Source of the DNA: a virus | Length of the DNA stretch: 40,635 nucleotides | Reading direction: 5' to 3' (one strand) | IMG/VR virus record: IMGVR_UViG_3300037141_000176 | Span: 1-40,635 of that record | In this document: piece after piece, positions 1-40,635 of the stretch | Layout of the letters: every line of letters starts with the position of its first letter | Numbering within the stretch: the stretch's first letter is position 1 | Notes under the pieces: generated by a model | What the model was told of the DNA's origin: nothing | Seen by the model: the letters and a program-made list of their open reading frames with translations, nothing else | Database searches by the model: none | Made by a program: the position numbers and the translations under genes

Positions 1-83
1 TTAGGGGTTAAACTCTTCGGTTTAGGGGTATGTTTACCATTCTTTCCTTCAACAAATGACGCCACAGTACTTTTCTTAGCCAT
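1..83 (-). CDS. 5' part of 49-aa basic protein gene cut by the window edge
   Basis: The start codon lies at 81-83 on the minus strand, behind a good AAGGAG ribosome binding site. The reading frame runs off the left edge. It is the same gene as the complete copy at 40442-40591 and is duplicated only because of the terminal overlap, so it is not a second gene in the real molecule. Confidence 0.85.
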   Translation of the reverse strand, partial: MAKKSTVASFVEGKNGKHTPKPKSLTP

Positions 84-127
84 AAAAAACTCCTTTGTTT
101 TTTTATCTTTTTCGCAGTATGATGAAT
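1..127. repeat. Left copy of 127-bp terminal direct repeat
   Basis: These bases are identical to the last 127 bases of the window. The repeat contains the 5' half of a minus-strand gene and its ribosome binding site, so the gene is whole only at the right end. An exact repeat of 127 bases equals a common largest assembly k-mer, so it most likely marks closure of a circular or circularly permuted molecule rather than physical terminal repeats. Confidence 0.95.
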
Positions 128-131
128 TTTT

Positions 132-144
132 GTAAAGACTTTAC
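132..144 (+). promoter_or_regulatory. GTAAAG/CTTTAC palindrome in a 5' leader
   Basis: GTAAAG-A-CTTTAC lies 24 bases before the start at 156. GTAAAG recurs at a similar place before the genes at 2373, 14609, 18768 and 28868, so it may be part of a phage promoter or leader element. The recurrence is seen; the function is inferred. Confidence 0.35.
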
Positions 145-155
145 TTGGAAAACTC

Positions 156-605
156 ATGACACTATATCCAAACACTCAAGACCCGAACGATCCGTCATAC
201 CAATTCATTAACAAACAATCATATGACAAACACCCGGTTCAGAGAGACTCAAGCTTATCACATTTTACTATAAGACAGTTCACACCAGTTGCCATTACTA
301 ATACATTGCCTATAGTCGTTACTATCCCTAACCATGGCTTCATTAATGGCGAGGCAGTCCGGGCAACCAAGTTCATTACCATACCCTTTGCGCTGGCTAC
401 AGGGATGGAACAACTTAACAATCTGCTTTTCTATGTGCAACAAGCAACCACAAACACCTTTGAGCTCTATGATGTCAAAACACAACCGGTCGATGGTAGA
501 AGTTTCACACCCTACATCTCTGGTGGTCAATTCACCCTTACCGGACCACTTCTTCCGATAGTTAACCCTAGTCATTTTCCTCCACCAGGATATTTGCTTC
601 TGTAA
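156..605 (+). CDS. Virion-type protein with an FCCH-like beta domain
   Basis: 149 residues, preceded by a GGAAAA ribosome binding site. Residues about 45-128 follow a pattern shared with other virion proteins here: a beta segment with NHGF-x-x-G, then a segment ending NTFELYDV, then YISGGQF. The same pattern occurs in the products at 8288 and 11542, where the domain resembles the FCCH-type modules common in phage tail and decoration proteins. The N-terminal 40 residues are polar and may be an anchor. The C-terminus is proline-rich and short. Its 3' end overlaps the convergent gene at 568-933 by 38 bases. A structural or fibre-associated role is inferred from the shared domain only. Confidence 0.7.
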   Translation: MTLYPNTQDPNDPSYQFINKQSYDKHPVQRDSSLSHFTIRQFTPVAITNTLPIVVTIPNHGFINGEAVRATKFITIPFALATGMEQLNNLLFYVQQATTNTFELYDVKTQPVDGRSFTPYISGGQFTLTGPLLPIVNPSHFPPPGYLLL

Positions 606-933
606 GAAGTTTATCACGGCAAAGTTTAACGGCTATTTCATGGCCTTCATATGCTTCTTCTTCAGTACTATATCTTTCTTGATAACCAATTAAATCATCA
701 TCAGAACAAGAACAAGACAATCCTTCCGTTAAAAAAATCATTGTCTCAAATATCATAATTGGAGAATTTCTGAATATCATCATATTTAAACCTATCCAAA
801 CAGTACTAACAAAATACTTACCAACATATTCTTGTTTAAGTATTTTGTAATCATGATCATAACATTTTCTTGCATACTCCATCATTTCCATAGGATTTCC
901 CTGACGGTCAAAATACATCGGTTTGCTTATCAT
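568..933 (-). CDS. Conserved phage protein of unknown function (VSTVW/IFETM type)
   Basis: 121 residues. The spaced motifs MYFDRQGNPM, VSTVWIGLN, IFETMIF and ERYSTEEEAYEGHE match a family of small proteins found in very many phages, whose function is not known. It is the last gene of the minus-strand block that starts at 2273. Its start overlaps the ends of short upstream frames by ATGA, suggesting coupling. Its 3' end is convergent with, and overlaps, the virion-type gene at 156-605. The family match is from memory of the motif pattern; no function is claimed. Confidence 0.75.
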   Translation of the reverse strand: MISKPMYFDRQGNPMEMMEYARKCYDHDYKILKQEYVGKYFVSTVWIGLNMMIFRNSPIMIFETMIFLTEGLSCSCSDDDLIGYQERYSTEEEAYEGHEIAVKLCRDKLLTEANILVEEND

Positions 934-1010
934 AATATAACTCTTATCGGCTTATTCACAGGTTTATAATATTCGTTCATTATCAAGATCATATCGCATT
1001 TTCCCATCTA

Positions 1011-1190
1011 TTACCATCCATGTGCGCGTTCTAGTATGAGTATGTGCTTCCGGTTAGAACTTAAGGATGCTACAGAAACATTATGCACCACAGCAACACT
1101 AATAGGAGTACTTGGAGGAACATTAATAGGCTTAATATAGTTGAGTATGGCTTGACAAGGAGCGCAGAAACAACTATTCCAACAAGACAT
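1011..1190 (-). CDS. Possible 59-aa protein, unrecognised; frame may be broken
   Basis: An uninterrupted minus-strand frame starts MSCWNSCFCAPCQAI and ends LERAHGW. The N-terminus has four cysteines in 12 residues. It fills the gap between the genes at 1210 and 933 in the same direction. The ribosome binding site is weak. Just before its stop another frame reads HTHTRTRTWMVIDGKMRYD, which looks coding-like and runs to about 975, so the true gene may be a frameshifted or recoded fusion. Only the open frame is certain. Confidence 0.4.
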   Translation of the reverse strand: MSCWNSCFCAPCQAILNYIKPINVPPSTPISVAVVHNVSVASLSSNRKHILILERAHGW

Positions 1191-1209
1191 AATAACTCAC
1201 ATATAACGA

Positions 1210-1458
1210 TCATTTATTTACATTATTCACTAATATCTTATGGATTACCTGAAGCAACATTCCCATGTTATCAGGAGGTACATGTACCCTTAAAAAACAT
1301 ATCAATGAAGAACATAGCGTATTCATCATAAGATCACATCCTTTCTCATCAGTACATTTAAATTTCTCTAGAAGCTCTTTGTAAATGCGAATACCTTCAT
1401 CTAAAGCGATTTTGTTTTCTTCTTCATTTACAGGAGCAAAAGCACGTCTGTCAGTCAT
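1210..1458 (-). CDS. Small hypothetical protein
   Basis: 82 residues, with AAGGAT ahead of the start. It overlaps the stop of the upstream gene (1455-1661) by four bases, typical of coupled phage genes. The sequence is mostly helical and charged in the first 45 residues (EEENKIALDEG, YKELLEKF), then contains several cysteines and a hydrophobic stretch. No family is recognised. An open frame on the opposite strand (1083-1331) is judged a shadow, because this frame has the better ribosome binding site and fits the operon. Confidence 0.65.
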   Translation of the reverse strand: MTDRRAFAPVNEEENKIALDEGIRIYKELLEKFKCTDEKGCDLMMNTLCSSLICFLRVHVPPDNMGMLLQVIHKILVNNVNK

Positions 1459-1661
1459 TTTCTATCCTTCAAATCTTTCATACCTTGAATTAATTGATCA
1501 AATGCTCCATCAGGATCTTTTTGCAAACGTGAAATATCTACAAGCTTAGAAGCTAAAACTGAACATATCACTCTACAACTATGAGTATTTATCACTTCAT
1601 GAAGTTCTTTATCCATTATTATGCAACGCATCTTGAATTCTTCTTCTTCACTCTTCATCAT
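1455..1661 (-). CDS. Small hypothetical protein
   Basis: 68 residues from an ATG at 1661 that follows GAGGA with suitable spacing. A longer frame from 1718 has no comparable signal and would extend further into the upstream gene. The product begins MMKSEEEEFKMRC and is helical and charged, with three cysteines. It overlaps the 3' end of the gene at 1648-2067 by 14 bases. No family is recognised. Confidence 0.6.
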   Translation of the reverse strand: MMKSEEEEFKMRCIIMDKELHEVINTHSCRVICSVLASKLVDISRLQKDPDGAFDQLIQGMKDLKDRK

Positions 1662-2067
1662 AGTCATCCTCAATAGTTCTATCATTATCAAAGTAATATT
1701 TAGTACGCTGTGGGTCAAATTCCTGCATCCATATCTTCACTGGAGATTTCTGATAATCATAAATCCAGTTGTAAATATCATTACATATATACTCAAACTT
1801 AGGCTTAAGGCTATTTCTTATCTCAAAGTCAAGTTGTTTTTTTATTTCATGAAAACATCTTTCTTTTGTGTTGTGAATACTAGAAAACACATCTTGGCGT
1901 AAATCATTATCTTTCAAGCATAGAGTTTCAATTTCTGCTTTTGCTTTATCTAAATAAGTAAGAATAGCTATCTCTTCCGAACCAAACTCAACTTGTTCAG
2001 GTTCATAACATGTTATTATAAACTGAAGGATACCATCCACTTCTTTTCTTTCTACTGCAATCTTCAT
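1648..2067 (-). CDS. Hypothetical acidic helical protein
   Basis: 139 residues, with an AAAGGAAAG ribosome binding site. The product is rich in Glu, Asp, Lys and Ile and appears helical throughout, ending in a very acidic tail (TIEDDYDEE). There is no membrane segment or signal peptide. Its first base overlaps the end of the membrane-protein gene at 2067-2273, so it is second in the minus-strand operon. No family is recognised. Confidence 0.65.
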   Translation of the reverse strand: MKIAVERKEVDGILQFIITCYEPEQVEFGSEEIAILTYLDKAKAEIETLCLKDNDLRQDVFSSIHNTKERCFHEIKKQLDFEIRNSLKPKFEYICNDIYNWIYDYQKSPVKIWMQEFDPQRTKYYFDNDRTIEDDYDEE

Positions 2068-2273
2068 TATTTTCTTTCCTTTATTAAGTCACAAAACATT
2101 TGATAAAGCTGATCAATTCTTGACGCATGACCATCAATTCTTGTCACAATACTTTTTATCTCAGCATCATGTTTTGAAGTTACCCAAACCATAAGAGTTA
2201 TCATAGCTGCTGCAATTGCTATATTCACCCCTAAGATAGTACCAATTATTGTCCAGACTTGTATCCATTCCAT
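2067..2273 (-). CDS. Small one-helix membrane protein, holin-like candidate
   Basis: 68 residues. It begins MEWIQVWT, has one strong hydrophobic segment at about residues 6-31 (GTILGVNIAIAAAMITLMVW), and then a charged, heptad-like C-terminus ending LIKERK. GAGAGG precedes the start. The product at 18444-18608 has the same plan (MDWTQVLT, one helix, charged tail), so the two look like paralogues. Both sit alone or first on the strand opposite the late genes. The layout would suit a holin or another inner-membrane accessory protein, but no catalytic or family motif proves this. Confidence 0.65.
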   Translation of the reverse strand: MEWIQVWTIIGTILGVNIAIAAAMITLMVWVTSKHDAEIKSIVTRIDGHASRIDQLYQMFCDLIKERK

Positions 2274-2372
2274 ATTTTACCTCTCTTTTTTGCTTAAAAA
2301 CTAGCAAAGCTTTGTTTATATGGCAATAAGAAAATACTGTAAAGTAAAATATTTATTTGATAAACAAAGACT
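2274..2372. promoter_or_regulatory. Divergent intergenic region before large terminase
   Basis: 99 bases lie between the minus-strand membrane gene and the terminase. It holds a perfect 10-bp palindrome CAAAGCTTTG at 2305-2314 and the string CTGTAAAGTAAAAT at 2338-2351, which resembles the leaders before 3907 and 18768. It probably contains divergent promoters. No strong -35/-10 pair is evident, so the exact sites are unknown. Confidence 0.45.
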
Positions 2373-3866
2373 ATGACAACATTAATTGACGAAAGACTGC
2401 AAATTCTTGGCAATCAAGAATGGAGACTCAGAAATCTCTACAAAATAAAAGATAAGCAAGGCTACGTAGTAAACTTTGAGCCAAATTGGGCACAAATGTC
2501 TCTAGCAAAACCTCATTATCTTAACATCATACTCAAAGCAAGACAGCTTGGCATTACCACATATCATGCCATACTCTTTCTAGATACCTGCTTATTTAAT
2601 CATAACGTTAATGCCGCTATTGTTGCCGACAGCAAACCAGTTTCAAAAGAAATATTTATAGATAAGGTTAAATTCGCATATGACAACTTGCCTCAGTTCG
2701 TGCGAGATATGTGTCCAGCGTATAGGGATAACATTAATGAAATGCGTTTTGCTAACGGGTCAGTATTTAGGGTTGCTACGTCGCTTCGGGGAGGGACATT
2801 ACAGCTTTTACATATCACTGAATTCGCAAAGATCTGTCAGGAAAATCCCAGCAAAGCGAATGAAATTGTCTCAGGAGCGCTTAATGCTGTTCAAGCTGGA
2901 CAATTTGTTTGCATTGAATCTACCGCAAGGGGAAGGGAAGGTCATTTCTATAACTTATGCAGACAAGCCCAGGCATTACAAGATTCTCAAGCTGAATTAG
3001 GAAAGTTAGATTGGAAGCTTTGGTTCTTCCCTTGGTGGGGTGAAAAGACAGAATATGTCGCAGATTCAAAAAATGTCTTGATAAGTAAAGACATGGAGAA
3101 GTATTTTGCTGAATTAGAAAGTAAAGGAATTATTTTAACTAAAGAGCAAAAGGCCTGGTACATTAAAAAAATGGCTACTCAAGGCGAATACATGAAACGA
3201 GAATATCCTTCTACGCCGGAAGAAGCATTCGAATCAGCTAATGAAGGCTTTTACTTCGCTAAACAAATAACAAACGCCAGACATGAGAAGCGCATTTGCC
3301 ATCTACCTTATGATGAAAACGCTAAAACATACAGTTCTTGGGATATCGGTATAGGAGACTCTTGTGCGATTTGGATATGGCAACTTGTTGGAAAAGAAAT
3401 CCACTGCATCGACTACTACGAAAACGCGGACGAAGCGTTGGCGCACTATGTTAAATGGCTTAAAACAAAGCCTTATATATTTGAAAAACACTTTCTACCT
3501 CATGATGCTGCTGCGCGCGAAAAGGGATCTGGTAAATCATTTGCAGATATCGCCAGAGAGCAAGGACTTAAAGTCGACATCTTGCCAAGACAATCCAACG
3601 AAGCCTTTGGCATCGAGTGTCTTCGTAACACGCTTCCCAGATTCTTTTTCGACTACAGCAAATGCGAAAAAGGACTTAAAACAATAGAGAACTTCCGTAA
3701 AGAATGGAATGAAAAGCTCGGTTGCTACAGAGAAAGATCTTACCATGACTGGGCCTCACACGGAGCTAAGGCGCTTATTTATGGAGCTGAAGCCATACAA
3801 AGACTAACCGGTGGTAATGGCATGTCAGCAGAAGAGTGGAAGCGTATGAGAAAAGATTGGCTATAA
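2373..3866 (+). CDS. Terminase large subunit (ATPase and nuclease)
   Basis: 497 residues, the usual size. In the family this motor pumps DNA into the prohead through the portal and cuts the concatemer. The Walker A-like stretch KARQLGIT is at residues 55-62, with the first position changed to the K-x-R-Q-x-G form seen in many phage terminases. A Walker B/C-like LLHITEFAKI lies near residue 145. The C-terminal RNase H-like nuclease shows WDIGIGDSCAIW near 322, HFLPHDAA near 373 and HDWASHGAKAL near 463, supplying the expected acidic residues. It is followed by the portal gene. The ribosome binding site is weak. The small-subunit candidate is at 36261, not adjacent. Confidence 0.92.
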   Translation: MTTLIDERLQILGNQEWRLRNLYKIKDKQGYVVNFEPNWAQMSLAKPHYLNIILKARQLGITTYHAILFLDTCLFNHNVNAAIVADSKPVSKEIFIDKVKFAYDNLPQFVRDMCPAYRDNINEMRFANGSVFRVATSLRGGTLQLLHITEFAKICQENPSKANEIVSGALNAVQAGQFVCIESTARGREGHFYNLCRQAQALQDSQAELGKLDWKLWFFPWWGEKTEYVADSKNVLISKDMEKYFAELESKGIILTKEQKAWYIKKMATQGEYMKREYPSTPEEAFESANEGFYFAKQITNARHEKRICHLPYDENAKTYSSWDIGIGDSCAIWIWQLVGKEIHCIDYYENADEALAHYVKWLKTKPYIFEKHFLPHDAAAREKGSGKSFADIAREQGLKVDILPRQSNEAFGIECLRNTLPRFFFDYSKCEKGLKTIENFRKEWNEKLGCYRERSYHDWASHGAKALIYGAEAIQRLTGGNGMSAEEWKRMRKDWL

Positions 3867-3906
3867 AAAATTTTGCCCAAACTATCAAGTAATTATTTGA
3901 GATAAA

Positions 3907-5949
3907 ATGACATATACTCCAATGCAAGCCGATGGTTCAAGCGCATTAACACCTGATCACAATAGTAAAGTATTCAAATGGCAGCAATTTTTCTATGATG
4001 CATACAGAACTTGGGGAACATACTACGCGCAGGCATATCGCGATCTTAGAGCATATGCAGGTGATAACTGGACAGTATTGGAGAGGACAAAGCTTGAAAG
4101 ACAGAATCGTATGGTTTTGGAACTTAACAAAATCAGAAGGGTGGTCAACCTGTATTCAGGTTATGAAAGGGAAAATCGTACACAGACAGTTACGGCGGCA
4201 GTGGAGGGTTCCAACGATATTACAGCGGATCTCTTCTCTAGCGTTATGTATTATGTCTACGAAAAAGGAAATGCCGACTATGTCTTCTCAGAAGCATTTG
4301 AACATTCACTTAAGACAGGTTTGGCCATTGTCGGACTTTACATGGATTACTCAAAAGATAAGGTTAACGGGGATATCAAGTTTTACTGGAAACCTTTCAA
4401 TGCTCTTATGCTTGATCCTTACTTCACTAAAAGAGACTTATCTGACTGCGACCAAGCTTCAACAAGGGATCTTCTGTCAAAAGAAGCGGTCAAAGCAATG
4501 CTTCCCTGGATTGACGCCGAAGTTATCGATTCTATACCTACAGGTATCAGAGACAATAAATATCAATATCTCGGTATCTACAGACAATACAATTCAACTT
4601 ACATTGCTAGAAACCTAGTCACATATGACCAACATTGGGTAAGGATTAACAAAGAACAGAAATATCTAGTAGATGAAGAGTCAGGTGTTTCAGAAGAATG
4701 GTTCGGCACAAGAGCTGAAGAAAAAGCACTTAAAGAAACACTTCTTCATACACCTCAAGTTAAACTTATCCATTCAAGTAAGCGAAGTGTTGAACTTAAC
4801 ATCATTGTTGGTGGAAAGCTTCTATATAGCGGACCTGATCCTACTGGACTAGATAACTTTCCATTCATGCCGATATTACTTTATCACGAACCATTGATAG
4901 ATACATATGAACTCAAAATACAAGGGCTTGTCCGTTCTATCAGAGACGCTCAACGACAATACAATAGACGACATAGCCAGATCATTGACTTAATGGAATC
5001 GATTATCAACACAGGATGGATAACAAAGAATGGTGCAGTACTCGACCCAACAATGCTCATGCAAGCTGGTCAAGGTCGTCAGATTGTTGTTAATGACGGA
5101 TATGATGTCAATGCTGACGTTAGAGAGATTTCAGCTCCTAACATACCATCCGGTTACTTGCAATATCAAGATATTATCGACAAAAATATCATGGAAATCC
5201 CTGGGGCGTCAGATGAATTACTTGGATTATCCTCAACAGGAGATTCTCAAGTATCGGGAAAACTTGCTGAAGTTAGGTCTTCGAACGGTCTTAAAGGTAA
5301 CCGTGGTATTTTCGATAATCTTGAGCAAGCTAAGAAATATGTGGGTTCATTAGTTCTTGAATGTATACAGAAGCAATATACACCAGGAAAGATACGAAGA
5401 ATCACAAACCAAGAACCATCAGAAGAATTCTTCTCTGGGCAGTTTGAAGAATATGATTGCGTGATCAAACAAGCAGTTAAAACAGTTACCCAGCGTGAAG
5501 CTTATTACTATCAACTTCTTCAACTTGTTTCACTTGGAGCACCAATACCTTGGGAAGACATTCTTGAAGCAGCTCCTCTTCAAGGAAAAACCAAACTTCT
5601 CGAGAAGATGGCACAGCGCGCCGAACAAGAACAAGCACAGCAAGAGAAAGTGGCAGAGCAGGAAGAGATACAGAAAGAACTTGAGCTTGCACAGATCGAT
5701 ATGAGTACAGCTCTAGCACAAGAACGCAGAGCAAGAGTATTAGCAGACATTGGCCTAGCTAAAGAGAGAATATCAGAAGTAGAGCAAAACCACGCTAAAG
5801 CAGAACTCGATATGGCTAAAACTGCTGCTGAAACAAAAGATGTTGATCGTAAGAGAATCATTGATGTGATGAAGATCGCTTCTGAAATGCACATGCAACA
5901 TCAACAGAACATAAATGCGCAACTTAAAGAAGATGCAGCAAGAGTTTAA
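3907..5949 (+). CDS. Portal protein, P22-like
   Basis: 680 residues, close to the size of P22-type portals, which form the 12-subunit ring at one vertex for DNA entry and tail attachment. Supporting features are its place directly after the terminase, the N-terminal AYRDLRAYAGDNW followed by NRMVLELNKIRRVVN, the NRRHSQI helix near 360, and IMEIPGASDELLGLS near 430. Residues about 570-675 are a long Ala/Glu/Gln-rich coiled coil, like the barrel extension of P22 gp1. A leader string ATCAAGTAATTATTTGA lies just upstream. The start follows GAGATAA. Confidence 0.9.
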   Translation: MTYTPMQADGSSALTPDHNSKVFKWQQFFYDAYRTWGTYYAQAYRDLRAYAGDNWTVLERTKLERQNRMVLELNKIRRVVNLYSGYERENRTQTVTAAVEGSNDITADLFSSVMYYVYEKGNADYVFSEAFEHSLKTGLAIVGLYMDYSKDKVNGDIKFYWKPFNALMLDPYFTKRDLSDCDQASTRDLLSKEAVKAMLPWIDAEVIDSIPTGIRDNKYQYLGIYRQYNSTYIARNLVTYDQHWVRINKEQKYLVDEESGVSEEWFGTRAEEKALKETLLHTPQVKLIHSSKRSVELNIIVGGKLLYSGPDPTGLDNFPFMPILLYHEPLIDTYELKIQGLVRSIRDAQRQYNRRHSQIIDLMESIINTGWITKNGAVLDPTMLMQAGQGRQIVVNDGYDVNADVREISAPNIPSGYLQYQDIIDKNIMEIPGASDELLGLSSTGDSQVSGKLAEVRSSNGLKGNRGIFDNLEQAKKYVGSLVLECIQKQYTPGKIRRITNQEPSEEFFSGQFEEYDCVIKQAVKTVTQREAYYYQLLQLVSLGAPIPWEDILEAAPLQGKTKLLEKMAQRAEQEQAQQEKVAEQEEIQKELELAQIDMSTALAQERRARVLADIGLAKERISEVEQNHAKAELDMAKTAAETKDVDRKRIIDVMKIASEMHMQHQQNINAQLKEDAARV

Positions 5950-5969
5950 CCATAAACAAAGGAGTTTTT

Positions 5970-6236
5970 ATGGCAGCTAAAGGAACGGCTCATGCAAACA
6001 AAATGATGCCAAACATGCAAACATATGGTGGTCAGGAAAGTCCTGGTTATCATCCACCAACAGGAAACGCTGGAGCTAAAGCTCATGGAGAATATTCTAC
6101 TAAGAAGAATCCTCTATCAGTACCTAAAAAAGGTTCTAGTATTCCGGAAGGTTATGGAAATGCTGACCGCACAAAAGCAATGGCTAGCAAAGATGCACAA
6201 GCAATTAAAGAAAATCTTAGAGGCCAAGCATGTTAA
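5970..6236 (+). CDS. Small basic structural-region protein
   Basis: 88 residues, starting MAAKGTAHANKMMPN, low in hydrophobic residues, rich in Gly, Lys and Pro, and probably disordered. AAAGGAG precedes the start. The 5' end (AACAAAGGAGTTTTT, then ATGGC) is nearly identical to that of the 49-aa gene at 40591. It overlaps the next gene by seven bases. Its place between portal and scaffold suggests a virion or assembly role, but no family is recognised. Confidence 0.65.
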   Translation: MAAKGTAHANKMMPNMQTYGGQESPGYHPPTGNAGAKAHGEYSTKKNPLSVPKKGSSIPEGYGNADRTKAMASKDAQAIKENLRGQAC

Positions 6237-6598
6237 TAGTCCCTCAAGCTGTCCAGTTACGTAAACATATCGAGAAACGTGAAGGTTTAACCGCTCACTT
6301 TAATATTGAGATGGAGAAAATTATTAACACGAATTCTCATAAGGATAAGTACTGGATTCTTGGTAAGGCTAAAATTGAGAAGAGAGGTAATAAACGCATA
6401 GTTAGACCTTTCTTACAAGCATGTGATGAAAAGCCAGGTCTTATGAAAGAATCTTTCGTTTATGAAGTGGATAATAGACGAGGGGTAAAAACTCTACTAT
6501 GGGTAATGCACCCAGGAGATTTGTTAAGTTTTCCCACTTTAGGGAAGTCCATACGTGTCGCCGGCGCAACGGGCGGAACTATCTTGACGCCGAAGTAA
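6230..6598 (+). CDS. Hypothetical beta-rich phage protein in the head cluster
   Basis: 122 residues, starting within the end of the preceding gene. Short strands alternate with loops (KYWILGKAKIEKR, KESFVYEV, VKTLLWVMHPGDLLSFP) and end in a Gly-rich segment (RVAGATGGTILTPK). No catalytic motif, signal or membrane helix is seen. The head-gene context suggests an assembly or accessory protein. It is not assigned to a family. Confidence 0.6.
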   Translation: MLIVPQAVQLRKHIEKREGLTAHFNIEMEKIINTNSHKDKYWILGKAKIEKRGNKRIVRPFLQACDEKPGLMKESFVYEVDNRRGVKTLLWVMHPGDLLSFPTLGKSIRVAGATGGTILTPK

Positions 6599-6622
6599 CG
6601 GGCGAAAAAAACGGGAGTGTGT

Positions 6623-7279
6623 ATGACCGAAGAAGAACAAGACATTCAAGCAGCTGTCTCCGAGCAGCCTGATGTTGAGCAGCAAGAAACACAGCAAGGT
6701 GATCAGAAAATGGTTCCCCTTTCTGCAATGTTAGCAACAAGAAAAAAACTTCAAGAAGCTGATGCCAGAGCTAATTTAGCCGAAGCAAAAGCCCAACTCT
6801 ACCAAGAGAACTTGATGCGCGCCAATGAAGAAAGAGAACCTGATGAAAAGGAAGATCCCAACGCTCTCGTTGAGAAACACCTTCTCAAACAGACAACCGA
6901 TTCGACTAAGCGTGAGATTTTAGAAACGTTGTATCAAGACATGAATCCTGCTGCTGTTGCACAAATTAACAAATATTTAAAAGCAATTTTAGAAAAAAAG
7001 CCTTGGTTAGCTGCTTCTGTAGACACTGCTCTTAATCGCTGGTCACGTGCGAATGAAATCGTTAATGATTACCTTCATCTAGTGGAAGAAAAACCAGTAG
7101 TGAAGGCAGCACCTCCTACTTCGGACGGTAGGAAGATTATCCAAAACGCCCAAAAGCCTAGATCGCCGGTTGAAATCGGTAAATCTGCGCAGCCTGGCGG
7201 TATGGATTATCTTCGTAGCATTCAAGGTAAGAAAGAGTTCCGTGAATACAGATCAAAAGTTCTCCGAGGCGAAAGCTAG
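6623..7279 (+). CDS. Probable scaffolding protein
   Basis: 218 residues from the ATG at 6623, which follows GGGAG; an in-frame GTG lies six bases earlier. The product is acidic at the N-terminus (EEEQDIQAAVSEQPD), helical and Ala/Glu/Lys-rich in the middle with coiled-coil character at about 35-75, and basic at the C-terminus (YLRSIQGKKEFREYRSKVLRG). Placement directly before the major capsid protein, the helical composition and a basic C-terminal helix-like end are typical of scaffolds, which guide coat assembly and leave the head. No sequence family is recognised, so the call rests on context and composition. Confidence 0.7.
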   Translation: MTEEEQDIQAAVSEQPDVEQQETQQGDQKMVPLSAMLATRKKLQEADARANLAEAKAQLYQENLMRANEEREPDEKEDPNALVEKHLLKQTTDSTKREILETLYQDMNPAAVAQINKYLKAILEKKPWLAASVDTALNRWSRANEIVNDYLHLVEEKPVVKAAPPTSDGRKIIQNAQKPRSPVEIGKSAQPGGMDYLRSIQGKKEFREYRSKVLRGES

Positions 7280-7286
7280 AAGCAAA

Positions 7287-7333
7287 TTTTTTTTGCCTAT
7301 AGTGTCAAAACATTTTTTGACTAGGAGATAAAA
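7287..7333 (+). promoter_or_regulatory. Capsid gene leader with T8-G-CCTATAGT element
   Basis: The intergenic stretch has eight T followed by GCCTATAGTG (7287-7304), a T-run at 7313-7318 and the strong ribosome binding site TAGGAGATA before the capsid ATG. The same arrangement is found before the gene at 28868 (eight T, GTCTATCGTA, T-run, AGGA). This may be a phage-specific promoter or an mRNA leader giving high capsid expression. Confidence 0.4.
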
Positions 7334-8278
7334 ATGAGTAATGGAACAACAACAACATTACAAGTTGACCCAGAAGTTAACTTGTTCTTTGACAATATTT
7401 TGTTAGATCGTCATCAACCATATTACGTTCACGGGTATTTTGCTCAAGAACGTAGAATCCCACAGAAGAACTCTAAAACAGCTATCTTCCGTAGATTCGA
7501 TAACTTGGCTGATGCTTTAACACCACTTACAGAAGCGGTAACACCTGCTTCTGAACAAGTAACTAAATTTGATATCTCAGCTGTAGTATCACAATACGGT
7601 AAAGTAGTTGAGTTATCTGATGATGTTATCATCACAGTACAAGATCAAACTGCAAACGAAGTAGCTGACATGTTGGCACAAAACATGGCTTCTACATACG
7701 ATAAGATCATCAGAAACATGCTTGTAGCAACAGCTGCGCAAATTGACTGCCTAAACGGCGTTAATGGTAATGCGATCACTGAAGTTACAACTACAGATCT
7801 AGAATTAGCCGTAGACTATCTTGAAGGTAACAATGGTAAGAAGTTGTCACCAAATCAAGAAGGTACTAATGCGTTCGGTACAGCTCCAGTTTGGGCAGCT
7901 TATTGGATGATCATTTCTACAGCTCTTCGTACAGACTTTAAGAACTTATCAAATTTCAACCCAACTGCTGACTATCCACGTCAACAATCTGTGCTTGAAT
8001 CAGAGTTCGGAGCTTGTGATGAAGTTCGTCTTGTTAAAACTTCTGAAGCATATGTAGACAATACAGTATCTCCAGCAGTTTATTATAACTTGCTATTCGC
8101 TGCTAACGCTTATGGCCGTATCACTATTGATGATGTTTCAATGGAAATGATCATCAAACCTCTTGGAGCTGGACAAGATCCACTTAACCAACGTCAAACT
8201 ATGGGTTGGAAAGGTCGTCTTGGCGCAGTAATCCTTGACGATTCTTGGTGTATCGCTTTACGAAGCACAAAAGGTTAG
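7334..8278 (+). CDS. Major capsid protein, N4-gp56 type
   Basis: 314 residues, with a strong ribosome binding site. The stretches FRRFDNLADALTPLTEAVTP, then VSQYGKVVELSDDVIITVQD (about 88-107), then DKIIRNMLVATAA follow the pattern of the N4-gp56 family of major capsid proteins, which have the HK97 fold and build the icosahedral shell. The C-terminus ends with an oxidised-looking beta segment GWKGRLGAVILDDSWCIALRS. It lies directly after the scaffold and before a decoration-type protein. The length is short for N4 itself but usual for small family members. Family assignment is from motif memory. Confidence 0.85.
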   Translation: MSNGTTTTLQVDPEVNLFFDNILLDRHQPYYVHGYFAQERRIPQKNSKTAIFRRFDNLADALTPLTEAVTPASEQVTKFDISAVVSQYGKVVELSDDVIITVQDQTANEVADMLAQNMASTYDKIIRNMLVATAAQIDCLNGVNGNAITEVTTTDLELAVDYLEGNNGKKLSPNQEGTNAFGTAPVWAAYWMIISTALRTDFKNLSNFNPTADYPRQQSVLESEFGACDEVRLVKTSEAYVDNTVSPAVYYNLLFAANAYGRITIDDVSMEMIIKPLGAGQDPLNQRQTMGWKGRLGAVILDDSWCIALRSTKG

Positions 8279-8287
8279 GAGGTTATT

Positions 8288-9436
8288 ATGACAGCTAATA
8301 TTGGTACTATTGCTAATAGATTCTCTGGATTAAGAGAATTAAGCCAAGTAACAAATACTTATGGCGGATATTTGATCTCTGATGGATTAGCAACTGACTT
8401 GGTTCTACCATGGCAGGCTGATAGGTTAGAACTTTATAACTATTCAACTGGAGCAAATCCAATCAATTGGTTTAGAGATATGCCAGCTGGAACTGCTATG
8501 GGCGGTGGTTTAGGATCAGGAAGTTCATATGGTTATGCATATGCTTTAACTCCACAAACTGTAGCAAGTTATACAGCACTCGGAACAGGAGAAGTCTTGT
8601 TCGATGCAGTAGGACCTTCTTCAGGAGTTTCAACTACTTTGGGTCAAGCAGATATTGTTGTAGCAAATGCTGGAACATATTTGGTTAGCTTTTCAGTATC
8701 AGGAACAGGACCTAACCAATTTGCAATTTTCGTTAATGATGTACCACAACCTTCAACTGTTGGTGGTTCAGGAGCAGGAACTCAGCAAAATACTATCAGT
8801 TCTATTCTTACACTTCCAGCTGGAGCAGTTATCAATCTTGTTAACTACATCACTGGTTCAGGTGTTGGTTTAGCTACAACTGTAGGCGGATCGGCTGCAA
8901 ACGTTACAGCAAATGTAACTATTAGCTCACTTGGATCAACTGTTGGTTCTCAGATTCTAACTAATGGTATCACAATTGATAACCTATTAGGTGGATTCAC
9001 TAAAGAACAATTAGTTATTTCAGGTATTACAGCTGCTACACCTCCTGTTATTACCACAACAACAAATCATAACTTAAGCAACATGGATAGAGTTGTTATC
9101 ACAAAAGTCATTGGAACAATGGCTCAGTCAGTTAACAATAATACCTATGTTGTTCAAGTTCTTTCACCAACCACATTCTCATTATATGACACGTATGGAG
9201 TTCCTATCACACTTGTTGGTACTTACACATCAAGTGGACAGGTAACAAAGATTGGTCCTCTTTTGGGAGATGTTACTGAGCCAATTAGTCCAGCTGTGCG
9301 TCACAATGCGATCATAGATTATCCACCAGAATTTCGTTTGCTCTTAGGAACATCCGTTGTTGGAAGTGCCGGTAATGTAATTTATTTTGAAGCAACGCAA
9401 ATGAATGCTTACTTCAACTTAGGCAATTTAGTTTAA
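8288..9436 (+). CDS. Probable capsid decoration or fibre protein with BclA-like and FCCH-like domains
   Basis: 382 residues, with AGGAGG before the start. The N-terminal 85 residues (RFSGLRELS, YNYSTGANPINWF) are distinct. Residues about 118-218 alternate short strands with Gly/Ser turns (NAGTYLVSFSVS, FAIFVNDV, TLPAGAVINLVN, ANVTANVTISSL), the pattern of the BclA C-terminal, TNF/C1q-like trimer domain. Residues about 238-322 repeat the FCCH-like module (TNHNLSNMDRVVI, TYVVQVLSPTTFSLYD). Its position just after the major capsid protein suggests a head surface protein displaying a trimeric receptor or adhesion domain. No enzyme motif is seen. Confidence 0.75.
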   Translation: MTANIGTIANRFSGLRELSQVTNTYGGYLISDGLATDLVLPWQADRLELYNYSTGANPINWFRDMPAGTAMGGGLGSGSSYGYAYALTPQTVASYTALGTGEVLFDAVGPSSGVSTTLGQADIVVANAGTYLVSFSVSGTGPNQFAIFVNDVPQPSTVGGSGAGTQQNTISSILTLPAGAVINLVNYITGSGVGLATTVGGSAANVTANVTISSLGSTVGSQILTNGITIDNLLGGFTKEQLVISGITAATPPVITTTTNHNLSNMDRVVITKVIGTMAQSVNNNTYVVQVLSPTTFSLYDTYGVPITLVGTYTSSGQVTKIGPLLGDVTEPISPAVRHNAIIDYPPEFRLLLGTSVVGSAGNVIYFEATQMNAYFNLGNLV

Positions 9437-9440
9437 CTAA

Positions 9441-9472
9441 AAATAGGTGGGGATGAATTTCCCCACCCATTT
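9441..9472 (+). terminator. GC-rich hairpin after the decoration gene
   Basis: GGTGGGGA (9446-9453) pairs with TCCCCACC (9460-9467) over a 6-base loop, with further AAAT/ATTT pairing outside one mismatch. The tail is only ATTT, so it may be a partial terminator or a stabilising hairpin that sets a high capsid to low tail mRNA ratio. Confidence 0.6.
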
Positions 9473-9488
9473 CAAAACATGAGGAAAA

Positions 9489-9953
9489 ATGGCAAAAATA
9501 CCTGTAACAAAAGAAGAATCAAAAGAATTAGAAAAACCTTTTGATTTCGATACTTTCGAATGCAAAACGCTTGATGATTTCAAGTTATGGAATCTACATG
9601 CACATAGAGCTTTCCGTGAAGCTAAGAAACATAATATTAAAGCTAATCCGCCTATCCCAGTTAGATGTCCGGATGAAAACTTTCATAAAAAAATTAAAGT
9701 TAAATTTCAACGTTTTGACCAACCAGAAAACGTTCTTAAACTTCATGTAAGAAATAGTGAAATTGATTGGAAAGGCCAGTTAAAACCAGGATGCGTTTAT
9801 GAACTACCTTTACCAGTTGTTAGATTCCTTAATCGTCTAGCAGTACCTATCTTTGCTGAAGTTAAAGTTAATGATGGTGGTGAAGTTAAAACAGAGACAA
9901 AACAAGTTGGCGAAAGAAACAGATTCTCATGTCATGCACTAGAACTAATGTAG
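9489..9953 (+). CDS. Hypothetical structural-region protein
   Basis: 154 residues, with GAGGAAAA before the start. The first 65 residues are helical and charged. The rest contains a beta pattern (HKKIKVKFQRFDQPENVLKL, YELPLPVVRFLNRLAVPIFA, FSCHALEL). It lies between the decoration and connector-type genes in a compact run with the same direction, so a head or virion role is likely. No family is recognised and no catalytic motif is visible. Confidence 0.65.
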   Translation: MAKIPVTKEESKELEKPFDFDTFECKTLDDFKLWNLHAHRAFREAKKHNIKANPPIPVRCPDENFHKKIKVKFQRFDQPENVLKLHVRNSEIDWKGQLKPGCVYELPLPVVRFLNRLAVPIFAEVKVNDGGEVKTETKQVGERNRFSCHALELM

Positions 9954-9959
9954 GAACAT

Positions 9960-10919
9960 ATGCCTATACCTGCTTCAGATATAATAAACATAATAAGAAA
10001 CGTAACGGGAAGGGTTGATCCATCTGACCCGTTATTTACTGACACAATAATGCTTCAATATCTTAATAACTTTATTGTGCAGTTATCAAGTCAAGACATA
10101 CGCCTGTTTAAGAATATGACTTGGCTTGAGTTTGATATCTCTCCTATAACACCTAATCCTTATCCAATAGACTTGCAAGTACTAAAACTAACTACTATTG
10201 GACCTCCAGCATATTGTCAACTTATTCCTATAGTAAAAACAAATACGATTACAAACGTGAACCTTGTTGGTTTGATAGATGGTGTAAATACTGTATTCAC
10301 ACTTCAAGCAACTCCATTCATTGTACCTCTTACTTTTGAGGTTACAGGTTCAAGTCCTGCTCAAGTAATGACTGATGATGGCTTAGGAATGTTTACTGGA
10401 AATGGTGTAGGAACTATTAATTATAACAGCGGTCAAATTGAAATAGTTTTCAATAATCCACCAGCAATATCAAGCACTGTCCAAGCTACATATGATTATG
10501 AATTACCAAACCAAATACCACAAATACAATCACCTCAATTTTCTCTAGATATGGCTTGGTATGAAAACCCTGAATTATTTTACCAACACTGGCCTGATAG
10601 ACTCATATTCACACCTCAAAGACCTACTGCGGTTTTATATTACAATAATGCTTTAACCTTTCGTGGCCCACCAAATAGAGAATATCACATCAAGATACAA
10701 GCCTATCACGAAGAAGTTTCATTTGGTGGTTTGTTGGATGTAGGAATTGACTATCTCTATAGATACCTAGCTTACGGAACTTCACTTGATATCTTTTCAG
10801 ACTTTGGCGAAATGGATAAATGGCAAGATATCTATCCTGCATATACACGTTATAGATCACTTGTTTACGCAAGAACATATTCTCAATATCAAAATCAAAG
10901 AACTACACCGGAGTTTTAA
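9960..10919 (+). CDS. Probable head-tail connector/adaptor protein with inserted beta domain
   Basis: 319 residues. The N-terminal helices (ASDIINIIRNVTGR, DTIMLQYLNNFIVQL) and C-terminal helices (LLDVGIDYLYRYLAYGTSLDIFSDFGEMDKWQ) resemble adaptor proteins of the P22 gp4 class, which dock below the portal. Between them, at about 95-185, is a beta domain (DGVNTVFTL, MTDDGLGMFTGNG, GTINYNSGQIEIVF, VQATYDYE) that also occurs in the next-but-one product at residues 65-160. The position right after head genes fits. The adaptor role is inferred from order and helix pattern, not from a proven family match. Confidence 0.6.
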   Translation: MPIPASDIINIIRNVTGRVDPSDPLFTDTIMLQYLNNFIVQLSSQDIRLFKNMTWLEFDISPITPNPYPIDLQVLKLTTIGPPAYCQLIPIVKTNTITNVNLVGLIDGVNTVFTLQATPFIVPLTFEVTGSSPAQVMTDDGLGMFTGNGVGTINYNSGQIEIVFNNPPAISSTVQATYDYELPNQIPQIQSPQFSLDMAWYENPELFYQHWPDRLIFTPQRPTAVLYYNNALTFRGPPNREYHIKIQAYHEEVSFGGLLDVGIDYLYRYLAYGTSLDIFSDFGEMDKWQDIYPAYTRYRSLVYARTYSQYQNQRTTPEF

Positions 10920-10921
10920 TT

Positions 10922-11542
10922 ATGACATTCATTGTAGTCGTTCCAAATGCTGGTCAATCTCCAGGTTTATTTCCATCTCAAGCTAACGCTAACTTCCAAA
11001 GATTAGAAACAATCATCACAGGTGATCATGTATTTAATGCTTCAGCAGCTCCTAATGATGGTTTACATAAACAAGTAACATTAGTTAATCGCATAGATCC
11101 CGTCGGATTATTACCTAGCGGTACTAACTCCATGGTTTATGGTAAAACTGCTAGCGATTCTGTTAATGAACTCTGGTTTTATGATGCAATAACACCAAGG
11201 CAGCTTAACTGGAGGCAATTATCAGGTATTGTTGCTGTAACTACTTCTATTGTAGGTATTGCTGCGATTCCTCCTAATTGTTATGGGGAAATTTTCCTAA
11301 TGTTAGATCTGACAGGAACTGGAAAACAAAATATTATTCAAGCGGGAACGTTCGTTTCTAATGGTTCAAAGACATATGGATATTCTTATGCTGAAAAAGC
11401 AATTGTCGGAAGTGGAGCACAAGAAATTCTAAGATTAGATTTAACAGCAGCAAATGGATTGATATTAGGTGTTTCTAATCAATCAGGTTCAGCAGCTTTA
11501 AATGCGAATTGGACTTATAAAATATTCTTAAGGCAGATCTAA
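10922..11542 (+). CDS. Tail-region virion protein
   Basis: 206 residues, with GGAG before the start. The segment ANFQRLETIITGDHVFNASA followed by PNDGLHKQVTL is a motif often seen near the N-termini of phage tail proteins. The remainder is beta-rich and polar (YGEIFLMLDLTGTG, GYSYAEKAIVG, NANWTYKIFLRQI). Its stop overlaps the start of the large tail protein as TAATG. A tail or tail-tip role is inferred. Confidence 0.65.
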   Translation: MTFIVVVPNAGQSPGLFPSQANANFQRLETIITGDHVFNASAAPNDGLHKQVTLVNRIDPVGLLPSGTNSMVYGKTASDSVNELWFYDAITPRQLNWRQLSGIVAVTTSIVGIAAIPPNCYGEIFLMLDLTGTGKQNIIQAGTFVSNGSKTYGYSYAEKAIVGSGAQEILRLDLTAANGLILGVSNQSGSAALNANWTYKIFLRQI

Positions 11543-14286
11543 TGTCATACACTCCATATCTAGTAGCAAACTTTGCATCAGGCGTTAACAAAAGGCTACA
11601 ACCATGGCTTTTGCTTGATGATGCACAAGAGGAATTGCTTGATGGTTATGTATTTCGAGGAGTGATGTCAAAACGCCCTGGATATAATTATTATGCTGAT
11701 GGTTTGGAAAATGGGCAACCTTATACAGAATCACGGATTGTTAACAATATACCTGTTGAGCTTATTGGAACAGGTGATTTTACAACTTTAGTATTTGATT
11801 TTGTATTAGCTAATCTACCTATAAGAAGAGGTACAGTAGTTGTTTCTTATACTACAGGTGCAGCTCATACAGCTGTAGATGATGGTTTAGGTTTAATAGG
11901 ACACTTCACTGGAGTTAACGTTGATTCGCTATTATCAACTATTGACTACACAACAGGAGCTGTACATCTAGTATTTACAGTACCTCCAGCTGCTGTTGCA
12001 ATCAATGCAAACTATGATTACTTTCCTGATCAACCGGTTATGATGATAGCCAACTTCATCACTTCAACAAACCAGAAGCAAATGATTGTTGCAGATGAAA
12101 GCTTCCTTAATATCTATGATCCTAATTTTAATATCTTAAGATCATTATCAAGAAGTGTTCTTATTACAGGCATAAGCAATGCTAATCCAGGTATTGTAAC
12201 AGCAGCAAATCATGGTTTAGTTACAGGGGATTCTGTATTTATTTCAGGTATTTCTGGAATGACTCAGGTTAACAATCAAACTTATATTGTCACAGTCACA
12301 AGCCCAACAACCTTCACTATAGTTGATACTTCAGGCTTCGGTGTTTTTACACTTGGTTCTACAGGTTTAATGGAACTTGTATATACAGGTTCAAAGTTTG
12401 ACTTCTTCTCATGGGTAAACTATCCAGATCAATTTGGCAATCCTCGGCTTTTATTTAGCAATAATGTTAACCAAATCGGATATTATGCACCTACACTCAA
12501 CCCACCCGTTGCTGGTTACCTTACTGTTGGTGATTATGTTAATTATCCTACGCCACTTACTCCTCCCTCGCCTGCCTTACCTTATTTTTTCATGGTTGCG
12601 GACGATGGTACGACGCCTATTACAACCATCACAGCCGCCCAGCTTGTTGTCAATCAGGACAGACTTCTCATGCTTAGAACAACCGAAAATGGAGTTGTCA
12701 AGCCCCATAGAATCAGAATCAGCGGAATGGGAGCTGCATCGGATGATTTTAGAACATCAGCTACAGGCGCAGGAACAATTGATATCCCTGATGCAAGCTG
12801 GATACAAGGGGCGTCATTCAACCGTGGTGACCTCATCATATTTACTGAACTTTCAACCTGGGTGCTTCAATATACAGGCGATGACACAGTTCCCTTTAAA
12901 CTTAAGCAGATTGATGAGTCAAGAGGATCGGATGCTCTCTTCTCAGTCATTACATACCTAAACAGAACAACAGCAATATCTCCTAGAGGTATGATCCAAT
13001 CTGATGGATATAAAGTTGAAAGGCAAGATGAAGAACTTCCTGATTTTTCTTTTAATGAAATAGATCAGAAAAACTTCGCTCTATGTTTTGCTGGAAATGT
13101 TGATGAAGATCGTGATCATTATTTATTATATCCTCAAACAGGTCAACCAGTAGATGATGTGGTTTCAACCAGGATTTTAGTCACAAACTATGAAGAAGAT
13201 AATTTTAGCTTTTATCGTTTACCTCTTTCTTGCATGGGCACTTTTGTTAATTCTTTTGACATTACTTGGAATGATCTGTTGCAATATCCAAACTGGGCAG
13301 CGTTTGCGGCAGATTATGGAAACTGGAATTCTTTTGCTTATTCCGCCGGCTCTCCTATAAGCATTGGTGGTGGTCATCATGGCGAGATATGGCGATTGAA
13401 CGTTTCTGAACAAGAAGATAATCCTGTAAGAATACGTAACATTACCAAAATCGATTCTACTACCATACAGGTAACTACCGACTGGAATAATTACAGCTTC
13501 AATCCAAACGACCAAACACTAGGTGCTGATACCATCTTCCTTACAGGTGTTTTAGGAATGCTTGAGGTAAACAATCAGCAATACAAGATAGTAAGTACTA
13601 CAGGACATAATGTCTTCAATCTTACTGTACCTTCTTCAGCAGCATTTTCTGCATATACCTCAGGTGGAATAGCCGTCAGAGTTATACCTTTTCTTTCTCT
13701 CTTTAAGCAATTCAATCCATTTGTTAGCCTAGACCAGAAGGTAAGATGTGGCTGGCTTTATATGTATGTTTCTACCTCAGATACTAAGTTAAAGAATGAT
13801 ATTTTATTGTTAGGAGCAACACAAGCAAATCCAGGTGTGATAACTACTTCAGAACAGCATGGCCTAGCAACAGGCAACCAGGTTTCATTCTTTGGTTTAG
13901 GTGGGATGACTCAGCTAAATGATAACTTCTATTATGTCACGGTTCTTACGCCAAATACTTTCTCGTTAAATGATACTGACACCACAGCATTTACACCATA
14001 TACTTCAGGTGGATATGTAGCTATTCCGGTAAAATGCAAGGCTATAATAGATGTCATCACTAATGACAATGACTCACGTTCAATACCTACAAACTTAAGC
14101 GCAAACGCATATCAAGGCTTAGTGACAAATCTTTCTTTTGAAGTTGGAAGCAAAAAGTGGTATAAGGTTTATATAAACCAAGTTGGTAAGTTCATACAGT
14201 TTCGTGTGAGAAATCTACAAGCAGGTGCACAGATTTCAATACATGCTATAATGCCAGGCTTTCAAGGATTGGGTAGGTTAGTATAA
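11542..14286 (+). CDS. Large tail protein, putative nozzle/stabilisation component
   Basis: 914 residues, beta-rich throughout. The N-terminus (FASGVNKRLQPWLLLDDAQEELLDGYVFRG) is followed at 65-160 by the same beta insert as the connector protein (VDDGLGLIGHFTG, STIDYTTGAVHLVF, INANYDYF). The core contains AISPRGMIQSDGYKVERQDE and DHYLLYPQTGQPVDD, repeats suggestive of a propeller-like tail nozzle as in T7 gp12 or P22 gp10. Three FCCH-like modules lie at about 206-280, 630-716 and 753-830, each with the N-x-x-Y-x-V...TTF/NTF pattern. It is the largest tail gene, between connector and ejection genes. The nozzle role is inferred from size, order and fold pattern. Confidence 0.65.
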   Translation: MSYTPYLVANFASGVNKRLQPWLLLDDAQEELLDGYVFRGVMSKRPGYNYYADGLENGQPYTESRIVNNIPVELIGTGDFTTLVFDFVLANLPIRRGTVVVSYTTGAAHTAVDDGLGLIGHFTGVNVDSLLSTIDYTTGAVHLVFTVPPAAVAINANYDYFPDQPVMMIANFITSTNQKQMIVADESFLNIYDPNFNILRSLSRSVLITGISNANPGIVTAANHGLVTGDSVFISGISGMTQVNNQTYIVTVTSPTTFTIVDTSGFGVFTLGSTGLMELVYTGSKFDFFSWVNYPDQFGNPRLLFSNNVNQIGYYAPTLNPPVAGYLTVGDYVNYPTPLTPPSPALPYFFMVADDGTTPITTITAAQLVVNQDRLLMLRTTENGVVKPHRIRISGMGAASDDFRTSATGAGTIDIPDASWIQGASFNRGDLIIFTELSTWVLQYTGDDTVPFKLKQIDESRGSDALFSVITYLNRTTAISPRGMIQSDGYKVERQDEELPDFSFNEIDQKNFALCFAGNVDEDRDHYLLYPQTGQPVDDVVSTRILVTNYEEDNFSFYRLPLSCMGTFVNSFDITWNDLLQYPNWAAFAADYGNWNSFAYSAGSPISIGGGHHGEIWRLNVSEQEDNPVRIRNITKIDSTTIQVTTDWNNYSFNPNDQTLGADTIFLTGVLGMLEVNNQQYKIVSTTGHNVFNLTVPSSAAFSAYTSGGIAVRVIPFLSLFKQFNPFVSLDQKVRCGWLYMYVSTSDTKLKNDILLLGATQANPGVITTSEQHGLATGNQVSFFGLGGMTQLNDNFYYVTVLTPNTFSLNDTDTTAFTPYTSGGYVAIPVKCKAIIDVITNDNDSRSIPTNLSANAYQGLVTNLSFEVGSKKWYKVYINQVGKFIQFRVRNLQAGAQISIHAIMPGFQGLGRLV

Positions 14287-14579
14287 TGCCATTTCTATCT
14301 CTAAACTACAACTTCGGTGCAGATTTAAGAAATGAAAACCCTGATCTGTATCGCCAGCTTTCAGAAATGTATAACTCAATCGCTGGAGTGCTTAACACAA
14401 AAGTTTCAAAGTATGTCACCAATGGGTCATCAAGGCCAAATGTTGATGCTCCCGCAAATAGCCAATTAAATGCAAACTATGAAATTGGCGATATTTATGT
14501 GCGAACAGATACTAATAGAGCTTGGATCATGACAAGTAGAACAACAATAACAGCTGTCACTTGGACAGTAATAACCTAA
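14286..14579 (+). CDS. Small tail protein
   Basis: 97 residues. The C-terminal half (YEIGDIYVRTDTNRAWIMTSRTTI...TWTVIT) resembles the GDIWV-type segment at the N-terminus of the fibre protein at 18768, suggesting a short fibre-like or joint module. The N-terminal half is helical (NPDLYRQLSEMYNSIAGVLNTKV). It overlaps the large tail gene by one base. A tail role is inferred from position and this resemblance. Confidence 0.6.
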   Translation: MPFLSLNYNFGADLRNENPDLYRQLSEMYNSIAGVLNTKVSKYVTNGSSRPNVDAPANSQLNANYEIGDIYVRTDTNRAWIMTSRTTITAVTWTVIT

Positions 14580-14599
14580 ATGTAAAGCAGCTTTACATT
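14579..14599 (+). promoter_or_regulatory. Intercistronic hairpin before ejection genes
   Basis: AATGTAAAG pairs perfectly with CTTTACATT around a 3-base loop, starting in the stop codon of the preceding gene and ending ten bases before the next ATG. There is no U-tail, so it is unlikely to terminate. It could be an mRNA processing or stability element. It also contains the recurring GTAAAG motif. Confidence 0.5.
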
Positions 14600-14608
14600 G
14601 GAGATTTT

Positions 14609-15316
14609 ATGGCAAATTGGTCATCAGCAGCAAGTGGCGCAGTAAGTGGAGGAGCAGCAGGATCAGCGGCTGGTCCATGGGGAGCAGTAGCTGGAGGTAT
14701 TGTTGGTGGAGTTACTGGTTTATTCTCTAAAAAGAAGAAGAAAAACAAAAAGAAAAGCACTTTAGATCCTCAGCAACAAAAGTTATATAACGACACAAAT
14801 GATGCAGTTTATAATAAAGGTCCTTTAGCTGATTTATATAATTATGATGCTGAAGCCGCTAATAGAAACTTTGATCTAAATGAAGCTGCTCCAGCTAATA
14901 GAAACTTTAAAGAAAATACTGTGCCAACTATTACCGGAAATTTTCGTGGTAAAGGTTTACAGAATAGTTCTTATGTCGGTGAAGCTTTAGCTAGAAGTGG
15001 AAGAGATTTAAATGAAAATCTAAATGCTAAAAGATCTGCAATGCAATTTGCTGGTCAAGAAAATGCTAAAACAAACAAAAGAAATGCTATCGAGAATAAC
15101 ATGAATAGAAATACTCAAGCATATGATAAAGCTCCACAAGAACCAAGTACTATAGACCAAATTCTTAACAGCATCGGACCAACAGCTGGTGAATGGTTAA
15201 AAGATTATATGAATAAGAAAGGCCCAAATACCGCATTAAATGGTGCTAGCGGATCGCAATCACGTGCAGCTGTAGGAAGTCCTCAAGTTTTTAATAGAAG
15301 CGTAGGAGTGATGTAA
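14609..15316 (+). CDS. Putative DNA ejection / internal virion protein
   Basis: 235 residues from the ATG at 14609, which follows GGAG; a frame open 16 codons earlier lacks such a signal. Residues about 6-42 are a Gly/Ala-rich amphipathic or membrane segment (SGGAAGSAAGPWGAVAGG), followed at once by a run of lysines, a plan common in small ejection proteins like P22 gp7 or T7 gp14 that cross the host envelope. The rest is Asn/Ala-rich and helical. It is the first of three consecutive genes of this type. Confidence 0.65.
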   Translation: MANWSSAASGAVSGGAAGSAAGPWGAVAGGIVGGVTGLFSKKKKKNKKKSTLDPQQQKLYNDTNDAVYNKGPLADLYNYDAEAANRNFDLNEAAPANRNFKENTVPTITGNFRGKGLQNSSYVGEALARSGRDLNENLNAKRSAMQFAGQENAKTNKRNAIENNMNRNTQAYDKAPQEPSTIDQILNSIGPTAGEWLKDYMNKKGPNTALNGASGSQSRAAVGSPQVFNRSVGVM

Positions 15317-15317
15317 T

Positions 15318-16595
15318 ATGCCTCAAATTCAAACATATGATTCTTCACGTAATCCAAGAACTGAAGCAACGCAGCTAGAAAGTACTTTAGCTAAATATTC
15401 AAAACATTATGGTGATCAATACGCTGAAGAAAAAGAAAACGATGCTTTGAAAGATATTTATGGTAAATACACTTCAGAGAAAGCTTCATTAAGTGAAACT
15501 GTAGCTGCTCTAGAATCTAAAAAAGGTGTTTCACCAACTACCAAAGTTAGAGCTATAGGTAATCTTCTTGAACTTGGTAAACAGAAAGAAGCAAATCATA
15601 AAGCTCAAGTACAAGCTGCAAAAGATCAGAAAGCAGCTGATGCAAAGATAGGACAAGTAAGAGCTATAGAAAAAGCTAGAGGAATGGAAGTTGGTTCTTT
15701 AGCAGCTTATGAAGATAATCCTAACCTCGCTAATAGCATTTCAAAACCTAAAACTACTAGAGCTGGTGATCAACCAATAAGTCCGGAACAGCTTGATAAA
15801 ATTCAAAAAGTAAGAAAGATGGAAGGATTTGATTCATTTACTCCTTCTCAAGTTTACAGAGCTTTGACAGATAATGGTGTTTCTAAAGAAAATGCTGAAG
15901 CAGAATCAAAACTACGTGCAGAAGAAACAAAAAATGATCTTGGAGTAGAAAGAAATAAAGAAATTAACAAAAAACAAGCAGATGCAGACTTTTCATTTGT
16001 AAAATATCAAGATGAAAATGAACAACAAATATTTAAACATCAAGAGACTCTTGAGGCCGCAAGAAAACTAAATAGAGAACATGTGACTGGGGGATTATGG
16101 GATCAAGCTATGCAAAAAGCAGGTCTCTTAAACTTTACTTCTGAGGGTTTTAGGGAATATGCAAGTTATTCAAAAGAATCTGTAAAAAACTCTAATATAA
16201 AATCCATTATTGGTTCTCAAATATCTGCAATGGAATTTGGTTTTTTTAGAGATGCGACCATAAGCGAAAGATTTTCTGAAGCTGCTAACGAAAAAATTCT
16301 TAACAAAGAAATGCTTGAACTAGAATATCAACAACTTTATGCAGATATTACAAAGAGATTTGTTAAGGATAATAAAGGAGAAATACCCGAAAGAATTCAA
16401 GCAAAAGTTAATGAGCAATTTAGGGAAGAAGCCAAAGCTATATCAGAAAAATGGAAAGAACAAGCTGAAGATTTTAAAGCTATTCAAAATGTTCCGAAAG
16501 GAATGGTTTTAATGTTTACGAAAAAAAGAAAACCATTGCATGTTCCCCCTGAAAAAGTCGCTGAAGTTCTTGATACAGGAGCTACTTTAAAATGA
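15318..16595 (+). CDS. Putative internal virion / ejection protein, coiled coil
   Basis: 425 residues, with GGAG before the start. Nearly all helical and rich in Lys, Glu and Ala, with long coiled-coil stretches (about 80-130 and 195-260) and no signal peptide. Size, composition and position between the small Gly-rich and the 601-residue protein match the middle ejection protein of P22-like phages. Sequence alone gives no family. Its stop overlaps the next start as ATGA. Confidence 0.6.
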   Translation: MPQIQTYDSSRNPRTEATQLESTLAKYSKHYGDQYAEEKENDALKDIYGKYTSEKASLSETVAALESKKGVSPTTKVRAIGNLLELGKQKEANHKAQVQAAKDQKAADAKIGQVRAIEKARGMEVGSLAAYEDNPNLANSISKPKTTRAGDQPISPEQLDKIQKVRKMEGFDSFTPSQVYRALTDNGVSKENAEAESKLRAEETKNDLGVERNKEINKKQADADFSFVKYQDENEQQIFKHQETLEAARKLNREHVTGGLWDQAMQKAGLLNFTSEGFREYASYSKESVKNSNIKSIIGSQISAMEFGFFRDATISERFSEAANEKILNKEMLELEYQQLYADITKRFVKDNKGEIPERIQAKVNEQFREEAKAISEKWKEQAEDFKAIQNVPKGMVLMFTKKRKPLHVPPEKVAEVLDTGATLK

Positions 16596-18397
16596 ATAAT
16601 CAGAGAGATTTAGATAAAGAAGATTCTGGAATAGATATTTATGCTCAATATCGTCCTAAAGGATCTTATGAAAAAAAACCATCGGTTTCAGATTCAGAAG
16701 ATGTTGATTCAGGTATTGATGTTTATGCTCAATATCGTCCAAATCCTCAAGAAGTACAAAAGGCAGAATATGAAAATGCTGCTGAAAAAGCTAAATATGG
16801 CGATTATTCTAGAATAGGTGATGAAGAAGGACAGAAAGAAATCAGACAACAGATTCCAAAGGGAATACTTATTGGAGCCGGTGGTGCTTATGGTAATTTA
16901 TTAGAATTAGTAGGTTTGAAAAATCGACCAGAAATAAATGAAGAAGATTTAACAGAAGCTGAAAGAAATCCTGAAGCTCAATATTTCTCTGATGAATCAC
17001 TAACTCCAAAAACAGGTGGTTTTCCTACTTCAAAAGATCTAACAGAAGCAAATGATCTTCTTGGAGGACCAGGTAAGCCTAAAACTCCTGAAGGTAAAGC
17101 AGCAGAAAGAACATCTCTAATTTATGGAGGAGGTTTACCTTTCTTACAATTTAATCCTGCTCCAGCTATTTTAGCTGGAACTGCTGGTCAGATAGCAGAA
17201 GAAGCCGGAGGTGGTCCTCTAGTCCAAGGTGCAGCAGAAATTGTAACTTTGTTATTAACTCAAGGAAGAAATGCACGACCTGTTTCTTCTGTAAATCAAG
17301 CAAAACAAGATATCATAACTGGATTGCGTGATCTTGGATATTCAGAAAAAGAAATTACTTTAGCTATCAATGCTCAATATGCAAATGCTTTCACAAAAGC
17401 AATAGCTACGAAAGGAGTTAAAACAGAAGAGGCTTTTGAACAGTTTGCTACTCATTCCGAAGACATGGTTAATAATATTCTAAGATCAGAAGTGCCAGGA
17501 ATTGAAAAAGGAAGCCAGAAAGTACATGAGTTAGCATCTGATGCTTATGGTCAAGTCGTTCAACAAGCAGCAAATATTCCGATAAAAAATACTGATAAGT
17601 TTTTTGATGCAATGCACGATACTGTGAATGAAGTTAAGAAAGTTTTAGGGCATAATAAAGATGCGAAGAATTTTATCATAGAACTCACTGAAGACACTCT
17701 TGAAGTAATCAATAATCCTAATGCAGAAACAATGATTAATTTTTATAAAAGATTAAATTCTCTTGGGAAATGGGTAGGAAGAGTTCAAAAGGATAGAATT
17801 CTAACTAAAGTTAAAAACTCCATAAAAGATACCTTTAAATCTGAAGGAAAAGCTGGTCAGCAACTTGCTGAAGATTTCGAAAGAGTAAACGCAGGTGTGC
17901 AAAAAGCTTTCAAAGCTGAAGATGTTAACAACTTAATCCAAAAGACAAAGTCACAAGATGGGATGGATTTTAAGAAGCTTTATAAAGTTTTTGATGATCC
18001 TGAAAATGTAAAATTGTTTGAAGAAGTTTTAGGTCCTAAACAAGCGAAAAACATTCAAACTATTGCTAGAACTGGCAAAGAAATAAAGAATTTTGATACT
18101 TCATGGAAAGTTGTAAATAGTGTTAGTGGTAAGGTGAATGTTGCTTTTGCTTCATTAGCAGGATATCAAGTAATTAATGGAGATTTTGAAGGCTTAGCTA
18201 AAACTATAGCAGTTAAAGGTGGAACAAAACTTGTAGGTAAACTTGCAGAAAAATCTTTAACAGATCCAAATTATCAGAATATTATGATAAAGATTCTTCA
18301 TGCAATAAAAAATGAATCACCTAGAACTTTTAGATCTTCATATGAAGCATTAGACAAATATCTAAAAGATGAAGGGATTGAAATTGATTTGTTCTAA
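16592..18397 (+). CDS. Putative ejection protein with N-terminal peptide repeat
   Basis: 601 residues. The first 55 residues hold a duplicated element, DSGIDIYAQYRP and DSGIDVYAQYRP, 29 residues apart. A Gly/Pro/Ala segment with hydrophobic character follows (IPKGILIGAGGAYGNLLELV, then ILAGTAGQIAEEAGGG). The remainder is helical, with several heptad-like regions up to a hydrophobic helix (VNVAFASLAGYQVINGDF) near 515. This plan and position fit the large third ejection protein (P22 gp16/gp20 group). The repeat could be a virion-targeting or docking tag. Role inferred from order and composition. Confidence 0.6.
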   Translation: MNNQRDLDKEDSGIDIYAQYRPKGSYEKKPSVSDSEDVDSGIDVYAQYRPNPQEVQKAEYENAAEKAKYGDYSRIGDEEGQKEIRQQIPKGILIGAGGAYGNLLELVGLKNRPEINEEDLTEAERNPEAQYFSDESLTPKTGGFPTSKDLTEANDLLGGPGKPKTPEGKAAERTSLIYGGGLPFLQFNPAPAILAGTAGQIAEEAGGGPLVQGAAEIVTLLLTQGRNARPVSSVNQAKQDIITGLRDLGYSEKEITLAINAQYANAFTKAIATKGVKTEEAFEQFATHSEDMVNNILRSEVPGIEKGSQKVHELASDAYGQVVQQAANIPIKNTDKFFDAMHDTVNEVKKVLGHNKDAKNFIIELTEDTLEVINNPNAETMINFYKRLNSLGKWVGRVQKDRILTKVKNSIKDTFKSEGKAGQQLAEDFERVNAGVQKAFKAEDVNNLIQKTKSQDGMDFKKLYKVFDDPENVKLFEEVLGPKQAKNIQTIARTGKEIKNFDTSWKVVNSVSGKVNVAFASLAGYQVINGDFEGLAKTIAVKGGTKLVGKLAEKSLTDPNYQNIMIKILHAIKNESPRTFRSSYEALDKYLKDEGIEIDLF

Positions 18398-18443
18398 TCA
18401 TCATATAGTAAAATAGAAATCAATATAATTGCTAATATTGGGG

Positions 18444-18608
18444 TCATTTTTTACTCCTTTCTTCTATAGCACACATACGTCCATGAAAATCTTTCATTTC
18501 CATATGTATAGCAGTTAATTTTGTATCTGTTTGAATATATAAAGCAATAACAGTGCCTAAATTAGTGGCTATTACCGCAAAGACAGTTAACACCTGAGTC
18601 CAATCCAT
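18444..18608 (-). CDS. Small one-helix membrane protein, paralogue of the 2067-2273 product
   Basis: 54 residues from the ATG at 18608, which follows AAGGAG; a longer frame from 18644 lacks a better signal. It begins MDWTQVLT, has one hydrophobic segment (VFAVIATNLGTVIALYI) and a charged tail ending FHGRMCAIEERSKK. The start and the overall plan match the product at 2067-2273. It is a lone minus-strand gene set between ejection and fibre genes. A holin-like or membrane accessory role is possible; nothing proves it. Confidence 0.7.
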   Translation of the reverse strand: MDWTQVLTVFAVIATNLGTVIALYIQTDTKLTAIHMEMKDFHGRMCAIEERSKK

Positions 18609-18767
18609 AAATATCTCCTTTTCTTTCATTCTAACATATCTCACAAATTAGCGTAAGTCCGAGACTTTTTTTTAATAGAAATCATAATCTTTTTTGAAGA
18701 CAAACAATCTCCTCATGCTTTATATGTAAAGTAATTATTTTAATAATATACAACATTAAGGAGCTAT
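18609..18767 (+). promoter_or_regulatory. Intergenic region with leader motif before the fibre block
   Basis: 159 bases lie between the minus-strand membrane gene and the first fibre gene. At 18726-18740 GTAAAGTAATTATTT shares a 12-base string (AAGTAATTATTT) with the leader before the portal (3887-3898) and resembles the one before the terminase. An AAGGAG ribosome binding site follows. It likely carries the fibre-operon promoter, since it is the only gap in the late run that is broken by an opposing gene. Confidence 0.45.
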
Positions 18768-19778
18768 ATGACTCAAGGCAAATCACCAAAACAATATCTA
18801 GGCGTAAAAGCACCATTACCACCAAACATTATAGAAGCTAAAAGAGCACCGATTAGCACGGATAGAGCTTATGTTATTGGTGACATTTGGGTTGATACTT
18901 TGCATGGAGCCTCATATCAAAACTATGGTGGTGGTCTTTGGTTAGTGCTTGGTTTAGGTATTGTCGGAGCAGTTGATACGATCACAGGTACAAGCGGAGG
19001 CCCAATCTCGCCGGTTGCAGGTAACGTATCTATTCTTGGTACTGCTAATCAGATAGTTTTTACAGGAACAGCAGGAACATTAACTGCATCTCTAGTCGGT
19101 CCATATACTCCCGCAACATATACAGCACATGGTGTTCTAATAGGCGAAGGTTCTTCTTCTATAGTTGCTTCAGCAGCCGGAACAAATGGTCAAGTTTTAA
19201 CAGCAAATACTGCTGCTGATCCTGCTTTTGCAGCAATAGGTACAAAGTCAGGTTTAACAGCTGGCGGTGTTGTTTTAGCAGCAGGCGCAGGTGCATTTAC
19301 AGCCACAGCAGCCGGAACAAATGGTCAAATTCTTACAGGATCTACTGGTGTTTCTCCTGTATTTTCAACATTGCTTCTAGGTCCTGGTTTAACAACTGTT
19401 CTTGGTGCAGGTACATTGACATTAAATGTTGCTTCAGGTGGTTATCAAGTTAGTTCAGTTGCAGGAACTTCTCAACAGATAGCTGCTGGATTTGCTTATA
19501 TATCTAACAATGCTGGTTTAACCACATTTACATTACCAGCTGTTGCTCCAGTAGGTGCGGCATTTAGAATTATCGGTTCTGGTGCAGCATTTTGGACAAT
19601 TGCTCAAAATGCCGGCCAATTAATTAAGTTCAATGCAGTGGTAACAACAACTGGTGTTACAGGTTCTATTACATCTACTCAAGCAGCAAATTCAATTGAG
19701 ATCATGTGTACAGTTGCAAATACTACTTGGACTGTGATTAATGAATCAGGTGCTCAATCGGCTTACACAGTAGCATAA
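18768..19778 (+). CDS. Tail fibre/virion attachment protein with GTNGQ repeats
   Basis: 336 residues, with AAGGAG before the start. The N-terminus (MTQGKSPKQYLGVK and AYVIGDIWVDT) resembles phage fibre anchors. The middle contains the motif AAGTNGQ-x-LT twice, encoded by two exact 23-bp DNA repeats (19171-19193 and 19306-19328). A segment around 105-130 (VGPYTPATYTAHGVLIGEG) recurs in the next large fibre product. The C-terminal domain (VAGTSQQIAAGFAYISNN, FRIIGSGAAFWTIAQNAGQLI) resembles a widespread C-terminal beta domain of phage and bacterial surface fibres. Host recognition is the likely role. Confidence 0.8.
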   Translation: MTQGKSPKQYLGVKAPLPPNIIEAKRAPISTDRAYVIGDIWVDTLHGASYQNYGGGLWLVLGLGIVGAVDTITGTSGGPISPVAGNVSILGTANQIVFTGTAGTLTASLVGPYTPATYTAHGVLIGEGSSSIVASAAGTNGQVLTANTAADPAFAAIGTKSGLTAGGVVLAAGAGAFTATAAGTNGQILTGSTGVSPVFSTLLLGPGLTTVLGAGTLTLNVASGGYQVSSVAGTSQQIAAGFAYISNNAGLTTFTLPAVAPVGAAFRIIGSGAAFWTIAQNAGQLIKFNAVVTTTGVTGSITSTQAANSIEIMCTVANTTWTVINESGAQSAYTVA

Positions 19779-19796
19779 CTTTAACTTAGGATTTAT

Positions 19797-20090
19797 ATGA
19801 CTACATACAATCAAGCAATCCTCAAGAAAGATGCTAATAAGAATGTTATCCAAGAGTCATATCATTCAGATATGGCTTTCTTAGCCGATTATACAGTTCC
19901 TACGGCTGTTTATATGGCATATGCTAGACCTGGAGCTTCTCAAAGTGCTGCGGTCTGGCAGCTGGCTTTATATACTTATAACGTCGGTGGTAAGTTGTTA
20001 TCAGTTACATGGCCTGAAGCGGCTAATGGCGCAGCATCTAGTGAGTTTATTTTTACATGGTCTGGAAGAGCTGGATACACATACGCATAG
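19797..20090 (+). CDS. Small virion-associated protein
   Basis: 97 residues, with AGGA before the start. The pattern LKKDANKNVIQESYHSDMAF, then SAAVWQLALYTYN, then AGYTYA is known in small proteins placed among phage fibre genes, with no established function. The C-terminus lists aromatic residues and ends RAGYTYA. It sits between two fibre genes in one unit, so a structural or fibre-chaperone role is a reasonable guess. Confidence 0.6.
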   Translation: MTTYNQAILKKDANKNVIQESYHSDMAFLADYTVPTAVYMAYARPGASQSAAVWQLALYTYNVGGKLLSVTWPEAANGAASSEFIFTWSGRAGYTYA

Positions 20091-20098
20091 GAAGTTAA

Positions 20099-22477
20099 AT
20101 GACTAGTGGTTTAAGTCCTAAAAATCCTTTAAAGTATACAGGTCCAAATGTCTATCTTTCTGTAGTAGTAAACAGAAATAGAGAACCTACAGGAGCGGAT
20201 TATAGGCAACCTGAGACAGGAAGACTTTATGCTTTAAATTCTTTCTGGTTAATTGGGAATAATCCTACTACAGGTGTTGAGGGAGATCTTTGGTATTTAT
20301 CTAAAATAGTAGCAAACGTAGCCTTCTGGTTAAAGTTTGGTACTTCAATATCTGGTCTCTTCAGTATTAACGTTCCTTTTCCTGGAGGTCCTACAAATGT
20401 CATACCTACTTTAGGTGGATTAATGACATTTACTTCTACAAGTGGAACAGTTTCTATTAGCAGTACAGTTGCAAATACGATTAACTTTGATGTAACAGGC
20501 GGTCCTGTTGTTGAGCATTTAACCGGTAATTCTGGTGGTATACTTAATCCGATAGCCAATAACTTTAATATTCTCGGCACTGGTAGTATTGGTATTGCTG
20601 GACTAGCTGCAACATTAACAGTGCAACTTACAGGTCTTAATAATCATTCAGTCTTAGTTGGAGCTGGAACACCAACAATTACATCTTTAGCCGTTGGTAC
20701 TAATGGACAAGTTTTATTAGGAAGCACAGGAGCTGATCCTGTATTCGGTACACTTACAAGTTCTGATAGTTCAATTGCGTTTACAACTGGAGCTGGAACA
20801 TTAAGTCTTCAGGTAGCAGGCGGAACAACAACCGGTAAAACAATTACAGGCAATAATGCTGTAGCACTTTCTCCAACAGCTGGTAATTGGAACATCTTCG
20901 GTGCTTCTACAGCAGCTGGAACAACACCTGTATCAACTTTTGGTGCAGGAAGTACCCTTACAGTCAATGTTCAAAAAGCTCAAGCTATAGCTTTAACAAA
21001 TGCTACAAATGTTGGTTTAGCTGCTTTTAACTCAGCAGAATTTACTGTAGATGCCAACGGTTTTGTCAGTTTAGTGGGAAGTGGAGCAGCATTAGAAACA
21101 GTTACAGGTAATGATACACTTAGTGTTGTGCCTTCTTCTGGAAATATCAATCTCTTGGCAGCTGTTGTTACTAATGGCACTGATCCGACAGCTCTCTATG
21201 TTAAAAGAACAGCTGCAAGCACTGAAACAATCGATGTTCAAGTAGCCGCAGCAAATGCAACATCTCTTGTTACTAAAGCTGGATTAGCTTCTTTTAACTC
21301 TACTCAATTTACTGTTGACGCTAATGGTTTTGTCGGTTTATTCGGTGGAACTACAGCAGGTATTTTGACAATCAATAGTATAGTGCCTAATTCTTCAGGA
21401 AATTTCAATCTGCTTGGCACTGCAAATCAAGTAGCTATCACAGCTGGAGTAAACCAAGATACTATCAGTTTGATAGGTCCTTATACACCTGCGACATATC
21501 CCATTCATAGTGTTCTAGTTGGAGAAGGCACAAGTTCAATAGTTGGTGTTGGTCCTAATGCTGCTTCAGGTATTCCATTAATATCTCAAGGTGTTTCAGC
21601 TGATCCAATATTTGGAACTGCTGTTGTCGCAGGAGGAGGAACTGGAGCTGTAACCTTTACACCATTTGCAGTAATTACAGGAGGAACAACAGCTACAGGT
21701 CCACTTCAAAACGTAGTAGGTTTAGGCACAGCAAATCAAGTCTTAACAAGTAATGGTGCAGGCGCACTTCCTACCTGGCAAAATAATACTTCATTAGGAA
21801 ACGTATCAAATTTCACAGTAGATACAACTGTTGGAGGTGGAGTTAATCCGGTAGTTCCTAATTCTGGAAATATCATCATAACTTCAGGCCCTTTATTTGC
21901 AACAGGTACTCAAGCAAATGCTTTAAGGACTGATACAACGGCGGCTAATGTAGTAGCAATTGAATTACAAGAAGCAGGCACTTCCAATGGTTTAATTCCA
22001 ATTCCTAGCAATTATGGTGTTGCGCAATTTAACAATGCCAATTTTACAGTTTCTGCCGGTTTGGTAACTCCTTTAGCAATAACGATAAATACAGCAGGTA
22101 TTATCACTGGTGGAGGAACTGTTAATCTAGGTGGAAGTATAACCCTTTCAGCTTCAGGCGCAATATTCCCTTGGAGTGATAAAGCTGCATCATTCAATGC
22201 ACTATCTAATAATGGATATTTTGTTACAGGAGTCGCCACAGCAACATTACCGGCAGTACCAGCAGAAGGTGACACAATAGATTTTATCGTAGATACAGCA
22301 AGTTTATTAACTATACAGGCAAATACCGGCCAAAAAATTAGGCTAGCAACAAAGTTATCCGCAGCCGCCGGAACAGCAATAAATACACAGCAAGGTGATG
22401 CTATAGAACTTGTTTATAGACTTACAACAACCACATGGTTAGCTCAGAATGCTAACGGTGGATGGAATATAACCTAG
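20099..22477 (+). CDS. Large tail fibre protein, modular repeats
   Basis: 792 residues, nearly all Thr/Ser/Gly/Asn/Val-rich strands with no enzyme motif. It repeats the units SLFNSTQFTVDANGF / AAFNSAEFTVDANGF / AQFNNANFTVSAG and several NIFG/NLLGT-type turns, typical of trimeric beta fibres. It contains VGTNGQVLLGSTG and LIGPYTPATYPIHSVLVGEG, nearly the same as in the product at 18768. The C-terminal ~100 residues (ALSNNGYFVTGVATATLPA, IDFIVDTASLLTIQANTGQKI) are a variant of the same terminal domain. It likely forms a long receptor-binding fibre. Confidence 0.8.
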   Translation: MTSGLSPKNPLKYTGPNVYLSVVVNRNREPTGADYRQPETGRLYALNSFWLIGNNPTTGVEGDLWYLSKIVANVAFWLKFGTSISGLFSINVPFPGGPTNVIPTLGGLMTFTSTSGTVSISSTVANTINFDVTGGPVVEHLTGNSGGILNPIANNFNILGTGSIGIAGLAATLTVQLTGLNNHSVLVGAGTPTITSLAVGTNGQVLLGSTGADPVFGTLTSSDSSIAFTTGAGTLSLQVAGGTTTGKTITGNNAVALSPTAGNWNIFGASTAAGTTPVSTFGAGSTLTVNVQKAQAIALTNATNVGLAAFNSAEFTVDANGFVSLVGSGAALETVTGNDTLSVVPSSGNINLLAAVVTNGTDPTALYVKRTAASTETIDVQVAAANATSLVTKAGLASFNSTQFTVDANGFVGLFGGTTAGILTINSIVPNSSGNFNLLGTANQVAITAGVNQDTISLIGPYTPATYPIHSVLVGEGTSSIVGVGPNAASGIPLISQGVSADPIFGTAVVAGGGTGAVTFTPFAVITGGTTATGPLQNVVGLGTANQVLTSNGAGALPTWQNNTSLGNVSNFTVDTTVGGGVNPVVPNSGNIIITSGPLFATGTQANALRTDTTAANVVAIELQEAGTSNGLIPIPSNYGVAQFNNANFTVSAGLVTPLAITINTAGIITGGGTVNLGGSITLSASGAIFPWSDKAASFNALSNNGYFVTGVATATLPAVPAEGDTIDFIVDTASLLTIQANTGQKIRLATKLSAAAGTAINTQQGDAIELVYRLTTTTWLAQNANGGWNIT

Positions 22478-22487
22478 GAAATATCAA

Positions 22488-24833
22488 ATGACTTTATTCA
22501 CTACAGCAGACAATAACTACGGCACATCAAAATGGATTGTCGATCCGCAGCCTGGACAAGGCACTCACACCACTATACAAGCGGCCATAAATACTTCCGT
22601 GTCAGGAGATAATATTTTCGTTCGCCCAGCCACATATACAGAAGATTTGGCTTTGAAAATAGGTGTCAACATTGTCACTTTCAGAGGTAATGGCAATACT
22701 GGAAACGTTATTATTATCGGAAATGCAACTTTTAGTGGAGCTGGACAAGTAAATATTTCTTCGATCAGACTTCAAACTAATAGCAATTTCTTTCTTACCG
22801 TATCAGGTGCTAACGCTTCTGTAGTAAATTTGATAGATTGTGACTTAAGACCTCAAAATAATACAGGGATAAGTTTTACTTCTTCAAACGCTGCATCTAC
22901 AATCAGTTTAATAAATTGCACTGGAAATATTGGAAATGCCACTTCAGCAATTTATAGCATGACATCACCTGGAACATTGTTTTTTGATTATGTAAATGTA
23001 AAAAATAGCGGTGCTTCTACTGTTCCTTCTTCAAATTCTGCTGGATTAGTTCAACTACTTTGCTGCACTTTTCTTTCTCCTTTTTCTACAACAGGAACAG
23101 GAATCATTACAAAAAACTTTACTATTGTCGATTCATCAGCACAAAACGTCACATCATTAACAACAGCAGGAACAGGAACATCAGTCATCAATTTCGGTGG
23201 TAATTTTTCTGGTACAGCAAGTGCTATTTCGATTGGTGCAGGAACAACGGTTACTGCTAGCACTTCTCTTATATCTAGTTCTGCTACCAATGCGGTTACA
23301 GGTCTTGGTACATTTCAATCTGCACTTGTTGAATATACAGGCTCATCTGTTGTAGATAACGTAACAACATTAACGCCTTTTACGATCCAAGCTGTTTCAG
23401 TAAGACCTAATGATATAATTGCCGTTAATGCTCAGAAAAACCTTTATGGAATTGCTAATGGAACAACTGGTCAAGTATTAACAGCTACAACCGGATCGGC
23501 TCCTGCATTTGCAAATGCTGTAGATCTTCACGTAGCTAGATATATTGTAAGTGCAGGGGGAGCAGCTGATGGAGCTAATTTTACTACTATAGCCACAGCC
23601 TATGCCGCAGCCGTAGCAGTAGGTGCTCCACAAACAGTCTTTGTTCAACCAGGATCATACACAGAGAACATAACATTAACTCCTGGTATTGACATTACAG
23701 CATTTGGTTGTGATAATTCCCTGAACGGAACAGGTAATGTTAAGATATTAGGTACTCTAACTCTAACCACAGCCGGCAGCGTTACCATATCAGGCATACA
23801 ATTACAAACAAATAGCGCTGCATTGCTGGCCGTTACTGGCAGTGCTGCATCGATTGTTAATTTGAATAATTGCTATTTGAATTGCACTAATAACACTGGG
23901 ATTACGTATTCATCTTCCAATGCAGCATCCGCTATAAATATAGAATATTGCCATGGTAATATCGGTACAACTGGTATTTCATTATTCACAGCCTCCTCAA
24001 CAGGCATGTTGAGTATTAACTATTCAAAAATAACTAACACAGGTTCATCAACAACAGCTTCTACGATTTCAAGCGGCAATTTGAATGTTAATTGGACTGC
24101 ATTTAATATACCTATAACCACCTCATCAACAGGGACAATTGCCTGTTTATTTTGTAATGTTGATAATGCTGCAACTAACACCACCTCATTAACACTTGGG
24201 GGAGGATCTATAAATGTAGAAAATTCATATATATCTTCAGGAACAGCTTCAGCCATAAATATTTCCGCAGTAGCTTCCAATGTACTTAATAATGTAATTT
24301 CATCTTCAAATACAAATGCGATTACAGGTTCAGGCACTATTGGTTATTCAGGTCTTTCATTTATAGGGGGATCGACAACAATAAATGTAACTACTCAAAA
24401 CGTATCTGGAACTCTTCAAGGATCAAAAAATACAGCTCCTACAGCAGGGTTCTTAGGTGAGCAAATAAGATCATTTATACCTTTCGCATCTGCTGTTTCA
24501 CAACCAACCTCAAATGTGCCTGTTAATTTAACAAGTATATCTGTAACAGCTGGTGTTTGGGATATTAGTTGTATAGCTCAACTTCAATGTACTGGATCTA
24601 CAACTCAACAATTTGTTGGAATGAATCTAACAAGTGCAACTCTTGCAATTACTGGAGATAATACAATTTCAACAGGTGCAGCAGCTATAATTGGTCAAAA
24701 TTCTGGACTATCTATCCCTGCTTGGAGACAAACATTTTCTACAACAACGACTGTTTTTTTAGTTATAAATTGTATATTTACAACAGGTACTGTAAGTTCA
24801 TGGGGAAGAATATCAGCTACAAGAGTCGGTTAA
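22488..24833 (+). CDS. Tailspike with tandem duplicated beta-helix units
   Basis: 781 residues. Residues about 17-150 (HTTIQAAINTSVSGDNIFVR, then ISSIRLQTNSNFFLTVSGAN) and 354-490 (NFTTIATAYAAAVAVGAPQT, then ISGIQLQTNSAALLAVTGSA) are clear repeats of the pectate-lyase-like beta-helix start, each followed by Asn-rich rungs. A TGQVLTATTGSAPAFA linker lies between. The last ~125 residues (GEQIRSFIPFASAV, SISVTAGVWDISCIAQLQ, VSSWGRISATRV) form a beta C-terminal domain common in tail proteins. It probably binds, and may cut, surface glycans. No clear catalytic pair was identified. The stop is followed by the convergent operon at 24830. Confidence 0.82.
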   Translation: MTLFTTADNNYGTSKWIVDPQPGQGTHTTIQAAINTSVSGDNIFVRPATYTEDLALKIGVNIVTFRGNGNTGNVIIIGNATFSGAGQVNISSIRLQTNSNFFLTVSGANASVVNLIDCDLRPQNNTGISFTSSNAASTISLINCTGNIGNATSAIYSMTSPGTLFFDYVNVKNSGASTVPSSNSAGLVQLLCCTFLSPFSTTGTGIITKNFTIVDSSAQNVTSLTTAGTGTSVINFGGNFSGTASAISIGAGTTVTASTSLISSSATNAVTGLGTFQSALVEYTGSSVVDNVTTLTPFTIQAVSVRPNDIIAVNAQKNLYGIANGTTGQVLTATTGSAPAFANAVDLHVARYIVSAGGAADGANFTTIATAYAAAVAVGAPQTVFVQPGSYTENITLTPGIDITAFGCDNSLNGTGNVKILGTLTLTTAGSVTISGIQLQTNSAALLAVTGSAASIVNLNNCYLNCTNNTGITYSSSNAASAINIEYCHGNIGTTGISLFTASSTGMLSINYSKITNTGSSTTASTISSGNLNVNWTAFNIPITTSSTGTIACLFCNVDNAATNTTSLTLGGGSINVENSYISSGTASAINISAVASNVLNNVISSSNTNAITGSGTIGYSGLSFIGGSTTINVTTQNVSGTLQGSKNTAPTAGFLGEQIRSFIPFASAVSQPTSNVPVNLTSISVTAGVWDISCIAQLQCTGSTTQQFVGMNLTSATLAITGDNTISTGAAAIIGQNSGLSIPAWRQTFSTTTTVFLVINCIFTTGTVSSWGRISATRVG

Positions 24834-25021
24834 TAACATCCTGTACATACATCTGATGCATCATTGCTATTCATTTCTGAATGGCATATCTTGCATTTTT
24901 TATCATATTTTTTTTGTGTTTGGCATGGTGATTTGAAAATACATTGATAAACACTATATGTGATACAAAGAAAAAGTATAATACAGAATATATTAGAAAC
25001 ATAAAATTCTAAATTATCCAT
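24830..25021 (-). CDS. Membrane protein with C-terminal zinc ribbon
   Basis: 63 residues from the ATG at 25021, preceded by GGAG; a frame open to 25045 lacks one. One hydrophobic segment (FYVSNIFCIILFLCITYSVY) is followed by a lysine-rich stretch and four Cys in CKIC...CTGC, a likely zinc site. Its start overlaps the end of the upstream gene by eight bases. Last gene of the minus-strand operon, touching the convergent tailspike stop. Confidence 0.55.
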   Translation of the reverse strand: MDNLEFYVSNIFCIILFLCITYSVYQCIFKSPCQTQKKYDKKCKICHSEMNSNDASDVCTGCY

Positions 25022-25235
25022 CACTCTCCACATATTTAATTTCATCCCAAGCAGATAAACGCCCTTCTAGATACCAATATAGACATGTTTCATCATCTGA
25101 TTGATATTGGTGTTCCATATCCCAGATAATATTCATATTGATATATTCATCAATAGCATCGCATCTATCACAGGCGCATAAACAGATATGCGAGCATAGA
25201 AAAAAAAGCAGGCCATACCAGGTTAAAATTCTCAT
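25014..25235 (-). CDS. Small secreted protein or lipoprotein
   Basis: 73 residues. The N-terminus MRILTWYGLLFFLCSHICLCAC is a signal-peptide-like hydrophobic segment followed by a cysteine cluster, where a lipobox cleavage before Cys is possible. The rest is acidic and polar (DEYINMNIIWDMEHQYQSDD). It sits directly after another secreted protein gene. An exported accessory or lysis-related role is possible, unproven. Confidence 0.5.
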   Translation of the reverse strand: MRILTWYGLLFFLCSHICLCACDRCDAIDEYINMNIIWDMEHQYQSDDETCLYWYLEGRLSAWDEIKYVESDG

Positions 25236-25241
25236 ATATAC

Positions 25242-25553
25242 CTATGATTTATATTTTGATGGACAGTCGCGATTACCGCATTTTTGACCAATTGGCCAGT
25301 ACATATAGCAGTAAGGGCATTTCCATGATTTCTTATAATTGCTGGATGCATTGATTGATATGTAGCTTTTATATATATATAAGCCTGTTATATCCCTGTG
25401 GACTGTGCTTGCTTCTATCCACTGGTTATTGCCTTGATGGATGAGGAATGCAGCGTTGGATGATTTCAATTCGCTATTGTCTACGTATATTTTTTCTTCT
25501 GCGGATAATGCGGATATACATAAAAACGAAAGTAATATAAATTTCTTTAACAT
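25242..25553 (-). CDS. Secreted protein with CPYC zinc ribbon
   Basis: 103 residues from the ATG at 25553, which follows GAGGA; an in-frame TTG lies upstream. A cleavable signal peptide (MLKKFILLSFLCISALSA) is followed by a beta segment (IYVDNSELKSSNAAFLIHQG, then ASTVHRDITGLYIYKS) and a C-terminal zinc-ribbon motif KWKCPYCYMYWPIGQKC, then CGNRDCPS. The product would be periplasmic or extracytoplasmic. Function is unknown. It follows the basic proteins at 25599 and 25822 in the same operon. Confidence 0.6.
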   Translation of the reverse strand: MLKKFILLSFLCISALSAEEKIYVDNSELKSSNAAFLIHQGNNQWIEASTVHRDITGLYIYKSYISINASSNYKKSWKCPYCYMYWPIGQKCGNRDCPSKYKS

Positions 25554-25598
25554 GTTAATCCTCAATCTTATTTAGGTTTATTATGTTATTTATCAGCC

Positions 25599-25814
25599 TT
25601 ATTTTTTGATAGCTTTTTCTTTAGCTGATTTAGCTTTTCTTGCACGTGTCTTGGAAAATTCCTTATCCACTTTAACTTCCCACTTAGAATCTTTTTTAGC
25701 TGGTCCATGTTCTCTATGTTCACGTTGCACTGCTCCTTTTTCTTCTTGTTTAGCTAGAGTAGAGAATCGCTTCTCTCTAGTAGCTACTTTAAGAAACTCT
25801 TCTCTATCTCCCAC
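25599..25814 (-). CDS. Small basic hypothetical protein (GTG start)
   Basis: 71 residues, starting at a GTG behind GGTG. Very rich in Lys, Arg and Glu with almost no hydrophobic residues (EKRFSTLAKQEEKGAVQREH, RARKAKSAKEKAIKK), thus helical or disordered. Probably a nucleic-acid or virion-associated small basic protein, but no family is recognised. Confidence 0.5.
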   Translation of the reverse strand: MGDREEFLKVATREKRFSTLAKQEEKGAVQREHREHGPAKKDSKWEVKVDKEFSKTRARKAKSAKEKAIKK

Positions 25815-25821
25815 TTTTCAC

Positions 25822-26274
25822 CTATTTCTTTTTAGATTTTTCTTTTTTATCTTCTTTCTTCTCATAAGCTTTTGATTCTTTAGCTTCATGTTTCTTTTCT
25901 TTGCTTATAGGCTTTTTCATTTTTTTCCCTTTGGTTTTGATAATATTGACTTCTTCAACTTCTGATCGTCCTTGATCTGAGAGCGAAATTCCCGGTCGTC
26001 CTTGTTGATGTGTTTCACCAACTTGGCTTTCTCTGTTTTCTTCATGATTTTCTCCTGTAAAAACTACTGGTTCTGTTAATACAATTTCTTTGCCATACCA
26101 AAGCATTCTATCTCTTAGTTCTTTTTCTTGCTCTTCCCGGCTTTGCTGAACGCTATTGCTATCGCTTGCTTTTGTTGCTTTCCCGCTCTCACCTCTGTGG
26201 CAACGTTTTTTGAGATAACCTTTTTGCTCGAGCCTGTTTTTAGAGGCATATAATCTCCATTTATCTAGTGGCAT
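25822..26274 (-). CDS. Lys/Glu-rich hypothetical protein
   Basis: 150 residues. The N-terminal part ([20 protein letters not shown]) is mixed, the middle is polar with a Gly/Glu/Ser stretch, and the C-terminal 32 residues are almost only Lys and Glu ([12 protein letters not shown]...[12 protein letters not shown]). An internal ATG after AAGGG opens that basic tail, so a second short product in the same frame is possible. Overlaps the zinc-ribbon gene at 26261 by 14 bases. No family. Confidence 0.5.
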
Positions 26275-26413
26275 ATGGTTTAAATCTTCTTAATGTAACC
26301 ATTTTAGCTACATACTTTTTTATGTTTCTACATTCATGACAACAGTATTTCTTCTGATTGTAATCTGTTTCGAAATAATCATTGCAGTTAAGACAATGTT
26401 TTTTGTATTTCAT
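26261..26413 (-). CDS. Small zinc-ribbon protein
   Basis: 50 residues: [20 protein letters not shown] then [10 protein letters not shown], a CxxC...CxxxC pattern expected to bind zinc, followed by a basic tail ([15 protein letters not shown]). Its ATG overlaps the stop of the lipoprotein gene at 26410 (ATGA), indicating coupled translation. The zinc fold suggests DNA or RNA binding, but this is inferred. Confidence 0.6.
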
Positions 26414-26568
26414 TTCGTTAAACTCACTGGAACACTAACGCTTGTTGTGGGTGTTGTAGTTTGAGCCTCTTCTATTAAATCAGTGGCTGTCCCATTTGTA
26501 TGAGCCATTGTGATAGAATAGCTACATCCGGTGAGAAAAATAATTGAGCTAAATAGTAACGTTCTCAT
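26410..26568 (-). CDS. Small lipoprotein
   Basis: 52 residues: MRTLLFSSIIFLTGCSYSIT with an LTGC lipobox near position 15, so it should be a lipid-anchored envelope protein. The rest is polar and Thr-rich (NGTATDLIEEAQTTTPTTSV). It starts inside the stop of the upstream lipoprotein gene (ATGA) and ends inside the next start. Small tandem lipoproteins in phage may act in lysis or superinfection exclusion; which applies here is unknown. Confidence 0.65.
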   Translation of the reverse strand: MRTLLFSSIIFLTGCSYSITMAHTNGTATDLIEEAQTTTPTTSVSVPVSLTK

Positions 26569-26753
26569 TTCTTCACTTCTTCAGGATGTATAATAGAAAC
26601 ATCTACACCTGTTTCTGCTTTGATTAAACCTTCTAATGCTTCTTCAGTAACTTTTTCTAATGCTTGTCCTTCTGGAGATTCAACTTCTTCTTTAAGCTTC
26701 TCGCAAGAACATCCACAAATACAAAGAGCAACCATCATGATAAATAGTTTCAT
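26565..26753 (-). CDS. Small lipoprotein
   Basis: 62 residues: MKLFIMMVALCICGCSCEKL carries a signal and a lipobox-like CGC before an acidic, helical mature part (EEVESPEGQALEKVTEEAL). It directly follows recT, overlapping its stop by four bases, and overlaps the next lipoprotein gene. An envelope-anchored accessory role is likely. No family is recognised. Confidence 0.6.
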   Translation of the reverse strand: MKLFIMMVALCICGCSCEKLKEEVESPEGQALEKVTEEALEGLIKAETGVDVSIIHPEEVKK

Positions 26754-27580
26754 ACTTCCTCCGGTTTTTTTTGTTTATTTTTCCAGACATTAAACTTATC
26801 AAACAATCTCTTTTGATCTTCTAAAAGTATTTTAATAGCATTGCTAGCTGTCCAGTCGAAATGCTTCATCACAGTTCTTAAATATTCATGTGCAAGATAT
26901 CTTTCTTCTTTTTCAAAAAGAGCTATAAATCTATCAATAATTTCTGAATCATCAATGTCATGTAGAACTGTAGGTTCACATGAATCATCTATAACCTCAT
27001 CACAAATCACAGGAACGCTATCAGAAGCTCTTATCTCACCTTCCACATATCCAATGCCTATAACATCACTAAATAGCTGTCTAGCGAGCCTGCTTAGTGC
27101 TCTAGCAAAACACATATCTTTTGGCCACTTTGTCCATCCGCCACCTTGTTTAACAAGGCCAGCTTTTTGTGCTTCTGCAACTGAGAAAGATGCTGTAATC
27201 ATTTCACCTGTGTCGCATCTTTTACCAACAAGAGTACATTCGGTATCTGAAGAGTTTTTAACGATAACTTGATGCCCTGCTTTGCGAATTAAGGCATTCA
27301 TCATACGTGCAGATATTTCGGCTTTACCTTGTATGATATTTATTCCTCCATTTAATGCAGCCATTGGCGGAATACCCATTTCTCGTGCAGCAAGCATGAT
27401 CATCATAACACCTGCTTCATCGCCTATGCCTTTATACATCTTGCTTGCGACTGCTTGTTTTGCCATTACGCTAAAAACCATCATTTCATGTTCTGAAGGC
27501 ATCGAACTTCTGGATTGTACCGTAATTATATTACTAGTATCTGGCATTGGCCTCTCACCAGAAACTTGAATTTGATTCAT
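26750..27580 (-). CDS. recT: RecT-family single-strand annealing protein
   Basis: 276 residues, with AGGTAGAAA before the start. In the family this binds ssDNA and anneals complementary strands for recombination. The stretches AREMGIPPMAALNGGINIIQ (about 67-86), then ARMMNALIRKAGH, and FARALSRLARQLFSDVIG (about 165-182) followed by YVEGEI match RecT proteins closely. The C-terminus is acidic and variable. A PD-(D/E)XK nuclease gene lies two genes upstream, giving the exonuclease/annealing pair that phages use for concatemer formation and repair. Chance of misassignment is low. Confidence 0.88.
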   Translation of the reverse strand: MNQIQVSGERPMPDTSNIITVQSRSSMPSEHEMMVFSVMAKQAVASKMYKGIGDEAGVMMIMLAAREMGIPPMAALNGGINIIQGKAEISARMMNALIRKAGHQVIVKNSSDTECTLVGKRCDTGEMITASFSVAEAQKAGLVKQGGGWTKWPKDMCFARALSRLARQLFSDVIGIGYVEGEIRASDSVPVICDEVIDDSCEPTVLHDIDDSEIIDRFIALFEKEERYLAHEYLRTVMKHFDWTASNAIKILLEDQKRLFDKFNVWKNKQKKPEEV

Positions 27581-27583
27581 TTT

Positions 27584-27799
27584 CTACCTATATTGTTCAT
27601 ACATTGGATTTGTAAACTTTTCTTGTTCCCATGCTGCTTGATCTTTAGCTTCATGATCACGAACATCATCTCCCCAATCTTTTCTAGAAACGAAGTTGCT
27701 CGGCCGTTTTCCAAATGCTTTTTCTGCGAATGGAACCGGGATAAGATTTTTTCGCCACTTGTCGAGCCTTTCTTGCATTACCTGACTTAGCTTTTCCAT
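27584..27799 (-). CDS. Hypothetical protein between nuclease and recT
   Basis: 71 residues, with AAGGAT before the start. Charged and helical (KLSQVMQERLDKWRKNLIPV), then a polar middle (KRPSNFVSRKDWGDDVRDHEAK). No motif or family is recognised. Position suggests a recombination accessory role. Confidence 0.55.
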   Translation of the reverse strand: MEKLSQVMQERLDKWRKNLIPVPFAEKAFGKRPSNFVSRKDWGDDVRDHEAKDQAAWEQEKFTNPMYEQYR

Positions 27800-27802
27800 T
27801 TT

Positions 27803-28333
27803 TTAATCCTTGTGGAAGAAATGATTGTACACTCTTAAGACGCTGAAAAAAAAACCATCATCTGGAGGATATTCAATAAGTTTAGGCTTCTTACCATTCT
27901 TATTTAGATGTAGGAATATGATTCCACTAATTTTATGCCCTGCTTGTGTTGCTAAATAGTAGTAAGCTTCACCTTGTGCTTGCCATGTCTTTGATGGTTT
28001 TGAGGAAGTTTTGATGTCTACAATATAAAGTTTACCTTCTAGCTCTACTATCATATCGATTTGGCCGGTAATCTTGTGTGTATCACACCAGAAACGCTTC
28101 TCCATTTCTATTAACTTTCGGCCTTCACCCCACCATAACTTGAATGACTCAACATATCCCCAAACTTCATCGTCAATGCCAATCTCACCAATTCCAGACA
28201 TTATCGCTTCACATATTTTATGAACTTTAGTTCCTCTTCTGGCAGCATTTTGTAAAACATCCGGTTTAATGTTTTGCAATCCAGAGAATGGATAAAGAAT
28301 TTTTGTTACTCTTAAATAATTTTCTCTATCCAT
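27803..28333 (-). CDS. PD-(D/E)XK exonuclease (RecB/Cas4-like nuclease fold)
   Basis: 176 residues. Motifs in order: RGTKVHKICEAI with His38, TGQIDMIVELEG with Asp93, YIVDIKTSS with Asp106 and Lys108, and QAQGEAYYYL with Gln120 and Tyr124. These are the metal-binding and lysine positions of phage PD-(D/E)XK nucleases that act as recombination exonucleases. It would resect DNA ends to load the RecT product encoded downstream. Start is inside the end of a tiny membrane-protein gene, so coupling is likely. Confidence 0.85.
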   Translation of the reverse strand: MDRENYLRVTKILYPFSGLQNIKPDVLQNAARRGTKVHKICEAIMSGIGEIGIDDEVWGYVESFKLWWGEGRKLIEMEKRFWCDTHKITGQIDMIVELEGKLYIVDIKTSSKPSKTWQAQGEAYYYLATQAGHKISGIIFLHLNKNGKKPKLIEYPPDDGFFFSVLRVYNHFFHKD

Positions 28334-28418
28334 AAATTCTTTGTAATAAGAACATTGCTAAAAATATAACTAAAGCACCCATCAATACCCAGTAAATGTT
28401 GTAATCTTCTTCAGGCAT
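28326..28418 (-). CDS. Tiny membrane protein (30 aa)
   Basis: MPEEDYNIYWVLMGALVIFL then AMFLLQRIYG: one transmembrane segment after a short acidic head. It overlaps both neighbours by eight bases, suggesting coupling with the exonuclease gene. The ribosome binding site is weak. The tiny frame could be chance. Confidence 0.4.
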   Translation of the reverse strand: MPEEDYNIYWVLMGALVIFLAMFLLQRIYG

Positions 28419-28527
28419 AAACATAATATAAACTTATAAAAACAGCTGAGAAAGTGAAGAATCCGGCTATGATAACAATAATTATTAGCTTGAAAACATC
28501 AAACATTTCTCGCCAAAAAACTGACAT
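28411..28527 (-). CDS. Tiny membrane protein (38 aa)
   Basis: MSVFWREMFDVFKLIIIVII then AGFFTFSAVFISLYYVYA: one or two hydrophobic segments, with AGGGAC before the start. It is the first open frame of the minus-strand operon running to 24830. Function unknown; could act in the membrane early. Confidence 0.5.
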   Translation of the reverse strand: MSVFWREMFDVFKLIIIVIIAGFFTFSAVFISLYYVYA

Positions 28528-28560
28528 AAGTCCCTATCAATTAAAAATTTTATTATCATT

Positions 28561-28590
28561 ACCCTAGCAGAATGAAAATTCTTATGACAA
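28561..28590 (-). promoter_or_regulatory. Weak candidate promoter for the recombination operon
   Basis: On the minus strand TTGTCA (28590-28585) is followed after 18 bases by TAGGGT (28566-28561). The -35 is good, the -10 poor. It would start transcription just before the tiny membrane gene at 28527. Confidence 0.3.
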
Positions 28591-28633
28591 GTCTTTTTTT
28601 GTATATTAGTAGCAAGAAAAGAAAAGGGAGGAT

Positions 28634-28717
28634 ATGATCTCGAAAACGAAATCAAAAATTATTTCATGGACAATATATAAACAAGTAAATACTTTAATAA
28701 AAAAAGCCCCACAATAA
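28634..28717 (+). CDS. Possible 27-aa basic peptide
   Basis: MISKTKSKIISWTIYKQVNT then LIKKAPQ follows the strong GGGAGGAT. The stop falls inside the hairpin at 28704-28727. The spacing between the signal and ATG is short, and the frame is small, so it may not be real. Confidence 0.3.
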   Translation: MISKTKSKIISWTIYKQVNTLIKKAPQ

Positions 28718-28727
28718 TGTGAGGCTT
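28693..28727 (-). terminator. Intrinsic terminator on the minus strand
   Basis: A 10-bp stem with one mismatch and a 4-base loop, followed on the minus strand by TTTTTTTATT. The plus-strand side has A-rich, not T-rich, downstream sequence, so it works for leftward transcription. It would stop transcripts entering the recombination operon from the right. Confidence 0.75.
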
Positions 28728-28806
28728 AAGACAAGAAGAAAAAGAAGAAATTCCTGAAATCATTACCAGTGATTTTCAAGAAACATAAATAACCTGGACA
28801 ATTCTA
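28693..28806 (-). ncRNA. Candidate small RNA with own promoter and terminator
   Basis: On the minus strand, TAGACA (28841-28836) and TAAAGT (28818-28813) are separated by exactly 17 bases. About 110 bases downstream, AAGCCTCACA pairs with TGTGGGGCTT (28727-28704, one mismatch, 4-base loop), followed by a run of seven T, a classic intrinsic terminator. No sizeable reading frame lies between. It sits between divergent operons and overlaps the leader of the gene at 28868, so it could be a regulatory RNA. Confidence 0.45.
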
Positions 28807-28867
28807 CAGGAAACTTTAAATCTTACTATTTTTTTTGTCTATCGTAAAGTTTTTTTTATGAGGACAA
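28795..28867 (+). promoter_or_regulatory. Plus-strand promoter and leader of the replication block
   Basis: TGGACA (28795-28800) and TAAATC (28817-28822) with 16 bases between could form a promoter. Eight T then GTCTATCGTAAAG (28829-28849) and a second T-run lead to AGGA and the ATG at 28868. The same leader layout precedes the capsid gene at 7287. It overlaps the opposite promoter of the candidate small RNA. Confidence 0.4.
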
Positions 28868-29140
28868 ATGAATTTCCAGACTCCAACTTCGCAAGAAGTT
28901 TTAGAACGTATTTCCCGTCATTGCCCCGAAGCCTTATCTACTTATCTACAATGTATCAATCGAGCAAACAAAGAAGGAAAGGTTGTGTTTACTCGTGACA
29001 AGGTTGAAATTGATATGTCTGAAAGTTGGCATAAATTCAAAAATAACATCAAAAAACTAGCTAGAGAAAATCTTCTTGAGTGGTATCCAGAAGTTTTAGC
29101 TTTAGTAGTAACATTGGCGGAAATAAATGAAGATGAGTAG
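28868..29140 (+). CDS. Hypothetical protein of the replication block
   Basis: 90 residues, with AGGA before the start. Helical, with cysteines at 19 and 28 (RHCPEALSTYLQCI), followed by FTRDKVEIDM and KFKNNIKKLARENLLEWYPE. No motif known to me. First gene of the unit leading to the initiator gene, so an early role is likely. Confidence 0.6.
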   Translation: MNFQTPTSQEVLERISRHCPEALSTYLQCINRANKEGKVVFTRDKVEIDMSESWHKFKNNIKKLARENLLEWYPEVLALVVTLAEINEDE

Positions 29141-29417
29141 TCACTTCGCATGTTGCGAGAAATGCTTTGATGAGATAGCCAAAACTAAAACATCCGCTTC
29201 TAAGCTATGGCTAGACCTATGTAATATTATGCTTATAAGAGGCGAAATATTCAGGATAGCCGGTGAAGACATACCTGAACTACGAATGCTAGAACTTAAA
29301 GGCTATCTATATTCTACAGATCTTCCTCGACATATTATTGTTAAAATTAATGGTCACATGAAAACAGAAGATGATGAAGATTTCTTTTGCATAAAACCGG
29401 ATAAACATCATGAGTGA
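29127..29417 (+). CDS. Hypothetical protein, cysteine-rich N-terminus
   Basis: 96 residues. Begins MKMSSHFACCEKCFDEIAKT; three Cys in five residues could bind metal. The rest is mixed helix and acidic strand (GEIFRIAGEDIPELRMLELK). It overlaps the previous gene by 14 bases and the next by eight. No family recognised. Confidence 0.55.
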   Translation: MKMSSHFACCEKCFDEIAKTKTSASKLWLDLCNIMLIRGEIFRIAGEDIPELRMLELKGYLYSTDLPRHIIVKINGHMKTEDDEDFFCIKPDKHHE

Positions 29418-29712
29418 AACGAAGAAGTGTAGCAAGTGTCATAAGGTGAAACTGCAAATGCAAGATTTCTACCTTTGTGCCGGTGTATATAGAAGCGAAT
29501 GCAAGAAATGTACTGTAAAACGAAATGTACGATATCAGCGTTTGCATAGAACTTGGAAACATAGATATGTTGATGATGACGCTAGGCGTGATTACATGCG
29601 TGAATATTACGCTAAAAACAAAGAGAAGTTTGCAGCATATCGTACTGAGTTTCGTGAGAAATATCCTGAGTATTATAAATGGTATTTCCGCAGAAGAAAA
29701 AATAAAAAATGA
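29410..29712 (+). CDS. Zinc-ribbon protein with basic tail
   Basis: 100 residues. CSKCHKVKLQMQDFYLC then CKKCTVKRNVRYQ give a CxxC...CxxC zinc site like that at the N-terminus of phage Endonuclease VII and HNH proteins, but no HNH residues follow. The rest is very basic and aromatic (RTWKHRYVDD, YREYYAKNKEKF, WYFRRRKNKK), suggesting nucleic-acid binding. Its stop overlaps an ATGA before the initiator frame. Confidence 0.6.
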   Translation: MSETKKCSKCHKVKLQMQDFYLCAGVYRSECKKCTVKRNVRYQRLHRTWKHRYVDDDARRDYMREYYAKNKEKFAAYRTEFREKYPEYYKWYFRRRKNKK

Positions 29713-29760
29713 ACGCTTTGCTTTATATGATAGAAAATACTATAGTGACCGCAGAAAAAG

Positions 29761-29791
29761 AAAACCCCGAACTTGACGGTTCAGGGTTTTT
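29761..29791 (+). terminator. Bidirectional intrinsic terminator before the initiator gene
   Basis: AAAACCCCGAAC (29761-29772) pairs with GTTCAGGGTTTT (29779-29790) over a 6-base loop, with one mismatch, T-rich on both sides. It lies inside the open frame that continues to 29709, so it argues for the initiator starting at 29871 or for control by translation through the hairpin. Confidence 0.8.
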
Positions 29792-29870
29792 ATGTTCTGC
29801 TACGAACGAGACAAATAAGATACCCTCGATCATAGCAGATTCTTCCATTTTGGACAATAAGGAATTTGCT

Positions 29871-30830
29871 ATGACATCCGGATATATCAGAATACCTCGC
29901 TCACTTCTTACTGATCCTCTCTGGGAAACTCTTTCTCTTAAGCATCAAATGATTTTCATGAAAATTCTTGAGCTTGCTTGTTATAAACCTAGAAAATTTG
30001 ATGATCACGGCCATATAATAGATTTAGAAATCGGTCAAATTTGCATTTCTGAAAGAGAATTAAAATCTAAATGTCATCCTCAAATTTCCCGCATAGATAT
30101 TCAACGTTCTTATGTCAAATTAATTCTTGTCGGTTTTTTGCGCCAAGAAGTGAGCCATAAAAAAAGCGTTTTAACTATCACACATAAAGATACTTATGAT
30201 CTTATTAAGAAAGCAAGTGAGCCAAGAAATGAGCCAAACTTGAGCCAAACTCGAGCCAAACTTGAGCCAGAAACTAATAAAGGAAAGAAAGTAAAGAAAG
30301 AAAAAGATACTTCCTTAAAGGTTTCAAATGAAACCAATGAAAAGATTTCTGTTTTTTCAAATGAAGTTCAGGAAATCGGAAAGAAGCTAATCGAAATCAT
30401 GAAGTTAACAAATTCAGAATTTGAAATACCAAATCAGAAAATGTTAAAGGTTTATGATTCGATAGATAAAATCATTCGCATAGACAAAAAAACTCCTGAA
30501 TTAATTCTTAAAGTGTTTACTTGGGCTATAAGCGATGAGTTTTGGTATCCACTCATGTTTAAGCCTGATCCTGCTGCCTTTCTTCGAAAGCATTTTCTTC
30601 AACTTGTGGCGAGAATGATCTCGAAACCAGCAAAGAAAAAAGCTATTGATTCTCTCGTAGTTCACGGAGAAATTTACTCTGGTTGGAAAGCTGAAGTGGA
30701 AGGTGATAAGCTTTCTTTTGTTATCCAAAATGGTCAAGCTTTACCTAAAATTTTCAAGAGAAATGATTCAAATTTTAGAGATAATTTTATTGATTTCGCC
30801 AATAAAATTGGAGTGCCATATGAGCTCTAA
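29871..30830 (+). CDS. Replication initiator, lambda O-like, winged helix N-terminus
   Basis: 319 residues from the ATG at 29871, which follows AAGGA with good spacing. The frame is open to 29709, but that part contains a strong terminator. The N-terminal ~105 residues (GYIRIPRSLLTDPLWETLSL, then LEIGQICISERELKSKC, then RSYVKLILVGFLRQE) match winged-helix origin-binding domains of phage replication proteins. A polar linker follows, encoded by 11-bp iterons, then a helical C-terminal domain (about 185-319). In lambda-type phages this protein binds origin iterons and recruits helicase loading. No polymerase or helicase gene is visible nearby. Confidence 0.75.
   Translation: MTSGYIRIPRSLLTDPLWETLSLKHQMIFMKILELACYKPRKFDDHGHIIDLEIGQICISERELKSKCHPQISRIDIQRSYVKLILVGFLRQEVSHKKSVLTITHKDTYDLIKKASEPRNEPNLSQTRAKLEPETNKGKKVKKEKDTSLKVSNETNEKISVFSNEVQEIGKKLIEIMKLTNSEFEIPNQKMLKVYDSIDKIIRIDKKTPELILKVFTWAISDEFWYPLMFKPDPAAFLRKHFLQLVARMISKPAKKKAIDSLVVHGEIYSGWKAEVEGDKLSFVIQNGQALPKIFKRNDSNFRDNFIDFANKIGVPYEL
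30219..30269 (+). repeat. Iteron array: replication-origin candidate inside the initiator gene
   Basis: Five copies of GAGCCA start at 30219, 30231, 30242, 30253 and 30264, spaced 12, 11, 11 and 11 bases, with most units reading GAGCCAAACTT or its variant. An outlier copy is at 30152. Because 11 is not a multiple of three, the repeat is read in all three frames (SEPR, NEPN, LSQT, RAKL, EPE), so DNA, not protein, appears selected. A purine- and A-rich tract follows (30270-30315). This mirrors the lambda origin, with iterons and an A-rich tract inside gene O. Confidence 0.7.
30320..30335. promoter_or_regulatory. Inverted repeat downstream of the iterons
   Basis: GGTTTC-AAAT-GAAACC is a perfect 6-bp inverted repeat following the A-rich tract after the iterons. 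It may be part of the origin, for protein binding or hairpin formation. Confidence 0.4.
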
Positions 30831-31227
30831 TAAACTTTTGAGTAAGCTTGTTGGTAATAACAATTCCTTGTTAAATCGAAATGAAAATACTCGATTAATT
30901 CACTTCTTAATATCTAATGGTAAGAGCATTAAGTTAAATAAGCCTTCGTTAGAAAATGAAATAGAATGCTCTATATGTAATTGTAAAGAAGGTTATGTAT
31001 GTATTAATGAACCTAAAGTAAGTTCTGAGTTATGTTGGTTCTGTTCAAATCCTGAATGTTTAAGTCTTTCAAGCGATTTGAGTAAGTTTAGTGAAAAGAA
31101 GAAATGGTATGATAAAATGCAAAAAGTCTGGAACAAAGATAACACTCATCCATTCAATGCCAAAAATTGGCATTTTGAAGGCTATGCAGTCGTTTATAAT
31201 GACTCGACTAATACCAACATAGCCTGA
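30820..31227 (+). CDS. Cysteine-rich (zinc-binding) hypothetical protein
   Basis: 135 residues from the ATG at 30820, which follows GGAG; the frame is open 39 codons earlier without a signal. Cysteines in CSICNCKEGYVC then CWFCSNPEC form a likely zinc site at about 49-80. N- and C-terminal parts are charged. The start overlaps the initiator stop, as in lambda-like O/P coupling, but helicase-loader motifs (Walker A) are absent. A replication accessory role is inferred from position. Confidence 0.6.
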   Translation: MSSNKLLSKLVGNNNSLLNRNENTRLIHFLISNGKSIKLNKPSLENEIECSICNCKEGYVCINEPKVSSELCWFCSNPECLSLSSDLSKFSEKKKWYDKMQKVWNKDNTHPFNAKNWHFEGYAVVYNDSTNTNIA

Positions 31228-31266
31228 TGATAAAAATTGTGCTTAAAACGCGTTTAATGAGGTTTT

Positions 31267-31503
31267 ATGAAATTTATAAGAACTAAACTAAGAAAATTGG
31301 TAAATCTTTCATGTGTTATTGGAATTTACTGTGATGAGTTGATAGATAAAGTAAATGAAGAAGATGTTTTTTATGCTATCAAAATTAAAACAAAAAATGG
31401 TGAAACATTCACGATCTTTCTTACTCAATACGAAGAAGATAGAGATCTATATTGGGAAGAATTAATTCATAAAATAAACAATAAAGGAGAAATTGTATGT
31501 TAG
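31267..31503 (+). CDS. Small hypothetical protein
   Basis: 78 residues, with ATGAGG before the start. Short strands and helix (CVIGIYCDELIDKV, AIKIKTKNGETFTIFLTQYE). No family recognised. It overlaps the start of the SSB-tipped gene by seven bases, so it is part of the same unit. Confidence 0.55.
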   Translation: MKFIRTKLRKLVNLSCVIGIYCDELIDKVNEEDVFYAIKIKTKNGETFTIFLTQYEEDRDLYWEELIHKINNKGEIVC

Positions 31504-31820
31504 AAGTTTTAAACATTAACCCCGTTCACAAAGGTTCGCTAATTGCCACCTGTTCAGTGCATATCATACCTTGGAAAATCACTTTGCATGATATCAAGAT
31601 ATTCGAGAAAGGTGCTAATCGTTGGATTGGTTTGCCTGCTAAAGAATTTACCAATGATTCAGGTGAGAAGAAGTATACTGAACTAGTAACTTTTGACCAT
31701 GATGCAATAAAAAATAGCTTTAGAAATCAAATTATGGGTGCTATAGATAAATACTTAGCTTCAAACCCTGATTTAAAGGTTGAAGATGCTATTAAAGAAG
31801 ATGATTCTCTACCATTTTAA
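31497..31820 (+). CDS. SpoVG-like or ssDNA-binding-type protein with SSB-like acidic tip
   Basis: 107 residues. The middle (HKGSLIATCSVHIIPWKITL, then IKIFEKGANRWIGLPAKEF) resembles the SpoVG fold of DNA-binding proteins, though shorter motifs are not conclusive. The C-terminus ends KEDDSLPF, nearly the DDDIPF tip by which bacterial SSB recruits repair and replication proteins. It lies between replication genes and RusA, which fits an SSB-like or partner-recruiting role. GGAG precedes the start. Confidence 0.6.
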   Translation: MLEVLNINPVHKGSLIATCSVHIIPWKITLHDIKIFEKGANRWIGLPAKEFTNDSGEKKYTELVTFDHDAIKNSFRNQIMGAIDKYLASNPDLKVEDAIKEDDSLPF

Positions 31821-31829
31821 GAGGTTTTT

Positions 31830-32003
31830 ATGCTTCATGAACATGCTATAACATACAAAGATCAGCTTTCAATAGCTGATCTTGAGTATATGATTAAGAA
31901 AGCAAATAGAATAGGAAAGGCTTCACGCCAGATTGTGGCTGTGCATGAAGAAAAAGATAGCGAAGGCGTACATGTATATTTTGATATTCACGGAGTATTA
32001 TGA
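31830..32003 (+). CDS. Small hypothetical protein
   Basis: 57 residues: MLHEHAITYKDQLSIADLEY then MIKKANRIGKASRQ, with strands at the end (VHVYFDIHG). GAGG precedes the start and the stop overlaps the next ATG (ATGA). Unknown function. Confidence 0.5.
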   Translation: MLHEHAITYKDQLSIADLEYMIKKANRIGKASRQIVAVHEEKDSEGVHVYFDIHGVL

Positions 32004-32275
32004 ACCAAGAAGAGATGAAAGAAAGGTTTTACAAGAATGTTGCATATCTTCAGAAGAATATACCTCCGGATGATATTTATTTGTTTTCCGAGCAAACATT
32101 TATGGCATCCCTATTCTTTCTTAAGAAGTGGTCTGAATGGGTTTCTATCAATGAAGAGATGGAAAAATGTCCCATAACAAGAAAATGGGTAATAAATATA
32201 TTAGCATTGGTAGAAGTTAGAGAGAAAAATATCGACTTAAACTTAGATCTTAACCTTGATAGTGTGGAAGAATGA
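32000..32275 (+). CDS. Small hypothetical protein before rusA
   Basis: 91 residues, helical, with LFSEQTFMASLFFLKKWSEW at the centre and an Asp/Leu repeat near the end (NIDLNLDLNLDSVEE). Overlaps both neighbours by four bases, indicating coupled translation. No family recognised. Confidence 0.6.
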   Translation: MNQEEMKERFYKNVAYLQKNIPPDDIYLFSEQTFMASLFFLKKWSEWVSINEEMEKCPITRKWVINILALVEVREKNIDLNLDLNLDSVEE

Positions 32276-32892
32276 AGATAGTTTTAGATGGTATTCCAGT
32301 ATCACAAGCACGCATGAAGTTTGTTTCACGAGGTGGTTTTGGTCGAGCATATGATCCAAGAGCTAAAGAAAAAGAGATCATACGAAAGCAGATAATCGAA
32401 TATAAGAACAATTGCTATCCTGATTTTAAAATGCTAGAGCATCCGAGAATATCATTCATCTTCCATATGCCTATATTAAAGTCATTGCCTAAGAAAGATC
32501 TTGCTAAGCATTCTACGGGTTTGCTTAAGCATGAAAAGAAGCCTGACGTGGATAATTTTGTTAAGTGTTACTTAGACTGTCTAGATGGAATAGTTTTTGA
32601 CGGCGACCAAAAGGTACAACTTGGGGCATGTATAAAACTATTCCATCCTTTTCCTAAAACATTAATTGTTATACAGGAAGCATCTCAGCAACTTTCTCCG
32701 CTTGAGGTTGATCCATTAACTTGGTTTTGTCTGTTCGGGAAAGAATCTGCCAAATGCTCATATGCTGAAATGGTTTCCCTACCCGATTCTTATACTCCAA
32801 ATTATTTAGTGTCTTCGCAATCAAACGATACGACATACCCTCATCAAACCATTGAATCATTAGAGACAATGCCAATTGCTCAACATGGTTAG
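32272..32892 (+). CDS. rusA: RusA-family Holliday junction resolvase with C-terminal extension
   Basis: 206 residues. The first ~135 form a full RusA: LDGIPVSQARMKF at the start, then KKPDVDNFVKCYLDCLDGIV with Asp92 and Asp94 and FDGDQKVQ with Asp110/112, the acidic residues of the family, which cuts four-way junctions in late replication. The last ~70 residues have no RusA counterpart and overlap the convergent serine recombinase by 224 bases. This tail is probably a read-through of antisense DNA, since family members are about 120-140 residues. Confidence 0.85.
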   Translation: MKIVLDGIPVSQARMKFVSRGGFGRAYDPRAKEKEIIRKQIIEYKNNCYPDFKMLEHPRISFIFHMPILKSLPKKDLAKHSTGLLKHEKKPDVDNFVKCYLDCLDGIVFDGDQKVQLGACIKLFHPFPKTLIVIQEASQQLSPLEVDPLTWFCLFGKESAKCSYAEMVSLPDSYTPNYLVSSQSNDTTYPHQTIESLETMPIAQHG

Positions 32893-33388
32893 GTATGAGA
32901 TGAATATTATCTTCATGTAAATCATAACCATATGGCAAATGCCTACTCACACGCTCATTACGTTCTTTCTTAGCTGTCATCTTTGATTTAATGCGTAAAC
33001 ATATGTCTGTTCGCTCTTTCTGTGCTAGAACGCCCATTAAGCCTATTGTAAACTCATCATCCGCGTTTGAATCGTTTAGGCTATGTATTCTGCATTTACG
33101 CTCTTTGATCATGCGATATATGGTCACCATTTCGATGACATCACGGCTCAAGCGATCAAGTTTGTAAACTACTACTTCATTGCCTTTCTTTAAGCTTTCA
33201 AGCATTTGCATTAAGCCAAGACGTTTGCTCATCTTAACACGTGATGAGGTATCAGGATCAGCAAATATCACATGCTCAAACGCTTCGCCTTTGCTAAGTG
33301 ATTTTATATAGCGTAAACATTCTTGTTCTTGTGTGCGAGTATCTTGTTCGTCGGTTGATACCCTGAGATAAATTACGTACTTCACCAT
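32669..33388 (-). CDS. Small serine recombinase (resolvase/invertase family)
   Basis: 239 residues from the ATG at 33388, which follows AAGGA and overlaps the preceding gene. The catalytic domain shows YLRVSTDEQD with Ser11 and Arg9, and YKLDRLSRD with Asp78, Arg79, Ser81, Arg82. A C-terminal helix-turn-helix (MSYRLIAKTLNNLEY, then MSIWQILSR) follows. The size is too small for a large serine integrase. Possible roles are resolving genome multimers or inverting a segment. Its 3' end overlaps RusA. Last gene of the minus-strand operon. Confidence 0.85.
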   Translation of the reverse strand: MVKYVIYLRVSTDEQDTRTQEQECLRYIKSLSKGEAFEHVIFADPDTSSRVKMSKRLGLMQMLESLKKGNEVVVYKLDRLSRDVIEMVTIYRMIKERKCRIHSLNDSNADDEFTIGLMGVLAQKERTDICLRIKSKMTAKKERNERVSRHLPYGYDLHEDNIHLIPNHVEQLALSLMIQWFDEGMSYRLIAKTLNNLEYKNRVGKPFQHMSIWQILSRTDKTKLMDQPQAEKVAEMLPV

Positions 33389-33525
33389 GTTATTTTTCTT
33401 CCTTCTACCATTAAATAACAAAATCCTAAATACATTATTGCATATTTTATACCTTCTAGCTCATGGAAAAAACAGGCAAACATTCCAGTAATAACAACCC
33501 CCATTATACTCATTCCAAGATTCAT
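33382..33525 (-). CDS. Small membrane protein, coupled to the recombinase
   Basis: 47 residues: MNLGMSIMGVVITGMFACFF, then LEGIKYAIMYLGFCYLMVEG, two hydrophobic segments with a short basic end. The start overlaps the upstream stop by ATGA and the stop overlaps the recombinase start, so it is well placed as a real gene. Unknown function. Confidence 0.6.
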   Translation of the reverse strand: MNLGMSIMGVVITGMFACFFHELEGIKYAIMYLGFCYLMVEGRKITW

Positions 33526-33863
33526 GTTTCACTCTCTTTTTTCTTAGTTTCTTTCTTCTTGCGTGGCATTTTTATCTCAGGAAATGATGATCTTAAACCG
33601 TCAATGATTTGTTGTTCATCAAGACCTGTTCTTTCTAAAACATATCCCATTTGCGATTTGTATAAGCCTAGAAGACGCTGAATCTCCCAACATATAGTTT
33701 TACTGCATTCTTTCTCGTCATCGCTTAGAATGCCCTTTTTAAAGGCTATTAGCTGATACTTCTCTAGTGTCTTTAATGAAAGCATAGAGGTAAGCAAAGC
33801 GGCTCCATAATGTTCTAATGTTTCCATTTCGTCAGCATTTACAAGTTTGATATCAGGTTTCAT
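33522..33863 (-). CDS. Hypothetical protein with basic C-terminus
   Basis: 113 residues. Helical (ALLTSMLSLKTLEKYQLIAFKK); the C-terminus is extremely basic (RKKKETKKKESET). No motif recognised. Its start overlaps the XRE stop and its stop overlaps the membrane-protein start, typical of a tight operon. Confidence 0.6.
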   Translation of the reverse strand: MKPDIKLVNADEMETLEHYGAALLTSMLSLKTLEKYQLIAFKKGILSDDEKECSKTICWEIQRLLGLYKSQMGYVLERTGLDEQQIIDGLRSSFPEIKMPRKKKETKKKESET

Positions 33864-34032
33864 GTTTTTCCTTGATTAGATTTTTCATTCTTTCAATAGC
33901 TAGAGGTGAAGGGCTGAAGAAACCTTTTTCCCAGCGGTTTATCGTATTCATAGTAACGCCAATATATGCAGCAAACTTCTCTTGCGAGAGTTTCATGTTC
34001 TCGCGCAGTGCCTTAATTTCTTCCGCTGTCAT
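33853..34032 (-). CDS. XRE-type helix-turn-helix regulator (59 aa)
   Basis: MTAEEIKALRENMKLSQEKF then AAYIGVTMNTINRWEKG form a compact XRE/Cro-type HTH covering most of the protein, followed by a short helix. Such proteins bind operator DNA. It lies mid-operon, overlapping both neighbours, and may control the divergent region 35894-36260, where repeated short motifs are found. Confidence 0.75.
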   Translation of the reverse strand: MTAEEIKALRENMKLSQEKFAAYIGVTMNTINRWEKGFFSPSPLAIERMKNLIKEKHET

Positions 34033-34348
34033 AAGCTCCCTTTAGTTGTTTATATATTTCAGAAGCAATTCTTGGTCTGTATTCGGTATCTTGTTTTACT
34101 TCCTCACCAACAGCGTTATATAACATTGACATAACGTATCGACTCCATACACAAACCTCAGGCTCCATGTTTTTATCAGGTGATATGATGCAATAAATAT
34201 CATCTTCATCATTTGGGTTTACGGCTAGTATATAGCATTGCCATGATGACATAGGATCATACATTCTAACTTCAGCAAAGCAAGAAAGTGATTCCGCTTT
34301 CTCACCCCAATTTGACATGAGTTTTAGTTTTTGGTTATCGGTTATCAT
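34013..34348 (-). CDS. Hypothetical protein, possibly DUF2958-like
   Basis: 111 residues from an ATG after AAGGAAG. The part AEVRMYDPMSSWQCYILAVN then DIYCIISPDKNMEPEVC is similar in layout to small DUF2958-type proteins on mobile elements, which have no assigned role, but the match is weak. It overlaps both neighbours. Confidence 0.5.
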   Translation of the reverse strand: MITDNQKLKLMSNWGEKAESLSCFAEVRMYDPMSSWQCYILAVNPNDEDDIYCIISPDKNMEPEVCVWSRYVMSMLYNAVGEEVKQDTEYRPRIASEIYKQLKGAYDSGRN

Positions 34349-34571
34349 TATCTTCCTTAATGTTTAATTGAATATTAATCCCATTTAAACTTACAGACTC
34401 CACAATATCTAAATGTTTTATTGTAGGATTCCACGCAATCATAGGGTGAATCATGAGTATCTCATTAACGATAAGGATTGCTTGATCTAATGAGCAATCA
34501 TTTATAAAAGTACATATATTTATGAATGTCTTTAATTCTTTCGTGTTAAACTTAGCATTTATCGTATCCAT
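34335..34571 (-). CDS. Hypothetical protein
   Basis: 78 residues from the ATG at 34571, nine bases after AAGGA; an in-frame ATG six bases earlier is too close to it. Contains FINICTFINDCSLDQAILIV and HPMIAWNPTIKHLDIVES. No family known. Preceded by a hairpin/short-ORF region at 34592-34633. Confidence 0.55.
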   Translation of the reverse strand: MDTINAKFNTKELKTFINICTFINDCSLDQAILIVNEILMIHPMIAWNPTIKHLDIVESVSLNGINIQLNIKEDNDNR

Positions 34572-34591
34572 TATCATAATTCCTTATTGTG

Positions 34592-34633
34592 TTAAATGGT
34601 CATACTGAATAGTATGACCATGAGTTTTTTCAT
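34592..34633 (-). promoter_or_regulatory. 13-codon frame and perfect hairpin before 34571
   Basis: On the minus strand MKKLMVILFSMTI is encoded and its body is a perfect 11-bp hairpin (ATGGTCATACT / AGTATGACCAT, loop of 4; 34596-34621), ending 20 bases before the next start. The plus-strand copy is followed by six T. Could act as an attenuator-like or processing element. No strong ribosome binding site for the mini-frame. Confidence 0.4.
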
Positions 34634-34641
34634 AGTGATTC

Positions 34642-35118
34642 TCAGAGGCTGTGTGTTGCAGCCTCTTTTTCTTTATAACCATGCGTTAAATCTTCATTAA
34701 CTAATATTCGATAGATATATTGTCTAGCCGTGCCACAATTCCAGCATTTCCATAAGCTTTGTGAGAAATGATCTTTATCTAATAGCAATTCAAAACCGTT
34801 ATGTGTTCTTTTTAGATATTCGAATACTTTCTTTTGTATGTCTTCTGAAACTTCACGTCTCACTTGAACATATTTTACTTGTGGTATATCGCTACGACTA
34901 TTCGTGTTTTCATATATGTCTTCCATGCCGTTAAAATGTCCATATTGATATTTGTTAACGATAGCACTAACTTTTTCGCTTGGCGTGCCGTTAAACCATG
35001 AAATAGCTACACTATCACCCATTGAAAAGGTTTTTGATGTCACAAAGAATTGTGTTAATGGAAATACTTTCTTTAACTCTTTTCTTATTGCTTTTGCAGT
35101 ATCTGCGTGTGTGCTCAT
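34642..35118 (-). CDS. LPD29-domain protein (polyvalent-protein-associated)
   Basis: 158 residues. AKAIRKELKKVFPLTQFFVT followed by MGDSVAISWFNGTPSEKV and AIVNKYQYGHFNGMEDIYE are the marks of the LPD29 domain, described in large polyvalent proteins of phages and conjugative elements and often beside ArdA-type anti-restriction modules. The C-terminal part has CWNCGTARQY, a possible zinc site. Here it stands alone. Exact role unknown. Confidence 0.7.
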   Translation of the reverse strand: MSTHADTAKAIRKELKKVFPLTQFFVTSKTFSMGDSVAISWFNGTPSEKVSAIVNKYQYGHFNGMEDIYENTNSRSDIPQVKYVQVRREVSEDIQKKVFEYLKRTHNGFELLLDKDHFSQSLWKCWNCGTARQYIYRILVNEDLTHGYKEKEAATHSL

Positions 35119-35119
35119 A

Positions 35120-35311
35120 TTATTTCCCTAGGTTAGGTATTATTTGATCTTTTACTCTTAACATTGAATGAGCTGCGCCAGTGTGCAACAATTCTTTTTC
35201 TTTATAAACTTCTTCGCCTGTATCAATCCATTTATTGAAATACATAGACGCTAAACGCTTGTTACATTCGTATTCGTAGTTTATCTCGAATAGTAAATCT
35301 GTTATGTTCAT
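35120..35311 (-). CDS. Hypothetical protein
   Basis: 63 residues from the ATG at 35311, which has the good site GGAGG before it; a frame open to 35371 does not. Helical and charged (NITDLLFEINYEYECNKRLA, VYKEKELLHTGAAHSML). Family not recognised. One base after the LPD29 gene. Confidence 0.6.
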   Translation of the reverse strand: MNITDLLFEINYEYECNKRLASMYFNKWIDTGEEVYKEKELLHTGAAHSMLRVKDQIIPNLGK

Positions 35312-35312
35312 A

Positions 35313-35492
35313 CTAAACCTCCACCATAATCCAACCTGAACACTCTTTAAAAGCTTTGATACCACCGTCATAATAACGGTTGATAGCTCTTACCAATTCG
35401 TTATGTGACAAGGCTTCAATCTGTTCTTGATCGTATTCTTCACTAAAACACTCAAGCAACCATTCTCTCATCTCTGTATCTAATGTGTTCAT
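35313..35492 (-). CDS. Hypothetical acidic protein
   Basis: 59 residues from the ATG at 35492, after AAGGAG; the frame is open to 35618 with no signal. MNTLDTEMREWLLECFSEEY, then IEALSHNELVRAINRYYDGG; small helical acidic protein. No family known. Confidence 0.6.
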   Translation of the reverse strand: MNTLDTEMREWLLECFSEEYDQEQIEALSHNELVRAINRYYDGGIKAFKECSGWIMVEV

Positions 35493-35493
35493 G

Positions 35494-35745
35494 TTACAGC
35501 TCCTTAGTTGAAGTGAAGTCACGTATATGACCGTAGTTTCTAGCATTAGGCGAATACATGACCAGATCATTACCTTCAAACACTTCACATTCTTGTTTGT
35601 ATATCCGCGCATTACCATTAAATCTTGGATACTTATGTTTGAAATGATCTATAGCTATATCTAATGCTGTACAAGCAGAAACGCATACAAACTTGTTTGA
35701 CTTCGTTCGGCCTGATATAAAGTAATATTCTTTATAAGTTTTCAT
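35494..35745 (-). CDS. Hypothetical protein
   Basis: 83 residues, after GAGGTGATT. Two beta-like segments (YKEYYFISGR, KFVCVSACTALDIAIDHFKH) and a polar C-terminus (YSPNARNYGHIRDF). No family known. Confidence 0.55.
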   Translation of the reverse strand: MKTYKEYYFISGRTKSNKFVCVSACTALDIAIDHFKHKYPRFNGNARIYKQECEVFEGNDLVMYSPNARNYGHIRDFTSTKEL

Positions 35746-35893
35746 TAATCACCTCGACTGAAGATATGTTAAAATCATTGCAACCTGTCCATGATCTTAG
35801 ATATTCTTTTGTATACTCAATAGCTTCAATTTGACTTTCAGACTCTATAATGACAGGATTAAAACCGTCAAATGTTACTTCGTACTTATTCAT
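35732..35893 (-). CDS. Small hypothetical protein, first gene of the operon
   Basis: 53 residues: MNKYEVTFDGFNPVIIESES then QIEAIEYTKEYLRSWTGC. AAGGTG precedes the start. Strand-strand-helix layout is visible, no family known. It overlaps the next gene and is the first of the minus-strand operon, next to the divergent regulatory region. Confidence 0.6.
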   Translation of the reverse strand: MNKYEVTFDGFNPVIIESESQIEAIEYTKEYLRSWTGCNDFNISSVEVINENL

Positions 35894-36260
35894 TGCATTC
35901 ACCTTATATCTTAGTTATTGTTCTTAGCAGTATCACACGTTAGCAAGAGGTCTTAGTGTATTCACTCGCTCTGTTAATTGCGTAATACCATATGTTATAA
36001 CACATAGAGATATTAATGTCAATAGCATGTACTCATTAAAATGAAGTTTGGTATGTTTATCAGGCTATAGTTTGTCCATAATGCCCTCACACTATAGTTT
36101 CAGGGGGCTTGACAAATAATTCTTTTAATGTTATTGATTTGGTATTATCAACCTTGAGTCAAAGCGGTCAGTTAGACCGTATGATACCTGGCGAGATGTT
36201 ATAACTATGTGTTTAACATGATATATAACTTCATACTTAACCAAATGTTTACGTGATCAC
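35894..36260. promoter_or_regulatory. Divergent control region between two operons
   Basis: About 367 bases without a gene. Contains ATGTTATAAC at 35992-36001 and 36196-36205, CTATAGTTT at 36065-36073 and 36092-36100, a CGGTC/GACCG inverted repeat at 36165-36179, and GTGATCAC at 36253-36260, next to the start of the terminase-like gene. A perfect -35 TTGACA (36109-36114) is followed after 17 bases by TATTGA. Suggests operators and promoters for XRE-type control. No gene seen. Confidence 0.55.
36109..36137 (+). promoter_or_regulatory. Candidate promoter for the small-terminase operon
   Basis: TTGACA, 17 bases, TATTGA. The -35 is perfect, the -10 weak. It is directed to the 36261-40372 operon and lies directly after the second CTATAGTTT repeat, so a bound repressor could cover it. 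Confidence 0.45.
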
Positions 36261-36689
36261 ATGGGATATCCCTCTGTTAAGAAAGGTAATAAATCAGGTG
36301 AAAAGGCTAAAGCGCCTAGACCAGGTATCCCACTTCGCAAAGAAGATATACTACCGCTTATCTCTACACATAGAGGCAACATATCAAAGGTGGCTGATAC
36401 ACTCGGTACTACTAGAGGTTGTGTTAGACGTGTGATTGACAAAGATGAAGAGCTTAAAGAAGCTTTAGTTGATTCACGTGAAAGATGGATTGATGATATA
36501 GAGCTTAGTGTTTTAACTAGAGCTGATGAGTCTAATGATACCGCCTTGCAATGTTTCGTGTTAAAGACTCAAGCTAAACATAGAGGCTGGGAACAAAGTG
36601 AAGCACAGAATACTGCTAAGGATATAGCTACAGCCGCATTTGACTTCATAGTAAACAAGTCTAAGAACCCAGCTGAACCATCTACATAA
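36261..36689 (+). CDS. Terminase small subunit-like, HTH protein
   Basis: 142 residues. The HTH at about 25-60 (ILPLISTHRGNISKVADTLG then CVRRVIDKDEEL) plus LKEALVDSRERWIDDIEL and CFVLKTQAKHRGWEQ match small-terminase-type proteins that recognise phage DNA and load the large subunit. The N-terminus is basic. Ahead of the ATG lies GTGATCAC with no clear ribosome binding site, so translation may be weak. On the circle it is about 6.6 kb upstream of the large subunit. Confidence 0.7.
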   Translation: MGYPSVKKGNKSGEKAKAPRPGIPLRKEDILPLISTHRGNISKVADTLGTTRGCVRRVIDKDEELKEALVDSRERWIDDIELSVLTRADESNDTALQCFVLKTQAKHRGWEQSEAQNTAKDIATAAFDFIVNKSKNPAEPST

Positions 36690-37037
36690 TACCTCACACA
36701 TATACCACAGCATGTATACAGTGGTAATCAACCACTACCATGATATACACCACTATCAACTAAACATTTTACTTGATAGGGTCCCATCACAGCCAAACAT
36801 AAACATATAATTTGACGGGTGGGGCGTTCCCTTAGTAGTACCGGTACTATGTTTATATATATCTCTTCACCTCGGAAACACTTAGATAAACTTTCTCAAC
36901 TAAAGAAAAACTTTTCATATTGTATTTAGCATCTTCCATAATCTAATATCTACAAAATATTTCATATAATATATAGCTACAGAAAAATACTTAACCTGAT
37001 ATTCTGCCAGATAAAGAAAAGCTTTACTGGGGGTGTT
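36690..37037. other. Intergenic region, no gene; palindromes and AT-rich tract
   Basis: About 348 bases with no convincing gene. Holds CTATCAA/TTGATAG inverted repeat near 36755-36780, a perfect 14-bp palindrome TAGTACCGGTACTA at 36836-36849, a TTGACG -35-like site at 36812-36817, then a long A/T-rich stretch (36900-37010). Could be a control region or a packaging/origin site. Nothing proves it. Confidence 0.4.
36836..36849. repeat. 14-bp perfect palindrome
   Basis: TAGTACCGGTACTA, in the otherwise gene-free gap after the small-terminase-like gene. Such a site suits binding by a dimeric protein. Function unknown. Confidence 0.5.
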
Positions 37038-37208
37038 GTGGATGATACGGAAAGAGAGTTATGTTCTATACGCAAGGGGTATAATCCATATATGCCGGGT
37101 GATTGTAGGCATGAAGTGGTTAACAGGTATTTGTATAAGAAGATGATGTTATTACAGGACCTTATGAATGAATTATTTTTTAGTGAGAAGAAAGATGATA
37201 ATATTTGA
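37038..37208 (+). CDS. Small hypothetical protein (GTG start)
   Basis: 56 residues starting at GTG after GGGGGTG: MDDTERELCSIRKGYNPYMP then VVNRYLYKKMMLLQDLMNEL, charged and helical. Frame is short and the start uncertain, but the helical composition resembles neighbouring small genes. Confidence 0.4.
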   Translation: MDDTERELCSIRKGYNPYMPGDCRHEVVNRYLYKKMMLLQDLMNELFFSEKKDDNI

Positions 37209-37252
37209 TGTTAATCAAATAAGTGAGGAGTTTTATGGAAGGGGATGTGTAA

Positions 37253-37432
37253 ATGGAAAGGTATGAGATGGAGTGGTTGAGTGAGGAGTTTTATGATCAT
37301 GGTAAGAAATATAATGATAGTTCGGAATATTATAGTACTGCTTTTAACTTGCCTATAGCATTAAAAAGTATGGTTGATGAGATAGTAATGTTGCGGAAGA
37401 AGCTGGATGAGTTGTCCGGTAAAAGCGGATAA
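37253..37432 (+). CDS. Small hypothetical protein
   Basis: 59 residues: MERYEMEWLSEEFYDHGKKY, then PIALKSMVDEIVMLRKKLDE, helical and acidic with a coiled-coil-like C-terminus. A ribosome binding site GGAAGGGG precedes. A 16-base string AGTGAGGAGTTTTATG occurs both before and inside it (37222 and 37280), a local duplication. Confidence 0.5.
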   Translation: MERYEMEWLSEEFYDHGKKYNDSSEYYSTAFNLPIALKSMVDEIVMLRKKLDELSGKSG

Positions 37433-37434
37433 CT

Positions 37435-37530
37435 GACTGCATAAGGAAAAAGCAATACTGCTTAACAGAATGTTTTACCTAGAGAGAAGCCGGTTCTTTG
37501 ACTGCTTAAGAAAAAAGGAATACTGCATAA
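37435..37530 (+). repeat. Two imperfect 31-bp repeats with phased 9-mers
   Basis: 37435-37465 and 37500-37530 match at 27 of 31 positions. Within them ACTGCATAA or ACTGCTTAA occurs at 37436, 37457, 37501 and 37522: two pairs 21 bases apart (two turns of DNA), pairs 65 bases apart. It precedes the ATG at 37542. Could be a regulator-binding array; each copy also reads DCxRKK-xYC if translated. Confidence 0.5.
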
Positions 37531-37541
37531 GAAGGAGATGT

Positions 37542-37748
37542 ATGAGCAAAACAGTAATGGTAAGGTATGATGAGTTGCCAAAGCCAGTAAGAGAAGATTT
37601 TTTACTACAGGTTAAGGATGGTGTTGTATGCAGAAGAGAGTTGCCGCCGGTATTGCATAAGGTATTTGTTGAGCCGGAACCTTATAGTAAATGCAGTGAT
37701 ACAAAATATTTTACAGAAAAACTTTACAAGAAATATGATGACGTATAA
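37542..37748 (+). CDS. Small hypothetical protein
   Basis: 68 residues from the ATG at 37542, with AAGAAGGAGAT before it; the frame runs 24 codons further upstream without a signal and through the repeats. MSKTVMVRYDELPKPVRED then DGVVCRRELPPVLHKVFVEP. Unknown function; the C-terminus is charged. Confidence 0.5.
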   Translation: MSKTVMVRYDELPKPVREDFLLQVKDGVVCRRELPPVLHKVFVEPEPYSKCSDTKYFTEKLYKKYDDV

Positions 37749-37775
37749 AAAGTAAATATTTTGTATGAGGTTTGG

Positions 37776-38063
37776 ATGAGTATCATAGAGAAAACTTTTA
37801 TTCATCTGAAAGATGATAAGGGGTGGGAGAAGATTGAGGATATAACTGGTAACTGGAAAGGTGTAGGACATTATAGAATTCGCAAAAGAGCTAGAATGAA
37901 TGATGCACCTGAACTACTTGCTAAGCATGCAGAGAATGATTATCCAAAACCAAATACTATGAGATATATAGACTATGAATTTGGCTTAGTCAATGTGATA
38001 TATGAGCCAATAGATGGTAAATGGGAAAAAGTTGAAAAGCATATGTATTTTGAGCAGAGATGA
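37776..38063 (+). CDS. Hypothetical protein
   Basis: 95 residues from the ATG at 37776 (after GAGG); one five codons earlier is possible. Beta-type strands (WEKIEDITGNWKGVGHYRIR, YIDYEFGLVNVIYEPIDGKW). No family known. The stop overlaps the next gene's start. Confidence 0.5.
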   Translation: MSIIEKTFIHLKDDKGWEKIEDITGNWKGVGHYRIRKRARMNDAPELLAKHAENDYPKPNTMRYIDYEFGLVNVIYEPIDGKWEKVEKHMYFEQR

Positions 38064-38230
38064 AATATCGTAAGACTGTATGTTTGAAGGTTTACAATGA
38101 ATTTCCTGACATGAAGTTTTGGGGTTTTCAACCGGTAGATATGCGGAAGAAATATTTTACATGTATCAACTGCAAAGAAGAGCATCTTGTTAGCCTAGGT
38201 GTGGTAACAGAAAAAGATATAGTTGGGTGA
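38060..38230 (+). CDS. Small CxxC protein
   Basis: 56 residues: FTCINCKEEHLVSLG carries one CxxC, so metal binding is possible but incomplete. ATGA overlap with the previous gene. Unknown function. Confidence 0.5.
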   Translation: MKYRKTVCLKVYNEFPDMKFWGFQPVDMRKKYFTCINCKEEHLVSLGVVTEKDIVG

Positions 38231-38232
38231 AT

Positions 38233-38379
38233 ATGGAATGCTTAAGAAGATTGCTGGCATGTATATGGCCGCCAATAGTAACACCGACACCTCGGCTAAA
38301 GCATTATCCACCTATAGATATACGCATAGACGAAATAAAGAAAGAAGTGGTTAGACTACAGAATGACACGAATAGATGA
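38233..38379 (+). CDS. Small hypothetical protein
   Basis: 48 residues: MECLRRLLACIWPPIVTPTP then RLKHYPPIDIRIDEIKKEVV. Its end overlaps the next gene. The N-terminal hydrophobic patch is too short for a signal; function unknown. Confidence 0.45.
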   Translation: MECLRRLLACIWPPIVTPTPRLKHYPPIDIRIDEIKKEVVRLQNDTNR

Positions 38380-39118
38380 ATATAAAAAAAAACACATGAA
38401 TCTTCAGCAACTGCAACATGAATACAACAGAAGGCAGCACTACATGTTAGAAGCGATGTATGGAAACTATGACAAAACGGCAGTGCTAATGTCTGGTAAT
38501 AGAGAAGATATCTTAGCAAAAAGGAAAGAGATGGGGTGGACGATATCTGAACAAGATGTTGAAAAGCATAGGAGAGAAGCTGCATACAGTAAGTTACTCA
38601 CATACCCAACACCGGATTACTACACGTTAATGTTTGGTAAAACACCTAAACCGAAGCTGAAAGAAGTGACTTTTAGAAAATATGCAGGAAACATACCGGA
38701 TGATGTGAAGTTTAACTTCAGATCAACACAATACCCAGAGGAATGCCAACCAGTACAGATTCCTGAGCAAATACAGAAATACTATGAACATAAACTTGGG
38801 ATTAAAACTATGGAAGAGCCATTATATAACATGGATGCAAAAGCACGTATGGATTTAATGAAAGATTATTTTAATCAAAAAAGAGAGAAGAAAAACATGG
38901 ATGTCTCAGAAGAAATGAAAGACTTACTAAAGGTATATGCCAAAGCTCATGAAGAACTAGAAAACCAAGCTGCCGGCACTTTACATAACCTCATATATGA
39001 TATGAAACGATTCATAGGCATATATGACGAGAAAGAGAAAGTTGAAAGCAAGCTGAAATCACTAAAGAATAAGCTCGGCATAGAAGATGAAGAAGAAGAC
39101 GAAGGAGACGATGAATAA
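38363..39118 (+). CDS. Hypothetical coiled-coil protein with acidic tail
   Basis: 251 residues. Helical charged N-terminus (MTRIDEYKKKHMNLQQLQHE), a middle with YPTPDYYTLMFGKTPKPKLK, then a coiled coil (KLKSLKNKLGIEDEEEDE) ending in a very acidic tail. No enzyme motif. Largest gene of the right-hand block; overlaps both neighbours. Not recognised. Confidence 0.6.
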   Translation: MTRIDEYKKKHMNLQQLQHEYNRRQHYMLEAMYGNYDKTAVLMSGNREDILAKRKEMGWTISEQDVEKHRREAAYSKLLTYPTPDYYTLMFGKTPKPKLKEVTFRKYAGNIPDDVKFNFRSTQYPEECQPVQIPEQIQKYYEHKLGIKTMEEPLYNMDAKARMDLMKDYFNQKREKKNMDVSEEMKDLLKVYAKAHEELENQAAGTLHNLIYDMKRFIGIYDEKEKVESKLKSLKNKLGIEDEEEDEGDDE

Positions 39119-39315
39119 TGTATCTTCTTCTTATACCAAATGATGACCCCCGTCAAATGTCTGGCTATTATAAAGCTTTTTTCGAAGAAGACATAAAAAC
39201 AGTTGCCTTAGCAATGGAAAGAAATCCGGCAGCTATGGTTTATAAACTAGATAGCCTCATACGTATAGAAAATATTATAACAACACACCAAGAAATCATT
39301 AAGGAACTTACATGA
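39118..39315 (+). CDS. Small hypothetical protein
   Basis: 65 residues, coupled with its neighbours by TAATG-type overlaps. YKAFFEEDIKTVALAMERNP; helical. No family. Confidence 0.5.
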   Translation: MYLLLIPNDDPRQMSGYYKAFFEEDIKTVALAMERNPAAMVYKLDSLIRIENIITTHQEIIKELT

Positions 39316-39524
39316 ACAAACAATACTTAATCATTGTAGACGATGGACAAAAAGCACTATTACAAGCCTTACTTGGCGGAAACGTACAGTTTCTAGAAGT
39401 ACAAGGCATGGATATGCAAGGAAACGCCTCATGCAAAGTACTTGTTGCACCTGTAGCACCTCCGGTTAACCCAATGCCAGTGCCAGATGCTATAACACCT
39501 CCGGTAGAAGTAGTTCCTTTGTGA
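39312..39524 (+). CDS. Small hypothetical protein with proline-rich tail
   Basis: 70 residues: MNKQYLIIVDDGQKALLQAL then a Pro/Val-rich end (APVAPPVNPMPVPDAITPPV). Could be a virion-attached or linker protein; unknown. Confidence 0.5.
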   Translation: MNKQYLIIVDDGQKALLQALLGGNVQFLEVQGMDMQGNASCKVLVAPVAPPVNPMPVPDAITPPVEVVPL

Positions 39525-39754
39525 GCAAGAAAAAACCGGTATGGGAGCCGAAAGATGATTATGTACGTTTCGGCGTCTCACCGGTTGGAACCGCCTACTT
39601 CAAAAGGCATGAAAACCCTCAAGCAGAAACAATCTACTTAGGAGACAAAAAAATTTATACCAGAGAAGAGGAGGATAAGATGATCAGGGATATGATGATA
39701 TCTTCAGCGAAACATGTCGATACATCAATAAAAGAAGAAGAACCAAATGTGTGA
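39521..39754 (+). CDS. Small hypothetical protein (GTG start)
   Basis: 77 residues, starting at GTG and overlapping the previous stop (GTGA). Strand-like segments (DYVRFGVSPVGTAYFKRHEN) and acidic helix at the end. No family. Confidence 0.45.
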   Translation: MSKKKPVWEPKDDYVRFGVSPVGTAYFKRHENPQAETIYLGDKKIYTREEEDKMIRDMMISSAKHVDTSIKEEEPNV

Positions 39755-40250
39755 ATGCTGCGGAGGAGATTGCAAATTGACTATAGAAAAAGACCTGTAT
39801 AAAACATTACGTCAAAAAATGTTACTAGAAGCTTATGAAGAATTAAGCAAAACATTTGATGAATACTCGGAAAACTTGAAAAAAGATATCCCATACGAAA
39901 TGTGGCCTAAAAGATTGCAGGTAGCCGGCATCAAAGAAAAGCTATTAGGAGAGCAGCAAGAGGTTTATAACAATATATGGGATGTTCTTAAAGCTAGAGG
40001 CTTTAATCCGCTAGAAGCCCTGCCTATGGCGGTAATTGCACGACTAGAAGACATTGGTAGAGCACAGGCTAAGCTTCATATGATCTTAGAAAGCGAAATA
40101 CTAGAAGACCTCAGCAAGCATAACAACTTCTGGTTAGATGCAGAAATCGACACAGAGGAAAAACTACAAGACATACGCATGAAACTATCATGCCTATCGG
40201 ATAACCTCTGGGATCTATGGGCTATACTACGGAAAGAGGAAGAAATATGA
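39747..40250 (+). CDS. Hypothetical helical protein
   Basis: 167 residues: cysteine cluster at the start (MCECCGGDCKL), then long helices (YEELSKTFDEYSENLKKD, PYEMWPKRLQVAGIKEKLLG, WLDAEIDTEEKLQDIRMKLS). Possible metal site at the N-terminus. Overlaps both neighbours by a few bases. No family. Confidence 0.55.
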   Translation: MCECCGGDCKLTIEKDLYKTLRQKMLLEAYEELSKTFDEYSENLKKDIPYEMWPKRLQVAGIKEKLLGEQQEVYNNIWDVLKARGFNPLEALPMAVIARLEDIGRAQAKLHMILESEILEDLSKHNNFWLDAEIDTEEKLQDIRMKLSCLSDNLWDLWAILRKEEEI

Positions 40251-40372
40251 GAAAAGTTAGAGTGAAACTACTGAGAAAACAGTTCAAGAAGATGAAACTA
40301 CACGAAGCAATCTTCTCTGATACAACAAAAAATCAGTGGAGAGCGTTTAAGAAGAAGTTTTTGAATAGTTAA
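40247..40372 (+). CDS. Tiny basic protein (41 aa)
   Basis: MRKVRVKLLRKQFKKMKLHE then NQWRAFKKKFLNS: strongly basic, helical. ATGA overlap with the upstream gene and the last gene before a terminator. The NQWRAFKK-type ending is common in small phage proteins. It may bind nucleic acid. Confidence 0.55.
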   Translation: MRKVRVKLLRKQFKKMKLHEAIFSDTTKNQWRAFKKKFLNS

Positions 40373-40393
40373 GAGAAAAAATCTCTCAAAATG

Positions 40394-40425
40394 ATGAAAA
40401 ATGACCATTTTTGGCCATTTTTCAT
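40394..40425. terminator. Bidirectional intrinsic terminator
   Basis: ATGAAAAATGACCA pairs with TGGCCATTTTTCAT around TTTT, 14 bp with one mismatch, between two convergent genes. T-runs occur on both strands. It closes the right-hand plus operon and the minus-strand 49-aa gene. Confidence 0.75.
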
Positions 40426-40441
40426 TAAAGATATACTATTT

Positions 40442-40591
40442 TTAGTATGCTACAGGTTTTGCAAACTTACCATCACGCTTCTTATCACCCGCTTTAGTAG
40501 AGCTTGTCTTAGGGGTTAAACTCTTCGGTTTAGGGGTATGTTTACCATTCTTTCCTTCAACAAATGACGCCACAGTACTTTTCTTAGCCAT
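40442..40591 (-). CDS. Small basic hypothetical protein (49 aa)
   Basis: MAKKSTVASFVEGKNGKHTP then KPKSLTPKTSSTKAGDKKRD, then GKFAKPVAY; Lys-rich and mostly disordered. AAGGAG lies before the start. Its 5' end (AACAAAGGAGTTTTT, ATGGC) resembles that of the gene at 5970. Crosses the repeat; intact here, cut at the left edge. Confidence 0.65.
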   Translation of the reverse strand: MAKKSTVASFVEGKNGKHTPKPKSLTPKTSSTKAGDKKRDGKFAKPVAY

Positions 40592-40635
40592 AAAAAACTC
40601 CTTTGTTTTTTTATCTTTTTCGCAGTATGATGAAT
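40509..40635. repeat. Right copy of 127-bp terminal direct repeat
   Basis: Exact copy of bases 1-127. Removing one copy gives a circle of about 40,508 bp. Circular permutation would fit headful packaging, as expected for P22-type terminase and portal proteins, but that is inference. Confidence 0.95.

Follow-up and report, generated by a model that had tools for sequence, protein, structure and literature searches.

One-turn iterons inside the initiator gene of an uncharacterised phage point to a probable replication origin

The analysed DNA encodes a phage replication initiator close to genes with recombination and replication functions. The window, by which we mean the entire 40,635 bp stretch, is a virus record carrying terminase, portal and head genes, and the genes near the initiator include those for an exonuclease, a RecT-like protein and a RusA. 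The minus strand of 26750-28333 carries the genes for the RecT-like annealing protein and a PD-(D/E)XK exonuclease, which run divergently to the replication genes. Cumulative GC skew gives no usable evidence for an origin, as the direction of the genes changes at 28.4-28.9 kb: the local minimum near 29 kb corresponds to this switch, and 36-37 kb lies lower. Immediately 5' of the initiator start, a strong hairpin at 29751-29800 (fold -24.1 kcal/mol, z -4.95) shows terminator-like features and is called on the minus strand. Downstream of the initiator, the frame 31497-31820 matches SpoVG weakly (Pfam E = 4e-4, under the curated cut-off), and the 3' end of a RusA-like resolvase frame (32272-32892, plus strand) is overlapped over more than 200 bp by a serine-recombinase frame (32669-33421, minus strand). 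The RusA Pfam match stops at residue 134 of 206, and the overlap corresponds to an extra tail of the RusA-like frame.

The initiator belongs to the PHROG 2514 type and combines a predicted winged helix with a repeat-encoded linker and a C-terminal domain. Its open frame reaches back to ATG 29709, corresponding to 373 amino acids, and in this extended form (29709-30830) matches PHROG 2514 with E = 1.4e-25 (residues 56-313 of 373, profile positions 2-252 of 270). Since the aligned starts of its two nearest relatives, the loci L006 and L009, point to ATG 29871, this codon is most likely the gene start, and the product would therefore comprise 319 residues. The match covers the winged helix, the linker and the C-terminal part, with the C-terminal domain lying mostly inside it. 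In an AlphaFold2 model based on nine sequences, the winged helix at residues 10-115 is confident, the iteron-coded linker lacks structure and the C-terminal part is helical at low confidence. Among fold matches covering most of the winged helix, RepA plasmid initiators rank first (4pql, 4pt7, 4pta and 5kbj; Z 8.6-9.7), including a Rep-DNA complex. CodY (Z 9.2) and other unrelated winged helices follow close behind, and the RepA match itself is moderate (Foldseek E about 0.016). A sequence-profile search of solved structures returned generic winged-helix regulators for the most part, and Pfam RepA_N is absent among the matches of the window protein at E ≤ 1. The gene product is a phage replication initiator consisting of an N-terminal winged helix, a disordered linker translated from the repeats and a C-terminal domain. 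The features of the locus are listed in Table 1.

Table 1. Features of the initiator gene and its repeats (window coordinates)
Feature	Position	Strand	Remarks
Replication initiator gene, PHROG 2514 type ('DnaD-like helicase loader')	29871..30830	+	319 aa
N-terminal winged-helix DNA-binding domain (residues 10-115 of 319; predicted)	29898..30215	+	AlphaFold2, block mean pLDDT about 61-89
Upstream iteron pair in wing-coding part (GCGCCA 30140, GAGCCA 30152)	30140..30157	+	12 bp apart
Main iteron array, five GAGCCA units	30219..30274	+	spacing 12-11-11-11, shared with L006 and L009
9-bp direct repeats (AAAGAAAAG x2.9), A-rich, purine-rich top strand; putative unwinding element	30279..30304	+	Tandem Repeats Finder
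Short inverted repeat GGTTTCA-AA-TGAAACC	30320..30335		probably incidental
C-terminal mostly helical domain, presumed loader/helicase recruitment	30330..30827	+	helices 154-270 predicted, low confidence

The main array consists of five GAGCCA copies that are read in all three frames. The copies start at 30219, 30231, 30242, 30253 and 30264, exactly where the original prediction had placed them; the period of 11 bp that it assigned to them holds for the last three intervals but not for the first, which measures 12 bp. Tandem Repeats Finder reports its highest score in the window (74) for this array (30218-30269, period 11, 4.6 copies). The five copies occupy codon phases 0, 0, 2, 1 and 0, and the encoded peptides differ (SEPR, NEPN, LSQT, RAKL), as had been claimed. 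Over the full window GAGCCA occurs 12 times against 14 expected and shows no enrichment, so that the clustering of the motif represents the signal. When the segment was recoded synonymously, none of 5000 versions reached five GAGCCA copies (maximum 3) and none reached the observed identity at lag 11.

Close relatives of the window protein are few, and the comparison was extended to wider initiator families. When 2.9 million viral contigs were scanned for the repeat itself, defined as four GARCCA units exactly 11 bp apart, 35 loci were obtained. In about half of them the array immediately follows the part coding for the winged helix in a phage initiator gene. These genes are distributed over several replication-initiator PHROG families; several other loci, with frames that are short or unrelated (e.g. 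L010-L015, L017, L019, L023 and L026), could not be recognised as initiators and were left out. An alignment-based scan using the winged helix only, and no repeat, recovered just the contigs of L006 and L009, which share 24-28% identity with the window protein overall and 31-34% in the winged helix. Pattern scans with the window protein as the only query detected no relatives, in viral or in genome contigs, and tblastn in named phages gave one weak match only. The exact family of the window is rare and the comparison therefore rests on L006, L009 and the wider families. To avoid circularity, two comparison sets were drawn without reference to the repeat, being sampled by winged-helix sequence alone with query A9 (PHROG-2514 type) and query A7 (Tuc2009 type).

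Both sets carry an 11-bp periodicity behind the winged helix, followed by a second repeat module. In 28 non-redundant PHROG-2514-type loci, mean DNA autocorrelation behind the domain is 0.52, 0.50 and 0.48 at lags 11, 22 and 33, compared with about 0.33 in a codon-shuffled control, while the remaining lags stay near background. The best lag is a multiple of 11 in 26 of the 28, and 24 possess a 9-bp A-rich array after the iterons (e.g. AATAATGAT). The window follows the same empirical rule, with its 11-bp array right behind the winged helix and 9-bp A-rich repeats thereafter. Among 63 Tuc2009-type loci the lag-11 autocorrelation is 0.44 versus 0.27, and many have 5-, 10- or 15-bp arrays after the iterons (e.g. 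AGGATAGGTA). The one-turn unit is no peculiarity of the window phage but the rule in these initiator families. The layout is also present in named phages of Staphylococcus, Bacillus, Enterococcus, Anoxybacillus, Vibrio and Sulfitobacter, where the period is constant and the iteron cores vary widely (for example ACGACAG, AAGACACAG, ACAACAGACGG, GGCAACCA, GGTATACC); within one array the core is uniform, between phages it differs. The A/G-rich 5-, 10- and 15-bp arrays of the Tuc2009-type loci L039-L118 (AGTATAGTATAGATA, AGGATAGGTA) are built of TAG-rich units, which may resemble DnaA-trio elements.

Comparison with the relatives indicates that selection acts on the DNA of the array and not on the peptide, in line with the original prediction. 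L006 and L009 keep the identical 12-11-11-11 spacing while core and peptide vary: all array copies read GAGCCA in the window and GAACCA in the two relatives. This A/G difference is silent (Glu) in one frame and leads to an Asn/Ser or Thr/Ala exchange in the other two. Being uniform across frames, it is not the product of a peptide-level constraint. Lag-11 identity in the 28 loci is similar at the three codon positions (0.55, 0.65 and 0.60), array length ranges from 2 to 12 units with no preference for multiples of three, and no relative was seen that keeps the peptide with recoded, non-repetitive DNA. It could be argued that the repeat is a low-complexity linker peptide maintained at the protein level, given that AlphaFold2 predicts disorder at this position and that linkers tolerate repeats. 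We consider this highly improbable, as a period of 11 moves the frame with each copy, the core difference from the relatives is the same in every frame, and the winged helix is better conserved than the linker (57% versus 28% identity in the 28 loci). A short peptide period is likewise absent: identity at lags of 3, 4, 7 and 8 residues is 11-12%, and the sole period, 11 residues, is forced by that of the DNA.

The array is followed by an A-rich tract containing a second, weaker repeat. The tract, which had been described from the outset, is real, extends from 30264 to 30308 and is 84% purine and 71% A+T. The 9-bp repeat within it is weak (2.9 copies, 88% match) and its A+T-richness moderate only, but relatives possess 9-bp A-rich repeats at the matching position, and the unit of one of them, L186 (AAGAAAAGA), equals that of the window up to rotation. 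The inverted repeat also proposed as part of the layout is present in the sequence; as an origin element we rejected it, since its occurrence is near chance, the window containing 25 inverted repeats with 7-bp arms.

Additional iteron-like copies lie in the DNA that encodes the wing. This upstream pair, overlooked in the original prediction, has one degenerate copy (GCGCCA), and L006 and L009 carry a GAACCA/GAACCA pair, likewise 12 bp apart, at the equivalent wing position. The pair precedes the main array by 67 bp in the window, about one helical turn more than the 55 bp found in L006 and L009. Over 33 arrays of this type, 31 matches to the locus' own core were found 20-100 bp before the array. 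Because a conserved wing peptide could explain part of this signal, cores were permuted between loci as a control; permuted cores gave a mean of 10 and a maximum of 21 matches, and 0 of 500 permutations reached the observed number. The upstream distances cluster at 45, 55-57, 67-69, 79-80 and 90-91 bp, and phase coherence is 0.89 at a period of 11.25 bp compared with about 0.18 for foreign cores. Threshold and range were chosen after the window family had been seen and the 33 loci are partly related, so that the exact significance is soft while the direction is clear. The in-phase copies suggest that the coding sequence of the reading domain may itself be constrained as an origin element. They also bear on the idea that the array arose by neutral slippage and has no function. 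Short tandem arrays can originate in this way and copy number does differ among relatives, but separate upstream copies in helical phase, a 12-11-11-11 spacing kept at 24-28% overall protein identity, and the recurrence of position and period in phages of unrelated hosts despite different cores render slippage exceedingly improbable.

We conclude, with a probability of roughly 0.87, that the stretch is a phage replication origin lying within the very gene that encodes its initiator, with the iterons as presumed binding sites of the winged helix. As the layout recurs in many other phages, the site is very probably where copying starts. In the mechanism we infer, the N-terminal winged helix would bind the five GAGCCA iterons of the main array and probably also the two copies upstream in the wing-coding part. 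Since the unit equals one helical turn, the bound monomers would line up along one face of the DNA, and the resulting strain could open the A-rich 9-bp repeat tract just downstream. The C-terminal domain would then recruit a helicase loader or helicase, with the iteron-encoded peptide serving as a tolerant linker only.

Iterons within an initiator gene might alternatively be sites for autorepression or copy-number control (handcuffing), with the origin located elsewhere. Winged-helix proteins often autoregulate, and plasmid iterons commonly serve both control and initiation; the position of the repeats inside the gene fits such a role as well. However, sites 270-400 bp into the coding region are poorly placed for an operator, and they are followed at a constant position by an A-rich repeat module that is conserved. 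In addition, the in-gene repeats of the lactococcal phages Tuc2009 and TP901-1 have been proven to be the origin (PMC8965321). We therefore regard pure control sites as improbable. By analogy, the experimental proof in these comparable initiator families lends support to the in-gene origin as originally predicted.

In-gene iteron origins of phage initiators are already known, and the arrangement in the window stands out as unusually regular and testable. It locates a probable origin in an uncharacterised phage. The underlying rule, an 11-bp array right behind the winged helix followed by A-rich 9-, 10- or 15-bp repeats, yields candidate origins from sequence alone and is applicable across many phage initiator families. 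With cores uniform in each phage and varying between phages, the winged-helix recognition code becomes directly testable. More tentatively, and at somewhat less than even odds, these loci may represent a widespread class of phage origin unlike the lambda type, in which one-turn iterons run through the initiator coding sequence and form a further cluster in the wing, all in phase. If so, one gene would encode both a reader and its text in overlapping DNA, the core would have to co-evolve with the codons that make the reading domain, and arrays with different cores would constitute a natural specificity code of phage initiators. Neither the 11-bp rule across families nor in-phase wing copies were found in the literature searched, which lay mostly outside subscription journals, and priority for them cannot be claimed.

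The locus shares its overall organization with several known replication systems and differs from each in its repeat units. As in the lambda O gene with ori-lambda, an A+T-rich tract adjoins iterons that lie centrally within the initiator gene. The likeness to lambda noted originally thus holds for the layout but not for the unit: lambda has four iterons, each an imperfect inverted repeat of 19 bp (PMC7466680), whereas the window has five or seven 11-bp direct units and an initiator of another protein family. A putative lambda-like origin with four iterons inside the replication gene fhv_0043 has been proposed for Francisella phage KIRK, the product of which resembles that of Lactobacillus prophage Lj771; in the portion of that report on which we draw, the origin is a prediction only and an 11-bp rule is not described (PMC7924643). 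The Lj771 protein is among the matches of the Tuc2009-type winged helix.

The RepA_N initiator pSK41 Rep resembles the window protein in its central linker encoded by the origin and its separate C-terminal domain, and may resemble it in its winged-helix fold (predicted for the window protein, Z up to 9.7, with other winged helices scoring nearly as high). The winged helix of pSK41 Rep binds Rep boxes that lie midway along rep; the origin is inside this gene, and the linker that the origin encodes is dispensable (PMC5703833). The four Rep boxes are semi-palindromic, each with an A tract flanked by inverted sub-repeats of 8-9 bp (PMC7145576), and are in this respect unlike the 11-bp direct units of the window.

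A close parallel in layout is offered by the replisome organizers of the lactococcal P335 phages Tuc2009 (Rep2009, ORF16) and TP901-1 (ORF13), which use in-gene repeats as ori. Tuc2009-type PHROGs 8489 and 5708 are absent among the matches of the window protein at E ≤ 1, where PHROG 2514 is found, and the cores of the two systems differ. The second module of Tuc2009 has a 15-bp unit (AGGATAGGATAGGTA) compared with the 9-bp unit of the window (AAAGAAAAG), and its 11-bp array is short (1.9 copies). The order of elements is nevertheless the same, an 11-bp repeat (CAACCAAATGA) being followed by A/G-rich repeats. Both the TP901-1 and Tuc2009 initiators bind the direct repeats in their own genes, and these repeats constitute the origin (PMC8965321); the GenBank record of Tuc2009 accordingly carries the note 'contains origin of replication'.
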